Shown piece by piece: positions 1-64,000 of a stretch of 64,000 bases of DNA. The DNA comes from Lachnoanaerobaculum sp. OBRC5-5 (lineage in GTDB: Bacteria; Bacillota; Clostridia; Lachnospirales; Lachnospiraceae), in contig NZ_JH815185.1 in the NCBI RefSeq assembly GCF_000296385.1, positions 1,134,684 through 1,198,683 on the forward strand, read 5' to 3'. Both the position numbers and the translations under genes were made by a program. Numbering within the stretch: position 1 is the first letter of the stretch; each line of letters begins with the position of its first letter. Below the pieces are notes generated by a model. That model did no database searches. It was not told where the DNA came from and saw nothing but the letters and a program-made list of their open reading frames with translations.

Positions 1-240
1 AAACTTATAGATTTTAAAAATCCTCTCTTTTCCCGTTTTAGGATTAATCAGACCCGGTCTATATTGAGTAAACAATACCGGACTTCCCAACTTAATTCTA
101 ACCAATAATGCAATTATTATATACAACCAGCTAAATACAATAATCGCTAATCCTGAGCACAAAATATCAATCGCTCTTTTAATGTATCTTTCATAAAATC
201 CTATTTTGCGATACAGTTTATGATTATGTTTTCTTTTCAT
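1..240 (-). CDS. Sugar transferase (undecaprenyl-phosphate glycosyl-1-phosphate transferase), partial
   Basis: The gene starts at 240 and runs off the left edge, so only about 80 N-terminal residues are visible. They contain a basic start, then the RAIDILCSG segment leading into a hydrophobic membrane helix (about residues 22-48), then GSPVLFTQYRPGL, which matches the GxPvfFxQxRxG signature of the bacterial sugar transferase family (PglC/WcaJ/RfbP type). Known members move a sugar-1-phosphate from a UDP-sugar onto undecaprenyl phosphate at the inner membrane face, the first step in building a polymer repeat. An AGGAG ribosome site precedes the ATG. It lies just downstream of an aminotransferase and a 4,6-dehydratase, which suggests an amino-dideoxy sugar substrate (inference). 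The catalytic domain is outside the window. Confidence 0.85.
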   Translation of the reverse strand, partial: MKRKHNHKLYRKIGFYERYIKRAIDILCSGLAIIVFSWLYIIIALLVRIKLGSPVLFTQYRPGLINPKTGKERIFKIYKF

Positions 241-263
241 AAATCTCTCCTGCGATAACTTTA

Positions 264-1568
264 TTATTCAAAACATGATTTAATTATTTCAATAATTCTA
301 TCCTGCTGAAACAATGTCATTTTATTATCACTAGGTAAACATAATCCTCTTGAAAAAATATCCATTCCAACGTCAACTGACTCACCTATAATATAAGCAT
401 TTGTCCTGGCACGTCCGTTGCCATCTCTAACAATAAAGGAATTTAAACGATAAATAGGTTGCGAATGCATCGGCTTCCAAATTGGACGCCCCTCCGCATT
501 AATGTATGCCAAAGCTTCCAAAACTTCTGTAGGGCAAGTTTTGCCAAATTCCTTAACATAACAAACATCCTGCTCACCTCGAACCTGCTTACACATTGCC
601 TCTTGGTCAATAAGCATACATGACAGCCAATAATTTGGTTCTGTTTTTTCCCAATCTATAGGATTCATGGAAACCGGTAATCCTTTTAAACCTTCTTTAT
701 ATCTCTCATAAATAGTTTTTTTCTGTGCTATATGCTCATTTAAGAAAGGCAATTGCCCTCTCACCACGCCGGCAATCACATTACTCATACGATAGTTGTA
801 TCCGAGTTCTTCATGCTGATACCATGATGCATTTTCTCTGGACTGAGTTGACCATTTTCGGACTTTATTTGCAGCTTCTTCATCATCTGTAAGTAGGCAA
901 CCTCCGCTACTTCCGGTAATTATTTTATTTCCGTTAAATGATATGATATTGTAATCGCCAAATGTTCCTGTCTCTTTTCTTCTATAGCTTGCACCCATTG
1001 ATTCTGCCGCATCTTCTATCAAAATAGCATTGTACTTTTTTATAACGGAAATAAGTTCTTCCATCTTACCCGGTGTTCCATACAGATGTGCCATCACAAC
1101 TATCTTTACATCAGGGTATATTTCAAATGCTTTCTCAAGTGCTTTCGGATCCATATTCCATGTATCGTATTCAGTATCTATAAATACAGGCTCCCCACCT
1201 TCATATACAACCGGGTTTACAGTAGCGGCAAATGTCATATCTGAGCAAAAAACTTTCCTACCCTGTAAAGCCCCTACTCCGGGTTTTGGCATACCATATG
1301 CCTTTAGCCCTGCCAGCTTCATTGCCATATGAAGAGCTGCTGTACCTGATGATAATGCTACTGAATGTTTAACCCCTATATATTCGGAAACCTGCTTTTC
1401 AACTTCATCAATATTTTTTCCTACTGTCGACATCCAGTTTGTATTATAGGCTTCTGACATATATTCAAGTTCTTTTCCATGCATGGTAGGACTACTTAGC
1501 CACACTCTCTTATCAAATTTTTCATATATTTTATCTGTACTAAACATCTTCCCTCTCTTTTTTATCAT
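264..1568 (-). CDS. DegT/DnrJ/EryC1/StrS-family PLP aminotransferase (nucleotide-sugar)
   Basis: 434 residues of the sugar aminotransferase family. It shows the cofactor phosphate-binding SSGTAALH (about 73-80), the ring-stacking/acidic EDAAE (185-189) and the Schiff-base lysine in SFNGNK (K215). The family transaminates 4-keto sugars made by 4,6-dehydratases, using glutamate; the gene just upstream encodes such a dehydratase, so the pair probably makes a UDP-4-amino-4,6-dideoxy sugar, as PglF/PglE do. The start is uncertain: the first ATG (1568) has no clear ribosome site, whereas the ATG at 1547 (MFSTDK) follows GAGAGGG closely and may be the true start. A terminator-like hairpin separates it from the dehydratase, so its level may differ from the rest of the operon. 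Confidence 0.88.
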   Translation of the reverse strand: MIKKRGKMFSTDKIYEKFDKRVWLSSPTMHGKELEYMSEAYNTNWMSTVGKNIDEVEKQVSEYIGVKHSVALSSGTAALHMAMKLAGLKAYGMPKPGVGALQGRKVFCSDMTFAATVNPVVYEGGEPVFIDTEYDTWNMDPKALEKAFEIYPDVKIVVMAHLYGTPGKMEELISVIKKYNAILIEDAAESMGASYRRKETGTFGDYNIISFNGNKIITGSSGGCLLTDDEEAANKVRKWSTQSRENASWYQHEELGYNYRMSNVIAGVVRGQLPFLNEHIAQKKTIYERYKEGLKGLPVSMNPIDWEKTEPNYWLSCMLIDQEAMCKQVRGEQDVCYVKEFGKTCPTEVLEALAYINAEGRPIWKPMHSQPIYRLNSFIVRDGNGRARTNAYIIGESVDVGMDIFSRGLCLPSDNKMTLFQQDRIIEIIKSCFE

Positions 1569-1603
1569 ATATACTTATGATAACCAATAAACTCAATACA
1601 AAG

Positions 1604-1638
1604 AAAAAAGCCTACAAGACTGCTCCTGTAAGCTTTTT
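1604..1638 (-). terminator. Rho-independent terminator or attenuator between dehydratase and aminotransferase genes
   Basis: On the minus strand AAAAAGCTTACAGGAG pairs with CTTGTAGGCTTTTTT across a four-base loop, with two G-U type mismatches, and ends in a run of T. It lies just after the dehydratase stop and before the aminotransferase start, inside what otherwise looks like one operon. Confidence 0.7.
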
Positions 1639-1650
1639 GAGTTGATAAAA

Positions 1651-3702
1651 TCAATTTGCCGCCTGTGGTAAGTCTTCATGATGTAATCCGTCTGCAATTT
1701 CATTTTTATTATCAAACAATTCACTATTTATACTTTCAACATGAGCTGTATGATATGTTGTTACTATCTGCTTTATATGTTCACGAATATTTCCGTTATT
1801 TTCTCCCATATATACGGATAATAACTTAAGCTGTTTTAAAAACTTATCTTCATTAAAATCAATAGGCTTACCGATACTTATCAGCTTATTCGGTGTAGTC
1901 TCCAGGCCTTCCTCGGACATAAGTCTCTCTTCAAAGAGCTTCTCACCCGGGCGAAGTCCTGAGTATTCTATCTTGATATCAATATCCGGGCGAAGCCCTG
2001 ACAGTCTGATAAGATTTCTTGCCATTGTGTCTATCTTTATCGGTGTACCCATATCCAGGACAAATATCTCTCCGCCCTTTGCATAGTTTCCTGCCTGCAG
2101 TACCAATGAAACGGCTTCCGATATTGTCATAAAATATCTGATAATATCAGGATGTGTAACTGTGACGGGTCCTCCTGCTTCTATTTGCTTTTTAAACTTA
2201 GGTATTACCGAGCCGTTGCTTCCAAGCACATTTCCAAATCTGACAGCCGCAAACTCTGTAGTAGGATTTTCTACAGCACTGTAGTATTTCTCCATCTCTA
2301 TGATTCGGTTATCTTTCAAAACTTGTATCGGTCTAAGCTCACTTGCTCTTTTTTCCTTTACTTTCCTTGCAAATGTCTGGATGATCATTTCGCACATTCT
2401 CTTGCTGGCTCCCATTACATTTGTAGGGTTTACCGCCTTATCTGTAGAGATAAGTACAAATCTTTTACATCCGTAATGCAGTGCCGCAAGTGCGGTATTG
2501 TATGTTCCCATTACATTGTTCTTTATAGCTTCACAAGGACTGTCCTCCATAAGCGGAACATGCTTATGTGCCGCCGCATGGTATACCACATCAGGTTTGA
2601 ATGTTGCAAATACCTGTTCAAGCTTCCTCAAATCTCTCACAGATCCTATTATTGTATCCAGATTCAACTTCGGATAGTTCATCAAAAGTTCCTGTTCAAT
2701 CTCATAGGCATTGTTCTCATAAATATCAAATATTATAAGATGCTTAGGTGAATGTGCTGCAATCTGCCTGCAAAGTTCACTTCCTATAGAACCGCCTCCG
2801 CCTGTTACCATGATAGTCTTACCGTTTAGATAGTTGAATATCTCATCTAGATCTACTTTAATAGGAGCTCTGCCAAGTAAATCCTCGATATTTACATCTT
2901 TTAAATCTTTAACTTGAACTTTACCGTTTGCAAGCTGACACATTCCCGGCAGATTTTTCAGTATGCATCCTGATTCCTTGCAGATATTTAATATCTTACT
3001 GAGTTCCTCAGGACTGCTTCCGGGTATTGCTACGTATATTTTATCTATTCTATAGTGCTTTACATTGTCAAGTATTCTGTTTCTTCCGCCCGTTATCGGT
3101 ATATTGTCAACAGTTCTTCCCCATTTTGACTTGTCGTCATCTATAAAGCAAATCACACTGTCATTATAGTCAACCGATCTTTTGATATCTCTTAAAAGCA
3201 ATCTTCCCGCATTTCCTGCACCTACTATCATCACTCTTGACATATCTTTTTGTGACTTTTTTACATTTTCTCTGTCTGAACGCAGTAAAAGCACAAATCT
3301 ATAGGAAAATCGACTTCCAAGAACTGCCAAAAACTGTATCAGAATTCCTAATAAATAGTAAGCTATCGGCATTCTTTCAAACATCAGTGTAATAAGTAAA
3401 GTATGTAAAAATCCTGTTATAATGCTTGCATACATTACATGCTTTAATTCTGTATAACTTGCAAACTGCCATATGCTTCTGTACAGCTTTAAAGCAATAA
3501 AAGTTATTAAGGTTATTAGGGTATATATAGGAACAAATTTTGACCACGCCAATATATATTTACCCTCAATACGTGAAAACTGTAAGTCAAACCGCAGCCA
3601 CAGTCCCACAAGATATGACAAATTTACCGCAATCATATCATAGATAGCCAGCATTATAGCCGCACCATGTAAGTAATTTAGTTTTAAGTCCCGTTCTTGC
3701 AT
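1651..3702 (-). CDS. Membrane nucleoside-diphosphate-sugar 4,6-dehydratase (PglF/WbpM/CapD family)
   Basis: 683 residues from the ATG at 3702, chosen because GGGGGAGAA stands just before it; an ATG 48 bases further upstream has no such site. Four hydrophobic helices fill roughly the first 130 residues. A first Rossmann domain begins at VMIVGAGNAG (157-166) and the catalytic SDR domain at TGGGGSIGS (300-308). The active site has STDKAVNPTNVMGASK (about 419-434), where the usual SDR tyrosine is a methionine, a known feature of the long PglF/WbpM-type dehydratases. These enzymes turn UDP-GlcNAc into the 4-keto-6-deoxy sugar. It sits between the capsule regulatory genes and the aminotransferase. 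Confidence 0.92.
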   Translation of the reverse strand: MQERDLKLNYLHGAAIMLAIYDMIAVNLSYLVGLWLRFDLQFSRIEGKYILAWSKFVPIYTLITLITFIALKLYRSIWQFASYTELKHVMYASIITGFLHTLLITLMFERMPIAYYLLGILIQFLAVLGSRFSYRFVLLLRSDRENVKKSQKDMSRVMIVGAGNAGRLLLRDIKRSVDYNDSVICFIDDDKSKWGRTVDNIPITGGRNRILDNVKHYRIDKIYVAIPGSSPEELSKILNICKESGCILKNLPGMCQLANGKVQVKDLKDVNIEDLLGRAPIKVDLDEIFNYLNGKTIMVTGGGGSIGSELCRQIAAHSPKHLIIFDIYENNAYEIEQELLMNYPKLNLDTIIGSVRDLRKLEQVFATFKPDVVYHAAAHKHVPLMEDSPCEAIKNNVMGTYNTALAALHYGCKRFVLISTDKAVNPTNVMGASKRMCEMIIQTFARKVKEKRASELRPIQVLKDNRIIEMEKYYSAVENPTTEFAAVRFGNVLGSNGSVIPKFKKQIEAGGPVTVTHPDIIRYFMTISEAVSLVLQAGNYAKGGEIFVLDMGTPIKIDTMARNLIRLSGLRPDIDIKIEYSGLRPGEKLFEERLMSEEGLETTPNKLISIGKPIDFNEDKFLKQLKLLSVYMGENNGNIREHIKQIVTTYHTAHVESINSELFDNKNEIADGLHHEDLPQAAN

Positions 3703-3733
3703 TTCTCCCCCATAGACTTTTATCTTGCGAGTC

Positions 3734-4399
3734 TTATTTATAAACAACACATATTGTAGATGATCCGTTTATTAAAGTATCCAATGTTTTATCCTGATGA
3801 TTTATACCGAATACCTCTGTAGGTGCCCAGTTGCCTGTAATATTTGCATAGGCAATAACCTTTATATCCTTGCCTTCTACCATATTCGGTACATATATTC
3901 TGACCTTGGTAGGCACATCTGATATTTTACCCTGTGCATCGGTAGTGATTAATGCTAAGGTTTTTCCCACAGCCTTATATTCTGCAAATTCTTTTAATCC
4001 TGTAGCTTCACTGATGCTTCCGCCTTCATTAATGCTGTTTATACTTGCTACAACCTTTTCAGGAAGACCTGTTGTTTCACTTTCCGGTGCCGGAACAGTG
4101 GCATGCCCATTATCGAGAGCTCCAAAAAATCCTGTTGTTGTGGTTGATGCCTGAGTATTTGTTCCTGTTGTTTTTGTACCTGTCTTAGTTCCACCGGATG
4201 TTCCTGTACTTGAACTGCCCCTACTGCTGCTTCTGCTACGGCTTCCACCACCGCCGCTACGACTTCCGCCGCCACCACCGCTTCTTCCGGTCTGACCGGA
4301 GTTCTGGTTTCCTCCTTGAATACTGGGTGCCGCAAAATTTGTTCCTACCATTGATATAGCCAATATACAAGACAATATCGCAATAATTCTTTTCTTCAT
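3734..4399 (-). CDS. Exported Gly/Ser/Thr-rich protein of unknown function in the polysaccharide operon
   Basis: 221 residues that I cannot assign to a named family. A signal peptide covers about residues 1-23 (MKKR, then a hydrophobic stretch, cleavage near NFAAP). Residues about 30-90 are low complexity: Gly/Ser/Arg runs, then Thr/Gly. Residues 110-221 look folded, with alternating beta-type segments (KVRIYVPNM, IKVIAYANI) ending in STICVVYK. The DNA of the linker is unusually GC-rich because of glycine codons. It lies 27 bases downstream of the LCP gene and upstream of the dehydratase, so it is probably co-transcribed with the capsule genes. A role in surface anchoring is only a guess. Confidence 0.75.
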   Translation of the reverse strand: MKKRIIAILSCILAISMVGTNFAAPSIQGGNQNSGQTGRSGGGGGSRSGGGGSRSRSSSRGSSSTGTSGGTKTGTKTTGTNTQASTTTTGFFGALDNGHATVPAPESETTGLPEKVVASINSINEGGSISEATGLKEFAEYKAVGKTLALITTDAQGKISDVPTKVRIYVPNMVEGKDIKVIAYANITGNWAPTEVFGINHQDKTLDTLINGSSTICVVYK

Positions 4400-4426
4400 A
4401 TCCCTATCCCTTTCTTTAGCGTTTCT

Positions 4427-5419
4427 TTACTCTGCTGTGTAAAACAGATCAATAATTTTATTCATTACCTTATCCCTGTCCATATAAAACTCATCATAAA
4501 TTTCCGTTTTTTTGTTTTCTCCCTCCAATACATACATTCTGTCTCCGTTAAAGTCTTTATCCGTCATGGCACAGGCGGCAAGTTTTAAAAGCATATCTTT
4601 TTGCATATCAGTATAATAATAGGGGCTTATCTCTTTTAAAATATTTTCAATCAAAGAATCCCCTTTAAACTGCGTAAGCTTTTTTTGATAAGCCTCCACA
4701 TAGACTTTATGTGCTTCTATTCTGGTCATTGCAGAAAAATCCCTATCCGTATCCCTGTACCTTAAGAACTTTTCAGCCTGATCGCCCTTTAACAGAACTT
4801 TTTTATCTTTCACAAATGCAGTATCCGCTTTTTCCATACCTTCGCATGGTATAATCACCTCCACTCCGCCTATTGCATCATTTATACTTTTTACGGCGGA
4901 TGTATTTATTGCTATATATTTATCTATAAATAAGCCTTCAAAAAGTTCACTTACAGACTCCTTCATAAAATCTGCACTGATCTCATTGCCGTCACCGAAA
5001 GCGTATGCCATTGTTATATGCTGCAGTGTTTTTCCCATAATATTTCCACTGACATCTGTTACCGGTATTTGAGCCATTGTATCTCTTGGTATAATTATCA
5101 TATCAAGTCTGTTATTTACAGTATCCCAGGCAATAAGCCCTATACTGTCAGCCTGCCCTCCGGAACCTGCATCCTGTATATAATGCATATCAACATTTGA
5201 ATCTATTCCCAGTGCCAGTATTGCCTTTACATAGCTCTTTCTTTTATATTTTTTCCCATTCAGATCCGTATAACTTTTATCGGGCTTTGTCTGTGCTTTT
5301 TCATTTATTGTTGTTGCTATTATTCCCGCATTGTTTCTCTTTATACTTACAGCGATAACTACCACTGCAGATAATATAATCATGCAAATAATAAGCACCT
5401 TTTTTATTGATGTTTTCAT
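4427..5419 (-). CDS. LytR-CpsA-Psr (LCP) family glycopolymer ligase
   Basis: 330 residues with one N-terminal membrane helix (about 8-26) and an outside LCP domain. The family's phosphate-binding arginines are visible in PRDTM (111-115) and in RYRDTDRDF followed by MTRIEAH (about 220-236). LCP proteins transfer undecaprenyl-linked glycopolymers to peptidoglycan. The start overlaps the kinase gene stop by four bases (ATGA), so the two are translationally coupled. In this position it probably attaches the polysaccharide made by the operon to the wall. Confidence 0.92.
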   Translation of the reverse strand: MKTSIKKVLIICMIILSAVVVIAVSIKRNNAGIIATTINEKAQTKPDKSYTDLNGKKYKRKSYVKAILALGIDSNVDMHYIQDAGSGGQADSIGLIAWDTVNNRLDMIIIPRDTMAQIPVTDVSGNIMGKTLQHITMAYAFGDGNEISADFMKESVSELFEGLFIDKYIAINTSAVKSINDAIGGVEVIIPCEGMEKADTAFVKDKKVLLKGDQAEKFLRYRDTDRDFSAMTRIEAHKVYVEAYQKKLTQFKGDSLIENILKEISPYYYTDMQKDMLLKLAACAMTDKDFNGDRMYVLEGENKKTEIYDEFYMDRDKVMNKIIDLFYTAE

Positions 5420-6096
5420 TTTTTATAACTGTAGTAGTCCCCGTAATATTTATAATGATAGCTGTTCTTTTTCATCTCAACTCCGTTTAAAACCGCTCCT
5501 ATAATTTTACAATTCACTTTTTCAAGCTGGTCTTTAACTCTTTTTACCATCCTTTGACTGACTGTTGAACTCCTCACCACTATTACGGCTCCATCAACAC
5601 ATCTTCCTATAATCGCCGCATCTGCAATATTGCTTATTGGAGGAGAATCAATAATGATATAATCATAAATCTTTCTTTGCTCCTTTATAAACTCATCCAG
5701 TTTCAGCTCATATAAAAGTTCTGCGGGATTAGGTGCATACGGTCCTGAAAATACCACATCCATATTTTTTATATTGGTCTTATATATAATGCTGTCAGTA
5801 TTCATACCGCTTAGAAACTGACTGAGTCCCTCTACTTCTTCCTTTATCAGATACCTTGTTGTAAGCATTGACTTTCTCATATCGGCATCAATATAAAGTA
5901 TTTTTTTATCTATTTGAGCCAGACTTCTTGCCAATTGAAAGCTTGTTTCAGACTTTCCCTCTCCATGTATTGAGCTTGTAAAAAGTATTACCTTTAAATT
6001 TGCACCTGAGAACTGAAGATTTGTTCTAAGTATTCTTACAGACTCTTCATACAAAAAGCCCTTGTCAATTCCGTCCAAATTGAATAATATTTCCAA
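5416..6096 (-). CDS. CpsD/CapB-type tyrosine-protein kinase
   Basis: 226 residues of the bacterial BY-kinase family. It shows Walker A (SSIHGEGKS, 41-49), Walker A' (LYIDADMRKS, 68-77) and Walker B (YIIIDSPP, about 146-153). The C-terminus is a tyrosine cluster (SYHYKYYGDYYSYKK, 212-226), the usual autophosphorylation tail. Such kinases work with a membrane chain-length partner, encoded just upstream, and are reversed by the CpsB-type phosphatase at the head of the operon. The start codon is TTG at 6096, with GAGGAG about ten bases upstream; no better ATG exists. Confidence 0.93.
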   Translation of the reverse strand: MEILFNLDGIDKGFLYEESVRILRTNLQFSGANLKVILFTSSIHGEGKSETSFQLARSLAQIDKKILYIDADMRKSMLTTRYLIKEEVEGLSQFLSGMNTDSIIYKTNIKNMDVVFSGPYAPNPAELLYELKLDEFIKEQRKIYDYIIIDSPPISNIADAAIIGRCVDGAVIVVRSSTVSQRMVKRVKDQLEKVNCKIIGAVLNGVEMKKNSYHYKYYGDYYSYKK

Positions 6097-6117
6097 TGTT
6101 TATCTTCTCCTCTCAAG

Positions 6118-6810
6118 TTACTTACTTTTTTTATACTCAGGTAAGCTGGCAAGAATTGTAAGTCCAAGATTCTTTTCCAAATCATCCTCGCTCTTTATGC
6201 TGTCATCCAGTAATTCTATAGTTATAATAATGGCTGAAATCAGGCAAACACCTAAAATCCCTCCAAGTACTGCATTTTTCTTTATACTCGGACCTGATTT
6301 TTCATATGAAGCTATTCCAAACTCGATAATCTTTGGCGGAACCACCTCCATCAAATCACCTATATATTGTGATGATGACATTGATATCTGATTTACAATC
6401 TCTTTTGCATTCTCAGGATCAGGATCCGTAACAGTAAGCGAGAGTATTCTTGTATCCGGGGGATTATCAATCTTAAGCTTACTTCTTAGCTGTTTATAAT
6501 TTATATTAAGTCCCAACTTTTCAATAACTTCCTCCAGCACCGGTCTGCTCTGTATTATAATCTTATAGTCCTTAGTCAGTTGGCTGCCTATTTGCAGGTC
6601 TGCCAATGAATTAAGTGTGGTTTCCTTTGATAAAACATACATCTGTGAGGTGGATTGGTATTGCGGTGTGATTAAAAACATACTGATTCCTATAGCCGAT
6701 GCACAGCCAAGTATTCCAAACAATATAATCATCCACCATTTCCTTTTTAAAACAAAAAGCAATTCAAGTAAGTCTATCTCTGTGTCTTCATTTATCATTC
6801 TGTCACCCAT
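6118..6810 (-). CDS. Wzz/CpsC-type polysaccharide chain-length regulator
   Basis: 230 residues with a membrane helix near each end (about 32-52 and 180-200) and a Wzz-type N-terminus (EIDLLELLFVLKRKWW), the layout of the Gram-positive CpsC/CapA kinase activators. Before the second helix lies a proline-containing segment (EVVPPKIIEFG), typical of the family. It should pair with the separate kinase encoded next to it to control polymer length and kinase activity at the membrane. The start at 6810 has GGAG seven bases upstream. Confidence 0.9.
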   Translation of the reverse strand: MGDRMINEDTEIDLLELLFVLKRKWWMIILFGILGCASAIGISMFLITPQYQSTSQMYVLSKETTLNSLADLQIGSQLTKDYKIIIQSRPVLEEVIEKLGLNINYKQLRSKLKIDNPPDTRILSLTVTDPDPENAKEIVNQISMSSSQYIGDLMEVVPPKIIEFGIASYEKSGPSIKKNAVLGGILGVCLISAIIITIELLDDSIKSEDDLEKNLGLTILASLPEYKKSK

Positions 6811-6824
6811 CTGCCTGCTCCATT

Positions 6825-7538
6825 CTATTTGTTTAAAATAATATTATTTGCATTATCATAGGTTATTTCCCTAAAATGCTTTTCTACTCCTTTTGAAAGC
6901 CATCGTAATGCATTTGCTACATCCGGTTCCCTGCCGCCGATTCTATGCATATCCGTTGCCATAAAGGAAATATATCCGTTTTTTATCTGCCTTTTACACC
7001 AATAAGCATCTATGTCAAAAATCCCTCCTTTTATGCTTCCATAATTCATTTGAAATAATGCTCCCATATCCATTATCTCCATAAATCGGTCCGACTTTCT
7101 TAAGCAGATATAGCGCTCCACATGTGCAAATATCGGAATATATCCTGCAAATATAATATCTCTTGTTGCCCTCTTTAAATAACTAAAGCTGACAGCAGGT
7201 ACAAATTCCACCAGTATATACTTACTGTTTGCCAAGGTAAGATACTCACCTTTTTTAATTTTTTCTATAGCTGAACCGGAATAAAATATTTCCTGTCCGG
7301 TATAGATTTCACAGTCCATATTCCTCTCATGAATTTTTGACCTTATTATATTTATTTTTTCTATAATCTCCTCCGGCTTTAGATTCGGCATTGTATGAGG
7401 TGTTGCTATTATTTTTTTAATTCCCTGCCCCCTTGCCATATCTATAAGCTTAAGAGATTCTTCCAAATTCCTTGCTCCATCATCCACATCAAAAACTATA
7501 TGTGAATGTATGTCTATTAAATACTCATTACCTTTCAT
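6825..7538 (-). CDS. CpsB/YwqE-type manganese-dependent tyrosine-protein phosphatase (PHP)
   Basis: 237 residues of the PHP metal-dependent phosphatase family. The metal ligands are visible as IDIHSHI followed by DVDDGA (9-22), ATPHTMPN (about 46-53), the FAHVERY block near residue 140 and ATDMHRIGGR near 196. In Gram-positive capsule loci this enzyme dephosphorylates the tyrosine tail of the kinase. It is the first gene after the operon promoter at 7589-7616. Confidence 0.93.
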   Translation of the reverse strand: MKGNEYLIDIHSHIVFDVDDGARNLEESLKLIDMARGQGIKKIIATPHTMPNLKPEEIIEKINIIRSKIHERNMDCEIYTGQEIFYSGSAIEKIKKGEYLTLANSKYILVEFVPAVSFSYLKRATRDIIFAGYIPIFAHVERYICLRKSDRFMEIMDMGALFQMNYGSIKGGIFDIDAYWCKRQIKNGYISFMATDMHRIGGREPDVANALRWLSKGVEKHFREITYDNANNIILNK

Positions 7539-7588
7539 ATTCCTTTATTTTTATTTTCTTTTTTATTAACATTTGTTTTGACTTCTCT

Positions 7589-7616
7589 ATTATACTGCTA
7601 GATATAATTTATTCAA
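7589..7616 (-). promoter_or_regulatory. Promoter of the polysaccharide operon
   Basis: On the minus strand TTGAAT (7616-7611), a 16-base spacer and TATAAT (7594-7589) form a near-consensus housekeeping promoter about 50 bases upstream of the cpsB-like start. Confidence 0.75.
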
Positions 7617-7861
7617 TGAGAACTTTATCTTTGCTTAATTATATATTAATATTTTTGTTAACTGTGCTTAAATATTGCTTTGTACTTTCAGTTTGGGGTT
7701 TGTTCTTCGGGATTTTATATAATCAAGGGGATCTTTTTAGCATTTCAGCCAATATCATCATTTTTTTCATTCAGAAATTTTGGTTCTATATGTGTTTTAA
7801 CTGTTGATATTCATTGAAATTCATTGTATCTTTATATTATTAAAATTTTTTGGAGGAATTG
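7617..7861. other. Divergent intergenic region between capsule operon and response regulator
   Basis: AT-rich, with no supported gene. A hydrophobic plus-strand frame (from 7616, 63 codons) has no ribosome site and its start lies on the capsule promoter. Near the right end a ten-base direct repeat (ATTCATTGAA then ATTCATTGTA, 7809-7828) lies between a possible -35 (TTGATA, 7804-7809) and a possible -10 (TATCTT, 7827-7832) for the regulator gene; both are weak calls. Confidence 0.45.
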
Positions 7862-8524
7862 ATGAGACTTTTAATATGCGAAGATGAAGAAGATATTTTG
7901 AACGGACTTGCAAAGGGACTTCGCAAACTGAACTATTATGTCGATACTGCTATGGACGGTGAAGAAGCTCTTTCTCTTTATTTTGAGTCCGAATATGATC
8001 TTATAATACTTGATCTTAATATGCCGAAGCTTGACGGGTTGGAAGTTTTAAAGACTATCAGAGAGGACAATGCTGAAAGTAAGGTTATTATTTTATCTGC
8101 CAGAGATACACTAAATGATAAGGTGCTTGGACTTGATTTGGGTGCAAATGATTATCTGGTAAAGCCCTTTCATTTTAGAGAATTGGAAGCAAGGATAAGG
8201 GTGCTTTTACGCAATAATTACAGCACAAATGATGATACTATAAGAATTGAATCTCAGGATATCACTCTCTATCTCAGTAAAAAACAGGTTCAAAAGGGCG
8301 GTGAGATCATATCTCTTACACCTAAGGAATATTCTATATTTGAATACCTTTGTATAAACAAGGGTAATCTGATTTCTACAGGAGAACTCCTTGAGCATAA
8401 TATTGATATGAATGCCAATGATGCTTCAAAAGTAATAAAAGTACATATAGCCGCTATCAGAAAAAAACTTGGAAGTGATGTAATAAAAACAAACAGAGGT
8501 ATGGGATATACTATAAATGACTAG
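7862..8524 (+). CDS. OmpR/PhoB-family response regulator
   Basis: 220 residues from the ATG at 7862, which follows TGGAGGA; an in-frame TTG 12 bases earlier overlaps that ribosome site and is rejected. The receiver domain has the acidic pair EDEED near the start, the phospho-acceptor aspartate in LIILDLNMP (about 51), the switch in IILSARD, and the lysine in YLVKPF (about 101). The C-terminal winged helix ends in KTNRGMGYTIND. No kinase gene is adjacent. The only kinase in the window (13957-15033) also lacks a regulator, so the two may be partners (inference). Its last codons form half of a terminator hairpin. Confidence 0.95.
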   Translation: MRLLICEDEEDILNGLAKGLRKLNYYVDTAMDGEEALSLYFESEYDLIILDLNMPKLDGLEVLKTIREDNAESKVIILSARDTLNDKVLGLDLGANDYLVKPFHFRELEARIRVLLRNNYSTNDDTIRIESQDITLYLSKKQVQKGGEIISLTPKEYSIFEYLCINKGNLISTGELLEHNIDMNANDASKVIKVHIAAIRKKLGSDVIKTNRGMGYTIND

Positions 8525-8540
8525 TATATCCCATACCTCT
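8495..8540. terminator. Bidirectional terminator: perfect 19-bp inverted repeat overlapping the regulator stop codon
   Basis: AGAGGTATGGGATATACTA (8495-8513) is repeated exactly in reverse at 8522-8540, with an eight-base loop that holds the TGA stop. T-rich sequence follows on both sides, so it can end both the plus-strand regulator and the converging minus-strand TlpA-like gene. The left arm codes for RGMGYT of the regulator. Confidence 0.85.
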
Positions 8541-8566
8541 TTAATATTTTAGTTTAAATTATCATA

Positions 8567-9172
8567 TCAACCCTGTTTAGCAAGTATTTCATCAACTATC
8601 TTTGTGAAACCTTCCAAATCTCTTGCACCCTGTATCCCACCGACTATATTTCCGTTTGAATCTATAAATACAGTGGTAGGGAATGCCTGCAGACTCATTA
8701 CAAAACCTTCCACATCTCCCTCAGGGATTATATTATGATAAGTAACATTGTTCTTATCAAGTACTTCCTTTACAGCATCCAAATCGCTTCCTGAATCCTG
8801 TGCTATTCCGACTACATTTACATTTTTTTCTTTCATGTTTTCATAAAGCTTTTGTAATTCCGGAATCTCATGAACACATGGACCACACCAGCTTCCCCAT
8901 ATATTCACAACAGTAAGCTTACTGTCTTTGAATATATCACTGCTTATTTCTTCACCTGCTACGGTTTTTGCATTAAACTCGGGGAACTTTATATCTTCCT
9001 GCTCTGAGCTTGCCTGCTTGGAATCAGCTTCCTTAGATTCAGCCTGCTTTGTATCATCCTGCTGTGACTGTGTACTTGCAGCATCATTTGAAGCTGTACC
9101 CTTTGCATTACAAGCACTTATAGAAGCTGCCATCATCAGTGCAAAACTCAAAACTAATATTTTCTTTTTCAT
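8567..9172 (-). CDS. TlpA-like thioredoxin-fold lipoprotein (copy 1)
   Basis: 201 residues. A lipoprotein signal ends at SISAC (lipidated C21), followed by a Gln/Ser/Asp/Glu-rich linker (25-60). The thioredoxin fold has the redox motif WGSWCGPC (C96, C99) and the cis-proline context QAFPTTVFID (about 168-177). Such proteins reduce or oxidise disulfides on the outer face of the membrane. It is a clear paralogue of the protein at 12319-12882: same layout, near-identical core. It has its own promoter-like TATAAT upstream. The membrane polyferredoxin and CXXC protein further upstream may supply electrons (inference). Confidence 0.92.
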   Translation of the reverse strand: MKKKILVLSFALMMAASISACNAKGTASNDAASTQSQQDDTKQAESKEADSKQASSEQEDIKFPEFNAKTVAGEEISSDIFKDSKLTVVNIWGSWCGPCVHEIPELQKLYENMKEKNVNVVGIAQDSGSDLDAVKEVLDKNNVTYHNIIPEGDVEGFVMSLQAFPTTVFIDSNGNIVGGIQGARDLEGFTKIVDEILAKQG

Positions 9173-9332
9173 ATTAACTCCTTATATAGTTTGTTTTCGT
9201 ATTATATCATATCTTTATTAAAGCTGACATTAAAAATATTTTAATTATCTTAAGAATCTATACTAATTTTATATAGTATTTGTAAATATCGCTTAATCCA
9301 CTCCGGCTGACCAAAGATTTTATTACATTCAA

Positions 9333-9356
9333 ATAGGACCGCTTTTGCGATCCTAT
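9333..9356 (-). terminator. Possible terminator of the choline-binding protein gene
   Basis: A ten-base-pair stem (ATAGGATCGC with GCGGTCCTAT, one G-U pair) with a four-base loop lies 25 bases after the stop codon. The following T run is poor, so it is only a probable terminator. Confidence 0.45.
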
Positions 9357-9380
9357 CTATACCATGCCATATAGTTTATA

Positions 9381-11372
9381 TTATTTTATCCATGCTCCGT
9401 CAATTCCAATTTTATATTCACCTATTTTTGTACTATATGCCATACTACCTTTTATATGACCTTTTTCAGTATTTTCATACATATAATACCATTTATCATT
9501 TATAAGTTTCCAGCCTGTCGCCATATATCCCTGTTCATCAAAATAGTACCAGTTTTTTACACCATTATAATCTATCTGTTTCCATGTTGATTTAGGATAT
9601 GATCCGTTTGGTTCCTTATACCACCATCCCTTTGCATCATTTATCCATTTGCCTGCAATCGGTTTGTTGTTGTTTTTTGCATTTTTATCCTTCTTTGAAC
9701 CTCTTCCTGAACCTCTTCCTGAACCTCTTCCTGAACCTCCGCCTGAATTTCTTCCCTTTCTTTTTCCGCCTCCATTATTTTCAGGCTTTTTAGGTACAGA
9801 AGGTGTAGCTTTACCACGCCCTTTATTATCTTCTGAACCCGATTTGCCCGGTGTTACTATATCTGAAGACTTTTTCTTTTCAGGTTGTTGTGGTTGCTGC
9901 TGTGTTCCCGGTGTTTGCGATTGCTGCTGTGGATTTGATTGTGCCGCTTTGACCTTTAGTACACCTCTTAATGCTGTACTTGCAGGCATATAATTATTTG
10001 TATAATTTATAGCTGTAGAAGTTGATATATTAAACTCTCCAACGGATGTTCCATCCGTCCCCCAGGTAAATGAAGGCATCTGCATAATCGCATCTTCTCT
10101 GTTATCCCCATTTGCAAGGTTGCTTACATTATAGTCTGAAAAATCATTTGGTAATGCTTCATTTACATTTATTTCCTTATCTGCCACTTCGACAGTTACA
10201 GGTCTTTTATTTATAGTGAATTTCCCAAGATTCACTTCAAGCTCGCCATAAGTAGGCGACAGCTTTGTTGTAACTTCATACTCTCCTGCATTTACAGGTT
10301 TATCACTGCTTATATTGCCCTGCGCATCCTTATATTTAAATCCTATATTGCTATGATCCGGTGCCACAAAATTATCGACTCCATGTCCGCTCTTATCATA
10401 AACAGCATCTGAAACATTTGGAAAATCTATATTCTCAACTTCTGCTTCATCAAGTACAACGCTTCCGCTTTCTCCGTCACTGTTGGTATATTTTATAGCG
10501 GCTTCTCCATTCTCCTTTGTCCACATAAACTTTGTCTGAGAACCGGGATAAGCCAGTATATCTCTGCTGTCATGTTCTGCAACATATTTTATTTTCGGAG
10601 TGCGATTATTATAGACTGTCTTATTCCAGCATATTATATTTGTTCTTTGTGCATCTATATTGACACTACTGTTTATTGAAGGTGGTGCCGCAAGCCCTAT
10701 CACATCATTATTAGCCTTTATATCGGTAGCGTTTTTTTCACCGCAGGCTAACAAAGTTCCACCTGTTATACTATGATTTGTATCATCTTTAGGCTGTAGA
10801 GTCAGAGCATAATCTGCCGCATAGTTTATTATTGTTCCGGCGGTCATATTAAACTGACCTTTTCCGTTAAAGTTCACTGTAGGAGCACTAGCATGCTTTC
10901 CGCTTATAATTTCTCCACCCTTTATAGTGAAATTTGTATAGCCGTTTCTGTCTGTAGATGCAAGCGCTGAATGTGCTTCAGACCTCAATGTTCCTGAAAC
11001 CATTTCAAATTCTCCACCCGTTCCTGTTGACTTTATCTTTAGCAATACATTTGCGGCTGATCCTGTAATACTTGCTTCCCATATAATCTTTTTGCCCTGT
11101 GGTATAGTAATTTCTATACTGTTTGCGGTCGGTTCCATTTGTGCATTACCGCTGACTCTTATAATATCATGAGTCGCCAATGCATTTTCTATTGCTGTCT
11201 TTATATGAGAAGCCTTATCTGTTGTTCCTGCCGGCGGTGTTATGTCCACATTATGTGCAACTACATCTGCCATAGCACTTATTTCAAACGGTGTTGTTAT
11301 ACCAAGCGGCATAGACGCCGCCAAACAACATGCCAAAACTACACCCTTAAACTTAAATTGTTTCTTTTTCAT
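9381..11372 (-). CDS. Large secreted choline-binding-type surface protein with MBG-like domain
   Basis: 663 residues from the ATG at 11372, six bases after GGGAG (the ATG two codons earlier abuts that site). A signal peptide ends near residue 37. About 50-270 is a repetitive beta-rich region with GGEI, GGTL and AGTI turns. About 310-400 has an MBG/Ig-like segment (YDKSGH, then NAGEYEVTTKL and FTINKRPVTV). A Gln/Pro, then basic Gly/Arg/Ser linker follows (about 480-580), including GRGSGRGSGRGS. The last 80 residues are cell-wall-binding repeats (GWWYKEPNGSYP, NWYYFDEQGYMATGW, KWYYMYEN). The repeats bind choline or similar wall decorations in known proteins. A surface adhesin role is inferred. 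Confidence 0.82.
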   Translation of the reverse strand: MKKKQFKFKGVVLACCLAASMPLGITTPFEISAMADVVAHNVDITPPAGTTDKASHIKTAIENALATHDIIRVSGNAQMEPTANSIEITIPQGKKIIWEASITGSAANVLLKIKSTGTGGEFEMVSGTLRSEAHSALASTDRNGYTNFTIKGGEIISGKHASAPTVNFNGKGQFNMTAGTIINYAADYALTLQPKDDTNHSITGGTLLACGEKNATDIKANNDVIGLAAPPSINSSVNIDAQRTNIICWNKTVYNNRTPKIKYVAEHDSRDILAYPGSQTKFMWTKENGEAAIKYTNSDGESGSVVLDEAEVENIDFPNVSDAVYDKSGHGVDNFVAPDHSNIGFKYKDAQGNISSDKPVNAGEYEVTTKLSPTYGELEVNLGKFTINKRPVTVEVADKEINVNEALPNDFSDYNVSNLANGDNREDAIMQMPSFTWGTDGTSVGEFNISTSTAINYTNNYMPASTALRGVLKVKAAQSNPQQQSQTPGTQQQPQQPEKKKSSDIVTPGKSGSEDNKGRGKATPSVPKKPENNGGGKRKGRNSGGGSGRGSGRGSGRGSKKDKNAKNNNKPIAGKWINDAKGWWYKEPNGSYPKSTWKQIDYNGVKNWYYFDEQGYMATGWKLINDKWYYMYENTEKGHIKGSMAYSTKIGEYKIGIDGAWIK
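9697..9744. repeat. 12-bp tandem repeat, four units, encoding Gly-Arg-Gly-Ser
   Basis: GAACCTCTTCCT occurs three times in exact tandem (9697-9732), followed by a unit with one change (GAACCTCCGCCT). On the minus strand it codes for the basic linker before the wall-binding repeats. Such arrays can change copy number by slippage without shifting the frame. Confidence 0.9.
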
Positions 11373-11409
11373 TGTCATCTCCCTTATATAGTCCTTATTT
11401 TGTCACATA

Positions 11410-11432
11410 TAAGCCTTTATTTCCAAGGCTTA
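11410..11432 (-). other. Stem-loop in the leader of the choline-binding protein gene
   Basis: TAAGCCTT and AAGGCTTA form an eight-base-pair stem with a seven-base loop between the upstream lipoprotein gene and the choline-binding gene. No T run follows on the minus strand, so it is more likely an mRNA processing or stability structure than a terminator. Confidence 0.35.
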
Positions 11433-11465
11433 TCTGTATATTCACTTACAATTCTTAGATATCTT

Positions 11466-12233
11466 TTACCTTAAAATAACCACTCTGTTTGTCTTTATCT
11501 TAGGCATTTCTGTACTTGTAGTTGTAATCATAAAGTTCTCCGACCATAAAAGACATCTGTCTCCCTTTTTAATCTCTGAAAAATCCACTTCCTCGCCTGT
11601 TGATGCAAGCACAGGTTTTACAGATTTATCTACAGTCCATTTAGCATTGTTTAAAGTATCCAAAAGTTCAATACTGCCGTCTACTTCCTCAGCCTTTTCA
11701 ATACCGTCTGTGTACATAGGCATATGGAATCCCTCTTTTGCATTGGTAAGTACCACATATGAGTTTACCTGTGGAGGCATACTTGCCATATATTCAGGTG
11801 CTACCCATGCATAGATTTCATCTCCCTCCTTAGGTGCATCACTTACAAGACCTGTAGCCATATCTACAAAATTCACACCTGCAGGATCAAGTACAAGGTC
11901 AACCTCTTCAGGAACCTCATTTTCTTCCTTTGTATCTGTACTTTCACTGCTTTGTACCTCATTACCCACATATGATATTCTCTCTATGCGGATAACCTTG
12001 TCTGTAACCGACTTTACTTTTCCGTTCTCAGCACCCGGTAAACTTGGCATATCATCAGGCATCTGTGCACCTGTTTCAATAGTCATTCCTGCCTGACCTG
12101 TCTCTACACTCTCCGGCATAACGCTCTCTGTCTCTGCTGTTTTTGTTTCAGCCGGTTTTGCATTACTTGTACATGCCATCAATAATGATGCGGCTGCCGC
12201 TGCCATAATAAGCTTTTTCAAATTCTTTTTCAT
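11466..12233 (-). CDS. Lipoprotein of unknown function
   Basis: 255 residues; I do not recognise the family. The signal ends at SLLMAC (C21). A Thr/Glu/Pro-rich linker (22-68) leads into a beta-rich region with repeated short motifs (GKVKSVTDKVIRIERI; LVLDPAGVNFVD; GDEIYAWVAPEYMASMPPQ; SYVVLTNAKEG). The mid and C-terminal parts look alike (EGDEIYAWV against KGDRCLLWS), which suggests two related domains, perhaps OB-like. It follows the second TlpA-like gene with an 85-base gap and no clear promoter, so it is probably co-transcribed with it. Confidence 0.75.
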   Translation of the reverse strand: MKKNLKKLIMAAAAASLLMACTSNAKPAETKTAETESVMPESVETGQAGMTIETGAQMPDDMPSLPGAENGKVKSVTDKVIRIERISYVGNEVQSSESTDTKEENEVPEEVDLVLDPAGVNFVDMATGLVSDAPKEGDEIYAWVAPEYMASMPPQVNSYVVLTNAKEGFHMPMYTDGIEKAEEVDGSIELLDTLNNAKWTVDKSVKPVLASTGEEVDFSEIKKGDRCLLWSENFMITTTSTEMPKIKTNRVVILR

Positions 12234-12318
12234 ATTTATCTCCTTTATATTAATATTTTTATTATTTGAATATCACCCTTCATACTCATAAATATCGCTA
12301 CAATCAAGTATTTCCCCA

Positions 12319-12882
12319 TTACATCTTGTTTAAAGCATCCTCAACTGCCTTTGTAAATGACTCAAGGTCTCTTCCACCCTGTATTTTATCAACTATATTT
12401 CCTTCAGAGTCTACCAAAAAGGTACTTGGGAATGCTTGAATACTCATTACAAAATCTGTAACAGCCCCCTCAGGTACTACATTCTGATAAGTAACCTTGT
12501 TCTTCTCCAAAATATCCTTTACCGCGTCCATATCTGTTCCGGCATCCTGTGCAAGTCCTACGACATTTACACCTTTATCCTTCATGTTCTCATAAAGCTT
12601 TTGTAATTCAGGTATTTCAGCTACACATGGACCGCACCAGCTTCCCCATACATTTACCACTGTCAACTTGTTGTCTTTAAACACATCGCTGCTTATATCT
12701 TCACCTGTTACTGTTTTTGCCTTAAATTCCGGGAACTTTTGAGACTTCTTATCTGTACTTGCTGTCGTACTTTCAGTCTTGGCATTTCCTCCGTCCTTGT
12801 CTGTACTGCTTTGACTTCCACAAGCTGTAGCACTTGCCATCATCATCAAAGCAAAACCTAAAATCAATAATCTTTTTTTCAT
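12319..12882 (-). CDS. TlpA-like thioredoxin-fold lipoprotein (copy 2)
   Basis: 187 residues from the ATG at 12882, which is seven bases after AAGGAG; ATGs upstream are badly placed. The lipobox is ASATAC (C21). A Ser/Thr/Lys linker follows, then a thioredoxin fold with WGSWCGPC (C83, C86) and QAFPSTFLVD for the cis-proline loop. It closely resembles the protein at 8567-9172, so the two are recent paralogues split by the choline-binding protein and lipoprotein genes. Its promoter has a tandem CTTAAC motif shared with the polyferredoxin promoter. Confidence 0.93.
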   Translation of the reverse strand: MKKRLLILGFALMMMASATACGSQSSTDKDGGNAKTESTTASTDKKSQKFPEFKAKTVTGEDISSDVFKDNKLTVVNVWGSWCGPCVAEIPELQKLYENMKDKGVNVVGLAQDAGTDMDAVKDILEKNKVTYQNVVPEGAVTDFVMSIQAFPSTFLVDSEGNIVDKIQGGRDLESFTKAVEDALNKM

Positions 12883-12917
12883 GTTCATTCTCCTTATGAA
12901 TTTCTTTATCTTATGTC

Positions 12918-12954
12918 TATATACTAACATGGCTTTGGTTAAGCCTAAGTTAAG
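12918..12954 (-). promoter_or_regulatory. Promoter with tandem CTTAAC boxes upstream of TlpA-like copy 2
   Basis: On the minus strand the order is CTTAAC, five bases, CTTAAC, fourteen bases, TATATA. The two boxes are 11 bases apart, one helical turn, as OmpR-family regulator sites usually are, and lie at the -35 position. The same box-to-TATATA spacing occurs at 15995-16031. Confidence 0.6.
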
Positions 12955-12974
12955 ATTGATAAAACTATATCTTT

Positions 12975-13781
12975 TTAATATACATAATTTGTTTTTGTTT
13001 TTAAAAGCTTATAGAGCATGGCTCCAAGCGGTAAAAACAGGATTATTGTAAAAGCCACCCAGATCAAATTTGAGGTAAGCTCATATGTTGCCAAAGTATT
13101 TATAGTTATATGTATTAAAATGGACCACCTGAGTTTTCGTGTCTTCATATATACAATACCTGATATCAGTCCCATAATAGTTGCATATACAGACTGTACA
13201 AATGATAAATGTATAATTCCAAACATCAGTGATGAAACTATAAGTGCATATTTTGTATTCACTCTTTTTTCAAGGAAATTAAAGGTTACTCCTCTATAGA
13301 TAATCTCCTCATTGATAGGTGCAAGAATTCCTGCAACCACCAGACTTATAATAAATGATACAGTTGATTTATTTGCCGATGATGCATTCAAATACTCCAG
13401 ACTGCTCTTTATAAAACCTATATTTGACAGTGCCGTGTTTTTTAAAAACATTACCCATAATGTAGATATGCCTCCAAAGGCTATACCTGCCATTATGCTG
13501 CACACTACTCCTGTCTTTATATCCCAATGTACCTGTGCTTCCTCCTTATCCTTATTTATCCATTTAAAGAATATAATTGAATATACAAGAATTGATAAAG
13601 GATAAATCACCAGATAAATCCTGTCCATCTCCTGTGGCAGAGTCAACCAGCCAAGTACCACATTTCCGGTCTTATTATAGGCAAAGCCTAAACTGATTAT
13701 CACAAGATCCGTAATTACAAAAAATATAAATCCCAGTAAAACAGCTATAAATGTAGCCCATGCAATCTTTAGTATTTTCAT
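12975..13781 (-). CDS. CPBP-family intramembrane metalloprotease homologue
   Basis: 268 residues with about eight hydrophobic segments. The family's motif 1 is NEEIIYRG (157-164, with the double glutamate at 158-159) and motif 2 is FGIIHLSF (histidine at 191); a further HITINT lies near the C-terminus. CPBP (Abi/Rce1-type) proteins are membrane proteases or bacteriocin-immunity proteins; the substrate is unknown. It lies nine bases after the CXXC protein gene, in the run with the kinase and polyferredoxin, so processing of an envelope protein of that system is possible. It resembles the protein at 34206-35051. Confidence 0.88.
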   Translation of the reverse strand: MKILKIAWATFIAVLLGFIFFVITDLVIISLGFAYNKTGNVVLGWLTLPQEMDRIYLVIYPLSILVYSIIFFKWINKDKEEAQVHWDIKTGVVCSIMAGIAFGGISTLWVMFLKNTALSNIGFIKSSLEYLNASSANKSTVSFIISLVVAGILAPINEEIIYRGVTFNFLEKRVNTKYALIVSSLMFGIIHLSFVQSVYATIMGLISGIVYMKTRKLRWSILIHITINTLATYELTSNLIWVAFTIILFLPLGAMLYKLLKTKTNYVY

Positions 13782-13790
13782 TTCTTCCCC

Positions 13791-13952
13791 TTATCCTATG
13801 CCTATACATTCAAGGCATATATTAACAGCTTTTTTTAATACCACCAGATGTTCATCTCTCATTACACCTGCAATAATCATTACCACACCTACTCCCAGCA
13901 TAATATACGGAAGTGCTTTATTCTTTTCCAACTTTTTTAAAATCTCTTTCAT
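13791..13952 (-). CDS. 53-residue CXXC membrane protein, CD1871A-like
   Basis: A short gene easily missed. It starts at ATG 13952 with AAAGGA seven bases upstream, four bases after the kinase stop, and ends at 13791, nine bases before the CPBP gene. The protein has a basic amphipathic start (MKEILKKLEKNK), one membrane helix (about 17-31) and a C-terminal KAVNICLECIGIG with a CXXC pair. The size, helix and ECIGIG end match what I recall of the clostridial CD1871A CXXC family, which occurs near polyferredoxins and TlpA-like proteins. A redox role at the membrane is inferred from the CXXC and neighbours. Confidence 0.8.
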   Translation of the reverse strand: MKEILKKLEKNKALPYIMLGVGVVMIIAGVMRDEHLVVLKKAVNICLECIGIG

Positions 13953-13956
13953 ATTT

Positions 13957-15033
13957 TCATCCTTTAAAATCTATTATAAATTCTACAAAATCACCATCTA
14001 CGCTGTTTGCACTTATTCTGAATTTATGTCTGTCCAATATTTCCTTTACTATGGCAAGACCAAGACCGCTTCCACCGAATTTTTTAGCCCTGGACTTATC
14101 CACACAGTAAAAAGGTTCAAATATCTTTTCAATGCTCTCTTTTGGAATACTTTCTCCGTGATTTTTTATACTTAATGAATTATCTCCAAGCTTTATTTCT
14201 ATAAATGCATTTTCCTTTGAATACCTTATGGCATTATGCACTATATTAAAGATAGCCTGCTTTATCAAAACTCTGTCAGCATCTATAGCCATATTTTTAT
14301 TATCACACATAAACTCTACATTCTGATTTTTTTCGTTGATTTTATAATCTAAATCCTCGATTATCTCATTTATAATTTTATACAAATAAACCTTTTCAAT
14401 ATTTAAACTCTCTTCATTGCTTAAAAGTCTAAGTCCCACTACAATAGAGTTCATCATCTCAATCTGTCTGCCCACAACTTCCACAAAGTCTTTATAATCC
14501 TCTATCTGTGGCTCTTCATCCAGATTTAATACCTCCAGATTTGCCCTTATTGCCGCCACAGGAGTCTTTAATTCATGGGCGGCATTTTGCGAAAACCTTT
14601 TTTGCCTTTCATAGGATTCCCTTATATTTCCAAGCATATGGTTGAAGGCATTTTGCAGATCACCCAATTCATCAGTGCTTTTTACTATATGTATATCATC
14701 ATTAATTTTAGTGATATCAAGCTTTTTTATTTCTCTGCTGAATTTATTGAGCGGCATCAAAACCTTACCTACCACCCACCACATCAAAGCGGTTCCCGCA
14801 ACGGAAAATATTATCAATGTATAAAGACTGTTAATCCTAAATACACGCTGTGCAATATCAAAATCAAAGGTAAAGCTCGCATCACTGTTAAAAGGTATAT
14901 CCACATTATCGGGTATTATAAAAATATTGGATGCACTTTCTATATTAAATAAGAATAACAACACCGAGATTACACAGAGCACCGCGGCTGTAAGCAATGT
15001 TACCTTTATTCTTATAGACAGTTTATTCCACAT
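13957..15033 (-). CDS. Sensor histidine kinase (orphan in position)
   Basis: 358 residues from the ATG at 15033, eight bases after GAGG; an in-frame GTG two codons earlier is less likely. Two membrane helices (about 12-30 and 70-90) flank a short outside loop of about 40 residues, followed by a HAMP linker. The phospho-acceptor histidine is in AAHELKTPVA (about 153), the N box in IFNIVHNAIRYS (about 265-276) and the G box in GGSGLGLAI (about 325). It overlaps the polyferredoxin gene by 11 bases. No regulator gene is next to it; the OmpR-type regulator at 7862-8524 is the obvious candidate partner (inference). Confidence 0.93.
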   Translation of the reverse strand: MWNKLSIRIKVTLLTAAVLCVISVLLFLFNIESASNIFIIPDNVDIPFNSDASFTFDFDIAQRVFRINSLYTLIIFSVAGTALMWWVVGKVLMPLNKFSREIKKLDITKINDDIHIVKSTDELGDLQNAFNHMLGNIRESYERQKRFSQNAAHELKTPVAAIRANLEVLNLDEEPQIEDYKDFVEVVGRQIEMMNSIVVGLRLLSNEESLNIEKVYLYKIINEIIEDLDYKINEKNQNVEFMCDNKNMAIDADRVLIKQAIFNIVHNAIRYSKENAFIEIKLGDNSLSIKNHGESIPKESIEKIFEPFYCVDKSRAKKFGGSGLGLAIVKEILDRHKFRISANSVDGDFVEFIIDFKG

Positions 15034-15967
15034 TTGCACATCCTCTGCAATTACTCTTACAAGCTTTTACATTAACAGGCTTTTCTTCTTTTTTCTTTCC
15101 AAGACCTGCATATGTCATCACTAGGGCATCATGTCTGCAGGCTGCAGTACATGCACCGCATCTGATACATTCCAAAGAGTTAGGATTGGCTCTTACATTT
15201 ATATCCATCTTACATGATCTTTCACATAAGCCGCAGTTTACACATTTATCGGATACAAATTCCATCTTGTAAAATCCTATTTTATTGAAGAAGGAATAGA
15301 ATGCTCCAAGCGGACATATATATCTGCAAAAAGGTCTGTAAGTAAATATTGATAATGCTACTATTACTGTTAATATGCTTAGTTTCCAAAAGAATAAAAA
15401 TCCTATTGTATTCCTAAGTCCTTCATTTTTAGCAAGTAGAGGTAATGCTCCTCCAAGTGTTCCGGCAGGACATATCAGTTTACAAAAATACGGTGCTCCA
15501 AGCCCGAACTGATTTGTTAAAAACATAGGCAACAGTATTACAAATACTAAAAGTATAACGAACTTTAGATATCTGAGCGGTCTGTCCACCTTTTCCGGTA
15601 TTTTAAACTTCGGGGTAGGTATCTTATATAAAAGATCCTGTACAAAGCCGAAAGGACATAAAAGTCCGCATACCAGTCTGCCAAATAATGCTCCTATAAG
15701 TATCATTATCCCAAATACATAATAGGATATGCTGAATTTTTTACTTCCTATTACCGCCTGCAATGAGCCGATAGGACAGGAGCCTACCGCTCCCGGACAT
15801 GAATAGCAGTTCAGTCCCGGAACACATGCAACTTTTGTATTTCCCGTATATATCCTTCCCTCAAAAAAGCCCTTTAAATTCGCATTGGTAGCAAGGCTCG
15901 CCAATGCCTGTATAATATTTTTCTTCCTCTCTTGAAGCTTTGTATATTTATTCTCGAAGTATTTCAT
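15023..15967 (-). CDS. Membrane-bound 4Fe-4S polyferredoxin (NapH/NosR/CcoG-like)
   Basis: 314 residues. Several helices carry cysteine motifs of the NapH/NosR-type family: CVPGLNCYSC with CPIG near 50-67, CGLLCPFGF near 103, CKLICPAGT near 165 and CRYICPLGAF near 212. Two classic ferredoxin clusters follow (CVNCGLCERSC and CIRCGACTAAC, about 242-285). The tail ends CKSNCRGCANVE with further cysteines. Such proteins pass electrons across or along the membrane, often to outside redox partners. Here the partners may be the CXXC protein and the TlpA-like lipoproteins. The start has TAGGAG upstream, and the promoter at 15995-16031 precedes it. Confidence 0.92.
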   Translation of the reverse strand: MKYFENKYTKLQERKKNIIQALASLATNANLKGFFEGRIYTGNTKVACVPGLNCYSCPGAVGSCPIGSLQAVIGSKKFSISYYVFGIMILIGALFGRLVCGLLCPFGFVQDLLYKIPTPKFKIPEKVDRPLRYLKFVILLVFVILLPMFLTNQFGLGAPYFCKLICPAGTLGGALPLLAKNEGLRNTIGFLFFWKLSILTVIVALSIFTYRPFCRYICPLGAFYSFFNKIGFYKMEFVSDKCVNCGLCERSCKMDINVRANPNSLECIRCGACTAACRHDALVMTYAGLGKKKEEKPVNVKACKSNCRGCANVE

Positions 15968-15994
15968 TTTTTGTCTCCTACAAATTTTCTTTTG

Positions 15995-16031
15995 TATATA
16001 TTATCATGTTTTCGGTTAAGATAAAGTAAAT
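15995..16031 (-). promoter_or_regulatory. Promoter with CTTAAC box upstream of the polyferredoxin operon
   Basis: Minus strand: ATTTAC, five bases, CTTAAC (16020-16015), fourteen bases, TATATA (16000-15995). The spacer also shares a CATG at the same place as the promoter at 12918-12954. An AGATAAAGT/ACTTTATCT inverted repeat lies just upstream (about 16019-16051). Confidence 0.58.
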
Positions 16032-16146
16032 TTTTTTCAAAACTTTATCTGCTATATTTTTTAAATTTTATATTTATCCTACAATCCTTTTCATTCTTTT
16101 TGTATATATATCTTCTCATTACATAAACTAAACTTATTAGAAATAA

Positions 16147-16183
16147 AAAATGACGATTGGTAAGTTTATCCTTTCGTCATTTT
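16147..16183 (-). terminator. Rho-independent terminator of the capA-like operon
   Basis: AAAATGACGA and TCGTCATTTT form a ten-base-pair stem with a 17-base loop, followed on the minus strand by TTTTTTATTT. It lies about 55 bases after the stop of the CapA-like gene. Confidence 0.8.
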
Positions 16184-16237
16184 CAATATGTATTTAATTT
16201 TATCTGCCTATTCTATTTATTTTCCAAAAAGGTACCC

Positions 16238-17191
16238 TTATTCCATCAACTCCGGTTGGCCTTTTTTTATTTTAAATTTCTGCTCCTGTATATTCACATT
16301 GTTTTTTTTATCAATGCTGATTCTTAGCATAAGCCCCTCGTCAGTGCCCTTTGGTACCTGCTTATCAAATATGCAATTGCCCAAACTGTAATAAATATAT
16401 TTCCCCTTATACAGTTCACTCTCCTGTATTACATGAGGATGGGCTCCCACCACAAAGTCTGCACCATTATCTATGGCATATCTTGCAAGATCTTTTTGCA
16501 TCTTGCTTGCATAGGGCTCGTATTCAATGCCCCAGTGAAAATATACCATTTTAAAATCAGCCTTAAGATTATTTAGTTCAGCTTTTATTTTTTCGGATTT
16601 ATTTCCGTCATAATCTAAAAGATAATTTATATTGGCTTTATCCGCATTGAATACAAAACCTTCCGGTGGAAATATGCTGTATGCCAAAATCCCCAGCCGA
16701 AAGCCGTCCTTTTCAAAAATATAACTCATATCCTCACCGGCATTTTCGCCGGCTCCCACATATGAGATGCCGGCTCTTACCAGTTCATCCATAGTATCTT
16801 TTAAACCCTCGGATCTATAGTCCATTGTATGATTATTTGCGAGGTCACAGAGGTCTATACCCGCTTTTTTCATAGCTTTTGCATTATCGGCTGAGGCTTT
16901 AAACACAAAGCGACTCGCCTTATTGGCTCCACGGCTATATTCGGTAATAGGACATTCAAGGTTAACTATTGTAAGATCATCCTCTAAGAAAATATCTTTC
17001 ATATTCTCATAGAGATGATCATACCCACTCTTTTTTATATAGCTGTCCACCCCTCTTGAAAGCATTATATCTCCGACAATTGTAAGTTCTATACTTTTAT
17101 TTTTTTTGCTTCGATAAGAGCAGACAGCTATACCGGATAAGGACATTACAATTAAAATCAATATAAAAATATTTTTTTTATTTTTTAGCAT
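16238..17191 (-). CDS. CapA-family metallophosphoesterase-like protein (PGA_cap)
   Basis: 317 residues. The N-terminus has one membrane helix or signal (about 8-26). The PGA_cap domain shows VGDIMLSRGVD (about 39-49), NLECPIT, LANNHTMDY (about 117-125), YFHWGIEY (about 218-225) and VVGAHPHVIQ (about 246-255), the metal-ligand motifs of the calcineurin-like fold. Family members take part in poly-gamma-glutamate or other capsule steps, but many are not linked to polyglutamate. No pgs genes are nearby, so the substrate is unknown. Its start overlaps the DUF3160 gene by seven bases. Confidence 0.88.
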   Translation of the reverse strand: MLKNKKNIFILILIVMSLSGIAVCSYRSKKNKSIELTIVGDIMLSRGVDSYIKKSGYDHLYENMKDIFLEDDLTIVNLECPITEYSRGANKASRFVFKASADNAKAMKKAGIDLCDLANNHTMDYRSEGLKDTMDELVRAGISYVGAGENAGEDMSYIFEKDGFRLGILAYSIFPPEGFVFNADKANINYLLDYDGNKSEKIKAELNNLKADFKMVYFHWGIEYEPYASKMQKDLARYAIDNGADFVVGAHPHVIQESELYKGKYIYYSLGNCIFDKQVPKGTDEGLMLRISIDKKNNVNIQEQKFKIKKGQPELME

Positions 17192-19368
17192 CCTGAGCTG
17201 TAAGGAACTTCAGGAGTTATTATCTCCTCTCCCTCCTCCTCTTGCATATAATCTCCTACAAACGGCAGTCTCTTAGGAGGTCTGTTGACCATATTCTGCC
17301 ACGACTCATCTGTCAGCCTTTCATTACTTATAAATTCAAAATAATCAAATACCGCACCTCTTGTCAAATAGAGCTTTCCATCTATAGGTACAACAACATA
17401 TATTTCGGCCGCATTCCCTACACCTACCTCAAGATAGCCTGAACCCTTATCAGTATTTGCTGAGTGAATATCCGCTATCTGTGCCATATTCTTATCTGTA
17501 TCTGACGCTACCTGATACCAGTCTTGAGCCTCTGCAATACTGCTGCTTAAATACTCAAGTGTACCTCCATATGTCATTAATGTATCATTCTCTTCATATG
17601 TAAGGCTTTCACCCTTAAGTTCCTTTATTGAGCAGTTCTTTAAAAACTCAAGCAGCTCAATTATATTTTCACATTTATTTTTCATGCTGTCACTTATTCC
17701 GTTTCTTTGTGACAGTCCCTCCATAGTCTGCTTTGTAAGCCATATAAGTCTGTTATAAAACTCGGGGTTCGGCTCCACATATCCTGTAACTTTTGGCGGC
17801 TCCTCTTCTTCTCCTCCACATTCCACACTGCTTTGGGCACCGTATAATATGGTATCATGTCTAAGTTCAGACCAGCTTCCAAGCGCTGTGGAAAGAGATT
17901 TGCTCTCCCATGCCTTATTTCTCATAAAACTTGGATAACCTTCAGGGAATCTTTGATTTAAACTCTCAAGACTGTAAAGCCATGTAGTGTATATATTACC
18001 CGTCTTGTCCTTAATACTTCTTTCATCAAATTCGGATTTTACCTTATTGTATTCTTTTTTATAGTCATCCCATTCCTTTGAAGGATTATAAAGTGAATCC
18101 AATAACTCTTCAGCTCTTTGCGATCCGAATACAGCCATAACATCCAGTCCGCTTGGGAAAGGTCTTTTTTCATTTGAAAGTCTGCTTAAAATTTCCGAAT
18201 CCGGTATATATCTTTGTCCCATAAATCTAAAGCATAAGCCTATGGAACTGTTCTTTATCCTTGCCTGACCTACCTTATCAAGTTCGGCATAAAGTTTATC
18301 CATACCGCCCGATATATCTTTGGGCTCAGGCATTTCTCCATAAACAGCTTTAACTATGGCACCAAACTCCAAAGGATTTATATCATTTGTACTTCCCACA
18401 AAGAACTCTGTGATCGTATATATATCTTCCCACAGATCCATTCCTTTTTCCTTTGGCAGCTCCTCCAAAGCCTCGGTGGCAATGATTGACATATACGCTC
18501 CGTCTTCATCTCTTTTACCTGTTGCATCATATAAAACAAAAGGTACAACACCATACACACTCATAGCACCGAAATATGCCTTTAATTCATCACTTCTTGT
18601 ATAATGCCCTCTTACCTTAAAAAGACTGTAGTCAACATCACTGCCTGTAATCGAAGATACAGCTTTACTCTCCGCCCTTACATTTGCATAATCCGCTTCT
18701 ACAAGAGTTTTTATTTCATCAGGTAAATTACTTTCTTCTCCCAAAAGTTTTTCACACAGCGCAAAATATGCCAATGTCTTTCCTACAAGTTCTTTATCCT
18801 TTTGATTCTTTGTATCCTGATATTTTTTTACCAGAATTTCTACCATATTTTTATTCAGCTCTTTAAGTTCTATATAAAGCTTTTCAGCCTCCGTCTGCCT
18901 GAGAGTATAATCATAAAAGATATGATAGAGCTGTAAAACGGAATCTGTGGTTATAAAACTCGGTATCCTATTATATGTATTTGCCTCATATATATAAAAC
19001 AACTGTTGGCTGTCCGTAGGATTTACAACAAAACCGTTTTTTTCAATCATTTCTTTTTGCACATCATTCAAATTCCCGAACTGACTTAAGTTTTCAACAT
19101 TTGAAAGAGCGCTCTGTATCTTAATATCAGGAACATTTGCTTCTATTTCAAGTGGAGTGTACTCACCTCCTGTAGAATAAAATTCCTTTGGCTTTGGCAA
19201 TTCATAGCCAAGATTTTTGACTGTTATAGTGTTATTTTGACTGCCATTGTCTACACTTTGATTTTCTTTATCCTTTCCGTTATTATGTACTTTTATATTG
19301 ATACTGTATCTGCAGGAAGTTAAAATCAATATAAAAATTATCATCATTGACAAAAATCTTTTTTTCAT
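17185..19368 (-). CDS. DUF3160-domain lipoprotein
   Basis: 727 residues with a lipoprotein signal (LILTSC, C19) and an Asn/Lys/Gln-rich linker. The body matches the DUF3160 family as I recall it: ITTDSVLQLYHIFYDYTLRQTE (split here as ITTDSVLQLY and HIFYDYTLRQTE, about 130-151), a helical middle, and later MRNKAWESKSLSTALGSWSELRHDT, an H-rich and E-rich segment. The function of DUF3160 is unknown. It sits between a VCBS-like lipoprotein and a CapA-family protein in a three-gene operon, which suggests a shared envelope role. The C-terminus ends SSGC. Confidence 0.82.
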   Translation of the reverse strand: MKKRFLSMMIIFILILTSCRYSINIKVHNNGKDKENQSVDNGSQNNTITVKNLGYELPKPKEFYSTGGEYTPLEIEANVPDIKIQSALSNVENLSQFGNLNDVQKEMIEKNGFVVNPTDSQQLFYIYEANTYNRIPSFITTDSVLQLYHIFYDYTLRQTEAEKLYIELKELNKNMVEILVKKYQDTKNQKDKELVGKTLAYFALCEKLLGEESNLPDEIKTLVEADYANVRAESKAVSSITGSDVDYSLFKVRGHYTRSDELKAYFGAMSVYGVVPFVLYDATGKRDEDGAYMSIIATEALEELPKEKGMDLWEDIYTITEFFVGSTNDINPLEFGAIVKAVYGEMPEPKDISGGMDKLYAELDKVGQARIKNSSIGLCFRFMGQRYIPDSEILSRLSNEKRPFPSGLDVMAVFGSQRAEELLDSLYNPSKEWDDYKKEYNKVKSEFDERSIKDKTGNIYTTWLYSLESLNQRFPEGYPSFMRNKAWESKSLSTALGSWSELRHDTILYGAQSSVECGGEEEEPPKVTGYVEPNPEFYNRLIWLTKQTMEGLSQRNGISDSMKNKCENIIELLEFLKNCSIKELKGESLTYEENDTLMTYGGTLEYLSSSIAEAQDWYQVASDTDKNMAQIADIHSANTDKGSGYLEVGVGNAAEIYVVVPIDGKLYLTRGAVFDYFEFISNERLTDESWQNMVNRPPKRLPFVGDYMQEEEGEEIITPEVPYSSGC

Positions 19369-19400
19369 AAATTTATCCCCTTTTTATGTTTTTTGCCTCT

Positions 19401-20126
19401 TTATTCCAACAATATACTTTTGTTTACTATTTTCACCTCTCTTTCTTTTCCGTCCGCTATAATCTTTATTCCATCATTATTATTTTCAAATTTTATTTTT
19501 TTAAATTCTTCACTACCTTGAATAAACAGCTCAAATCCGAAACCTTCCCATTTATATACCGACAAAATTCTGTTTTTATTTTCAAGTTCTTCTATGGCTA
19601 TAAGCTCTGCTATACCGTCATTGTCTATATCTGCCGTTATAATATCGTCAAATGGTCTGGCTAATCTTGAACCCAGCCAAAGCGGTATCAGTTTTTTTGA
19701 ATCAAAATTATAGAAAAAAGGTCTTTTTGCCAATGCATTGTGAAACTTTACCTTTTTATACATTATAATATTTATATCCGGTCTTTTATCTCCGTTCACA
19801 TCTCCAAGCTGCACCTTTGAAGGCTTCATATTTGAAAAATCAAAGCTGTAATCAGGCTCTTCCCCCAATACTACCTTGCCGTCAGATAATTTAAAATCTC
19901 TGTATATTTCTATAAATTTGCCATAAGGCTCTCCGCTTGGCAGCTTTTTTCTTTCTCCACCGTCATTTATCGCAATAAGTTCATCAACACCGTCCATATC
20001 TATATCTCCGATGCTGTATGAAATAATATCGGTATTTGATATATTTGATGATTCAGCTTTACTACAGGATGAAAGCATAAAAAGCATTGAAATAAATATG
20101 GCTGTTTTTATTATACATTCTCCCAT
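19401..20126 (-). CDS. Lipoprotein with FG-GAP/VCBS-like calcium-loop repeats
   Basis: 241 residues with a lipobox at FMLSSC (C21). Three Asp-rich loops of the VCBS/FG-GAP type follow: IGDIDMDGVDELIAI (about 41-55), LGDVNGDKRPDINII (about 107-121) and TADIDNDGIAELIAI (about 165-179). These repeats usually bind calcium and form beta-propeller blades; three blades are too few for a full propeller, so it may be a partial fold. First gene of the operon leading to DUF3160 and CapA-like genes. The ribosome site is AAGGGG. Confidence 0.8.
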   Translation of the reverse strand: MGECIIKTAIFISMLFMLSSCSKAESSNISNTDIISYSIGDIDMDGVDELIAINDGGERKKLPSGEPYGKFIEIYRDFKLSDGKVVLGEEPDYSFDFSNMKPSKVQLGDVNGDKRPDINIIMYKKVKFHNALAKRPFFYNFDSKKLIPLWLGSRLARPFDDIITADIDNDGIAELIAIEELENKNRILSVYKWEGFGFELFIQGSEEFKKIKFENNNDGIKIIADGKEREVKIVNKSILLE

Positions 20127-20158
20127 ACATACCCCTTACGAACTGTTAGTATATCATT

Positions 20159-20187
20159 ATTATAATTCCTACATAGATTTTTTACAA
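20159..20187 (-). promoter_or_regulatory. Promoter of the VCBS-lipoprotein/DUF3160/capA operon
   Basis: TTGTAA (20187-20182), 17 bases, TATAAT (20164-20159) on the minus strand. The -35 lies within a few bases of the rnpB terminator. Confidence 0.65.
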
Positions 20188-20193
20188 CTAAAA

Positions 20194-20214
20194 CAGGCTC
20201 CCTTTGGGAGCCTG
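20194..20214 (-). terminator. Terminator of rnpB
   Basis: CAGGCTCCC and GGGAGCCTG form a perfect nine-base-pair stem with an AAA loop, followed by TTTTAG, immediately after the RNase P RNA. Confidence 0.85.
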
Positions 20215-20525
20215 AGCAAAACATAAGCCGGGTTATGTATTAAACGGTCATCTATCTGGTCCTTATGTCACCACAAGGCTCTAGCGACCTACCTGAATAT
20301 CGGACGGGCAGCCCTATTCGCTTCGGTCTTGCTTTGGATGGGGTTTACACTGTCCCCATATGTTACCATATGAGCGGTAGTCTCTTACACCACCTTTTCA
20401 CCCTTACCTTTCGGCGGTTGTTTTCTGTTGCACTTTCCTTGGAGTCGCCTCCACCGGATGTTATCCGGCATCCTGCCCTATAAAGCCCGGACTTTCCTCA
20501 CATTTGTGCGACCGTCTGTTTTACT
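20215..20525 (-). ncRNA. rnpB: RNase P RNA
   Basis: The catalytic RNA that trims tRNA 5' ends. Conserved blocks are visible on the minus strand: GAGGAAAGTCCGGGC near the 5' end, the CCGCCGAAAGG region in the middle, and ACATAACCCGGCTTATGT near the 3' end. The terminal helix P1 is AGTAAAACA at the 5' end (20525-20517) pairing with TGTTTTGCT at the 3' end (20223-20215), which sets the ends. At about 311 nt it is on the short side for a bacterial A-type RNA. A terminator follows directly. Confidence 0.93.
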
Positions 20526-20532
20526 AAAAGAT

Positions 20533-20561
20533 ACTTTAACATCCGGGAAAAGATTTGGCAA
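20533..20561 (-). promoter_or_regulatory. Promoter of rnpB
   Basis: TTGCCA (20561-20556), 17 bases, TAAAGT (20538-20533), with a TG one base before the -10 (extended -10). The start of transcription would fall at the 5' end deduced from helix P1. Confidence 0.6.
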
Positions 20562-20568
20562 GGTAAAA

Positions 20569-21825
20569 TTATACCATAACCACATTCCTTTTGTACGGAT
20601 TACAAAGCTTTTCACCGTATTTTTCAAAGTGAATCGAATTATATAAAAAATCTGAATAAATATTATTTTCAAATATTTTAAGACTAGCAGGACTTAATAT
20701 ATCCCCTGCATTACTTACCTTACTGATAATCGGAAGCTCACTTCTTTTTTTCAGTTCCGAAAGCAGATCGCCTGCATCCTCTCTGAAACCTAAAAGCATC
20801 GGATAGGCGGCCATATTTTTTTCCGCCTTTATTTCTTCCAATAATTTCTTTTTATGATTTAAAAGCAGATGAAAAATTGCTCTGCTTATTCGGGTGTATG
20901 TGAAGTTCTTACTTTTAAGCTTCAAAATAAAATCACCGTAGTTTTTATTTTCAAGTTCAAATATATTTTTCTCCATAGTATTGGCAAGTTCTTTTGAAAC
21001 ATCGCAATACTCTGAAAGATTATCACCCTTACCTAGCTTTTCCAATATGCTTCTTTGTACAGTAAATAAAAAATCATCATCAAACACAGGCTTACTTTTT
21101 CTAAATAAATCTATATTTACATCGGGTATGGCAGTTTTTATGCTTTCCATAAATATATCCGAGTTTGATTCACTGACAAGCTTTCTGATGGCTGTAGCCG
21201 ATGAAAACTTGCTCTCCTCTATTTCCTTTTCATGGTATCCGCTTCCGCTTCTACTGATTATAACAGGATGAATATCAGCATTAATTAGTCTTATATTTTT
21301 TAGATACTCGATTGCAAGTATATTATTTGGAGAAGAAAGTATATTCTCTATCTCAGTAATATCTTCCCTCTCCCGTTCTTTCAATGCCTCTATTATCGCA
21401 TTATGCCTTGCTTTGGCATAGTTTAGCCCCTCTGCCATATGTTTTTTTACAGCAAATTCCTGCTCTTTATCAGTTAAAACTTTTGCTACAGTATCAAGAA
21501 GTTTGTAATTATCATTTTCAGCACCGAATGATATAAAGTCCACGCCAAGTATTTTTAAAAGACTTATTCCAAATCCCGCAAAATCATTTGCACTTGCACC
21601 GCTAAACAGAGCCGGAATTTCAAACACCGCATCAATTCCGGCATTTAACGCCATATTCGTTCTTATGCTTTTATCAAATATAGCCGGTGCTCCTCTTTGT
21701 ACATAATTTCCGCTCATAATTGCAATTATATAATCGGCACCTGACATTTCTTTTGCTTTTTTTATCTGATACTCATGTCCGTTGTGAAAAGGATTATATT
21801 CCGCAATAATCCCCAATATCTTCAT
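20569..21825 (-). CDS. tmcAL: tRNA(Met) cytidine acetate ligase
   Basis: 418 residues, the usual length for TmcAL (formerly YlbM). The nucleotidyltransferase fold is clear: GIIAEYNPFHNGH (5-17) with the HxGH-like motif, and SGNYVQRG (38-45), later FSSATAIRKL (about 207-216), an ISSTxxR-like loop. The enzyme activates acetate with ATP and acetylates the wobble cytidine (C34) of elongator tRNA-Met. It lies three bases upstream of rnpB's promoter region and two bases after dapB. A housekeeping gene with nothing odd. Confidence 0.93.
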   Translation of the reverse strand: MKILGIIAEYNPFHNGHEYQIKKAKEMSGADYIIAIMSGNYVQRGAPAIFDKSIRTNMALNAGIDAVFEIPALFSGASANDFAGFGISLLKILGVDFISFGAENDNYKLLDTVAKVLTDKEQEFAVKKHMAEGLNYAKARHNAIIEALKEREREDITEIENILSSPNNILAIEYLKNIRLINADIHPVIISRSGSGYHEKEIEESKFSSATAIRKLVSESNSDIFMESIKTAIPDVNIDLFRKSKPVFDDDFLFTVQRSILEKLGKGDNLSEYCDVSKELANTMEKNIFELENKNYGDFILKLKSKNFTYTRISRAIFHLLLNHKKKLLEEIKAEKNMAAYPMLLGFREDAGDLLSELKKRSELPIISKVSNAGDILSPASLKIFENNIYSDFLYNSIHFEKYGEKLCNPYKRNVVMV

Positions 21826-21827
21826 AT

Positions 21828-22580
21828 TTAAATCACATCACTCATATCATATAATCCTGCAGTCTTGCCCTGTAAGAATTTAGCTGCGGATATCGCACCG
21901 TTTGCAAAGATTTTTCTGGAATAAGCTCTGTGACTTAATGTTATAACTTCATCTTCACCTGCAAAGATCACATCGTGATCTCCGACTATTGTGCCGCCTC
22001 TTACAGCCGAAAGTCCTATCTCATCAGCCCTTCTAGGCTCATGTCTTTTGCTTCTGTCATAGGTATAAGTAAGCTTCTCATCCATATTTTCATTTACCGC
22101 ATCCGCAAGTAAAATAGCCGTACCGCTCGGTGCATCAAGTTTTCTTCTGTGATGTGCTTCCACTATCTCTATATCAAAGCCTGCAGCTCTAAGTGTGGGA
22201 GCTATCTGTGCCAAAACTTTTGATAGAGTGTTTATACCCAAGGACATATTTGCTGAACGAAGAATCGCCGTGTTTTTTGAAAGTTCATTGATTCTTCCGA
22301 TTTGTTCCTCGCTTAGTCCTGTGGTACAAATAACGGCAGGTATCTTTTTTTCTTCAATAAAATCCAGAAGATTATCCACAGCCTTCACTGAAGCAAAGTC
22401 AATTACGGCATCCGCCTCTATATCTATCTTTCTTATATCATCAAATACAGGAAATCCCAAGTCCACATCTGTATTTAAGTCAACTCCCGCCACTATTTCA
22501 ACAGTAGAATCCAAAGCTATAAGCTCGCTGACCACCTTGCCCATGGCTCCGTTTGCACCGTTTAATATTATTTTAGTCAT
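21828..22580 (-). CDS. dapB: 4-hydroxy-tetrahydrodipicolinate reductase
   Basis: 250 residues. It has the nucleotide-binding GANGAMGK (8-15) and the catalytic and substrate loop EAHHRRKLDAPSGTA (141-155), with the general-acid histidine and conserved lysine. It reduces the DapA product with NAD(P)H in lysine and diaminopimelate synthesis. It starts one base inside the end of dapA, so the two are coupled. Confidence 0.96.
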   Translation of the reverse strand: MTKIILNGANGAMGKVVSELIALDSTVEIVAGVDLNTDVDLGFPVFDDIRKIDIEADAVIDFASVKAVDNLLDFIEEKKIPAVICTTGLSEEQIGRINELSKNTAILRSANMSLGINTLSKVLAQIAPTLRAAGFDIEIVEAHHRRKLDAPSGTAILLADAVNENMDEKLTYTYDRSKRHEPRRADEIGLSAVRGGTIVGDHDVIFAGEDEVITLSHRAYSRKIFANGAISAAKFLQGKTAGLYDMSDVI

Positions 22581-23461
22581 TATAATATACCGTACTCCTT
22601 CATAGCCTTAGCCAAAGCATCCTCATGTGCCTTTTCCATCTGTGTAAGAGGAAGTCTAAGCGGTCCTACATTCTTTCCCTGTAAGTTCATTGCAGCCTTT
22701 ACAGGTATAGGATTTACCTCTGTAAACAAATTCTCTACAACATCAAGAGCCTCTATCTGCATCTTTCTTGCCTTTACAAAATCACCGTCAAGTGCGGCCT
22801 GACACATATCATGTGTCTGTCTTGGAGCTACATTTGATAAAACTGATATAACTCCTTTTGCTCCGATACTCATAAGTGGAACAACCTGGTCGTCATTTCC
22901 TGAATACATATCTATCTCAGAGCAGAGTCTCAAAGTCTTTATTGCATTTGAGAAGTTTCCGCTTGCCTCTTTTACACCGACTATATTAGGTACATTATTT
23001 ACCAGGTATGCAATAGTCTCAGGCTCGATATTTACTCCTGTTCTTCCCGGAATATTGTAAAGCACAACAGGAATATCTATTGCATTTGCTATTGCACTGA
23101 AATGCTGTATTAGTCCTTTTTGTGTAGCTTTATTGTAATAAGGTGAAACTACAAGCACACCGTCAGCACCGTATTCCTGTGCTTCTTTTGAAAACTCCAC
23201 AGCTGTTTCCGTAGAATTTGAACCTGTACCTGCAATTACCGGAATTCTTTTGTTTACTATCTCAATTGTTCTCTTTATAACATCTAAATGTTCTTCTACT
23301 GTAAGAGTTGACGCTTCACCTGTTGTACCGCATGCAATAATACAGTCCGTACCGCCTGCAATCTGCTCCTCAAGTATTTCCTCCAATTTATTATAATTTA
23401 CACTACCGTCTTCATTCATAGGTGTAATAAGTGCAACACCTGCTCCTTCAAATATAGCCAT
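22580..23461 (-). CDS. dapA: 4-hydroxy-tetrahydrodipicolinate synthase
   Basis: 293 residues, full length. The Schiff-base lysine is in GVKEASG (K164), the catalytic tyrosine in LYNIPGRTG (Y135), and the pyruvate-carboxylate loop is CGTTGE (44-49). It condenses pyruvate with aspartate semialdehyde, the first step of the lysine/diaminopimelate branch. A strong AGGAGG ribosome site precedes it. lysC, for the first step of the aspartate pathway, lies elsewhere in the window at 38946. Confidence 0.97.
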   Translation of the reverse strand: MAIFEGAGVALITPMNEDGSVNYNKLEEILEEQIAGGTDCIIACGTTGEASTLTVEEHLDVIKRTIEIVNKRIPVIAGTGSNSTETAVEFSKEAQEYGADGVLVVSPYYNKATQKGLIQHFSAIANAIDIPVVLYNIPGRTGVNIEPETIAYLVNNVPNIVGVKEASGNFSNAIKTLRLCSEIDMYSGNDDQVVPLMSIGAKGVISVLSNVAPRQTHDMCQAALDGDFVKARKMQIEALDVVENLFTEVNPIPVKAAMNLQGKNVGPLRLPLTQMEKAHEDALAKAMKEYGIL

Positions 23462-23471
23462 AAATGACCTC

Positions 23472-24797
23472 CTAACTGTTTTGTCTTTTCTTTCTGATAC
23501 TTATTGCGTCTGAACCTACATATCTTGCTTCGGTTTTTGAGTATGCAAACTTTTGTGAACTGTATAGTCCGTAATAGCCTGATAAAACGAAACTGACTCC
23601 CACTACTATAGCATAATAATTAAGTCCAAGGCTACCGCAAAATTCTATTCCCATAAAAATCGAGGCTATCGGACAGTTGGTTACTCCGACAAAGCATGCA
23701 ATCATTCCACATACAGTACATAGCTCATAAGGAAGTCCGAATACCTTTGCAAAAGCACCTCCGAAGGTTGCTCCTATAACAAATGTGGGAACTATTTCTC
23801 CGCCTTTAAATCCTCCTCCAAGAGCCACTGCGGTAAAAAGTATTTTCATAAGAAATGCTTCATATCTCACATCTCCTTCCATACTTCTTTCTATAAGCCA
23901 GAATCCGCCTCCGTTATAATCTCTGCTTCCCGAGATTACAGTTAATATTATAAATAAAATTGATGCAACTACAATCCTAATATAATGATTTTTAAAATAT
24001 TTTTTATAAAGATCCGCACTTTCATGCATCACTACAGAAAACAATATCGCCACCGTTGCGCTTAAAGCCGCAAGCAATATCATAAATAATACCATCCTAA
24101 GGCTCCACTCCGGTGCGATTTGCAATATAAATTTCTCTTCGGGTGTATGTAAAAGTCCTGCAATATATACCGCAACATATGATGAAAGTATACATGGAAT
24201 AAGTGCCGCATGATACATTACACCTACGCTGAATATTTCCATACTGAATATTGATGCTGTAATCGGTGTTCCGAAAAGTGCCGAAAAGCATGCCGCCATT
24301 CCGCACATTATTGCAATATTTATATCGGCCTTATCTGAAAATCTGCTCTGTCCAAGCTTTAATCTTCTTCCTATAAAACTTCCGATACTTCCGCCTATCT
24401 GCAATGCCGCACCTTCTCTTCCCGCACTTCCTGAAGTCAAATGGGTAAGAAATGATGATATATAAATAGCCGGTGCCATCTTTAAAGGCAGTCTTTCTCC
24501 CGAGGAGATTGAATCAATCACATAGTTGGTGCCTCTCGGATTGTCGGCATGTATAAAATGATACAGTGCCGCAATCAAAAGTCCCGCTATAGGCATAAGG
24601 TAGAGTGTATAGCTGTGGCTTCTCCAGATTCTTGTCGCCAAATCTATGGCATGTCCGAAGCTTGACCCCGCAACACCGACAACTACGCCTATTATAACTG
24701 AAACTATCCCCCATTTTATGCAATAGATTATATTGGTTTTAAAATGAAATTTATCTAAAAATCCCCTGAAATCTACATTTACTTTTCCATCAAGCAT
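23472..24797 (-). CDS. ClC-family chloride channel or H+/Cl- exchanger
   Basis: 441 residues with about ten or more hydrophobic helices and no C-terminal CBS domains. The ClC filter motifs are GSAGREGAALQIGG (about 132-145, GREGA in place of the usual GREGP, gating glutamate kept) and GGEIVPTFVIGA (about 331-342, matching GxFxP). Family members move chloride or fluoride, often coupled to protons. The start overlaps ilvA by eight bases with AAGGAG inside ilvA, so it is coupled to threonine deaminase. Why it sits between ilvA and dapA is not clear; acid-stress support for the deaminase is a guess. Confidence 0.92.
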   Translation of the reverse strand: MLDGKVNVDFRGFLDKFHFKTNIIYCIKWGIVSVIIGVVVGVAGSSFGHAIDLATRIWRSHSYTLYLMPIAGLLIAALYHFIHADNPRGTNYVIDSISSGERLPLKMAPAIYISSFLTHLTSGSAGREGAALQIGGSIGSFIGRRLKLGQSRFSDKADINIAIMCGMAACFSALFGTPITASIFSMEIFSVGVMYHAALIPCILSSYVAVYIAGLLHTPEEKFILQIAPEWSLRMVLFMILLAALSATVAILFSVVMHESADLYKKYFKNHYIRIVVASILFIILTVISGSRDYNGGGFWLIERSMEGDVRYEAFLMKILFTAVALGGGFKGGEIVPTFVIGATFGGAFAKVFGLPYELCTVCGMIACFVGVTNCPIASIFMGIEFCGSLGLNYYAIVVGVSFVLSGYYGLYSSQKFAYSKTEARYVGSDAISIRKKRQNS

Positions 24798-26019
24798 TAT
24801 AAGTTCCCTTACTCCTTACAAGTTTAGGTCTGTACCCCTCTTTATTCAATCTTTCAACTATCTGTTTCTTATGCTCCGTTCCGTAAGCTTCAATAGTAAT
24901 TCTAAGCTCTACTGCCGCATTTCTGTTTATACTTATAAACTGATTATGCTCAAGCTTTATAACATTTCCTCTCTCACTTGCCAAAAGGTCTGCTACCTTT
25001 GCAAGTTCACCCGGCTTATCAGGTAAGAGCACTGAAACGGTAAATATTCTGTCTCTTTCTATAAGTCCGTGTTGTATCAAAGATGCCATTGTTATAACAT
25101 CCATATTTCCGCCACTCAATATTGAAACAATCTTTTTACCCTTTACATTCAGATGCTTCAGTGCGGCAACGGTAAGTAGACCTGAGTTTTCAACTATCAT
25201 CTTATGATTTTCCACCATATCAAGGAATGAAACTATCAGCTCGTTGTCATTGATAGTTATAATATCATCTATATTTTCTTTAACATAATTAAAGAGCTTA
25301 TCTCCCGGTGTCTTTACCGCGGTTCCGTCTGCAATTGTATTTGCAGATTCTAAAGTCACTATATGACCTTCTTTTATAGACGCTTTCATACATGCCGCAT
25401 TTTCAGGCTCTACACCAATAACATGTATATTCGGATTCAACATCTTTGCAAGTGTTGCCACTCCTGCACATAAGCCGCCTCCGCCTATCGGTACAAGTAT
25501 ATAGTCTACAGTAGGAAGTTCTTTGATTATTTCCATCGCAATACTTCCCTGTCCTGTAGCTACTGTCAAGTCATTGAAAGGATGTACAAAGGTTGCTCCG
25601 CTCTCTTTAGCATATTCCATAGCCTTTGCAGCCGCCTCATCAAATACATCCCCGTAAAGCTCCACATTTGCACCGTAGTTTTTGGTTCTGTTTATCTTTA
25701 TAAGTGGTGTTGTGGTAGGCATAAACACCGTAGCCTTTATTCCTGCAAGTTTTGCGGCATATGCCACTCCCTGTGCATGATTACCTGCGGATGCCGTTAC
25801 AATTCCTTTTTTCTTTTCTTCTTCAGATAAAGTCGATATCTTATAGTATGCTCCTCTTACCTTGTATGCTCCTGTGTACTGCATATTTTCAGGCTTGAAA
25901 AATACTTTATTTCCTGATTGCTCTGAAAAAAACTCACTGAAAACCAGCTTGGTTTCCGATGTAACTCTTTGTACCAGCTCGCTGGCTTCTTCAAATTTTT
26001 CTAATGTAAATTCCTTCAT
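24790..26019 (-). CDS. ilvA: Threonine ammonia-lyase with C-terminal ACT domain
   Basis: 409 residues from the ATG at 26019, which has GAGG five bases upstream; an ATG eight codons earlier lacks a site. The PLP lysine is in TGAYKVRGA (K53), the phosphate loop is GGGGLCAG (about 179-186) and there is a single ACT-type regulatory domain in the last 75 residues. It deaminates threonine to 2-oxobutyrate. The short form with one ACT domain is common in anaerobes and may be catabolic (allosterically set by other amino acids or nucleotides) or serve isoleucine synthesis. Confidence 0.93.
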   Translation of the reverse strand: MKEFTLEKFEEASELVQRVTSETKLVFSEFFSEQSGNKVFFKPENMQYTGAYKVRGAYYKISTLSEEEKKKGIVTASAGNHAQGVAYAAKLAGIKATVFMPTTTPLIKINRTKNYGANVELYGDVFDEAAAKAMEYAKESGATFVHPFNDLTVATGQGSIAMEIIKELPTVDYILVPIGGGGLCAGVATLAKMLNPNIHVIGVEPENAACMKASIKEGHIVTLESANTIADGTAVKTPGDKLFNYVKENIDDIITINDNELIVSFLDMVENHKMIVENSGLLTVAALKHLNVKGKKIVSILSGGNMDVITMASLIQHGLIERDRIFTVSVLLPDKPGELAKVADLLASERGNVIKLEHNQFISINRNAAVELRITIEAYGTEHKKQIVERLNKEGYRPKLVRSKGTYNA

Positions 26020-26063
26020 GATTGCCTCGATTCTATTTTGCATAATTTGTAACAGCTTTTTTA

Positions 26064-26993
26064 TTACTCATTACTAAACAGTGCATCTACAAATTCCTGT
26101 GAATCGAACTTGTGTAAATCGTCTATTTTCTCCCCCACACCGATATACTTTACCGGAATTGAAAGCTCCGCCTGTATTGCTACGGCGATACCTCCCTTTG
26201 CACTTCCGTCAAGTTTTGTCAGTATAATTCCTGTTATATTCGCGGCTTCATTAAATACCCTTGCCTGCTCAAGTGCATTTTGTCCTGTGGTACCGTCAAG
26301 TACCACCAATGTCTCTCTGTATGCATCCGGATATTCTCTCTCAATTATTTTATTTATCTTTTTCAGCTCTTCCATAAGATTTTTCTTATTGTGAAGTCTT
26401 CCTGCCGTATCGACTATCATTACATCGGTATTTCTTGCCACTGCGGCTTTGCAGGCGTCAAATACCACCGCTCCCGGGTCAGAACCCTCATTTTGAGCTA
26501 TTATATCCACACCGGCTCTCTTTGTCCATTCCTCAAGCTGCTCTATTGCCGCGGCTCTGAAAGTATCCGCAGCTACCACAAGTACTTTCTTTCCTTCTTT
26601 TTTAAGCTGACTTGCAAGCTTTCCGACAGATGTGGTCTTTCCTACTCCGTTTACACCAATAACAAATACTACGGATTTTCTGTTTTCAAATTCATAAGCA
26701 TTTTCACCCAGATCCATTCTTTGCTTTATAGTCTCAATAAGCACATCTTTACACTGTGAAGGTGAGGTAAGATGTTCTTCTTTTACTCTTTTTCTAAGTT
26801 CTTCTATGATATCTGTAGAAGCTCTGATACCGATATCACCCATAATAAGTGTCTCTTCAAGCTCCTCATAAAAGTCCTCATCTATTACATCATATCCAAG
26901 AAAGACATTTTCTATTCCGCTTACAACGGCATTTCTTGTCTTTGTAAGGCCTTCTACAAGCCTCGAAAAAAATCCTCTTTTCTTTTCTTCCAT
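26064..26993 (-). CDS. ftsY: Signal recognition particle receptor FtsY
   Basis: 309 residues, the short Gram-positive form without a long acidic A domain. It has an NG domain with G1 VIGVNGVGKTTSVGKLA (about 111-127), the insertion-box region, G3 DTAGRLHNK (about 192-200), and G4 TKLDGSAKGG (about 254-263). It binds SRP and hands ribosomes making membrane proteins to SecYEG. It sits directly after smc, the common clostridial order rnc-smc-ftsY. AGGAG precedes the start. Confidence 0.97.
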   Translation of the reverse strand: MEEKKRGFFSRLVEGLTKTRNAVVSGIENVFLGYDVIDEDFYEELEETLIMGDIGIRASTDIIEELRKRVKEEHLTSPSQCKDVLIETIKQRMDLGENAYEFENRKSVVFVIGVNGVGKTTSVGKLASQLKKEGKKVLVVAADTFRAAAIEQLEEWTKRAGVDIIAQNEGSDPGAVVFDACKAAVARNTDVMIVDTAGRLHNKKNLMEELKKINKIIEREYPDAYRETLVVLDGTTGQNALEQARVFNEAANITGIILTKLDGSAKGGIAVAIQAELSIPVKYIGVGEKIDDLHKFDSQEFVDALFSNE

Positions 26994-27002
26994 ATAAAAC
27001 TC

Positions 27003-30000
27003 CTAATTATCAAGTTCATTCTCTATAAGATTTACGGAAACAAGAGTTGAAACTCCTTTTTCCTGCATAGTAATTCCGTAAAGTCTGTCTGAAGATACCA
27101 TAGTACCACGTCTATGTGTAATTACTATGAATTGTGTATGATCTGTCAGCTTATGCAAATACTTTGCAAATCTGTCTACATTTGAATCATCCAAAGCGGC
27201 CTCTATCTCATCAAGAAGTGCAAATGGTGAAGGCTTAAGGTTTTGTATTGCAAAAAGAAGTGCAATAGCTGTGAGCGCCTTCTCGCCTCCTGAAAGCTGC
27301 ATCATATTTTGAAGTTTCTTTCCCGGCGGCTGTGAAATAATTGCAATACCCGCTTCAAGCATATCATCCTGCTCTTCAAGTACCAACTTACCGCTACCGC
27401 CACCAAAGAGCTCCTTAAATACTTCATCAAATTCTTTGGCTATTTCTTCAAACTTTTCAGCGAACTGCTTTTTCATAGCAATATCAAGCTCTTCAATAAT
27501 CTTTATCAAAGTTTCTTCAGCTTCCAAGATATCCGAATGCTGCTTTTTCATAAGCTCATATCTTCCCGAAACTTCATTGTAATCTGAAATGGCATTTACA
27601 TTTACATTGCCTAGAGCTTTGATTTTTGATCTGAGTTCCTGTATCTTTGCTCTGATATCATTTAAACTCATACCTGTATCGGTCTTCAGCTCCAGAGAAG
27701 AATTATATGTGAGTTCATATTCATTCCACATATAATTTGTTCGCTCAGAAATTCTTTCTTCGGATTTCTCTATCTGACCTCGCAGTCTATAGATATCTCT
27801 GTCAAGAAGTGAAACTCTGTCACTGTAAATATCTCTGTTTTCAAATATCTTATTCTGTGACTTACTTTTTGTTTCCTTTATTTCACTAAGCTCTTCTTCT
27901 TTTTTCTTAAGCTCCTCTATTTTTTGAGCAAGTTCCTCTCTTGCCCTTTGCTCTTCTTCAATTCTTTGATGTTTCTCGGTTATATTTCTTATGATATCTT
28001 CAGCTTTACCCTTAAGTCCCGATTTCTCAGCTATAAGAGCATCCATATCCGCTTTTGTTCTGTTTACATTTTCATCACTGAATTCAAGTCTCTGCGATAT
28101 ATTTGCATATTCAAGCTTTGAAGAATTAAGTCTTTCAACCACAGTTTCTCTTTTGCTTCTGTAACTTTGAATTTCTTTTTCGATATTTTCAATATCTTTT
28201 CCGACTTTTCCAAAGTCCTCGCCTACATTAAGAAGTGTATTATCAAGTCTCTTAGTCTCATTTTCTATTTCCGTAAGTTCATTATCGATATTTTCAAAAT
28301 CTGTCTGAACAGAAACAGATGAAGCCTTTAATTCATCAAGCTTTTCTATAAGACTGTTTCTTCTATGCTCTATATTATTTTTTTCAATAATAAGTTCCTG
28401 GCTCTGCACTCTGTTTTCTTCAAGTTTTGCATTTATAGAATTTCTCTCTGCCTTGAAAGCTTCCACCTTATCATTTGCTTCCGTATAATTTTTCAAAAGC
28501 TCCGATATCTCGGCTTCAAGTTCGTCTATTTCACGCTTTCTACCAAGCAGATTTCCTGCACCTTTAAAAGCACCACCGCTTATAGAACCTCCCGGGCTTA
28601 AAGACTCACCGTCAAGTGTAACAACTCTGTACTCATATCTGAATTTCTTTTCAAACGCAATCGCATTATCAATGTTGTCGATAACAACAATCTTTCCAAG
28701 CAGGCTTCCTACAAGGTTTACATAGGCACTGTCAAACTCCACAAGCTCCGATGCTATTCCTATAACACCTTTTTCTTTTAAAAATTCTTTATTTGAAAAC
28801 GTTGAATTTCTCACTGAGGACAGCGGCAGGAATGTGGCTCTTCCGTATTTATTTTTCTTAATATAGTCAATAAGAATCTTTGCAGTGTTCTCCGAATCTG
28901 TAACTATATTCTGAATTCTTCCTCCAAGAGCCGTTTCTATGGCAATTTCATACTTTTGTGACGCCTTGATAATATCGGCAACAACTCCATGAATGCCGCC
29001 GATTCTGTCTCTGGTCTCCATAATCTTTTTTATGGAATTTCCATAGCCGTCATATCTTTCGGCGATATTTTTCATCGAAGTAAGTCTTGCAGATTCTCTT
29101 TGGTATTTAATCTGCAAGTCTGATGCAACCTTTGCAAATCTTGTTATCTCCGTATGAATTGCTTCATTTTTATTTTCAAGCTCTTTTTTTGCCGCATTGA
29201 CTGTATCTATAGAAGCGTTTATCTCTGAAAGATTTTTATCCTCTTCTTCAATCTTTATCTCTAAAGTATTTTGGCCTGTTTTACTCTCCAAAAGTCTCTG
29301 TGTCATTTGAGATTTTCTAAGTCTAACCTGCTCAAGGATACCTTTATATCTTTCCTTCTTTGCTCTAAGGTCGGCATTCTTTGAGTTGAACTCTTCTGAA
29401 GCATTTTTTAAATCTTCAAGTCTTTTTGTGAGTTCATTGATATTCTTATCAATATTTTCAAGTTCTTCAAAAACACCGTTTTCTTTTTCGCGTGCTTCAT
29501 TTAAAAGCCTTTGTAAAGAGTTCTTTTCCTCTTCAAGTTTGTCAAGCTCTTTTTGCTTTTTTTCTATATCACTGTCTATATTTTCGCCTCTTGATGCAAG
29601 ATTTTCATTATTCCTGTTTTCGGAATTTATCTGCTCCTTTAAGATTTCAATATGTGAAGTAATTTCCTGCAATGTAATACTTGTAGCGCTTCTTGTATTT
29701 CTTAATTCATCCAGCTCTTCATCTATCTTTTTTAAATCTGCAGTGATATTTTCATAGTCCTGCTTCGATCTTTCAAGTGAAGCTTTGGCATCGTTTAAAT
29801 CATCTGAAAGAAGTTTTTCTCTCTTCTTATATTCATTCAGATTCTGAGTTATGCTGTCATACTCCATTATGTAGCTGTTTACGTCAAAGGTTTTCAGTTC
29901 TTCACGCAATGCTAAAAACTCTTTGGCAACCTTTGCCTGTCTTTCAAGAGGACCTACCTGTTTTTCAAGCTCTGTAAGAATGTCGTTTACTCTCACAAGG

Positions 30001-30560
30001 CTTTCTCTCTCAGACTCCAGTTTTTTTAGAGCCAGACCTTTTCTTCTTTTAAACTTTGTGATACCTGCCGCCTCGTCAAAAAGTTCTCTTCTTTCTTCAG
30101 GCTTTCCGTTGAGTATCTTATCGACCTGTCCCTGTCCTATAATGGAATATCCGTCCTTACCTATACCTGTATCAAAGAAAAGCTCACTGATATCCTTTAA
30201 CCTGCAGGCTGAACCGTTTATCATATACTCGCTTTCTCCGGATCTGAAAAGCCTTCTTGAAACCGTAACTTCTTCAAAGTCGATATCAAGCTTATGATCG
30301 GAGTTGTCCAAAGTAATTGCAACATAGGCAAATCCAAGCGGTTTTCTAAGCTCGGTACCTGCAAATATGACGTCCTGCATATTTCCGCCTCTGAGCTGCT
30401 TTGCACTCTGTTCACCAAGTACCCATCTTACCGCATCCGAAACATTACTTTTTCCTGAGCCGTTCGGGCCTACAATACCGGTTATTCCATTGTGAAAATC
30501 AAATACAATTTTATTTGCAAAGGATTTGAATCCTTGAATTTCAATACGTTTTAAATACAT
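27003..30560 (-). CDS. smc: Chromosome segregation ATPase SMC
   Basis: 1185 residues, the typical SMC length. The N-terminal head has Walker A GPNGSGKSNVSDA (32-44) and the Q-loop region; long coiled coils run about 170-500 and 680-1010, split by a hinge with GGRIQN and GGSISGGAFKG. The C-terminal head has the signature LSGGEKALTAIALL and Walker B FALLDEIEAALDD (about 1095-1135). With ScpA and ScpB it condenses chromosomes. Its start overlaps the end of rnc. Confidence 0.98.
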   Translation of the reverse strand: MYLKRIEIQGFKSFANKIVFDFHNGITGIVGPNGSGKSNVSDAVRWVLGEQSAKQLRGGNMQDVIFAGTELRKPLGFAYVAITLDNSDHKLDIDFEEVTVSRRLFRSGESEYMINGSACRLKDISELFFDTGIGKDGYSIIGQGQVDKILNGKPEERRELFDEAAGITKFKRRKGLALKKLESERESLVRVNDILTELEKQVGPLERQAKVAKEFLALREELKTFDVNSYIMEYDSITQNLNEYKKREKLLSDDLNDAKASLERSKQDYENITADLKKIDEELDELRNTRSATSITLQEITSHIEILKEQINSENRNNENLASRGENIDSDIEKKQKELDKLEEEKNSLQRLLNEAREKENGVFEELENIDKNINELTKRLEDLKNASEEFNSKNADLRAKKERYKGILEQVRLRKSQMTQRLLESKTGQNTLEIKIEEEDKNLSEINASIDTVNAAKKELENKNEAIHTEITRFAKVASDLQIKYQRESARLTSMKNIAERYDGYGNSIKKIMETRDRIGGIHGVVADIIKASQKYEIAIETALGGRIQNIVTDSENTAKILIDYIKKNKYGRATFLPLSSVRNSTFSNKEFLKEKGVIGIASELVEFDSAYVNLVGSLLGKIVVIDNIDNAIAFEKKFRYEYRVVTLDGESLSPGGSISGGAFKGAGNLLGRKREIDELEAEISELLKNYTEANDKVEAFKAERNSINAKLEENRVQSQELIIEKNNIEHRRNSLIEKLDELKASSVSVQTDFENIDNELTEIENETKRLDNTLLNVGEDFGKVGKDIENIEKEIQSYRSKRETVVERLNSSKLEYANISQRLEFSDENVNRTKADMDALIAEKSGLKGKAEDIIRNITEKHQRIEEEQRAREELAQKIEELKKKEEELSEIKETKSKSQNKIFENRDIYSDRVSLLDRDIYRLRGQIEKSEERISERTNYMWNEYELTYNSSLELKTDTGMSLNDIRAKIQELRSKIKALGNVNVNAISDYNEVSGRYELMKKQHSDILEAEETLIKIIEELDIAMKKQFAEKFEEIAKEFDEVFKELFGGGSGKLVLEEQDDMLEAGIAIISQPPGKKLQNMMQLSGGEKALTAIALLFAIQNLKPSPFALLDEIEAALDDSNVDRFAKYLHKLTDHTQFIVITHRRGTMVSSDRLYGITMQEKGVSTLVSVNLIENELDN

Positions 30561-31249
30561 CCTTCAATTTTCCCCAATTTTTTTAGTGCTTCATAGGCTG
30601 CCGCCTGCTCCGCCGACTTTTTGCTTACACCTTCTCCCATTCCTATTGTTTTACCGTCAATTTTTACCGCAACTACGAATTTTTTCAAATGATCGGGCCC
30701 CTCTTCAGATATCGGGGTATACTCTACAGATTTTGAGTCCTGTGATTGAATCACTTCCTGTAATATAGTCTTGCTATCATAAAAGAAGACTTTATTTTCG
30801 TATTCATTCAGAATGAATTTTAAAATCACCTCTTTTGCATTAGCAAAACCACCATCTAAATAGATGCTGCCAATGAGTGCCTCAAATGCATCACTTATAA
30901 TGCTCGGCCTCATCCTTCCGCCTGTATGTTCCTCGCCTTTTCCAAGCTTTAAAAACTTACTGAGTTTTATATTTTTGGCACAGTCCGCCAAAGCCGCTTC
31001 ACAGACAAAACCGGCTCTTATTTTTGTAAGCTCACCCTCCGGCTTATCCGGGTAGACTCCATAGAAAAATTCACTGCTTACAAGTTCCAAAACAGCATCC
31101 CCTAAAAACTCAAGTCTTTCATTTGACCCGTTTTTACCGAGCTGATGCTCATTTGCATATGAACTGTGAGTAAGTGCCTGGCTCAAAAGCTCTTTATTCT
31201 TATACTCATATCCTAATAATTCCTGTAATTCATTTAAATTATTATTCAT
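30551..31249 (-). CDS. rnc: Ribonuclease III
   Basis: 232 residues. The RNase III signature NERLEFLGDAVLE (43-55) and the second acidic site DAFEALIGSIYLDGG (about 118-132) are intact, followed by a C-terminal double-stranded RNA-binding domain (about 160-228, ending SAEQAAAYEALKKLG). It cuts double-stranded RNA in rRNA precursors and some mRNAs. It is separated from acpP by a 300-base gap holding a palindromic repeat element. Confidence 0.97.
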   Translation of the reverse strand: MNNNLNELQELLGYEYKNKELLSQALTHSSYANEHQLGKNGSNERLEFLGDAVLELVSSEFFYGVYPDKPEGELTKIRAGFVCEAALADCAKNIKLSKFLKLGKGEEHTGGRMRPSIISDAFEALIGSIYLDGGFANAKEVILKFILNEYENKVFFYDSKTILQEVIQSQDSKSVEYTPISEEGPDHLKKFVVAVKIDGKTIGMGEGVSKKSAEQAAAYEALKKLGKIEGCI

Positions 31250-31565
31250 ACAAACCCTCTACTATCTCTAATTTTACAAAAGAGGCTATTTAACTTGGAG
31301 CTACCGTTCTGTAATATAATGGCTTTTATTTTACAATCCTAACCGCAAGACTTTCTTAAAGCTTCGCAGGATTTTACGCAGTCTGCGGAACTCGTTTGTT
31401 CGCTTGAAGAGCAGCGAACTGCACTCAAACAGGTCCTCGACTGCTGAATCCTGTCTCGCTTTGCGAAAGTGTTAAACGCTACAAGGATTGTAAAATTAAA
31501 AGATTATACATTTATACAAATCGATAGGCAAATTAACAATAGCCTCATTATCTTTCATCCAGGAG
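31250..31565. other. Gene-free interval between acpP and rnc
   Basis: No gene is supported here. Almost two thirds is the palindromic element at 31315-31508. The flanks (31250-31314 and 31509-31565) are AT-rich leader and trailer sequence in which I see no further signal; the leader begins with CTCTTTTGTAAAAT-like sequence upstream of rnc without a clear promoter. Confidence 0.5.
31315..31508. repeat. MITE-like palindromic element with about 25-bp imperfect terminal inverted repeats
   Basis: The ends are TATAATGGCTTTTATTTTACAATCCT at the left and, in reverse, TATAATCTTTTAATTTTACAATCCT at the right, differing by small indels. Inside are nested inverted repeats, for example GCAGGATT near 31366 against AATCCTG near 31447, and CGCAGtCTGCG near 31378. 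It codes for nothing obvious and is richer in G+C than its flanks. A short stem with the same ends lies at 60724-60786. No target-site duplication was identified. Confidence 0.65.
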
Positions 31566-31799
31566 TCAATTACCGGTTGCCTTCTTTATTTCTTCTACCG
31601 CATCATTTACAGTATGAATATTCTCTGCAACTTCCTGAGGTATCTCAAGCTCAAATTCTTCTTCAATTCCTGTAATGATCTCAAACAGGTCAAGTGAATC
31701 GGCTCCCAAATCGTCTACAAAAGCTGAATTAAGCTCAATTGTACTCTCATCAATATTTAAAACCTCAGCGATAATTTTCTTTAATTTCTCAAACTCCAT
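31566..31799 (-). CDS. acpP: Acyl carrier protein
   Basis: 77 residues from the ATG at 31799, seven bases after GGAG; an in-frame ATG four codons earlier overlaps that site. The phosphopantetheine serine is in DLGADSLDLFEI, and the protein is acidic throughout (EEEFELEIP). It carries growing fatty acyl chains. It directly follows plsX, as in many Firmicutes, although the fab genes are not in this window. Confidence 0.97.
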   Translation of the reverse strand: MEFEKLKKIIAEVLNIDESTIELNSAFVDDLGADSLDLFEIITGIEEEFELEIPQEVAENIHTVNDAVEEIKKATGN

Positions 31800-31812
31800 T
31801 TTTTTCTCCATT

Positions 31813-32805
31813 CTAATTCTTTGTCATTTTTTCTCTTATAATATCACTCAAAGCTTCTTCTTTAAAGCTCTTGCATTGTAAAATTGAATTACAAATTTCA
31901 TTTGCCTTTGAATTACCATGTGCTTTTACCACAAGGCCGTTCAAACCAAGTAAAGGCGCTCCGCCGTATTCACTTGCGTCAAAAGACTTTAATGTCTCTT
32001 TTAATGATGATTTTATCATCATTGCACCTATCTTTGTAAAGACATTTTTCATCAAAGCATCTTTTATCTTACCAAGCAGTGTAGAACCCAGGCCTTCATA
32101 AAGCTTAAGTATAACATTACCTACAAATGCCTCACAAACTATAATATCGGCACCGCCCTTGGGTATCTCTCTTGACTCTACGCTGCCGATGAAGTTTATA
32201 TCGTCACATTCTTTCAAAAGCGGCATGGTCTCTTTTACAAGAGCATTTCCTTTTTCTTCCTCGGCACCTATATTTACAATGCCGACTCTCGGATTTTTTA
32301 TACCTATTACTTTTTCCATATACAAGGAACCTATTCTGGCAAACTGAACCAGATGTTCAGCCCTTGCATCCACATTTGCACCGCAGTCTATAAGCAAAGA
32401 CACTCCTTTTTCCGTAGGAATAAGCGGCGCCAATGCAGGTCTGAGTATTCCCTTAATCCTGCCTACTATAAGCTGTCCGCCTACAAGAACGGCTCCTGTG
32501 CTTCCGGCGCTTACAAATCCGTCCGCCTTACCTTCCTTTACAAGGTTCATTCCCACTACTATTGATGAATCTTTCTTTGCTCTGATAGCCGCTACAGGTG
32601 CTTCCTCATTTGTTATTACCTCAGATGCGTAAACCGCACTGCATCTGTCCTTATACTCTTCGGTTATCTTCCCCTCTAAAACCTCCTTCTTACCGACTAA
32701 AATAACATTAATGTCTTTATCTTTCTTTAAGGCATCAAACGCCCCTTTTATTATTTCTTCGGGTGAATAATCTCCACCCATTGCATCTAATGCAACTGTA
32801 ACCAT
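31813..32805 (-). CDS. plsX: Phosphate acyltransferase PlsX
   Basis: 330 residues. The start DAMGGDYSPEEIIKGA (7-22) is typical of the family, with GADIIVCEAFVGNVILK later (about 214-230). PlsX turns acyl-ACP into acyl-phosphate, which PlsY uses to make lysophosphatidate. It lies 13 bases upstream of acpP. A promoter with an overlapping 16-base palindrome at 32833-32873 suggests lipid-responsive repression (inference). Confidence 0.96.
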   Translation of the reverse strand: MVTVALDAMGGDYSPEEIIKGAFDALKKDKDINVILVGKKEVLEGKITEEYKDRCSAVYASEVITNEEAPVAAIRAKKDSSIVVGMNLVKEGKADGFVSAGSTGAVLVGGQLIVGRIKGILRPALAPLIPTEKGVSLLIDCGANVDARAEHLVQFARIGSLYMEKVIGIKNPRVGIVNIGAEEEKGNALVKETMPLLKECDDINFIGSVESREIPKGGADIIVCEAFVGNVILKLYEGLGSTLLGKIKDALMKNVFTKIGAMMIKSSLKETLKSFDASEYGGAPLLGLNGLVVKAHGNSKANEICNSILQCKSFKEEALSDIIREKMTKN

Positions 32806-32832
32806 AACACACCTCGAAAGTAAGTTTTACTT

Positions 32833-32873
32833 TGATACCATTGTATCATATATGAATAGAAAAATATTCGCAA
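32833..32873 (-). promoter_or_regulatory. plsX-acpP promoter with palindromic operator
   Basis: TTGCGA (32873-32868), 17 bases, TATGAT (32850-32845) on the minus strand. A palindrome TGATAC-CATT-GTATCA (32833-32848) overlaps the -10 and the start region, the place for a repressor. It recalls the two-fold sites of fatty-acid regulators such as FapR, but the sequence differs, so the regulator is unnamed. Confidence 0.6.
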
Positions 32874-32948
32874 TATGAAATTATTAATATAGAAAATATT
32901 TTTATTATATTTGGTATAACCTGTATTTATAGTCTAATAATTTGTCCG

Positions 32949-33197
32949 TCAAATCTTTAATGCCGTAAACTCATTATCACGCCAAAGATATACCGCATTT
33001 GCACCTGAGAGTTTCTTTCTGACAATTCTTCCCTTTTCTTCCAAAGCTTCCCCCTCTTTGCCGAGAGGTGTAATTACCCTGTTGTCTTCTATGATACACT
33101 CCACATCATCATGATACAGATTCTGCAAATAAACTTTATAAGAATTTATTTTTTCAAAATCATTTTCATTTTCTTTATCAACTATAAGATATACCAT
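32949..33197 (-). CDS. Small protein of unknown function next to cbiG
   Basis: 82 residues; I do not recognise it. It is a soluble, charged alpha/beta protein (VYLIVDKENENDFEKINSYK at the start; GKEGEALEEKGRIVRKKL in the middle; NAVYLWRDNEFTALKI at the end) with no membrane segment. Cysteine appears once. It begins one base after the cbiG stop, with GGGAATGAT as a plausible ribosome site, so it is probably translated with cbiG. A cobalamin role is only suggested by that position. Confidence 0.65.
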   Translation of the reverse strand: MVYLIVDKENENDFEKINSYKVYLQNLYHDDVECIIEDNRVITPLGKEGEALEEKGRIVRKKLSGANAVYLWRDNEFTALKI

Positions 33198-33198
33198 A

Positions 33199-34200
33199 TC
33201 ATTCCCGTCCTATAGCAAGAGTCATGCCGCCTTTTGCCGTTTTTCCCAGTATCAGATTATTACACTGTATAAGAACCGATCTTTCACATACATTCCCTAC
33301 ACCTACAGTCTGTTTTACAAAATCGGACTCGTTAAACTCTCCTTCAACCTCGTTTAGTTCATCCTTTGAAAAAGTATTAAAAGGAACCGAGAGTCTTTTG
33401 CTAAGTTCTTTGATTGCATTTTCATCTTTCTTTATATCAATGCTGCCTACCGCCTTCACTGCTCTTATATCAATTCCTTCTTCTTTCATTACTTCATTTA
33501 CAAAATCCCACATTTTTTGTGTATCCGTATTTTTTTTACATCCTACACCAAGATATATATCCTTGGGTATAAGAGTCAGTACATTGTCATCATAAGTTCT
33601 GTCGGTAATCCTTACCTTTAACTCACAGTCCGCATTTAAAGGATTCAATTTCTTTTTGATATCTTCCACATTTATGCTATCAATATCACTGTCAATATCC
33701 ACCGACTTTTTATCAAGCAATGCGGCACTCACATCCTTTGCAAGTTTTCTGGATGAGATTATTAAATTATGCTTTTTTGCAAATACATCCACCGCAAATG
33801 TGTCGTTTATATCGGTGGCTGTAGTAATAATAGGAGTGGCACCAAGTGCCCCTCCTATATATTCCGCCAACTCATTGGCACCACCCACATGTCCTGAGAG
33901 CAGAGATATCACATATCTTCCAAGCTCATCTATAACCAGCACCGCAGGATCGCTAAATTTATCTTTTACATATGGTGCAATGCTTCTTATCGCAATCCCT
34001 GTAGCTCCGACAAAAATAATTGCATCATCACTGAAATGCCTCTTTACGGTTTCTTTCAAGTCCGTAAAGGCTTTCATTCTACTGTCTGAAATATACTTTG
34101 ACATTGTATATGATGAAACATTGTTATTCTTCAATATATCCATCAATCTGATATTTATATCTTTACCATTTTTTGTAAATGAAAAAACAGTTATATTCAT
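33199..34200 (-). CDS. cbiG: Cobalt-precorrin-5A hydrolase CbiG
   Basis: 333 residues. The N-terminal domain has FVGATGIAIRSIAPYVKDK (about 63-81) and the central LSGHVGGANELAEYIG (about 112-127). The C-terminal CobE-like domain begins YLGVGCKKNT (about 220) and ends GVGNVCERSVLIQ. CbiG opens the lactone ring of cobalt-precorrin-5A in anaerobic cobalamin synthesis. No other cob/cbi gene is present in this window, so either the rest lies elsewhere or the pathway is incomplete here. Confidence 0.93.
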   Translation of the reverse strand: MNITVFSFTKNGKDINIRLMDILKNNNVSSYTMSKYISDSRMKAFTDLKETVKRHFSDDAIIFVGATGIAIRSIAPYVKDKFSDPAVLVIDELGRYVISLLSGHVGGANELAEYIGGALGATPIITTATDINDTFAVDVFAKKHNLIISSRKLAKDVSAALLDKKSVDIDSDIDSINVEDIKKKLNPLNADCELKVRITDRTYDDNVLTLIPKDIYLGVGCKKNTDTQKMWDFVNEVMKEEGIDIRAVKAVGSIDIKKDENAIKELSKRLSVPFNTFSKDELNEVEGEFNESDFVKQTVGVGNVCERSVLIQCNNLILGKTAKGGMTLAIGRE

Positions 34201-34205
34201 ATCTT

Positions 34206-35051
34206 TTATAATCCGTATGTATATGTTTCGGTTTCGGTTTCCCTGCTTTCAGGTTTCTTTAAGCAGAAAATAACAAGCAAAATAACAGCCGGAATAACCA
34301 TTGCATATGATATACGATTTATAGCCGTATTTACCAAATCGGTATTAAGAGCCGGAGGCAGATTTCCGATTGTATTGTTTACCATATGTATAAAAATTGT
34401 GTAAAAAATATTTCTCGTCTTGTAGTAAATAAGCCCCATAATACAGCCCATTATCGCCGTATATACGCTCTGAACAAAGATCATATGCCAGATACCGAAT
34501 AATACTCCGGATACAATTATTGCAAACCACGGACTCTTTGTTATTCTCTCAAGTGAGTTGAAAATAAGCAATCTGAAAAGTATCTCTTCAACTATAGGTC
34601 CTATAATTGATATTGAAAGCAATGACCAGATATATGCTCCCGACTCCAAATCATCATATACTCCTGAAAAATACTCCACATTCTTTGCTATAAAAGGTAT
34701 TGATACCAAAAATCTGTCAACTATTTCAAACCAAAGGCCTGCTATACCATAGAATGCAAATCCCATTACGATACAGAAAATAAACCCTTTTACAAATCCG
34801 AGCTTGATTCCTTTTTCATGCTTCTTAACTATAAATATAGCCAATATCAGATAGATAACAATAAGTACCACCGATATCAATGTATCTACAAAAGCATTTA
34901 TGCTCGGTAAAAGCGCATCAGGTACTATCATATATTTTACATCCAGATAATTAAATCCTCTGAATATAACATCACTTAGCCACTCATAGCTAAGGTATAA
35001 AAGTGCAACCACAATGCACCAAAATACTACATTTTTATAATTTCTCTTCAT
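34206..35051 (-). CDS. CPBP-family intramembrane metalloprotease homologue
   Basis: 281 residues from the ATG at 35051 (AAGGAG eight bases upstream; the longer frame reads back through the terminator of the S1 gene and is rejected). It has about eight hydrophobic segments with motif 1 VEEILFRL (glutamate pair) and motif 2 FGIWHMIF, then VQSVYTAIMG, and near the end FIHMVNNT. It resembles the protein at 12975-13781, with shared FVQSVY and a similar layout, so the two are probably paralogues. Substrate unknown; it may process or protect envelope proteins. Confidence 0.88.
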   Translation of the reverse strand: MKRNYKNVVFWCIVVALLYLSYEWLSDVIFRGFNYLDVKYMIVPDALLPSINAFVDTLISVVLIVIYLILAIFIVKKHEKGIKLGFVKGFIFCIVMGFAFYGIAGLWFEIVDRFLVSIPFIAKNVEYFSGVYDDLESGAYIWSLLSISIIGPIVEEILFRLLIFNSLERITKSPWFAIIVSGVLFGIWHMIFVQSVYTAIMGCIMGLIYYKTRNIFYTIFIHMVNNTIGNLPPALNTDLVNTAINRISYAMVIPAVILLVIFCLKKPESRETETETYTYGL

Positions 35052-35072
35052 ACATCTCCTTATTTTTCCGTT

Positions 35073-35105
35073 AAAAAGGTCGCAGATGAAAACACCTACG
35101 ACCTT
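35073..35105 (-). terminator. Terminator after the S1-domain protein gene
   Basis: AAGGTCGTAGGTG pairs with CATCTGCGACCTT (two wobble pairs) around a TTTT loop, followed by TTTAA on the minus strand, 20 bases after the stop. Confidence 0.85.
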
Positions 35106-35124
35106 GTATAAACTAAAGTATTTA

Positions 35125-36231
35125 TTATTCTTCAACAGACTCTGAAGTTCTTGCGTTCTCTTTCTCAAGCTCTTCATTTGCCTGTGTCAAAGCCTTGATA
35201 CTTAATGAGATCTTCTTGTCTGCCTCATTGAACTCAACGATAACAGCCTCAACCTCATCTCCTACCTTAAGTACATCTGAAGGTTTTTCAACATGGTCAT
35301 GTGAAATCTGAGATACATGCAACAATGCATCAACACCGTTTGAAATCTCAACGAATGCTCCGAAATCTGTCATTCTTGCAACTTTACCCTTAACAACATT
35401 ACCACGTGCGAACTTCTCTTCAGCGTCAAGCCATGGATTCTGATCAGGGAACTTCATTGAAAGTGCGATCTTCTCACCTGAGATATCCTTAATGAAGGCT
35501 GTAACGGTATCACCTGACTTAAATACCTTCTTTGGATTCTCTACTCTACCCCAGCTCATCTCTGAGATATGTAAAAGACCGTCTGCACCACCAAGGTCAA
35601 CAAATGCTCCGAAATCTGTAACATTCTTTACTGTACCTTCAATTACATCACCCGGTGTTATCTTCTCAAATAAAGCCTTCTTCTGCTCTTCCTTCTTAGC
35701 TACAAGAAGCTGCTTTCTGTCACCGATGATTCTTCTTCTCTTAGGATTGAACTCTGTGATAACGAACTCAATCTCTGTATCCTTATATTTAGATAAATCT
35801 CTTTCAAATGTATCTGATACAAGTGATGCAGGTATAAATACTCTTGCATCCTCTACCACTACACTGAGACCACCCTCAACTACCTGTACAACTTTTCCTG
35901 TAAGAACCTCATGGTTGTTGAAAGCATCCTCAAGCTTCTTATTACCTCTATCTTGAGCCAATCTCTTGTATGAGAGGAGAACCTGACCTTCTCCGTCGTT
36001 TATCTTTAAGACTTTTGCTTCCATGTCATCACCGACATTTACAACTGTTCTTAAATCTAAACCGTTGTCATTACTATATTCACTTCTTGTGATGATACCA
36101 TCTGACTTAAATCCGACATTAAGAATGATCTGATCTTCCTTAACATCAATTACCTTACCGTTGACAACTTCTCCCGTGTGTAGAGTCTTGAATGACTCAT
36201 CTAACATTTGTTCAAAACTTAGATCTGACAA
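35125..36231 (-). CDS. rpsA: S1 RNA-binding protein (ribosomal protein S1 type)
   Basis: 368 residues with four S1 domains, at about 14-85, 100-165, 185-255 and 270-340. Domains 3 and 4 are the most canonical (TDFGAFVDLGGADGLLHISE; TDFGAFVEISNGVDALLHVS). I place the start at a TTG (36231), nine bases after GAGGAGG, giving MSDLSFEQM, the usual N-terminus; this start overlaps ispH by 20 bases. It probably helps mRNA binding at the 30S subunit, as S1 does, though Firmicute S1 homologues differ in being dispensable in some species. In many Clostridia ispH and this gene are fused; here they are separate. Confidence 0.93.
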   Translation of the reverse strand: MSDLSFEQMLDESFKTLHTGEVVNGKVIDVKEDQIILNVGFKSDGIITRSEYSNDNGLDLRTVVNVGDDMEAKVLKINDGEGQVLLSYKRLAQDRGNKKLEDAFNNHEVLTGKVVQVVEGGLSVVVEDARVFIPASLVSDTFERDLSKYKDTEIEFVITEFNPKRRRIIGDRKQLLVAKKEEQKKALFEKITPGDVIEGTVKNVTDFGAFVDLGGADGLLHISEMSWGRVENPKKVFKSGDTVTAFIKDISGEKIALSMKFPDQNPWLDAEEKFARGNVVKGKVARMTDFGAFVEISNGVDALLHVSQISHDHVEKPSDVLKVGDEVEAVIVEFNEADKKISLSIKALTQANEELEKENARTSESVEE

Positions 36232-37060
36232 TATTTTGAACCTCCTCAATGATATGTTTTGGGGTTGACGCCCCTGCTGTAATACCTACACTATCCACAG
36301 AAAGTAAAGCATCATAATCTAGGTCTTCAAGAGTTTGAATAAAAACTGTATTCTTACATTCTTCCTGACATATTTCCACAAGCTTGCCTGTATTGGAGCT
36401 TTTTTTGTCTCCGATAACTATCATGGCATCCACATTTGATGCTATATTTTTTGCCTCAGCTTGTCTTTCCTGTGTTGCATTGCAAATCGTATTAAAACAT
36501 CTTACATCATAACCCAAAAGCGATATTTTATCAATGATTTCTTGAAATTTTTTATGATTAAATGTCGTTTGAGCCACAATTATTATTTCTTTATCTTTTT
36601 TTAATTCTAAATTTATAAATTGTTCGATGTTTTCAACCGCATAGGTATTTTCATCTCCCCAGCCTCTTATTCCCATCACTTCGGGATGCTCGGGATTTCC
36701 GATTATTACCACAGTTTTTCCTTTACCGCTTTGTACGGAAACTATGGCATGAATTTTTTTAACAAAAGGACAGGTGGCATCCACCACTCTATGTCCGCTT
36801 CTTTTTACAAAATTAAATATCTCTCTGCTTACCCCATGTGAGCGTATGATTACAGTGCCTTTAGGCAGTGAAGCCAAATCTTCTATCTTCACGGCCTCCA
36901 CACCTCTTTTTTTCATATCCTTCACAACTTCCTCATTGTGAATTATGGGTCCCAGAGTATAGACTATATCATTGCCTTTTTTGGCTTCTTCATATACGGT
37001 GTTTACCGCTTTTTCAACTCCGAAGCAAAAACCGGCACTTTTTGCTAATTCGACTTTCAT
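36212..37060 (-). CDS. ispH: 4-hydroxy-3-methylbut-2-enyl diphosphate reductase
   Basis: 282 residues. The iron-sulfur ligand cysteines are in AGFCFGVEKAV (C12), DATCPFVKK (about 95) and TICNATQERQ (about 192), and the active-site glutamate region is VIIGNPEHPEV (about 119). The enzyme makes IPP and DMAPP in the last step of the MEP pathway, whose first enzyme (dxs) lies at 54204. It starts four bases inside the end of cmk. Confidence 0.96.
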   Translation of the reverse strand: MKVELAKSAGFCFGVEKAVNTVYEEAKKGNDIVYTLGPIIHNEEVVKDMKKRGVEAVKIEDLASLPKGTVIIRSHGVSREIFNFVKRSGHRVVDATCPFVKKIHAIVSVQSGKGKTVVIIGNPEHPEVMGIRGWGDENTYAVENIEQFINLELKKDKEIIIVAQTTFNHKKFQEIIDKISLLGYDVRCFNTICNATQERQAEAKNIASNVDAMIVIGDKKSSNTGKLVEICQEECKNTVFIQTLEDLDYDALLSVDSVGITAGASTPKHIIEEVQNIVRSKF

Positions 37061-37722
37061 CTTTCCTCTTTTACCATCGACAGTATCTTTGATACCACCT
37101 CTTCAAGTGTCATATCGGATGAATCCAGATAATAGGCATCATCAGCCTGCTTTAAAGGTGAAATCTCTCTGTTCATATCGGCTTCATCCCTTTTTATTAT
37201 CTCATCCTCTATATCATTTATATCCAAATCAGTCTGTCCCTTTTCTAAAAGTTCCAGATATCTTCTTTTAGCTCTGACTTTTGAACTTGCACTTAAATAA
37301 ATCTTTAAATCGGCATTTGGAAGTACTACGGTACCTATATCTCTGCCGTCCATCACCACATTTTCTTTTTGTGCAAGTTTTCTTTGAAGTGCCACCAGCT
37401 TTTCTCTCACACTGCCTATTGCACTGAATTTACTTGCCAGTTTTCCTATCTCTTCAAGTCGTAACTTACCTGTGACATCTTCTCCGTTTAGGATAACTTT
37501 CTGTGCACCGTCTTCGTACTTTATGCTTATCTCAAGCTTGTCCAACAAAGATTCGATTCTGCTGTCCGTACCGTCCGCCACATTATTCTCCAAAAAGAAA
37601 AGCGCCACAGCTCTGTACATTGCACCTGTGTCTATATAAATATATCCGAGTCTTTTACTTAAGGCCTTTGCTATACTCGATTTACCCGCTCCCGCAGGTC
37701 CGTCAATCGCTATACTGTTCAT
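37057..37722 (-). CDS. cmk: Cytidylate kinase
   Basis: 221 residues from the ATG at 37722 (AAGGAG eight bases upstream; this start lies 20 bases inside the BaiN-like gene). P-loop DGPAGAGKSSIA (6-17), YIDTGAMYRA (about 32-41) with the CMP-binding residues, and VMDGRDIGTVV (about 125-135) are all intact. It phosphorylates CMP and dCMP. Part of the BaiN-cmk-ispH-S1 run common in Clostridia. Confidence 0.96.
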   Translation of the reverse strand: MNSIAIDGPAGAGKSSIAKALSKRLGYIYIDTGAMYRAVALFFLENNVADGTDSRIESLLDKLEISIKYEDGAQKVILNGEDVTGKLRLEEIGKLASKFSAIGSVREKLVALQRKLAQKENVVMDGRDIGTVVLPNADLKIYLSASSKVRAKRRYLELLEKGQTDLDINDIEDEIIKRDEADMNREISPLKQADDAYYLDSSDMTLEEVVSKILSMVKEER

Positions 37723-38944
37723 TTCCTGCTCCTTCTCCTGCCGCATATCCTGTTGACCATGCTATCTGTAGATTATAACCGCCTGTAAATGCATCCAAAT
37801 CAAGCACCTCACCTGCAAAGAACAAGCCCTTTATTTTCTTTGATTCCATAGTCTTCGGATTTATTTGTGAAACTTCAACTCCGCCCTTTGTTATTATAGC
37901 TTCATTAAAGCCTCTTGTAGAGCTTATCACATATTCCAGATTTTTTGTAGCATGAACAAGACTGTGTCTTTCCTCTTTTGTAAGTAGGTTCACCTTCTTA
38001 TCGGGATCAAGTTTACTTTGATAAATAACCTCATCTATCAGCTTTGCAGGAAAGAGTTTATTTAAAGAGTTCTTCAAACTTTTATTTTTTTGCTCCGCAA
38101 AATCTCGTAGAATTCTTTCATCAAGCTTTTCATCATCCAGAGCCGGCTTTAAATCAATGCTTAGTCTGTAGCCTTTTATATTTTTGTTTCCGATAACTGC
38201 AGATGCGGATATTATTACAGGTCCGCTCACTCCGAAATGTGTGAAAAGCATTTCACCGAATTCATCATATACAAGCTTTTTGTCATTGTAGATATAAGCA
38301 TGGATATTCTTTAAAGAAAGCCCCTGTAATGCCTTTATTCTCTCGCCCTCAATGTTAAAAGGTACTAAAGAAGGATAGAGCTTACTTACACTTAAGCCTG
38401 CCTCTTTGGCAAATCTGTAGCCGTCACCGTCGGAACCTGTAGCCTGATATGATATTCCGCCTGTAGCAACTATTACGGCATCCGCCATGATTTTATTTTT
38501 TTCGATTGCCACACCGATACATCTGTCATTTTCTATTATAAGCTCGTCCACCTTGGTGTTAAGTCTTATATCCACATGCAAATCTCTTATTGCATTTTCA
38601 AGTGACTTTATTATATCCGAGGAATGGTCGCTGACAGGAAATACTCTGTTTCCTCTTTCAATCTTAAGCTTTGTACCGTTGTTCTCTACAAGATTCATAA
38701 TATCTTCATTTGTGAAGTTTTTAAACGCACTGAATAAAAATCTTTTATTACTTACAACATTTTCCATCACCGTATTCATGTCTGAGGCATTTGTAAGATT
38801 ACATCTGCCCTTGCCTGTAATAAATATCTTTTTACCGAGTTTTTCATTTTTCTCCAGCAGTATTACCTGCTTTGATGTTAAAGCAGCGGAGTATGCTGCT
38901 ATCATTCCTGCCGCACCTCCGCCTATTATTATTACCTTTGCCAT
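37703..38944 (-). CDS. BaiN/HI0933-like FAD-dependent oxidoreductase
   Basis: 413 residues. The dinucleotide-binding start is IIGGGAAGMIAAYSAA (5-20) and GKGRCNLTNA (about 43-52) is the family hallmark. Near the C-terminus are GGVEVSQINPKTMESK and FFAGEVLDLDAFTGGYN, which close the flavin site. The family includes a proposed 3-dehydro-bile-acid delta(4,6)-reductase, but most members lie beside cmk and have no proven activity; I do not assign a substrate. The start has only a weak ribosome site, one base after lysC. Confidence 0.9.
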   Translation of the reverse strand: MAKVIIIGGGAAGMIAAYSAALTSKQVILLEKNEKLGKKIFITGKGRCNLTNASDMNTVMENVVSNKRFLFSAFKNFTNEDIMNLVENNGTKLKIERGNRVFPVSDHSSDIIKSLENAIRDLHVDIRLNTKVDELIIENDRCIGVAIEKNKIMADAVIVATGGISYQATGSDGDGYRFAKEAGLSVSKLYPSLVPFNIEGERIKALQGLSLKNIHAYIYNDKKLVYDEFGEMLFTHFGVSGPVIISASAVIGNKNIKGYRLSIDLKPALDDEKLDERILRDFAEQKNKSLKNSLNKLFPAKLIDEVIYQSKLDPDKKVNLLTKEERHSLVHATKNLEYVISSTRGFNEAIITKGGVEVSQINPKTMESKKIKGLFFAGEVLDLDAFTGGYNLQIAWSTGYAAGEGAGNEQYSD

Positions 38945-38945
38945 T

Positions 38946-40265
38946 TTAAGATACCGATTTTACAAACATATCATATATAGCCTTTATAGTTGTTTCAAAG
39001 TCATTTTCTTTAACGCCTACAATGATATTAAGCTCTGATGAACCCTGATCTATCATCTTTACATTGACTCTGGCATGTGCAAGTGCCGCAAATATTCTTC
39101 CTGCAGTACCTCTGTTTGCCTTCATTCCTCTGCCAACCACAGCTATAAGTGCAAGTCCCGACTCCATCTCTACAGTATCAGGTCCTACGGCTCTGTGTAT
39201 ACCTGAAACTATCTGCTGCTCATGCTCTTCAAACTCGGACTGATGTACAAGTACGGTCATAGTGTCAATACCTGAAGGCATATGCTCTATAGAGATATTG
39301 TTCTGTGCAAAAACATCCAATACTCTTGCGCAGAAACCTACCTCAGAGTTCATCATTGCCTTATCGACATTTATAGCACAAAATCCCTTCTTTCCGGCAA
39401 TACCTGTGATAGTAAATTTGGAACTCTTGCAAGTACTCTCTACTATCATTGTACCCTTATCTTCCGGCTTGTTGGTATTTCTGATATTAATAGGAATACC
39501 CTCTTTTCTTACAGGGAAGATTGCATCCTCATGAAGTACTGAAGCACCCATATATGCAAGCTCTCTAAGCTCCTTATATGTTATCGACTCTATGGTCTCA
39601 GGATTTGGTATAATTCTTGGGTCTGCCACCAAAAAGCCTGATACATCTGTCCAGTTCTCATACAAATCGGCCTTTATACCTCTTGCAATTATAGAGCCTG
39701 TTATATCTGAACCGCCTCTTGAAAATGTTCTGATTTTTCCCGAATGATCACTACCGTAAAATCCGGGGATTACCGCTCTTTGAACTTTCTCAAGTCTCTC
39801 GGAAACTTCCTTGTTTGTAGCCTCCGCATCAAATGTACCGTCTTCAAAGAAGAAAATCATCTCTGCAGGATCTATAAACTCAACTCCAAGATATTTTGCC
39901 ATTATAATACCGTTTAAATACTCACCTCTTGAAGCGGCGTACTCTCTTCCGGCTTTAATTAAAAACTGTTCTTCTATTTTTGCGAACTCATGATCAAGAT
40001 TTAAATCAAGTGAAAGTCCGTCTATAATTTCCTCATATCTTGCTTTTATTTTTTCAAATTTCTTTTTGTATGAACCGCCTTCTACAGCCGCATCATATGT
40101 CTCATATAAAAGGTCTGTTACCTTCTCATCCTTGGAATTTCTTTTTCCCGGTGCGGATGGAACAACAAATCTTCTTGATTTATCAGCCTTTATGATATCT
40201 CCCACTTTTTTAAATTGATGTGCACTGGCCAGTGAGCTGCCTCCAAATTTTACTACTTTTATCAT
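38946..40265 (-). CDS. lysC: Aspartate kinase
   Basis: 439 residues from the ATG at 40265 (GGAG six bases upstream). The kinase start is VKFGGSSLA (4-12), the substrate region includes FSRGGSDITG (about 184-193), and two C-terminal ACT-type domains (about 305-435) provide feedback control. It phosphorylates aspartate, feeding lysine, threonine and methionine synthesis. It is not next to dapA/dapB here and no lysine riboswitch is present upstream (the gap to purL is 27 bases). Confidence 0.94.
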   Translation of the reverse strand: MIKVVKFGGSSLASAHQFKKVGDIIKADKSRRFVVPSAPGKRNSKDEKVTDLLYETYDAAVEGGSYKKKFEKIKARYEEIIDGLSLDLNLDHEFAKIEEQFLIKAGREYAASRGEYLNGIIMAKYLGVEFIDPAEMIFFFEDGTFDAEATNKEVSERLEKVQRAVIPGFYGSDHSGKIRTFSRGGSDITGSIIARGIKADLYENWTDVSGFLVADPRIIPNPETIESITYKELRELAYMGASVLHEDAIFPVRKEGIPINIRNTNKPEDKGTMIVESTCKSSKFTITGIAGKKGFCAINVDKAMMNSEVGFCARVLDVFAQNNISIEHMPSGIDTMTVLVHQSEFEEHEQQIVSGIHRAVGPDTVEMESGLALIAVVGRGMKANRGTAGRIFAALAHARVNVKMIDQGSSELNIIVGVKENDFETTIKAIYDMFVKSVS

Positions 40266-40292
40266 TATCTTCTCCAAACCTTTTTATCTGAT

Positions 40293-43200
40293 TTATCTGA
40301 AATATTTTACACCAGATTCAAAGATTTGCAAGTCCTGTTTTTCAAAAACATTTATAGCGACACCGTTTTCTCTTCTCTCTGAGTGTGCCATCTTACCGAA
40401 AATCCTTCCGTCAGAGCTTGTAATTCCCTCTATGGCCGCATAAGAACCGTTCGGATTGTACTCACCGCACATGGTAGGATTTCCGTTTAAATCCACATAT
40501 CTTGTAGCTACCTGACCGTTTTTAAACAACTCATCTATTTTTTCTTTCGTAGCTACAAATCTTCCCTCTCCATGTGAAACCGGATTTGCATACACATCTC
40601 CGAGTTTTGCATTCATAAGCCATGGTGATTTATTACTTACCGTCTTAAGATATGCCATTTTTGAAATATGTCTGCCGATAGTATTTGTAGCCAAAGTTGC
40701 TGAAAGCTCTTCCTGTTCTTTTATATTTCCGTCAGGCAAAAGTCCAAGCTTTATAAGTGTCTGGAATCCGTTGCATATTCCAAGTATCAGACCGTCCCTG
40801 CTCAGCAAATCTTCGATCTCTTTTTTCAAAATTTCATTTCTGAACACTGTTGCAAAAAACTTTGCGGAACCGTCAGGCTCATCACCCGCAGAAAATCCTC
40901 CCGGGAACATTATTATCTGTGAATTTCTTATTTCATTTTTATATTGCTCTACAGATTCCTTTATAGCCAAAGGCGAACTGTTTCTAAATACAAATGCCTC
41001 CACACTTGCACCGGCTCTTCTAAATGCTCTTATTGAATCATACTCGCAGTTGGTTCCCGGCATAACCGGAATAAACACTTTAGGATTTGCATTTTTTTCT
41101 TTTGCAATATAAATGCTCTCAGCCCTATATATTTTATCTTCAAGTACCTCTTTATTTAAAGGCTCTTCCACTGACGGGAATACACTCTCAAGCGGTTTTT
41201 TCCAGTTTTTTAATATCTTATCAAGTGAAATCTCTTCCGCATTTACTATGATCTTCGGCTCTCTAATTACCTCTCCAAGATAAATTGCTCCTTCAAAATG
41301 AAGTTCCGACTCGGATTCCAGCAAAAAGCCTCCAAACTCCGGAGCAAATAAAGTCTCTTCATCCGCTTTAAGGCTTACACCTAACATATTTCCAAAGCAC
41401 ATCTTTGAAACAGCCTCCGCTATTCCGTTTCTCTCCAAAACAAATGCACTTACTATTTTTTTATTTGTTATCTCTGTTTGAATATCACTGTATATTCTCT
41501 TTAAATATTCAAAATCGGGAAGATTATATTTATCTCTCTTTAATTTTACGAAGTAGAGCTTATTCCCGGCTTTTTTCAGCTCTGTAGATATAATATTTTT
41601 ATTATCACCTACCGCCACTGCAAAAGAAACCAAGGTAGGAGGTACATTTATATCATTAAATGAACCCGACATTGAGTCCTTGCCTCCTATGGATGCAAGC
41701 CCAAGCTTCATCTGTGCTTCATAAGCTCCAAGAAGTGCCGACAGCGGCTCTCCCCAAGTCGAGCTCTCAGTCATTCTTCTAAAGTATTCCTGGAAAGTAA
41801 AATGTACCTTTTTATAATCTCCGCCTGCGGCTACAATTTTACTTAAAGAGCTGACTATAGCATACATTGCCCCATGATATGGACTCCAGCTTGACAGATA
41901 CGGATCAAATCCATAGCTCATAATGGTAACCGCATCACTTTCTTCATCCAAAAGCGGCAGCTTGGCTACCATACTTTGAGTCTCTGAAAGCTGATATTTT
42001 CCGCCGTATGGCATGAGTACACTTTTTCCTCCTATACTTGAGTCAAACATCTCCACAAGTCCCTTTTGTGAAGCCACATTCAAGTCGGAAACTGTTTTCA
42101 GCCATCTTTTTTCTATGTTTTTTTCTGTTTTGTTGTATTCAAAAGGATTTTCTGCTTCATTTGGCGCTTTCACATAAACATCTGTTGTGGAGGTGGCACC
42201 GTTTGTATCAAGAAATGCCCTTGATAAATCGACTATAGTTTTGCCTCTCCATGTCATTTGCAGCCTTTTTTCTTCCAAAACCTTTGCTACAATACTTGTC
42301 TCAAGATTTTCTTCCTCTGCATATTTGCAAAATTCTTCTACCGATTCAGGTGCAAGTACCACAGCCATTCTCTCCTGTGATTCCGAGATTGCAAGCTCCG
42401 TGCCGTCAAGTCCCGCATATTTTTTAGGCACTTTATCAAGATCGATAATAAGTCCGTCTGCAAGTTCTCCTATTGCCACAGACACTCCACCTGCACCGAA
42501 GTCGTTGCATTTCTTTATAAGTATTGTCACCTCAGGTCTTTTAAAAAGCCTTTGTATCTTTCTTTCGGTAGGTGCATTACCCTTTTGTACCTCCGCACCT
42601 GCAGTCATTATGGAATCGGTCTTGTGAACTTTGCTTGAACCTGTAGCACCTCCTATGCCGTCTCTTCCTGTTCTGCCTCCCAGAAGTACTATAATATCAC
42701 CGGGGTCTGAAGTTTTTCTGATAACATTTGCTCTCTTTGCGGCTCCCATTACCGCTCCGATTTCCATTCTCTTTGCGACGTAGTTAGGATGATAAATTTC
42801 TTTTACATAGCCGGTAGCCAGACCTATCTGATTGCCATATGATGAATATCCGTGTGCGGCTCCTGTCACTATCTTTCTTTGAGGAAGTTTGCCATGCATT
42901 GTCTTTTCAATAGGCAATGTAGGATCTGCGGCACCTGTAATTCTCATGGCCTGATACACATAAGTTCTCCCTGAGAGAGGATCTCTTATAGCACCTCCAA
43001 GGCAGGTTGCCGCCCCACCGAAAGGCTCTATTTCCGTAGGGTGGTTATGAGTTTCATTCTTAAAATTGATAAGCCACTCCTCCTTTTTACCGTCTACTAA
43101 AATAGGTACAACGATTGAACAGGCGTTTATCTCATCACTTTCCTCCACATCGGTAAGAATATTGTCGGCCTTAAGCTTCTTCATAGCCAAAAGTGCAATA

Positions 43201-44027
43201 TCCATCAGACAGATTTTTTTATCTTTTTTGTCCTTATAAAGTACCTTTCTGTCATTTAAATATCTTTCATATGATTCTTTTGCGGGAACGCCAAAAAATC
43301 CCTCCTCAAAGCTTACGTCTTTTAGCTGAGTTGAAAAAGTGGTATGTCTACAGTGGTCTGACCAATATGTATCCAATACTCTTATCTCAGTGACAGAGGG
43401 ATTTCTGTTTTCATCATTTTTTAAATAATCTTGTATAAATTTAAAGTCATCAAATGTCATAGCCAAGGAAAGACTCTCATAACAATCTTTCAAGGCTTTT
43501 TCATCCATAGTTATAAAGCCTTCTATAGACTCTACATCCTTAGGCATTTCAAAGTCTTTTTTTAAAGTTTCGGGTATAGACTCATCGGCAATCCTTGAGT
43601 CTACAGGATTTATACAGTAATCTCTTATCCTCTCCTTGTCGGCTTCACTAAACCGCCCTGAGAAAATATAAGTTGTTGCGGAGCGGATATTTATATCATC
43701 TTCACTTCCCAGCAGCTTCACACATTGTATGGCGGAGTCAGCCCTTTGATCAAACTGTCCCGGCAAATACTCTACAGTAAAGTAAAAATCACTTTCAAGA
43801 TGTGAAAACTTACTCTCAAAGCAGATATCCAGCGGCGGCTCACAAAATATAGTACCCAGGCTTTTTTTATAGTCTTCATCCGATATGTTTTCAATATCGT
43901 ATCTGACCAAAACCCTGACATTATCAAGGTTTTTCAAGCCCAAATAGCTCCTAAGCTCACCCGAAAGTTCCTTTGCTCTGATAGCAAAATCCGGCTTCTT
44001 TTCTACATAAATCCTTCTAACGCCCAT
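40293..44027 (-). CDS. purL: Phosphoribosylformylglycinamidine synthase, large single-chain type
   Basis: 1244 residues, the long form that joins the PurS-like, PurL and PurQ parts. The family motif WSDHCRHTTF is near 227, the ATP region has GAGGVSVAIGELADG near 515, and a second AIRS-like half contains SIGGKDSMSGSF near 780. The glutaminase domain shows FPGGFSAGDEPDGS near 1045, the nucleophile in LGICNGFQTL near 1085 and VSHGEGRF near 1165. It makes FGAM from FGAR and glutamine in purine synthesis. Other pur genes are not in the window. The GGAGG site is strong. Confidence 0.96.
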   Translation of the reverse strand: MGVRRIYVEKKPDFAIRAKELSGELRSYLGLKNLDNVRVLVRYDIENISDEDYKKSLGTIFCEPPLDICFESKFSHLESDFYFTVEYLPGQFDQRADSAIQCVKLLGSEDDINIRSATTYIFSGRFSEADKERIRDYCINPVDSRIADESIPETLKKDFEMPKDVESIEGFITMDEKALKDCYESLSLAMTFDDFKFIQDYLKNDENRNPSVTEIRVLDTYWSDHCRHTTFSTQLKDVSFEEGFFGVPAKESYERYLNDRKVLYKDKKDKKICLMDIALLAMKKLKADNILTDVEESDEINACSIVVPILVDGKKEEWLINFKNETHNHPTEIEPFGGAATCLGGAIRDPLSGRTYVYQAMRITGAADPTLPIEKTMHGKLPQRKIVTGAAHGYSSYGNQIGLATGYVKEIYHPNYVAKRMEIGAVMGAAKRANVIRKTSDPGDIIVLLGGRTGRDGIGGATGSSKVHKTDSIMTAGAEVQKGNAPTERKIQRLFKRPEVTILIKKCNDFGAGGVSVAIGELADGLIIDLDKVPKKYAGLDGTELAISESQERMAVVLAPESVEEFCKYAEEENLETSIVAKVLEEKRLQMTWRGKTIVDLSRAFLDTNGATSTTDVYVKAPNEAENPFEYNKTEKNIEKRWLKTVSDLNVASQKGLVEMFDSSIGGKSVLMPYGGKYQLSETQSMVAKLPLLDEESDAVTIMSYGFDPYLSSWSPYHGAMYAIVSSLSKIVAAGGDYKKVHFTFQEYFRRMTESSTWGEPLSALLGAYEAQMKLGLASIGGKDSMSGSFNDINVPPTLVSFAVAVGDNKNIISTELKKAGNKLYFVKLKRDKYNLPDFEYLKRIYSDIQTEITNKKIVSAFVLERNGIAEAVSKMCFGNMLGVSLKADEETLFAPEFGGFLLESESELHFEGAIYLGEVIREPKIIVNAEEISLDKILKNWKKPLESVFPSVEEPLNKEVLEDKIYRAESIYIAKEKNANPKVFIPVMPGTNCEYDSIRAFRRAGASVEAFVFRNSSPLAIKESVEQYKNEIRNSQIIMFPGGFSAGDEPDGSAKFFATVFRNEILKKEIEDLLSRDGLILGICNGFQTLIKLGLLPDGNIKEQEELSATLATNTIGRHISKMAYLKTVSNKSPWLMNAKLGDVYANPVSHGEGRFVATKEKIDELFKNGQVATRYVDLNGNPTMCGEYNPNGSYAAIEGITSSDGRIFGKMAHSERRENGVAINVFEKQDLQIFESGVKYFR

Positions 44028-44049
44028 CTTTTTTCCTCCTCGGAAACCA

Positions 44050-45273
44050 CTACTTAAGACTAATTATATGACTTTGTATTCCTTCGCAAACAATATTTGA
44101 AAGCTCACCCGTAATAAGCGGTTTCGCATATTCAATGAATTTTTCATTTACTCCAAATCCATCCTCGCTTATCCAGCCTCTAGGGATTTCTTTTTCTATG
44201 TTTGCAACTAAATTTATATCACATTTTCTTACAATAGACAAATATGGGGCGTCATTTACCCTGTCAAAATACATCATAACTCCGGTTTCACCTTCAATTC
44301 CGGCCTTTACACACAAAAATCCGATATTGAAAGCCTCATCTATATCGGTTTTACTTTGAAGATGAGCCGCCGCTCTTTGCAATGTATTTATTTCCACGGC
44401 TCTTGTTTTTACGCCAAGTTCATTTTTTATTTTTTTAGCAAGGTAAGCTGCAGTTCCTGAAAGCATCTTATGTCCGAATGCATCCACATTTCCCTCATCC
44501 TCGCTTATATAATTTCCGTTTTGATCTTTTATACCCTCGGATACCGCCACAACAATATTGTTCTTTTCATTGAGTCTGTTTCCGAGTATATTTATAAATT
44601 CTTTTAAATTTAAACCTATTTCAGGTAAGAGAATGAAATCCGCTCCGTCATTGAAACTGTTCTTAGCCAGGGCTGCAGCTGCTGTAAGCCAACCTGCATT
44701 TCTTCCCATTATCTCAACAAATGTCACACTCTTTAAATCATATACATTTGAGTCTCTTACAACTTCCGAAATACATGTAGCTATATACTTTGCCGCACTT
44801 CCGTATCCCGGTGTATGATCTGTAACAGGTAAATCATTATCAATAGTCTTCGGAACTCCGACAAACTTTATCGGACTTCCTATTATTTTTGCATACTCCG
44901 ACATTTTCAGTATTGTATCCATAGAATCGTTTCCGCCTATATAGATAAAAACATCAATACTGTACTTTTCAAGCAGTTCAAATGCTTTTTGATAAACTTC
45001 ATTGCCTGCTTCGGGCTTTGGCAGTTTGTATCTGCAAGAACCCAGATATGAACTCGGTGTTCTTTTTAACAGTTCAATATTAAGCTCTGAATTAAGTGTT
45101 TCATCAAGGTCTACTATTTTTTCATTTAAGAATCCCTCGATTCCGAATCTCATTCCATACACCTTTTCAAATCCGAAATGCTTTGCTCCGCAATACACTC
45201 CCGCCAAAGATGCATTAATAGCCGCTGTAGGCCCTCCAGACTGACCTACAATCAAATTTTTTCTCTCTTCCAT
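44050..45273 (-). CDS. 6-phosphofructokinase, probably pyrophosphate-dependent
   Basis: 407 residues from the ATG at 45273 (GGAG six bases upstream). The PFK core shows GQSGGPTAAIN (10-20), GGNDSMDT (113-120), PKTIDNDLP (141-149) and MGRNAGWLTA. The positions that separate donors are aspartate (in GGND, where ATP enzymes have glycine) and lysine (in PKTIDND, where ATP enzymes have glycine); both point to pyrophosphate. The GGDD of classical PPi enzymes is GGND here. It would act in glycolysis, with reversible chemistry if PPi is used. The neighbour upstream is the sigma-like gene. Confidence 0.9.
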   Translation of the reverse strand: MEERKNLIVGQSGGPTAAINASLAGVYCGAKHFGFEKVYGMRFGIEGFLNEKIVDLDETLNSELNIELLKRTPSSYLGSCRYKLPKPEAGNEVYQKAFELLEKYSIDVFIYIGGNDSMDTILKMSEYAKIIGSPIKFVGVPKTIDNDLPVTDHTPGYGSAAKYIATCISEVVRDSNVYDLKSVTFVEIMGRNAGWLTAAAALAKNSFNDGADFILLPEIGLNLKEFINILGNRLNEKNNIVVAVSEGIKDQNGNYISEDEGNVDAFGHKMLSGTAAYLAKKIKNELGVKTRAVEINTLQRAAAHLQSKTDIDEAFNIGFLCVKAGIEGETGVMMYFDRVNDAPYLSIVRKCDINLVANIEKEIPRGWISEDGFGVNEKFIEYAKPLITGELSNIVCEGIQSHIISLK

Positions 45274-45288
45274 AAGCTTCTCCATATT

Positions 45289-45807
45289 CTAAATATTATT
45301 TTCCGGATCCATTGCGTTCAAACTTATTTTTAAAAGTTCTTCCACTTCATCTTTCGGAACCATAAGTCTGTCTGAAAGTTCCTCTACGCTTGCTTCTCTG
45401 CCATACTCCTGTGCCAAAATCCTTGATGCTTCCATAAGATCGTTCAATCTCTCAGCCAGCATATTTGAAGCATTCTTTACCTTTGTTTCCTCATCAATTA
45501 TCTCATTGAGTCTTTTTTCCACAGCTGTTCTTATCTGAGCTTTTAAATCTCCCGATTTATACTCAGCCACAGCCATTGTAAGCGCCAGATGACTCTCACT
45601 TATCAAATCCGTTATTTCCTGACCGCAACCTACAAAGGGTTGTATAAGCTCTGTAGCATACATCATATGACCTTCGATAATCCTGTTTTTTGCACTGTTA
45701 TCCCCACTTAAGAGTGCTTTTTTTAATGTATCAAGTTCCGATTCTTCAAGAGGTTTTATTTCCTTCATATCCTCCAGATACATCTCAAGAATGCTCTTAT
45801 CTTTCAC
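45289..45807 (-). CDS. Short sigma-70-like protein lacking region 4
   Basis: 172 residues. The start (YLEDMKEIKPLEESELDTLK, about 10-29) resembles sigma region 1.2, followed by a region 2-like helix pair (SAKNRIIEGHMMYATELIQPF) and a region 3-like segment (LAQEYGREASVEELSDRL and VPKDEVEELLKISL, about 131-163). The protein then stops, without the region 4 helix-turn-helix that reads the -35. Region 2 also lacks the aromatic-rich -10 binding patch that I would expect. The start codon is GTG with GGAG six bases before. It may be a remnant, a regulator or an anti-sigma-type decoy; I cannot choose. Confidence 0.75.
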   Translation of the reverse strand: MKDKSILEMYLEDMKEIKPLEESELDTLKKALLSGDNSAKNRIIEGHMMYATELIQPFVGCGQEITDLISESHLALTMAVAEYKSGDLKAQIRTAVEKRLNEIIDEETKVKNASNMLAERLNDLMEASRILAQEYGREASVEELSDRLMVPKDEVEELLKISLNAMDPENNI

Positions 45808-45808
45808 T

Positions 45809-46288
45809 TTATTCTCCCGTTTCTTCCATTGTAATATTTATTCTTATAAACATATTTTTTACATATAAATCAAATGCATCTGAAATTTTTCTGTCAGGTA
45901 AAAAAGTTTTCGGTGAAAATGAAGATATTAAATTCATTTCTTTATTTGAATATCTTATATTCAAATACAAATCCCCATCTATATCTTTTGTTGTATTGCT
46001 TTTAATCCAACCTCTTTTAAATTCTTCTGAAAACTTAAAAATCAGCTTGAAAAAAGTAGGTCTTCTCTTTCCCTTTATTATTCCAAAGCAAATAGGCCTT
46101 ATCTCACCCCAGGTACAAAAATCTCTGTTTTCTTCTTCGTCAAAATAAGGCTTATTAAGCTTACAGTTGATATCATATTTTACAAATGTATGAAACTCGG
46201 CTTCCACAACAGTGAATTTATCGAATATATCTGTCATAAAGAGTAATTTTGTAAATTCCTTAACTTCTAAAATCTCAAAGACCTGCAT
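45809..46288 (-). CDS. DUF5721-like protein
   Basis: 159 residues. The layout (LEVKEFTKLLFMTDIFDKFTVVEAEFHTFVKY at 7-38, taken in parts; later CFGIIKGKRRPTFFKLIFKF and LYLNIRYSNKEMNLISSFSPKTF) fits what I recall of the DUF5721 family of Lachnospiraceae. The function is unknown. There is no signal peptide or membrane helix. It starts 14 bases inside the parvulin lipoprotein gene and ends two bases before the sigma-like gene, so the three are one unit. Confidence 0.7.
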   Translation of the reverse strand: MQVFEILEVKEFTKLLFMTDIFDKFTVVEAEFHTFVKYDINCKLNKPYFDEEENRDFCTWGEIRPICFGIIKGKRRPTFFKLIFKFSEEFKRGWIKSNTTKDIDGDLYLNIRYSNKEMNLISSFSPKTFLPDRKISDAFDLYVKNMFIRINITMEETGE

Positions 46289-47252
46289 TTGCTTCCTCCG
46301 ACCAAAGTGTAAAGAAATCTCTTCCCGAAAGATGAGACCCTGAATTTTTGCAAACCTTATCGAACTCGCTTTCGTTTATATCTATAGGATTTTCTTTTAC
46401 AAACTCATTATATAAATTCAACAGATATGCCGATTCTCTTTCCTCTTTTATTCTTTGCTTATTCTTTTTTGTGGCTTCCGCATTATAGCTCTTTACACAT
46501 TTATAAAGCACATATTTACCCTTGTTTGTAACTATGGGGCTTACACTTCCGTCTTCCATTACTCCCAAAGTGTTCTTTACATCATCAGTTTCGTTATTTA
46601 TCGCTATGCTTCTTGAAATACTGTCGCTTTCAGAGAATTGAGTTGCCAGCTTCACACAATTCTCTCCATTATTTAATCTGTCTAAAAGAGTATTTGCAAG
46701 TTCAAAATCAGAAACCTCAATCACATGAAAATCCATTATTCTGGCTTCACTTTCACTGACTTCTTTTACATTCTTTTCAATCAATTCTTTTTTTGTTTTA
46801 TCCACCAGGACATAATCCATGAAAACCGTATCACAGTCTTCCTGTGTAAGCCCCGGAAAACTTTCACTGTTTGCTACATTTTCATCGTAAAATATCTTTG
46901 AAAGCTTTAATGCTTTTGTTTTATCCTGCTCCGATAATGTAATATTTTCGTTTTCCGCAATTCTTTTAAGTACAACAAGTTCTTTATAATAATTTTTTAA
47001 ATCATTATAAAAATTATCTCTGAATGTAAATTTTGTGTCCTTGTCAACATAGCTGTCCCATATTGCATCTGTATATGTATCGGTCATAATTTGACTCTCC
47101 GACAATGCGGGAATAAGCATCTGACTGTAATTATATCCAAGTTTGTTTTCTGATAAATTTATCGTTATATTTTCACTTATGCCGGACGTTTTTATTCCAC
47201 AACCTGAAATAAAAAGAGCCGTTATGAATCCGACTAAAAATTTTCTCTTCAA
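46275..47252 (-). CDS. PrsA/SurA-like lipoprotein with parvulin-type domain
   Basis: 325 residues with a lipobox FISGC (about C18). A helical N-terminal chaperone-like region (about 50-160) leads to a parvulin-like domain (about 170-265: MDFHVIEVSDFELANTLLDRL, NCVKLATQFSES, GVMEDGSVSPIVTNKGKYVLYKC). Several parvulin catalytic residues are not obvious, so it may act only as a chaperone. Such lipoproteins help exported proteins fold. The start codon is TTG at 47252 with AGGAG six bases upstream. Confidence 0.85.
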   Translation of the reverse strand: MKRKFLVGFITALFISGCGIKTSGISENITINLSENKLGYNYSQMLIPALSESQIMTDTYTDAIWDSYVDKDTKFTFRDNFYNDLKNYYKELVVLKRIAENENITLSEQDKTKALKLSKIFYDENVANSESFPGLTQEDCDTVFMDYVLVDKTKKELIEKNVKEVSESEARIMDFHVIEVSDFELANTLLDRLNNGENCVKLATQFSESDSISRSIAINNETDDVKNTLGVMEDGSVSPIVTNKGKYVLYKCVKSYNAEATKKNKQRIKEERESAYLLNLYNEFVKENPIDINESEFDKVCKNSGSHLSGRDFFTLWSEEANAGL

Positions 47253-47261
47253 TTCCGTCTC

Positions 47262-48041
47262 CTAAAGCAGATAGTTTAATATCTTCAAAACTCCAAGGTT
47301 TTCATTGCTGTCTGCCATAAATCTTGCCGCTTCCTTTGCTACAGGAGCCGCATTTTCTACTGCAAATGAATAGTAAGCCACCTTAAACATTTCAACATCA
47401 TTGGCCTGATCACCGAAAACCATTGTCTCGTTTTCCTTTATATCAAAAGCTTCCTGAAGCTTCTTTAGAGCATTTCCCTTGCTCACTCCCTTTGCGGTAC
47501 AGTCAAGCCACATCTCACCTGCATAATTTACCAAAAGTTTATCCGAATATTTTTCTATAATATCATCGGCCTTACCGTATAAATTCTCCGAATATGCGGA
47601 AATTTTTATTATATTTTCCACCTTGGTAAGGTCGTCTACAAGTTCTATTCTGCCCCTGTATCCTCCTCTTATCCAGTCTATAAGAAATTCATTGTTTTCC
47701 TCAATATAGTATGATGATTCATCGGCAACCACCGCAATCAAATCCTTGTTTTTTCTTAAATCAAGAATCAATTCCTTTGAAATCTTATCATCCATTTTAT
47801 TTACAAACAGACTTCTACCGTTTACACCGATATAAGCTCCGTTATCTGATATATAAAATATCTTGTCCTTTACTTCTTCAAAGACATTTTCTATACTCAC
47901 CCACTGCCTTCCGGAGGCAACGGCAAAATGAATTCCTTTGTCATGAACAGCCTTTATCATATCAACTATTCTTTTGTCAAGCTTGCCGCCGCCGTCACTT
48001 ACCAAAGTTCCGTCCACATCCGAGGCAATAAGTTTTATCAT
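47262..48041 (-). CDS. Cof-type HAD-family phosphatase
   Basis: 259 residues. Motif 1 ASDVDGTL (D8, D10), motif 2 VASGRQ (about 42), the conserved lysine region and motif 4 VFGDQANDVEMF (about 207-218) are all in place, with a Cof-type cap (about 85-185). Such enzymes dephosphorylate sugar phosphates or flavin mononucleotide; the substrate cannot be read from sequence. It starts at the stop of the PAP2-like gene, with GGAGG inside that gene. Confidence 0.9.
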   Translation of the reverse strand: MIKLIASDVDGTLVSDGGGKLDKRIVDMIKAVHDKGIHFAVASGRQWVSIENVFEEVKDKIFYISDNGAYIGVNGRSLFVNKMDDKISKELILDLRKNKDLIAVVADESSYYIEENNEFLIDWIRGGYRGRIELVDDLTKVENIIKISAYSENLYGKADDIIEKYSDKLLVNYAGEMWLDCTAKGVSKGNALKKLQEAFDIKENETMVFGDQANDVEMFKVAYYSFAVENAAPVAKEAARFMADSNENLGVLKILNYLL

Positions 48042-48499
48042 TAATATATTCCTCCAATTACAAATGCTATAACAATACCTAAAATCGCACCCATAAATAC
48101 CTGAAGCGGAGTATGTCCTACGAATTCTTTCAATCTCTCTTCAAAATGTTCAAAATTATCTTCAAAAATATTATTTTCCAGAATCATATTAAGAAGTTTT
48201 GCCTGCTTTCCCGTCTCTCTTCTTACTCCCATTGCATCATACATAACAACCAAAGCAAAAATAAATGTAACGGCAAACTCAAAGCCTGCAAACCCGTGTT
48301 TTAATGCACTTGAGGTTGCCAGAGCACATACCGTAGCCGAATGTGAACTTGGCATTCCGCCGCTTCCCCAGAGTCTGTCCGGTGAAAATGATTTATTATA
48401 CCATATATCAATCATTGTCTTTAAAAGCTGAGCGACCAGCCATCCAAGAGCCGCACTGATGAGCACCTGATTTGAAACAATATCATCTAAAATACTCAT
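48041..48499 (-). CDS. Divergent PAP2-family membrane protein
   Basis: 152 residues with about four hydrophobic segments. The motif GGMPSSHSATVCALA (about 47-61) and the MGVRRETGKQAKLLN segment (about 90-104) are typical of the YuiD-like divergent PAP2 family, which keeps only part of the PAP2 phosphatase motifs. Activity on lipid phosphates is unproven. Its start overlaps the HD gene by four bases. Confidence 0.88.
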   Translation of the reverse strand: MSILDDIVSNQVLISAALGWLVAQLLKTMIDIWYNKSFSPDRLWGSGGMPSSHSATVCALATSSALKHGFAGFEFAVTFIFALVVMYDAMGVRRETGKQAKLLNMILENNIFEDNFEHFEERLKEFVGHTPLQVFMGAILGIVIAFVIGGIY

Positions 48500-48981
48500 A
48501 CAGTCCCCTCCCCTGCTCTGTGAACATTTTTCATATTTGCAATTATTTCATTTACAGAAGTTGACTTGTCAGCCATTGTAAGCACCCATCCCTCCCTTGA
48601 AAGAGGAGGAATCGGTGTTAAAGGAAACATATGAGTTTTAATCATACTTGCTTCCTTATTTGTTATATTAAAATACTTTTTGGCATTTTTTGCCGCTTTA
48701 TAAGGATGTGTAAAGCCATGTAAAAATGCTCCCGTTTCCTTTGTCGGTCTATGCCAGTCATAAAGGTAAAAATCATGTAAAAGCGCCGCTCTTGCAGCAG
48801 ATTTATAATTTAAACCAAGTTTTTTGCACACTAAATATGTTGTATATGAAACGTCTATACTGTGCTCCATTGTGGATGTACATCCATGCTGAACAAAGCC
48901 GTCAAGTTTTTGAAAAATTTCGCTGTTAAGTATATCTTTAACACATTCCATATACTCTATATTATTTAAATATTCTTTCAT
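48496..48981 (-). CDS. HD-domain protein
   Basis: 161 residues from the ATG at 48981, which overlaps the glgA stop as ATGA; a TTG four codons upstream is possible. HD metal-binding motifs are EHSIDVSY (about 39), AALLHDFYLYDW (about 65-76) and a later H-rich loop (HGFTHP and KTHMFPLTP), with DKST near the end. It fits small HDIG/YfbR-like phosphohydrolases. The substrate is unknown. Its place between glgA and the PAP2-like gene says little. Confidence 0.82.
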   Translation of the reverse strand: MKEYLNNIEYMECVKDILNSEIFQKLDGFVQHGCTSTMEHSIDVSYTTYLVCKKLGLNYKSAARAALLHDFYLYDWHRPTKETGAFLHGFTHPYKAAKNAKKYFNITNKEASMIKTHMFPLTPIPPLSREGWVLTMADKSTSVNEIIANMKNVHRAGEGTV

Positions 48982-50420
48982 CCTATTAACCAATCATACA
49001 GAGCCTGATACTCAAGTGCAGACTGCTTCCATGAGAAGTCCACAGCCATCGCTCTGTCAATCATCTTATTCCATTCTCTTTTTTTATCATAATAAATATG
49101 CTTTGCAAAATTTATTCTGTCAAGCATCTCATGTGCATTATAGTTTGCAAATGAGAAACCTGTACCCTTTGACTCAAATTCATTGTAGCTCTCTACGGTA
49201 TCACAAAGTCCGCCTGTCTCACGAACTATAGGAAGAGTTCCGTATCTTAAAGACATCAGCTGGCTGAGACCGCACGGTTCAAACAATGAAGGCATAAGGA
49301 AGGCGTCCGCAGCTGCATATATCTTATGTGACATCTCCTCGGAGTAATAGATATTTGCAGACACTCTGTCCGGATACTTCCATGCATAATGTCTGAACAT
49401 GTTTTCATATCTGTCATCTCCGGTTCCCAGTACCACAAGCTGTACATTCTCCTCACAGATTTGATCCATCATATATTCCACCAAATCAAATCCCTTTTGA
49501 TCCGTAAGTCTTGAAATAACCGCAAGCATAAACTTATTGTCATCTACAGGCAGTCCAAGCTCCTTTTGCAAAGCTCTCTTATTTTTAATTTTTTCTTTTC
49601 TGAAGTTCTTGCTGTTATAATTTTTATAAATAAGCTTGTCTGTTTCAGGGTCAAACTCATTATAATCAATACCGTTTACAATACCTCTCAGATCATTTTG
49701 TCTGGCTCTTAAAAGCCCGTCCAATCCTTCACCGTAGAAAGGATTTTGAATTTCATTTGCATATGTCTTTGATACTGTTGTTATAGCATCAGCATATACA
49801 AGTCCACCCTTTAAGAGGTTGGCATCCTTAAAAGCCTCCAACTTATCAGGTGTGAAATAATAATCACTTAAGCCTGAAAAATACTGTATTGTCTTAACAT
49901 CCCAAGTACCCTGGAATTTAAGATTATGTATTGTAAATACGGACTTTATTCCTCTAAAGAAATCTCCGCCTGCAAATCTGTCCTTCAAATATACGGGAAC
50001 CAATCCGGTCTGCCAGTCATGACAGTGAATAAGATCCGGTCTGAAGTCTACAAAAGGCAGTGCACATAGAGCGGCCTGTGAGAAGAAAATAAACTTTTCA
50101 ATATCATAAAGCCAGTCTCCATAAGGCTTTGGACCTCCGAAGTACTCTTCATTATCTATAAAATAAAATGTTACTCCTTCAACTTCCTTCTTTAACACTC
50201 CGACATACTTACTTGAGCCGGCATAATCAATATAGAAATCACCTATATATTCCAGAGAGTTTCTTATTTCTTCCTTCATACACATATACTTCGGCAAAAT
50301 AACTCTGGCATCAAAATATCTCTTATCCAAATACTTCGGTAAAGAGCCGACCACATCCGCCAAACCGCCTGTTTTAATAAACGGTACCGCTTCCGATGCA
50401 ACAAATAATATCTTCTTCAT
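48978..50420 (-). CDS. glgA: Glycogen synthase (ADP-glucose)
   Basis: 480 residues, full length for GlgA. The ADP-glucose loop is KTGGLADVVGSL (16-27); HCHDWQTGL (about 131-139) and the C-terminal GT-B donor site SLFEPCGLSQL (about 377-387) are intact. It adds glucose from ADP-glucose to glycogen. glgB and glgC are not in the window. AGGAGG precedes the start. Confidence 0.96.
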   Translation of the reverse strand: MKKILFVASEAVPFIKTGGLADVVGSLPKYLDKRYFDARVILPKYMCMKEEIRNSLEYIGDFYIDYAGSSKYVGVLKKEVEGVTFYFIDNEEYFGGPKPYGDWLYDIEKFIFFSQAALCALPFVDFRPDLIHCHDWQTGLVPVYLKDRFAGGDFFRGIKSVFTIHNLKFQGTWDVKTIQYFSGLSDYYFTPDKLEAFKDANLLKGGLVYADAITTVSKTYANEIQNPFYGEGLDGLLRARQNDLRGIVNGIDYNEFDPETDKLIYKNYNSKNFRKEKIKNKRALQKELGLPVDDNKFMLAVISRLTDQKGFDLVEYMMDQICEENVQLVVLGTGDDRYENMFRHYAWKYPDRVSANIYYSEEMSHKIYAAADAFLMPSLFEPCGLSQLMSLRYGTLPIVRETGGLCDTVESYNEFESKGTGFSFANYNAHEMLDRINFAKHIYYDKKREWNKMIDRAMAVDFSWKQSALEYQALYDWLIG

Positions 50421-50433
50421 ATGTGTTCCCTCC

Positions 50434-52083
50434 TTATTTCCTTGAGTCCGCTTCCTGTATCATTTCCCTTGCGGTTTTAAGTACAACTTCAGTCAAATTA
50501 TTTCCGCCGATCAATCTGGCTATCTCTTTTATTTTACCATCCTTATCCAGTAAATCAATATTCGTTTGTGTAGACTTTCCGTCTGTAGACTTTGATATAA
50601 ATAAATTTTGATCCGCCATTACAGCTATCTGCGGCAAATGTGAAATACAAAGTACCTGATGAGTTTTTGATATATGGCTAAGTTTTTCACCGACTTTTAC
50701 AGCGGTGTTTCCGCTTATTCCCGTATCTATCTCATCAAATATCAAAGTCTGTATATCATCATTATTTGCAAAAACAGTCTTTAATGCAAGCATTATTCTG
50801 GACAGCTCACCGCCGCTTGCAACCATATGTAAAGGTTTTAGAGGTTGCCCCGGATTTGTACTTATCAAAAATTCCACCGCATCAAATCCGTCTCTTGAAA
50901 TCTTCTCTCTCTTTGTAAATTTGATTTCAAATTCCACTCCGAGGAAGTTTAAATCTTCAAGTTCTTCCTTTATTCTTTTGGCCAATGTAACCGCAACATC
51001 TTTTCTTATTTCGCTGATTTTGGTACAGTCTTTTATAATACTCTCTTCAAGTTTTATCGCATTTTCCTTCAGTACAAGTACTTCATCCTCAAAGTCTTTT
51101 AAAAATTCAAGTCTCTTTTCTTTTTCTTTTAAGAGCTCTTTGATTTTATTATAATCACTTGAATACTTTGATTTTATATGTCTTATTGTATCCAGTCTCT
51201 CTATAACCCTGTCATGTTCTTCCTCGTCATATTCAAGATTATCGAGATATCTGCTTGTATAATGCATTGTTTCGGCTATCAAATCTTCAATTGTATTTAA
51301 ATTTGACAATACAATGTCCAGATTGTCGTCCAATACGGCAATCTCTGAAACCGACTTGATATTGCTTCCTATATCTTCGTTTTCAAGCTCTTCAAGCAAA
51401 TCTGAAAGCACATCATTTATCTTTGATATACTCTTTCCCTTTTTAAATACCTGCTCAAGTTCCTCTTCTTCATTAGGCTTTATATTTGCTTTTTTTATTT
51501 CGGAGATTTCAAAATCAAGTATATCGATTTCTCTTTTCCTGAGCCTTTCATCTATTCCTTCCTGAATTCTTTGATTTATCTTTTTTAACTCACCGTAATT
51601 TTTTGATAAATTCTTCTTTATCTCCATAAGCTTTTCAGGACAAAAAGAATCCAACAGTATCAGATTGTTACCTGCACTTAGAAGTGATTGATGTTCATGC
51701 TGTCCGTGAATATCAATCAATGTGTCTGTAATCTCTCTTAACTTGGCAAGAGTTACGGTTTCATCATTGATTCTGCACACACTTCTTGTGGAGCTTATTT
51801 TCCTGGTTATTATCAGTAAATCGTCTTCAAAAGATATATCCAATGTTTTCAGTTTTTCTTTTCGCTTCTCATCCAATGTGAAAATAAGTTCTACAATACC
51901 TTCATTTTCACCTGTTCTTATAATGTCTTTACTCGTCTTTGCACCCAAGGCAAGATTTATTGAATCTATCAAAATAGATTTTCCCGCACCTGTCTCACCG
52001 CTAAGTACACTAAGTCCCTCTTTAAAGTAAATATCCGCTTTTTTTATTAATGCAAGATTTTTTATATGTAATTCTATCAGCAT
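50434..52083 (-). CDS. recN: DNA repair protein RecN
   Basis: 549 residues. It is an SMC-like ATPase with N-terminal Walker A SGETGAGKSILIDSI (28-42), a two-part coiled coil around about 150-370, the signature region MVASGGELSRIMLALK (about 423-438) and Walker B LIFDEIDTGISG (about 452-463). RecN tethers broken DNA ends in recombination repair. It lies downstream of argR, the usual order argR-recN in Firmicutes. Confidence 0.97.
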   Translation of the reverse strand: MLIELHIKNLALIKKADIYFKEGLSVLSGETGAGKSILIDSINLALGAKTSKDIIRTGENEGIVELIFTLDEKRKEKLKTLDISFEDDLLIITRKISSTRSVCRINDETVTLAKLREITDTLIDIHGQHEHQSLLSAGNNLILLDSFCPEKLMEIKKNLSKNYGELKKINQRIQEGIDERLRKREIDILDFEISEIKKANIKPNEEEELEQVFKKGKSISKINDVLSDLLEELENEDIGSNIKSVSEIAVLDDNLDIVLSNLNTIEDLIAETMHYTSRYLDNLEYDEEEHDRVIERLDTIRHIKSKYSSDYNKIKELLKEKEKRLEFLKDFEDEVLVLKENAIKLEESIIKDCTKISEIRKDVAVTLAKRIKEELEDLNFLGVEFEIKFTKREKISRDGFDAVEFLISTNPGQPLKPLHMVASGGELSRIMLALKTVFANNDDIQTLIFDEIDTGISGNTAVKVGEKLSHISKTHQVLCISHLPQIAVMADQNLFISKSTDGKSTQTNIDLLDKDGKIKEIARLIGGNNLTEVVLKTAREMIQEADSRK

Positions 52084-52123
52084 AATTCTCCTTTTTAGAT
52101 ACTACCCTGATACATCGTTATAC

Positions 52124-52579
52124 TTATTCATTCTTATAAACAAGTTTTCTTATTCTTTCCATGACAACCACTGTATCATCTACACTTCTTATGGCAGCCA
52201 TAATTGTATCATCACCCGCAATACAACCTACTATCTCACTCATCTGCATGGAGTCAAGAGCCGCAGCAGCCGCCATAGCCATACCAGATACGGTCTTTAC
52301 TACAAGAATATTTTGTGCCATATCCATTGATACAAAAGCTTCTCCAAGTATTCTTACATATTTTTCAGAGATCCCGTCCTGCTTAGGCATCAGAGAATAT
52401 TTTTGCTTTCCGTTAGCCGTCACTACTTTTGAAAGCTTTAAATCTCTGATATCTCTTGAAACTGTAGCCTGAGTTACTACAAAGCCGCCCTCTTCCAGCT
52501 TTTGAGCAAGTTCCTCCTGTGTCTCGATATCATACGAGTTAATGAGTTCCACAATCTTTGAATGTCTTTTTGTTTTCAT
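52124..52579 (-). CDS. argR: Arginine repressor ArgR/AhrC
   Basis: 151 residues. The N-terminal winged helix (MKTKRHSKIVELIN, then VTQATVSRDIRDLKLSKV, about 35-52) and the C-terminal arginine-binding hexamer domain (VGCIAGDDTIMAAIR, about 116-130) are typical. It controls arginine genes in response to arginine and is set beside recN by conserved gene order. Confidence 0.96.
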   Translation of the reverse strand: MKTKRHSKIVELINSYDIETQEELAQKLEEGGFVVTQATVSRDIRDLKLSKVVTANGKQKYSLMPKQDGISEKYVRILGEAFVSMDMAQNILVVKTVSGMAMAAAAALDSMQMSEIVGCIAGDDTIMAAIRSVDDTVVVMERIRKLVYKNE

Positions 52580-52580
52580 A

Positions 52581-53405
52581 TCAAATCCTATTCATCTTAT
52601 TTCTGATGTTGTCCAGAAAACTCCCCTTTTTTAATTTTATCAGTCCGGCATATATTTCCGACTCTCTTAATTCAATCACGTCCTTATTTTCCAGGATCAC
52701 ACTCTCATCGCCGTCCACTACAAGTTCTCTGTTGGACTTTAAATTGTCATTAAATGAAACACGTATTACTTTCGAGGATGAAAGTACTATGCTTCTTTGA
52801 CTTAGGGCATGAGGACAAATTGCCGTTATAAGCATCATCTTGGAGCTCGGCTCTATGATAGGTCCTCCCGCACTCAAATTATATGCGGTTGAGCCTGTAG
52901 GCGTTGCTACAATTATACCATCAGATGAATATTCATTCAAGAAATCCCCGTCAATATAAACATTACATCTTATAGTTTTTAATCTTTCAAGTCTTGTGAT
53001 AACAGCTTCATTAAGAGCATTCAATGTACATATTTCTTTTCCGTCTCTTATAACGGTGGCGGATATCATCATTCTTTTTTCTATGAAATATTCATCATTG
53101 ATGAGTATATCCACCATATTCTTGACATCACCCGCTTTATTGATACTTGTAAGATAACCCATATGTCCCATATTTATTCCTATTATAGGTATCCCCAGAT
53201 GTGATATATCTCTTGCAGCCCTTATAAGAGTACCGTCACCACCCAGAGTAATAACACAGTCAACTTTCGGGAAGTCTTTTGTATCAATATAGCCATAGGA
53301 TTTATAGCATACTCCGCCCTTTGACTTTATTTCATTTTCCAGATTGGACAGTGCTCTTTTTATTCCGTCCTTCTCACTGTTTCCAACAAGAAAAAAACTT
53401 TTCAT
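52581..53405 (-). CDS. nadK: NAD kinase
   Basis: 274 residues. The motif ITLGGDGTLIRAA (52-64) and the second motif SSDGIIVATPTGSTAYNLSAGGP (about 160-182, quoted in part as DGIIVATPTGSTAY) identify the family. It phosphorylates NAD to NADP. Ends one base before argR, and follows tlyA. Confidence 0.97.
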   Translation of the reverse strand: MKSFFLVGNSEKDGIKRALSNLENEIKSKGGVCYKSYGYIDTKDFPKVDCVITLGGDGTLIRAARDISHLGIPIIGINMGHMGYLTSINKAGDVKNMVDILINDEYFIEKRMMISATVIRDGKEICTLNALNEAVITRLERLKTIRCNVYIDGDFLNEYSSDGIIVATPTGSTAYNLSAGGPIIEPSSKMMLITAICPHALSQRSIVLSSSKVIRVSFNDNLKSNRELVVDGDESVILENKDVIELRESEIYAGLIKLKKGSFLDNIRNKMNRI

Positions 53406-53422
53406 GCTTCCTCCACGTTCTC

Positions 53423-54214
53423 TTATAAGCTCTCATGAGCGGTGTTTACTACCGCCTCTATATCTATATTACTCTCTTCTTTTTTATTCTTTACGAGATG
53501 ATACAGGTACTCAATATTTCCCTCAGGACCCTTTACAGGTGAAAATTCAAGTTCTTCCACAGAGAAATTATTTTCTCTTGCATACTGAAAACAATTTTCT
53601 ATGACTTCTATATGTGTGGACTTTTCTCTGACTACACCTTTTTTACCTACTTTTTCTCTTCCGGCCTCAAACTGGGGTTTTATAAGTGCGACAATCTCAC
53701 CGTTTTCTTTCAAAAGATTGTAAGCTGCCGGTAGAACTTTTGACAATGAGATAAAAGATACATCTATACTTGCAAAATCTATCTCCTCACCTATATCCTC
53801 AGGTCTTACATATCTTATATTCGTCTTTTCCATGACTACTACTCTTTCGTCATTTCTAAGTTTCCATGCAAGCTGTCCATGTCCTACATCCACGGCATAT
53901 ACCTTTGTTGCACCGTTTTGAAGCATGCAGTCGGTAAAGCCTCCGCTTGATGCTCCTATGTCCATACAGACTTTATTTTCCACACTTACATCAAAGCACT
54001 CCATAGCCTTTTCAAGTTTCAGTCCGCCGCGGCTCACATATTTTAATGTACTGCCTCGCACTTCAATATTTACTTCCTCGGCAAATGTCTGTCCGGCTTT
54101 ATCTTCCTTTTGTCCGTCAACATATACAATGCCCGACATTATTATGGCCTTTGCTTTTTCTCTGCTTTCGGCAAGACCACGCTTTACCAAAAGTATATCC
54201 AATCTATCTTTCAT
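53423..54214 (-). CDS. tlyA: TlyA-family rRNA methyltransferase or hemolysin-like protein
   Basis: 263 residues with an N-terminal S4 RNA-binding domain (about 4-64) and a C-terminal FtsJ-type Rossmann methyltransferase (CMDIGASSGGFTDCML, about 78-93; later IDVSFISLSKVLP). TlyA adds 2'-O-methyl groups to rRNA cytidines. The start is inside dxs by 11 bases. Confidence 0.94.
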   Translation of the reverse strand: MKDRLDILLVKRGLAESREKAKAIIMSGIVYVDGQKEDKAGQTFAEEVNIEVRGSTLKYVSRGGLKLEKAMECFDVSVENKVCMDIGASSGGFTDCMLQNGATKVYAVDVGHGQLAWKLRNDERVVVMEKTNIRYVRPEDIGEEIDFASIDVSFISLSKVLPAAYNLLKENGEIVALIKPQFEAGREKVGKKGVVREKSTHIEVIENCFQYARENNFSVEELEFSPVKGPEGNIEYLYHLVKNKKEESNIDIEAVVNTAHESL

Positions 54215-56081
54215 TTTTCATCATCTCATATTTGTCTAAAACTTTTTTCAGTATGGAATCTGAATCTATCTCAAGTTTTTCTCTTAAAAGACTCACATCT
54301 CCATGCTCCACATATCCGTCAGGCAGTGCAATATTTAAAACTTCCACATTCCTATGATTTTCATGAATATATGCTTTCACTTTTTCACCCATGGAACCGT
54401 TTATCACATTCTCTTCCATGGTCACAATAAGCTTATGTTTTTCACATAATTTATCCACCAAATCGAAATCTATGGGCTTAAAGAATCTGGCATTTGCAAT
54501 GGATACATTCAAATCATTTGCCTTCAGCTTTTCCCTGAGATTTTTTGCAGTACTTACCATGCTTCCTATTGCAAGCAGGGCTATATCGCTTTCTTCAAAA
54601 AGCATCTCACCCTTTCCAAACTCTATAGGCGTTTCAAACTCATTTAAACTGTCATATGCGATACCTCTCGGATACCTTATAGCAACAGGTCCGTCATAAT
54701 TTATCGCAAACTCAAGACATGATTCCAGCTCTTTGGCATTCTTCGGTGCAAGTAAAGTCATATTCGGAATGCAGCTAAGGAATGACACGTCAAATATTCC
54801 CTGATGAGTTTCTCCGTCAGCGCCTACAAGTCCCGCTCTGTCGATTGCAAATACCACATGAAGATTTTGTAAGCATACATCATGCACTATCTGATCAAAT
54901 CCTCTTTGCAAAAATGAGGAATATACACAAACAACAGGTGTAAGACCTGATGCCGCAAGTCCTGCCGCGGATGTTATGGCATGCTGTTCCGCAATACCCA
55001 CATCAAAGAATCTTTTCGGAAACTTGTTTTTAAAATCCAAAAGCCCACAGCCCTCCGGCATTGCAGCGGTTATTGCAACTATATCCTTATTCTCACTTGC
55101 AAGCTCCACTATTTTTTTGGAAAAAACATCCGTATATGTTGGCTTTTTGCTTCCGGACTTTGCATTACCGCTTGCAATGTCAAATGCACCTATTCCGTGG
55201 AAATTTTCAGGATGATTTTCCGCCGGTGAATATCCCTTTCCCTTTTTAGTAAGTACATGTACAAGTACAGGTCCTTCCACCTTTTTTGCCTCTTCGAAGA
55301 CTTTTAAAAGTGCGGTAATATTATGTCCGTCTACAGGTCCCAGATAAGTAACACCCATATTTTCAAACAACATTCCCGGTATCAATATCTGCTTTATGCC
55401 GTTTTTTGTTTGTCTTATACTGTCTATCATAGGCTTTCCGATATATGGCAAACGTTCCAGTGAATTTACAACTCTCTTTTTTAGATTATTGTATCCGTCA
55501 GCGGTTCTGATATTGTTGAGGTAATCATTCATACCTCCGACATTTTTTGAAATGGACATCTCATTGTCATTTAAGACCATGATAAAGTTTTTCTTTATCT
55601 GAGCCGCATTATTTAGAGCTTCATAAGCCATACCGCCTGTAAGAGCACCATCTCCTATTACAGATATGACTCTGTAGTTTTCTCCCTTTATATCTCTTCC
55701 GAATGCCATTCCAAGTCCTGCAGACAGGCTTGTTGAAGAATGTCCGGTATTAAAGACATCAAATTTTGACTCGCTGGTCTTCGGAAATCCTGCCATTCCT
55801 CCGAATTTTCTCAGATTATCAAAGGCATTTTTTCTTCCGCTGAGTATTTTATGAGTATAAGACTGATGTCCTACATCCCATATTATCTTGTCTTTAGGCA
55901 GATCAAATGCAATATGCATGGCCATGGTGAGCTCCACAACTCCAAGATTGCTTGCCAGATGTCCGCCTGTTACACTTATTTTCTCAATAAGAAAATCTCT
56001 TATCTCTCTTGCTAATATATCTAAATCTTTTTTCTTTAATTTCTTTATATCACTTGGCTTTTCAATATTTTCAAGTATCAT
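54204..56081 (-). CDS. dxs: 1-deoxy-D-xylulose-5-phosphate synthase
   Basis: 625 residues. Thiamine diphosphate sites are GDGALTGGMAYEALNNA (about 144-160) and the AGLAASGLTPVV region; the active-site histidine is in DVGHQSYTHKIL (about 69-80). It condenses pyruvate with glyceraldehyde 3-phosphate at the start of the MEP pathway. ispA follows it on the transcript's upstream side and ispH lies at 36212. Confidence 0.97.
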   Translation of the reverse strand: MILENIEKPSDIKKLKKKDLDILAREIRDFLIEKISVTGGHLASNLGVVELTMAMHIAFDLPKDKIIWDVGHQSYTHKILSGRKNAFDNLRKFGGMAGFPKTSESKFDVFNTGHSSTSLSAGLGMAFGRDIKGENYRVISVIGDGALTGGMAYEALNNAAQIKKNFIMVLNDNEMSISKNVGGMNDYLNNIRTADGYNNLKKRVVNSLERLPYIGKPMIDSIRQTKNGIKQILIPGMLFENMGVTYLGPVDGHNITALLKVFEEAKKVEGPVLVHVLTKKGKGYSPAENHPENFHGIGAFDIASGNAKSGSKKPTYTDVFSKKIVELASENKDIVAITAAMPEGCGLLDFKNKFPKRFFDVGIAEQHAITSAAGLAASGLTPVVCVYSSFLQRGFDQIVHDVCLQNLHVVFAIDRAGLVGADGETHQGIFDVSFLSCIPNMTLLAPKNAKELESCLEFAINYDGPVAIRYPRGIAYDSLNEFETPIEFGKGEMLFEESDIALLAIGSMVSTAKNLREKLKANDLNVSIANARFFKPIDFDLVDKLCEKHKLIVTMEENVINGSMGEKVKAYIHENHRNVEVLNIALPDGYVEHGDVSLLREKLEIDSDSILKKVLDKYEMMKNER

Positions 56082-56089
56082 ATTTCTTC

Positions 56090-56980
56090 TTATGAAGTTC
56101 TATTTACCATCATATCAATGATTTCAAAAATAGAGTTCATATTTCCCCTTACTTCTTTCAAGCATTTCTTAGCATCAGCACTAAGCGATTCAACTCTTCT
56201 TAAGCTTTCATCAATACCGACTATATTTACATATGTTGTCTTTTCATTTTTTTCATCAGAATGTGTAGGTTTTCCAAGCTCCTTTTCATCAGCCACTATA
56301 TCAAGATAATCATCTCTTATCTGGAATGCTTCACCTATATAGCTTCCGGCTTTTTCAAGCATTTTGATTTCTTCATCATTTGCTCCTGCAAGTATGCCTC
56401 CGATAACAAAGGATGCCTGTAATAATGCTCCTGTCTTTAATGAGTAAGTATATCTCATCACATCCTCACTCATCTTTTTACCGCAGTACTCCACATCCAC
56501 ACATTGTCCGCCTATCATGCCGAAACCTCCGGTGGCTCTTGCCAATGTATACAATGCTTTTGACATTCTTTTTAAAATAATAATATCTTCAACATCCTGC
56601 ATTTTCTCGGATATAATTTCAAACGCCTGTACACAGAGCATATCTCCTGCAAGTATTGCCATATCCTCGCCATGGCTTACCCATGTAGTAGGCTTACCTC
56701 TTCTCAGTTTGTCATTGTCCATTGCCGGAAGATCATCATGAATCAAAGAAAATGTGTGAATCATCTCTATTGCAGCCAAGAAAGGTGCAATTACTCCCTC
56801 ATCATATTCCGCCCCCGCAACAGCCTTATAAGTTTCAAACATTATAAGAGGTCTAAGTCTCTTACCGCCGTTTTTGATTGCTTCATTTGAGGCCGTGATT
56901 ACCTTTTTATTTAAATCATCTTCTCTGAAAAAAAACGACTCTATTATATCTTCTATTTTCTTTAAATTGTCCTTATTCAT
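56090..56980 (-). CDS. ispA: Polyprenyl synthase, farnesyl diphosphate synthase type
   Basis: 296 residues. The first aspartate-rich motif is HDDLPAMDND (81-90, DDxxxxD) and the second is QIRDDYLD (about 223-230). GGKRLRPLI (38-46) binds diphosphate. It makes farnesyl diphosphate from IPP and DMAPP. It starts eight bases inside xseB, and the GGGGGA site lies in the end of that gene. Confidence 0.95.
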   Translation of the reverse strand: MNKDNLKKIEDIIESFFFREDDLNKKVITASNEAIKNGGKRLRPLIMFETYKAVAGAEYDEGVIAPFLAAIEMIHTFSLIHDDLPAMDNDKLRRGKPTTWVSHGEDMAILAGDMLCVQAFEIISEKMQDVEDIIILKRMSKALYTLARATGGFGMIGGQCVDVEYCGKKMSEDVMRYTYSLKTGALLQASFVIGGILAGANDEEIKMLEKAGSYIGEAFQIRDDYLDIVADEKELGKPTHSDEKNEKTTYVNIVGIDESLRRVESLSADAKKCLKEVRGNMNSIFEIIDMMVNRTS

Positions 56981-57185
56981 CTTTTGTATCCCCCGACAGT
57001 ATCTCCATCTGTCTCTCTACATGAGCTATTCCCTCACTTGCCTGTTTTACCAGCTTTATACCCTCTTCGTAAAGTACAAATGCCTCTTCAAGTGTAGTCT
57101 GCGGCTCTTCAAGTTTTGCTATTACATTTTCTATGTTTACCAGATTTTCCTCTATACCAAGCTTTTTTTCTTCTTTTTTCGGCAT
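56973..57185 (-). CDS. xseB: Exodeoxyribonuclease VII small subunit
   Basis: 70 residues with the family's helix-loop-helix (NIENVIAKLEEPQTTLEEAFVLYEEGIKLV, quoted in part as EEAFVLYEEGIKL). It binds XseA to form exonuclease VII, which degrades single-stranded DNA. GAGGGAG precedes the start. Confidence 0.93.
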   Translation of the reverse strand: MPKKEEKKLGIEENLVNIENVIAKLEEPQTTLEEAFVLYEEGIKLVKQASEGIAHVERQMEILSGDTKDE

Positions 57186-57198
57186 ATTTCTCCCTCTA

Positions 57199-58377
57199 TT
57201 ATAAGACCTTTGCTCTTACCTTGCCATCGGAAAAATATATATTTAATTCATCCTCAGGCTTTACGCTTTCGGCACTTAAAACTTTATTGTTTTTATTATC
57301 ACTTATATATGCATAACCGCCTGACAATCTTTTAAGAGGTGATACCGTATCAAGCCTCTTACTTAAGTTTATGAGTGCAGTCTTTTTATTTTCCAAATTG
57401 TTTTTTAAAGTATTTTGTAATATCTTTGCAAAGTTTTCCAGTCTTTGCTTTTGTTCTCTTATACGTATCTGCGGACTTAGAGTGTTCAGCTTTATAAGAA
57501 GCATATCCAAATCTCTTTTTGCATAATCTATCTTTCTTTCAACTTGCTCAGTAAGCTTTCTATTATAGACGTCCAATGTATACATATAGTCGTTATAGAT
57601 AAAGTTTGCAATCTCCGCCGCCGCACTTGGTGTGGGAGCTCTCAAATCCGCCACAAAGTCGGCTATTGTAAAATCGGTTTCATGTCCAACGGCACTAATT
57701 ATAGGTGTTTTGGCATTAAAAATGGTTTTTGCAAGTTCTTCATCATTAAAGCAGTACAAATCCTCTATAGATCCTCCGCCTCTTCCCACTATCAAAACAT
57801 CCAGATTCATTTTATCAAGTTTTTTTATAGCGGAAATGATGCTTTTCGGTGCCGCATCACCCTGTACAAGGCATGGAGCCAAAACTATTCTGACATAGGG
57901 ATTTCTTCTGTAACTTACATTTTGTATATCATTTATTACGGCTCCGGTTTGAGCTGTTGCCACACCTATGCTCTGTACAAACCTCGGTATTTCTTTCTTA
58001 TAACTTTGATCGAACATACCCATATCTTCAAGCTTTTCCTTAAGCTCCAGATATTTTTCATACAGATCTCCCTTGCCTGCTTCCTCTATCTTATTTGCAT
58101 AGAGCTGATACCTGCCCTCTTTTTCATAGCAGGATATAGTACCTGTAACGACTACTTTTTGCCCTCTTTTCATATCAAAAGAGAGACCTCCTCTCTGACC
58201 GGCAAACATAACCGCAGATAAGGTCCCTCCTTCATCCTTTATGGTAAAATATATATGATTAGAGTTTGCATATGTACAATTGCTTACTTCTCCCTCTACC
58301 GATATCTTATTTAGTACAAAGTCCTGCATAAACATATTTTTTATATATGCATTCACTTTTGATACAGAATAAACCAT
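57199..58377 (-). CDS. xseA: Exodeoxyribonuclease VII large subunit
   Basis: 392 residues, shorter than the 450 or so of many homologues but with all parts: an N-terminal OB fold (VYSVSKVNAYIKN, ISVEGEVSN), the catalytic GRGGGSIEDLYCFND (about 185-199) and VGHETDFTIADFVAD (about 215-229), a coiled-coil region and a short C-terminus. It works with XseB. GGAGG precedes the start. Confidence 0.95.
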   Translation of the reverse strand: MVYSVSKVNAYIKNMFMQDFVLNKISVEGEVSNCTYANSNHIYFTIKDEGGTLSAVMFAGQRGGLSFDMKRGQKVVVTGTISCYEKEGRYQLYANKIEEAGKGDLYEKYLELKEKLEDMGMFDQSYKKEIPRFVQSIGVATAQTGAVINDIQNVSYRRNPYVRIVLAPCLVQGDAAPKSIISAIKKLDKMNLDVLIVGRGGGSIEDLYCFNDEELAKTIFNAKTPIISAVGHETDFTIADFVADLRAPTPSAAAEIANFIYNDYMYTLDVYNRKLTEQVERKIDYAKRDLDMLLIKLNTLSPQIRIREQKQRLENFAKILQNTLKNNLENKKTALINLSKRLDTVSPLKRLSGGYAYISDNKNNKVLSAESVKPEDELNIYFSDGKVRAKVL

Positions 58378-58395
58378 ATATCCTCCAGGTATTTA

Positions 58396-58833
58396 TTACT
58401 CTACTTTAACCTTTGACAATATAGCATTTACAAATGAATAAGACTCATCTCTACCGAATGTCTTTGCAAGCTCTACCGCCTCATTTATCGCCACACTTAC
58501 AGGTATATCGCTGTCGTATTTCATTTCAGCTATGGCAAGTCTTAGAATATTTCTTTCCACTCTTCCTATTCTCTCAAGCTTCCAGCCTTGTGACAAATCG
58601 CTTATTATTTTGTCAATCTCGAGACGTCTTTCAATTACAAGCATTGCCTTTGACTTTATATATTCTATATCCCCATCACTGTAATTTGCATCATGAATAA
58701 GTGTATCTTCTTCATCTTCTAAAGACGGTGATTCAAAATAATTATCTATTTGGATCTCCATCTCTTCTTCCGGATAAAAATCTAAAACAAATAATATTTT
58801 AAAACAATGTTCTCTTAGCAAATGCCTTGTCAT
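58396..58833 (-). CDS. nusB: Transcription antitermination factor NusB
   Basis: 145 residues from the ATG at 58833, which follows GGAGG; a longer frame starting at 58863 would begin at about the predicted transcription start. The protein is all-helical, with the NusB ends REHCFKILFVLDF (4-16) and DIPVSVAINEAVELAKTF (about 109-126, in part). It binds boxA with NusE to stop early termination in rRNA operons. First gene of the long run down to recN. Confidence 0.93.
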   Translation of the reverse strand: MTRHLLREHCFKILFVLDFYPEEEMEIQIDNYFESPSLEDEEDTLIHDANYSDGDIEYIKSKAMLVIERRLEIDKIISDLSQGWKLERIGRVERNILRLAIAEMKYDSDIPVSVAINEAVELAKTFGRDESYSFVNAILSKVKVE

Positions 58834-58866
58834 ATGATCCTCCATATTGTCTACATTAATCATATA

Positions 58867-58895
58867 ATTATAGCTTATAGCAAGGTTAAAAGCAA
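58867..58895 (-). promoter_or_regulatory. Promoter of the nusB operon
   Basis: TTGCTT (58895-58890), 17 bases, TATAAT (58872-58867) on the minus strand, about 35 bases upstream of the nusB start. Confidence 0.7.
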
Positions 58896-58970
58896 ATTAA
58901 TTTATATTGATATTTACCTTATCAGATATTAAATATATAATAGGCACATTAAATATTTTAAGGAGTGTGT

Positions 58971-59645
58971 ATGCCAAGAGAATTAAATTTTTACTCTATG
59001 ATAATTCGCATTATACTGTCCGTTTTGATTGGCGGAATATTGGGCTTTGATCGTGAAAGAAAAAACAGGCCGGCAGGCTTTAGAACATATATATTGGTTT
59101 GCCTTGGTTCAACTCTTGTTATGATGACAAATCAATATGTGTTTCAGGTATTTAAAAGCGGCGATCCTGTAAGACTCGGTGCTCAAGTTGTAAGCGGCGT
59201 AGGTTTTTTGGGTGCAGGAACAATAATACTTACCGGTCGTAATCAAGTCAAAGGTATTACCACAGCTGCAGGTATATGGGCCGCTGCCTGCTGCGGTCTG
59301 ACTATAGGAATAGGATTTTATGAAGGCGCTATAGCAGGAGGAGTGGCTATTTTTATTGTAATGGCATTGCTTCAAAATTTGGACGGATTTTTAAGAAAAG
59401 ACTCAACCTCTGTCGAATTATATATAGAATACGACAGAAAAATACCTTTAAGTATTTTCTTAAGCAATGTCAGGCAAAACGACTTGGATATAGTCGAGCT
59501 TGAATTGACCAAAAATAATTTGATACCCGATACCTGCGGTGCGGCCACAATTACAATACAGGGTAAGCAAAAGAACAGCCGCGATATTATATTAGATCTT
59601 GTAAAAAATACTCAGGGGATTATTTTTTTCATGGAATTATATTAA
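58971..59645 (+). CDS. MgtC/SapB-family membrane protein
   Basis: 224 residues from the ATG at 58971 (AGGAG five bases upstream). About five membrane helices occupy the first 140 residues, with the family signature GILGFDRERKNRPAGFRTY (about 20-38). The C-terminal domain (about 150-224) is soluble and ACT-like (PLSIFLSNVRQNDLDIVEL; GAATITIQGKQ). MgtC-like proteins modulate ATP synthase or help survival at low magnesium; their precise role here is unknown. A TATAAT at 58936-58941 is a likely -10. Divergent from nusB. Confidence 0.9.
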   Translation: MPRELNFYSMIIRIILSVLIGGILGFDRERKNRPAGFRTYILVCLGSTLVMMTNQYVFQVFKSGDPVRLGAQVVSGVGFLGAGTIILTGRNQVKGITTAAGIWAAACCGLTIGIGFYEGAIAGGVAIFIVMALLQNLDGFLRKDSTSVELYIEYDRKIPLSIFLSNVRQNDLDIVELELTKNNLIPDTCGAATITIQGKQKNSRDIILDLVKNTQGIIFFMELY

Positions 59646-59653
59646 AATATATG

Positions 59654-59682
59654 TTGAAATGCTATTTTCAAATAGCTATAAT
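59654..59682 (+). promoter_or_regulatory. Promoter with spacer palindrome for the choline-binding lipoprotein gene
   Basis: TTGAAA (59654-59659), 17 bases, TATAAT (59677-59682), near consensus. The spacer is almost entirely the inverted repeat GCTATTTTCAAATAGC (59661-59676), a likely operator. The leader is about 27 bases. Confidence 0.75.
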
Positions 59683-59715
59683 ACCCTAAGTAAATGTTTT
59701 AGAGTTTGGAGGAAT

Positions 59716-60708
59716 ATGAAGAGGATTATACCGTTCTTATTACTATCATTAGGTATAGGTAGTAGTTTTTTAATAACAGGCTGTGAAAATAAGTCTTCCG
59801 TTGAAGAAGGCAGTCTTACAGCCGTAGACAATTCGGTTAAGACAGGTGTCGTAAGGGAATTAATCAGTTCTACAGATATCGGAGATGTTTATAACAGTAT
59901 CGGTGTCGACTATGAAAATGAATATGATGTGGATTCCATTGAAAAGAAAATGACAGGCCTTGCAATGGCAAATGCCGGTACGGATTCCTCCGACGGATTG
60001 ACTAAGCATCTTATTGTCGCTCCCACAGAGATGGATATGGAATTATTGTTTGACGTTGATACAAGTGCGATATTTTTGGAAGGTGGCATTTATACCAATG
60101 TAAGCCAATTTGCCGTATGGAGTTCGGAAAATCCCGATATTGCAGATGTTTATCAAGGTGAAGTACATGCTAAAAAGGTCGGTGAGACCAATATCAATGT
60201 TACATACAGAGATATCACTAAATCAATTCATGTAAATGTCGTTGAGAAAACAAATTGGGAAGAAAAAGACGGTTATTGGTATTATTATGATGCCAACGGC
60301 AAAAAAACCACAGGTTGGAAAGTAATAAACGGCAACTGGTATTATTTGAGCAATAACGGTTCAATGCTTACCGGTTGGCAGAAGATAAAAGACGCTTACT
60401 ATTATTTCCACTCAAACGGTACTATGGCACAAGGTGAGTGGGCTCAAAACCCTGACAACAACGAGTGGTATTATTTCAATTACAACGGTAAGATGGCTAT
60501 GCGTAAGTGGATAAAAGACGGCAACAATACATACTATGTACATTCTAACGGTACCATGGCTACCAATGAATGGGTACCTAAGGATGACGGAAGCTGGTGC
60601 TATATGCTTCTTGACGGTAAGATGGCCAGAGATCGCTCCATTGATATAAAGGGTGTAAGCTATCAATTTGATAAAGAAGGCAAATGCCTAAACCCTGAAG
60701 GAAACTAA
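59716..60708 (+). CDS. Choline-binding-repeat lipoprotein with Ig-like domain
   Basis: 330 residues from the ATG at 59716 (TTTGGAGG upstream). A lipobox FLITGC (C23) follows a basic, hydrophobic signal. About 100-175 resembles a BIG2-type Ig domain (FAVWSSENPDIADVYQGEV, quoted in part; VGETNINVTY). From about 185 to 320 there are six or so wall-binding repeats (YWYYYDANGKKTTGW, NWYYLSNNGSMLTGW, YYYFHSNGTMAQGEW, EWYYFNYNGKMAM and others). The double anchor (lipid plus choline-binding) is notable. A surface role is inferred. It has its own strong promoter. Confidence 0.87.
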   Translation: MKRIIPFLLLSLGIGSSFLITGCENKSSVEEGSLTAVDNSVKTGVVRELISSTDIGDVYNSIGVDYENEYDVDSIEKKMTGLAMANAGTDSSDGLTKHLIVAPTEMDMELLFDVDTSAIFLEGGIYTNVSQFAVWSSENPDIADVYQGEVHAKKVGETNINVTYRDITKSIHVNVVEKTNWEEKDGYWYYYDANGKKTTGWKVINGNWYYLSNNGSMLTGWQKIKDAYYYFHSNGTMAQGEWAQNPDNNEWYYFNYNGKMAMRKWIKDGNNTYYVHSNGTMATNEWVPKDDGSWCYMLLDGKMARDRSIDIKGVSYQFDKEGKCLNPEGN

Positions 60709-60723
60709 ATATATATTAATTTA

Positions 60724-60786
60724 TAACAGCTTTTATTTTACAATCCGTTTTAATATGCTTGGGATTGTAAAATTTAAAAGCTGTTA
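60724..60786. repeat. Short inverted-repeat element sharing ends with the 31-kb element
   Basis: TAACAGCTTTTATTTTACAATCC (60724-60746) is repeated in reverse, with a two-base indel, at 60762-60786 (GGATTGTAAAATTTAAAAGCTG and so on), separated by 15 bases. The core TTTTATTTTACAATCC equals the end of the element at 31315-31508. It may be a deletion derivative of that element, and may also end transcription of the lipoprotein gene. Confidence 0.65.
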
Positions 60787-60793
60787 TTTGATT

Positions 60794-60876
60794 TTAAATG
60801 TAATTTCTTAAATGTTCCCTATAGAGTCTTCTTTATCTAAATAATCTTCTATTTCTCCCTCTGAAAGTTTGGCTAC
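60794..60876 (-). pseudogene. Decayed duplicate of the maf 3' end
   Basis: Two blocks match the true maf gene: 60794-60830 matches the last codons (63063-63100) with two differences, and 60831-60876 matches 63206-63250 (codons for VAKLSEGEIEDYLDKK) with one or two. The roughly 105 bases between them in maf are missing. It has no start and no functional frame of its own. It lies on the far side of the DUF438/DUF4491 insert from maf, so insert and remnant share a history. Confidence 0.85.
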
Positions 60877-60898
60877 AAATAGAAAATTAAAAAAAGTG

Positions 60899-60968
60899 GC
60901 TGTAAAAATAGAAGCTTGAAACTCTTTTCATGAGTTGTTTCCTAAAGAGAGCTTTCTATTTTTACAGC
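60899..60968 (-). terminator. Terminator of the DUF438-DUF4491 unit
   Basis: GCTGTAAAAATAGAAGCT (60899-60916) pairs with AGCTTTCTATTTTTACAGC (60950-60968) with one bulge, around a 33-base loop. On the minus strand CACTTTTTTT follows. It lies 29 bases after the DUF4491 gene. Confidence 0.75.
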
Positions 60969-60997
60969 ATCTATAGCTTTATTTTCGTTGTATCGAA

Positions 60998-61282
60998 CTA
61001 TTTTCTCTTTGGATTTTTCGGGTACCATCCTTTTTCCACTCTTTTTTCCTGCTCATATAATTCATGGATACTCCAAAAGCAGGAAATGCCAAAGATGGCC
61101 AAACTTCCGGAGAGGAAAAGAGAAGGGAGAAAAATGCTGGCTATACAAGCGGATAGACCTATTAAGAAAAAAAGCCAGGCTATTTTTTTACTAAAGTAAT
61201 ACTCCGCATACACCACTATGGGATGAAATATCCCTATGCAGAGAAAGCAAACCAATCCTAAGAGTAAACCTTGAAAACTCAT
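60998..61282 (-). CDS. DUF4491-like small membrane protein
   Basis: 94 residues with about three membrane helices (4-26, 32-52, 55-70) and a charged end (YEQEKRVEKGWYPKNPKRK, of which the YPKNPKR tail is typical). It fits what I recall of the DUF4491 family. Function unknown. Its ATG overlaps the DUF438 gene's stop by four bases (ATGA), so it is coupled. The base composition is visibly more G+C-rich than the neighbouring genes, as is that of the DUF438 gene. Confidence 0.8.
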   Translation of the reverse strand: MSFQGLLLGLVCFLCIGIFHPIVVYAEYYFSKKIAWLFFLIGLSACIASIFLPSLFLSGSLAIFGISCFWSIHELYEQEKRVEKGWYPKNPKRK

Positions 61283-62919
61283 AGTTTAAAATACTCCCTA
61301 AGCTCTCGAAGCAGAGTGTTAAGATCCACCTCTGCCCGTTCACTCATAATCTTTACCGTGGCTTTCGGCAACATAATACGAGCAATAGGAGTGTTTAAGG
61401 CCTTAAAGCGATCGCTTAATCGGAAAAGGAGAGTCTTTACATTGGGATCTGCTTCCAAAATATCTTTTAACAGAGTGTCTTCGGTGATTTCTGTCAGCTT
61501 GCCGGCTGTCAAAGACTCTGTACTTTCTCTATTTTCTTCGTCTCCCAAAGTCCCTGCGTTTTCTTTATTGCCTACATCTTCAGAAGTCTCTAAGTCTTCT
61601 CTCTTGTCTTCGTCTTCAGCAGTCTCTTTGCCTTCTCCATTTTCCTGCTGCTCCCAGGTCAGAAGAGTTTGAGAGCCCTGTAGGGAGCGGATATGGGTGC
61701 AGTCCTGCATCATTTCCAGCACACCGCGGAACTTTCCCTTTTCATCTCGAACCGCATAGTAAACGATGTAAATAAAGAGGTCCGGCTTGTTGATCCAAAA
61801 CTCCGCCTTATCCTGTTCTCCGGAACGGAACTTCTTAATGATTTCCTCAACGATATGTACCGAAGCCTTTGGATGACAGTTTTTCACATCTCTTCCGATG
61901 ACATTTTTACTTCTGGGGAAAACTCTGTGCTTGGTGTCGGTGTAGAAGCAAACCAGTTCATTTTCATCTACATAGGAAAGATCCACAGGCATATGCTGAT
62001 AAATCAGATTAATCTGTTCCAAGGTAAGTTGACCGGTAGTAACATTCAACTTTTCTTCTTTATTGTTAAAGCCGTATTTTCCCAGAAGACCGGCAAGCTC
62101 TTCCGCAAAACCGGGAGCGGAAGAAAGTCCGGATAGGGGAGCACCGGCTGTAGAAGCTGAGGCAGAAGATGAAGCCGAAGCTGAATTGCCGGACTTATCT
62201 GCCTGCACGCTAATATAGGCAAAACCGATTTCCCGGTCTCCCTCAGCCATATAACGGAACTCTTCTTCATTGATCATTTCCAAGGAGGTAGGGTAGAGGA
62301 TATTTTCTTCCTTGTCCATCAAATCCCGAACATCAGCCACAAGTTCTGCCTGCTTTCCGATAAATTCCTCTTCCTTATCCTCTAAAAGAAGATTGTAGCA
62401 CTCTGAAATCTCATCCCGGATAAAGTCATCCAAAGTCCACATGGTGGTGGTAGGGCGGGTAAAGCCTTTCTTTTCCAAAACCGGGTATAATTGGTTTTGC
62501 TTTCTGGACAAATGAATCTTGAATTTCAACAAGTCTTCATAAAGCTCCAGCCATTGGTTTTTAATGAGAGGGTACTGCACCAAATCCTCAACGGAAAGCA
62601 GTAGTTCCTTCATTTTGGCATTTTCCCTACGGTAACAGGAGATGGGATGATTTTCCGGAAGCTCTTGATCCTTTGTGACTAAAACATCCTGGAAGACCTC
62701 CAGCATAGCTTGAATATCTTCCTTAATGCACTCATCTTCGGTTTCTTCCACCATTTCCTGCTCAATAATGGCGATTTCATAGGGGGCAAGGTGCTGTACT
62801 CTATCTTTAAGGGCTTTTCTTGCTTCTTCCAAAGAAATCTTTCCCTCATCATAGGCGGATTTTATTTCATGGACAATTTCTAACTTATTACCATCAATAT
62901 TTTGAAAATTTTCTCTCAT
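61279..62919 (-). CDS. DUF438/hemerythrin/PAS protein with C-terminal DUF1858-like domain
   Basis: 546 residues, no membrane segment. Domains in order: DUF438 (about 8-75), a hemerythrin-like helical region (about 93-235, with ENHPISCYRRE, KIHLSRKQNQLYP and KEENILYPTSLEM), a low-complexity Ser/Ala linker, a PAS-type domain (about 305-425, NLIYQHMPVDLSYVDENELV and VIGRDVKNCHPKAS in part), an acidic linker and a DUF1858-like end (about 470-546). Such proteins are linked to sensing or handling of nitric oxide or oxygen in anaerobes, which is not proven here. AAGGAG precedes the start. A palindrome sits in its promoter. Confidence 0.87.
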   Translation of the reverse strand: MRENFQNIDGNKLEIVHEIKSAYDEGKISLEEARKALKDRVQHLAPYEIAIIEQEMVEETEDECIKEDIQAMLEVFQDVLVTKDQELPENHPISCYRRENAKMKELLLSVEDLVQYPLIKNQWLELYEDLLKFKIHLSRKQNQLYPVLEKKGFTRPTTTMWTLDDFIRDEISECYNLLLEDKEEEFIGKQAELVADVRDLMDKEENILYPTSLEMINEEEFRYMAEGDREIGFAYISVQADKSGNSASASSSASASTAGAPLSGLSSAPGFAEELAGLLGKYGFNNKEEKLNVTTGQLTLEQINLIYQHMPVDLSYVDENELVCFYTDTKHRVFPRSKNVIGRDVKNCHPKASVHIVEEIIKKFRSGEQDKAEFWINKPDLFIYIVYYAVRDEKGKFRGVLEMMQDCTHIRSLQGSQTLLTWEQQENGEGKETAEDEDKREDLETSEDVGNKENAGTLGDEENRESTESLTAGKLTEITEDTLLKDILEADPNVKTLLFRLSDRFKALNTPIARIMLPKATVKIMSERAEVDLNTLLRELREYFKL

Positions 62920-62994
62920 AGTTTTCTCCTTCAGGGGATATTCCTATCTGCTATCCAATTAGATTAGAAAGGAAAATATAGTATTGCATAGTTG

Positions 62995-63010
62995 GTTAGA
63001 ATAATCTAAC
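62995..63010. promoter_or_regulatory. Palindrome in the promoter of the DUF438 gene
   Basis: GTTAGA-ATAA-TCTAAC is a perfect six-base-arm inverted repeat. It is about where the -35 would be for a possible -10 (TACTAT or TATATT, 62983-62975) on the minus strand. The layout recalls Crp/Fnr-family sites, but the bases are not a known Fnr box. A related TCTAATCTAAT stretch lies at about 62958-62968. Confidence 0.55.
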
Positions 63011-63061
63011 TTATAATATTATAGCAAAAAAAAAGAAAGAAAAACAATGAAATTTCCAATC

Positions 63062-63649
63062 CTAAATGTAATTTCTTAAATGTTCTCTATAAAGTCTTCC
63101 TATCGGTAGTCCCATTACATTGTAATAATCACCTTCTATTCCGACTATATACCTTGAAAAATATCCCTGTATTGCATAGGCACCCGCTTTATCATAGGGT
63201 TCTTTTTTATCTAAATAATCTTCTATTTCTCCCTCTGAAAGCTTGGCTACCTCCACCGGAGTATCATCTACAAAACTCTCAAAGCTTTTCTTTATAGAAT
63301 TGTAAACACATACCGCCGTATATACTCTATGCTTTCTACCTGAAATGTCTTCAATCATCCGCTTTGCATCTTCTCTTGATTTCGGTTTCCCAAGTATTTT
63401 CCCATCAGATGCCACTATGGTGTCCGCTGCTATTACGATAAAATCATTTTCCTTGTATTTTAGTGTCGCCTGCTCTACAATATCTACCGCCTTTTGGCAG
63501 GCCTGCTTTTCACAGGCCTCCCTCGGGTCTTTACTGTCTATCTCGGTTTCCTTATCCGAAACCATTATCTCAAAATCAAGTCCGATCTGATTTAATAATT
63601 CCTTTCTTCTGGGTGATGCCGAAGCTAGAATTATTTTTATATCTTTCAT
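63062..63649 (-). CDS. maf: Maf-family nucleotide pyrophosphatase
   Basis: 195 residues, full length. The start ILASASPRRKELLNQIG (8-24), IAADTIVASDGKILGKP (about 73-89) and the EPYDKAGAYAIQG block (about 149-161) are all intact. Maf proteins hydrolyse non-canonical or excess nucleoside triphosphates and affect division. It starts four bases inside addA. Its 3' end is duplicated, in part, at 60794-60876. Confidence 0.95.
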   Translation of the reverse strand: MKDIKIILASASPRRKELLNQIGLDFEIMVSDKETEIDSKDPREACEKQACQKAVDIVEQATLKYKENDFIVIAADTIVASDGKILGKPKSREDAKRMIEDISGRKHRVYTAVCVYNSIKKSFESFVDDTPVEVAKLSEGEIEDYLDKKEPYDKAGAYAIQGYFSRYIVGIEGDYYNVMGLPIGRLYREHLRNYI

Positions 63650-64000
63650 TCTATTCTTATCTCCTTACCAAGTGCAAATGAATATATGAAAATATCATTT
63701 ACCGTTTTACCTATACTCATTTCAAGTGATTTTTTATAAAGCAAGAGCTGGGTTTTATATCTCTTTATAAGTGTTTCTGCATCTCTTACATTGTCGGTCT
63801 TATAATCCACCAAAATTATATTGTCATCTTTTTCAATATATGCGTCTATAATTCCCTGTATAAGCATGGTCTCATCGCTCTCACCCATACCTGCTTCCTT
63901 AGCTGAGATTCCCATAATAAATTGATTTTCTCTTTTCAAGCTCTCATTATGCTTTATAAAATCAGCTCCAAGTTTACTGTCTAAAAACTTTACTATATCA
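63646..64000 (-). CDS. addA: AddA nuclease/helicase, C-terminal fragment (cut by window edge)
   Basis: About 117 C-terminal residues are visible; the frame stays open to the right edge, so the gene continues outside. IQGIIDAYIEKDDNIILVDYKTDNV holds the PD-(D/E)XK nuclease residues (D of GIID and DYK), and QLLLYKKSLE (about 20 bases further) is the usual next motif. This is the end of AddA, the helicase-nuclease that processes double-strand ends with AddB. The last four bases overlap maf. Confidence 0.85.
   Translation of the reverse strand, partial: DIVKFLDSKLGADFIKHNESLKRENQFIMGISAKEAGMGESDETMLIQGIIDAYIEKDDNIILVDYKTDNVRDAETLIKRYKTQLLLYKKSLEMSIGKTVNDIFIYSFALGKEIRIE

Follow-up and report, generated by a model that had tools for sequence, protein, structure and literature searches.

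The maf gene of Lachnoanaerobaculum sp. OBRC5-5 adjoins a foreign two-gene unit, and a decayed second copy of the maf 3' end lies on the far side of this unit. The insertion probably left the last 188 maf bases in two direct copies, likely by insertion-duplication, and the far copy has decayed separately in two lineages.

The maf remnant and the inserted unit

The window, which is the whole stretch of 64,000 nucleotides analysed here, has the following features around maf.

59659-60708, + strand: cell-wall (choline-binding repeat) protein gene, named by family match; adjoins maf in relative G005
60723-60787, no strand: palindrome between the cell-wall-binding gene and the remnant, matching its own reverse strand at 75%
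60795-60831, - strand: remnant block A, corresponds to 63063-63099 (maf end), 35/37 matching
60827-60876, - strand: remnant block B, corresponds to 63201-63250 (maf, GTAGCC onwards), 48/50 matching
60877-63058, - strand: foreign unit (ends good to a few bases), with upstream region, DUF438-type gene, DUF4491 gene and terminator-like hairpin
60889-60968, - strand: intrinsic-terminator-like hairpin with T run at the unit end, -25.4 kcal/mol, z -3.99
60998-61282, - strand: DUF4491 gene, 94-aa protein, E 2.4e-38; its start overlaps the end of the DUF438-type gene
61279-62919, - strand: DUF438-type gene, 546-aa protein with weak DUF438, hemerythrin, PAS_10 and DUF1858
62995-63010, no strand: palindrome GTTAGA-N4-TCTAAC, some 90 bases upstream of the start of the DUF438-type gene
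63062-63649, - strand: intact maf, 195 aa, PF02545 at E 4.3e-58; its stop is 3 bases from the insert

Blocks A and B are collinear, in the same orientation and 95-96% identical to the intact maf 3' end, with TCTTC at 60827-60831 common to both. The remnant is 82 bases long where maf has 188, which leaves about 106 maf bases missing. These alignments bear out the preliminary description, which had reported two recurring maf 3'-end blocks at 60794-60876 with about 105 bases lost between them; its 37 bases hold for block A, while block B has 50 bases and not 46. Chance is excluded by the E values of about 1.9e-10 (block A) and 1.6e-17 (block B) in a comparison of 6 kb with 18 kb. When both strands of the 64 kb were scanned without gaps, the second-best places matched only 24/37 and 32/50, respectively. 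Block B abuts the insert at 60876/60877, and the far maf copy starts at GTAGCC against 60877. Thus the gene end is present in two direct copies flanking the insert (63063-63250 compared with the remnant pieces of the window and of strain ICM7); the near copy is the intact maf and the far copy is truncated at the insert. The cell-wall gene is the original neighbour of maf, and the palindrome at 60723-60787 was probably their original convergent terminator.

The stretch between remnant and intact maf looks like a whole transcription unit. A copy in relative G005 (C8) aligns to exactly 60877-63058 at 98%, and the O. parvum copy aligns to 61000-63089 at 93%. The name DUF438 is weakly supported, as PF04282 reaches 19.1 bits where the cut-off is 25, while PAS_10, hemerythrin and DUF1858 are above their cut-offs in the 546-aa protein. 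A hemerythrin/PAS protein would probably act in nitric oxide or oxygen stress. TIGR/NCBIfam gave this protein one weak PAS-kinase match (20.5 bits of a 400-bit cut-off) and gave the DUF4491 protein no match.

The hairpin at 60889-60968 was equalled in stability by 1 of 200 shuffles. A repeated MITE-like element was considered for it; no further copy was found in the genome by a 301-base search (40 of 49 candidates scored), and so we read the hairpin as the terminator of the unit. The palindrome GTTAGA-N4-TCTAAC is possibly an operator. O. parvum, O. sinus and G005 have it in the corresponding position, and G002 has it with one inner arm base different. A regulon under it was not supported, since a genome search for the exact form found no second site; a reversed control pattern also has one genome site.

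The locus in related strains

We compared five relatives in the genus with the window genome (G000), including L. gingivalis (G002) and Lachnoanaerobaculum sp. ICM7 (G004). G005 has the empty site: maf adjoins the cell-wall-binding gene without an insert. It carries the unit elsewhere in its genome at 98% identity, and its maf protein is only 80% identical. No short target duplication was seen by eye at the ends of this unit; at maf the duplication has 188 bases. G003 has no maf at all at the locus.

The left junction in ICM7 is identical to that of the window, and its remnant is longer, consisting of 63161-63250 and 25 further bases that match 63115-63139 weakly (E 2.7e-4); a chance-like piece appears in that comparison too, at E 0.001. 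The ICM7 remnant agrees with the window remnant across 45 bases, and together the two cover 152 of the last 188 maf bases. The empty site in G005 and the shared junction in ICM7 support the earlier proposal of a recombinational insertion that duplicated or replaced maf's end, after which the old end decayed, in its form with a duplication.

L. gingivalis has maf, DUF438 and DUF4491 genes in the same order, and the remnant is absent. The preliminary description had named this order without a maf remnant as evidence against the insertion, and on its face L. gingivalis is such a case, but its unit is itself truncated. It starts only at the equivalent of 60929, not 60877, and the DNA beyond it is common to the flank of the G005 copy (209 bp, 94.7%), so the remnant site in L. 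gingivalis has been replaced or deleted.

The preliminary description had left open whether the maf end was duplicated or replaced. At two sites (columns 26 and 28) the near-side maf end and the remnants share states that are absent from G002, G005 and G001, but two others (columns 71 and 74) point the other way, since there the ICM7 remnant is unlike both near-side mafs and like other relatives. Duplication fits somewhat better than replacement.

Origin of the unit and possible exchange with Oribacterium

The DUF438-type gene has a GC of 0.433 and GC3 of 0.457, against 0.373 (sd 0.023, max 0.422) and 0.321 (sd 0.027, max 0.380) in the other 47 ORFs of the window with 200 aa or more. The DUF4491 gene has a GC of 0.382 and GC3 of 0.411. 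So the insert differs in composition from its background, and the earlier claim of two genes with visibly higher G+C is fully good for one of them, since the DUF4491 gene is raised in GC3 only and not in total GC. Oribacterium ORFs have a GC3 of 0.45-0.47, similar to the DUF438-type gene. The codon use of this larger gene is also Oribacterium-like: its score toward Oribacterium per codon is +0.138, compared with -0.022 for the DUF4491 gene and at most -0.059 for window ORFs.

Between the window and G004, G002 and G005, dS was 0.11, 0.11 and 0.09 for the DUF438-type gene and 0.26, 0.22 and 1.9 for maf, and seven other genes had dS of 0.58-1.9 to G005. The dS of nusB to G002 (0.08) is below the value of the unit. 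Divergence lower than that of most neighbours and foreign composition were thus both found, and the unit is foreign.

The nearest copies found outside the genus belong to O. parvum and O. sinus, with 95% and 91% protein identity, and lie in different neighbourhoods. No maf stands beside the unit in either of these 13.6-kb loci. Neither has the tail 61000-60877, which places the immediate donor outside the sampled Oribacterium. Relatives of the DUF438-type protein, which resembles known DUF438/hemerythrin/PAS_10/DUF1858 proteins, were present in 79 loci of Lachnospiraceae, Treponema, Prevotella, Veillonella and others; the domain order was determined for the window protein. The difference from these loci is the joined DUF4491 gene, which was detected in 5 of the 79, all Oribacterium or Lachnoanaerobaculum-group, with one query protein by tblastn at E 1e-3, a search that distant DUF4491 could escape; at least three of the 79 loci (L119, L121, L136) are cut short so close to the gene that a neighbour would not appear. 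With only these five loci joined, a more widely conserved DUF438-DUF4491 operon was rejected.

The unit tree, (G004,(G000,(G002,G005))), does not follow the species, and the unit is mosaic, so no single history fits the whole unit. At 18 variable sites in succession (62119-62017) ICM7 has the O. parvum state, and the window genome has it at 15 others (62008-61810). These O. parvum-matching tracts at different places in the two genomes suggest repeated exchange. A literature search on horizontal gene transfer between Lachnoanaerobaculum and Oribacterium, by titles and abstract openings, found no report of such a transfer.

Route of insertion

We propose the following course of events. Oral Lachnoanaerobaculum acquired the Oribacterium-related two-gene unit, which in the lineage of the window strain and ICM7 came to adjoin maf directly. 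The insertion would have left the last 188 maf bases in direct duplicate, on either side of the unit. The near copy completes the working maf, while the far copy starts mid-gene and has no evident function. The far copy decayed separately in the two lineages: the window lost 106 bases between ends that carry a TCTT repeat, and ICM7 took in transposase-bearing DNA and lost sequence. There are strong indications that a single event produced the duplication. As the likeliest route, we infer that a fragment with the maf end joined to the unit circularised and entered by a single crossover in maf; the donor strain and the crossover are part of this inference.

In an E. coli conjugation assay (PMC3240628), 56 of 60 selected clones had a partial target duplication by PCR, and the duplications of 109-950 bp in 14 sequenced clones were explained by single crossover of a circular molecule. 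The present locus is similar to that lacZ insertion-duplication: a gene end occurs twice, directly, around an insert, with one copy truncated at the insert, and 188 bases are within the reported range. It differs in being a natural event, old and decayed, whose circle and donor are not seen, while the E. coli assay was conjugation with a selected marker. Several points stand against insertion-duplication. No relative shows a circle or donor fragment, the 25-base ICM7 piece is weak, and the unit is mosaic with a tree against the species. The order in L. gingivalis without a remnant means that the remnant may be confined to the window genome and ICM7 and the maf-unit join may be older. In favour of the route, ComEC and DprA are present and Ku was not found, but the presence of the first two does not prove competence, since ComEC was found in 10 and DprA in 11 of 14 control genomes. 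A search for literature joining illegitimate recombination, insertion-duplication and natural transformation found none.

Homology-facilitated illegitimate recombination (HFIR) is somewhat unlikely here, even though it would give the same final topology from linear DNA and one crossover: a linear maf-unit fragment would cross over by homology in maf, and its other end would be joined illegitimately inside the resident maf, so that the far remnant would be the resident's old maf end. Columns 71 and 74 would fit this, as an imported near-side end would explain why the ICM7 remnant is unlike both near-side mafs, and they count against insertion-duplication. However, the near-side end is unlike L. 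gingivalis, the one donor-like relative, at columns 26 and 28, and these few sites disfavour it as donor of that end. HFIR has been described in S. pneumoniae, A. baylyi and P. stutzeri, three species with natural competence (PMC3240628), where foreign DNA likewise adjoins a homologous anchor gene; it generally deletes recipient DNA, whereas here 188 maf bases are duplicated. Micro-homology of typically 3-10 bp is described at the illegitimate join in most cases, but three of four E. coli HFIR joins had none (PMC3240628), so its lack is no bar; at the left join none was seen by eye.

An Oribacterium-like fragment could also have been inserted in one step, through a pair of illegitimate joins at staggered maf breaks with fill-in duplicating 188 bases. 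This requires no earlier maf-unit molecule and explains the likeness of both maf ends at columns 26 and 28. We consider it unlikely, as a 188-base stagger is in our judgement long and Ku, the only end-joining family sought, was not found.

It is highly improbable that the unit is a mobile element moved by its own or a borrowed recombinase with the maf 3' end as integration site. The unit does occupy different places in different species, and transposase genes or pieces adjoin the G002, G004 and G005 copies, but neither of its genes is a recombinase, the ORFs of 60877-63058 carry no transposase or integrase, and no terminal inverted repeat of at least 20 bases pairs the ends. The longest word shared by the outer 40 bases is 5, which is chance level (250 of 500 shuffles), and the O. 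parvum and O. sinus copies have no maf next to them. Among the loci compared, no copy with the same two ends beside maf was seen in an unrelated genus. The 188 bases are also far longer than att cores or the target duplications of IS elements. Phage or plasmid carriage was rejected, as no relative lay on viral contigs and the hits in two plasmid records were only distant homologues (64.5% and 70.2% identity).

The view that the far block is an unrelated repeat or a convergent likeness, and not a maf remnant, has only the short length of the blocks in its favour and deserves virtually no credence, given two collinear blocks at such identity with nothing comparable elsewhere in the 64 kb, and it is refuted by the longer version with the same junction in ICM7.

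The insertion at maf is a clear but ordinary case of gene transfer, and general knowledge of the mechanism is unchanged by it. The locus is a well-preserved natural example of foreign DNA entering beside a housekeeping gene without breaking maf, in which the empty site, the shared junction and two decay states are preserved as a set. It shows that genes have passed between two oral genera of the Lachnospiraceae, and suggests that recombination with the source genus can go on after a gene has been imported. As a tentative possibility, the junction of maf and the cell-wall gene may be a recurrent landing place in Lachnoanaerobaculum, and the imported unit may provide homology for continuing cross-genus exchange with Oribacterium. 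If this is true, the maf remnant would be a surviving record, in this family, of insertion-duplication of the transformation type.

The maf remnant and the inserted unit

The end of the window around maf carries the following features.

59659-60708, plus strand: cbp, choline-binding-repeat protein gene (the cell-wall gene), original neighbour of maf
60795-60876, maf orientation: second copy of the maf 3' end (remnant)
60877-63058: insert (the unit)
within 60877-63058: DUF438-type gene, 546-aa protein; hemerythrin, PAS_10 and DUF1858 above cut-off, DUF438 below it
within 60877-63058: DUF4491 gene, 94 aa, overlapping the DUF438-type gene
within 60877-63058: hairpin with T run, intrinsic-terminator-like, z -3.99
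63062-63649, minus strand: maf, intact

The second copy of the maf 3' end beyond the insert, described in the preliminary description, is borne out. Two blocks occur again at 60795-60876 in maf orientation, with 35/37 and 48/50 bases identical, the next best matches to them in the 64 kb being 24/37 and 32/50. The remnant is 82 bases long versus 188 in maf, and its break sits at a common TCTT, so the loss inside it was likely a deletion between short repeats. The overlapping genes and the terminator-like hairpin together give the insert the appearance of a complete transcription unit with a presumed promoter.

The maf locus across the genus

We compared the locus in the window's genome (G000) and five others: G004 (taken as Lachnoanaerobaculum sp. 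ICM7), G002 (taken as L. gingivalis KCOM 2030), G005 (taken as Lachnospiraceae oral taxon 107 F0167), G001 and G003. The cell-wall gene and maf of G005 are about 100 bases apart without the insert, which is an empty site. Two DDE-transposase genes lie between them in G001. The cell-wall gene of G003 abuts addA with no maf between (extracted locus L172, 7664-7706), and maf was not found anywhere in this genome (97% complete).

G004 has maf, the unit and then a 90-base maf remnant, 96.7% identical to the window's maf, with the same left junction as in the window. The first 45 bases of the two remnants are identical, and together they represent 63063-63099, 63115-63139 and 63161-63250 (152/188 bases). 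In the ancestor, the far copy therefore very probably extended from 63250 as far as the maf end. Beyond the G004 remnant come about 2.5 kb with a transposase piece in them (88% identical to the G001 transposase across 197 residues); after these stand a weak 25-base maf piece (92%, E 2.7e-4; the same comparison also lists a chance-like piece at E 0.001) and the cell-wall gene.

The same gene order without a remnant in a relative had been named as evidence against the insertion reading. G002 does have maf followed by the unit, with no maf remnant found at the locus, but the refutation does not follow. Its unit begins at the equivalent of 60929, versus 60877 in the window, and past this point its DNA is shared with the flanking DNA of the G005 copy (209 bases, 94.7%), so we read its far side, where a remnant may or may not once have lain, as replaced or deleted. 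A piece weakly similar to transposases (27%, E 6e-6) is found still further out. The right junction beside the maf stop is common to G002, G000 and G004, with one base more in G002.

At columns 26 and 28 of the alignment, the near-side mafs of G000 and G004 have the states of both remnants, and these states are absent in G002, G005 and G001, which favours a remnant and near copy of one lineage and duplication within it. At column 71 the G004 remnant has the state seen in G002, G005 and G001, and at column 74 that of G005, both near-side mafs differing; in this comparison of few sites, the two columns would fit either import of the near-side end or a later change in the near copy.

Extra genes stand between maf and addA in G002 (L032 12962-17578), encoding an IS110-family transposase, a superoxide dismutase and a YtxH-like repeat protein. 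The same interval of G005 (L033 13266-15083) encodes a flotillin-type protein. With these additional genes, the locus has the look of a hot spot for insertions.

Source of the unit and its probable exchange

The window and G005 are 98% identical in the unit and 80% identical in the maf protein. From the window to G004, G002 and G005, the DUF438-type gene shows synonymous divergences of 0.11, 0.11 and 0.09; for seven further genes that could be set against all three genomes (dxs, ispA, xseA, nusB, mgtC, cbp and maf), the values are 0.15-0.31, 0.08-0.41 and 0.58-1.9. The contrast is clean for G005 and not for G002 alone, because nusB (0.08) is below the unit's value and the addA end (0.13; outside the G004 stretch compared) is close to it.

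The closest outside copies found come from O. parvum ACB1 (93% DNA) and O. sinus DSM 17245 (88% DNA), each in another neighbourhood, with no maf in these 13.6-kb loci. In codon use and GC3 the DUF438-type gene resembles Oribacterium, and DUF4491 is intermediate between both genera, on an Oribacterium background of 9 and 7 ORFs. Among 397 genomes drawn from the family, 25 had matches, and four cover most of the unit at at least 94%: G000, G002, G004 and G198 (probably O. parvum). G005 holds the unit and is not among the matching rows, presumably as it was not drawn. Its copy retains about 40 more bases of Oribacterium-like upstream DNA, which the maf-side copies are without, so we take it as not descended from a maf-side copy.

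A mosaic test on O. parvum and four Lachnoanaerobaculum-group copies (184 variable sites) showed G004 identical to O. parvum at 18 variable sites in a row (62119-62017) and G000 identical to it at a separate 15 (62008-61810); each of these runs was reached in 0/10,000 site-order shuffles. The longest runs of G002 (2) and G005 (3) were attained by 9940 and 6898 of 10,000. With O. sinus added (307 sites), runs were 43 and 21 for G004 and G000 (0 and 13 of 5000 shuffles) and 12 each for G002 and G005 (164 and 325 of 5000); rates vary along the gene and the runs do not give the direction of exchange. Repeated exchange with Oribacterium-type DNA is the simplest reading, and independent uptake from several donors may be an alternative. 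In the unit tree G004 branches off first and G000 next, leaving G002 paired with G005; this tree mixes histories because the unit is mosaic.

Several other observations concern the unit. G005 has an exact 87-base repeat of the unit's upstream-end DNA (L064 516-602 and 5365-5451, 4.8 kb apart), a second duplication around the unit; the second copy stands beyond a DDE-transposase gene, with assembly gaps nearby. A palindrome, GTTAGA-N4-TCTAAC, lies at 62995-63010, some 90 bases upstream of the start of the DUF438-type gene, and has the same position in G005, O. parvum and O. sinus, with one inner arm base changed in G002. It has a single exact copy in the window's genome, and the reversed control pattern likewise occurs in one place. 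The 6-4-6 form is that of Crp/Fnr-type operators, which this palindrome resembles. Relatives of the DUF438-type protein (about 42-60% identity) occur in several phyla, including Treponema, Prevotella, Veillonella, Fusobacterium and Proteiniphilum; many of the hosts are mouth bacteria.

Proposed route of insertion

Intact maf, unit and truncated maf end in direct order match the product of insertion-duplication. In an E. coli conjugation assay (PMC3240628), a PCR product of partial target duplication was obtained in 56/60 selected clones, with duplications of 109-950 bp in 14 sequenced clones, and was attributed to a circular molecule entering by one crossover. The window's locus has the same product, a target end duplicated around the insert. 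Homology-facilitated illegitimate recombination is a rival, and four clones of that assay were seemingly true cases, three of these four having no homology at the join; this process, as described there, generally deletes recipient DNA (PMC3240628). We therefore prefer single crossover of a circle, and a staggered double join is a further rival. ComEC and DprA are present, as they are in 10/14 and 11/14 control genomes, and a search for Ku found none (1/14 controls with Ku), which would allow RecA-type uptake routes.

The earlier reading of insertion with duplication and then decay was right in essence. The process itself is already known, and the value of this locus is that the empty site, the common junction and the two decay states are preserved.
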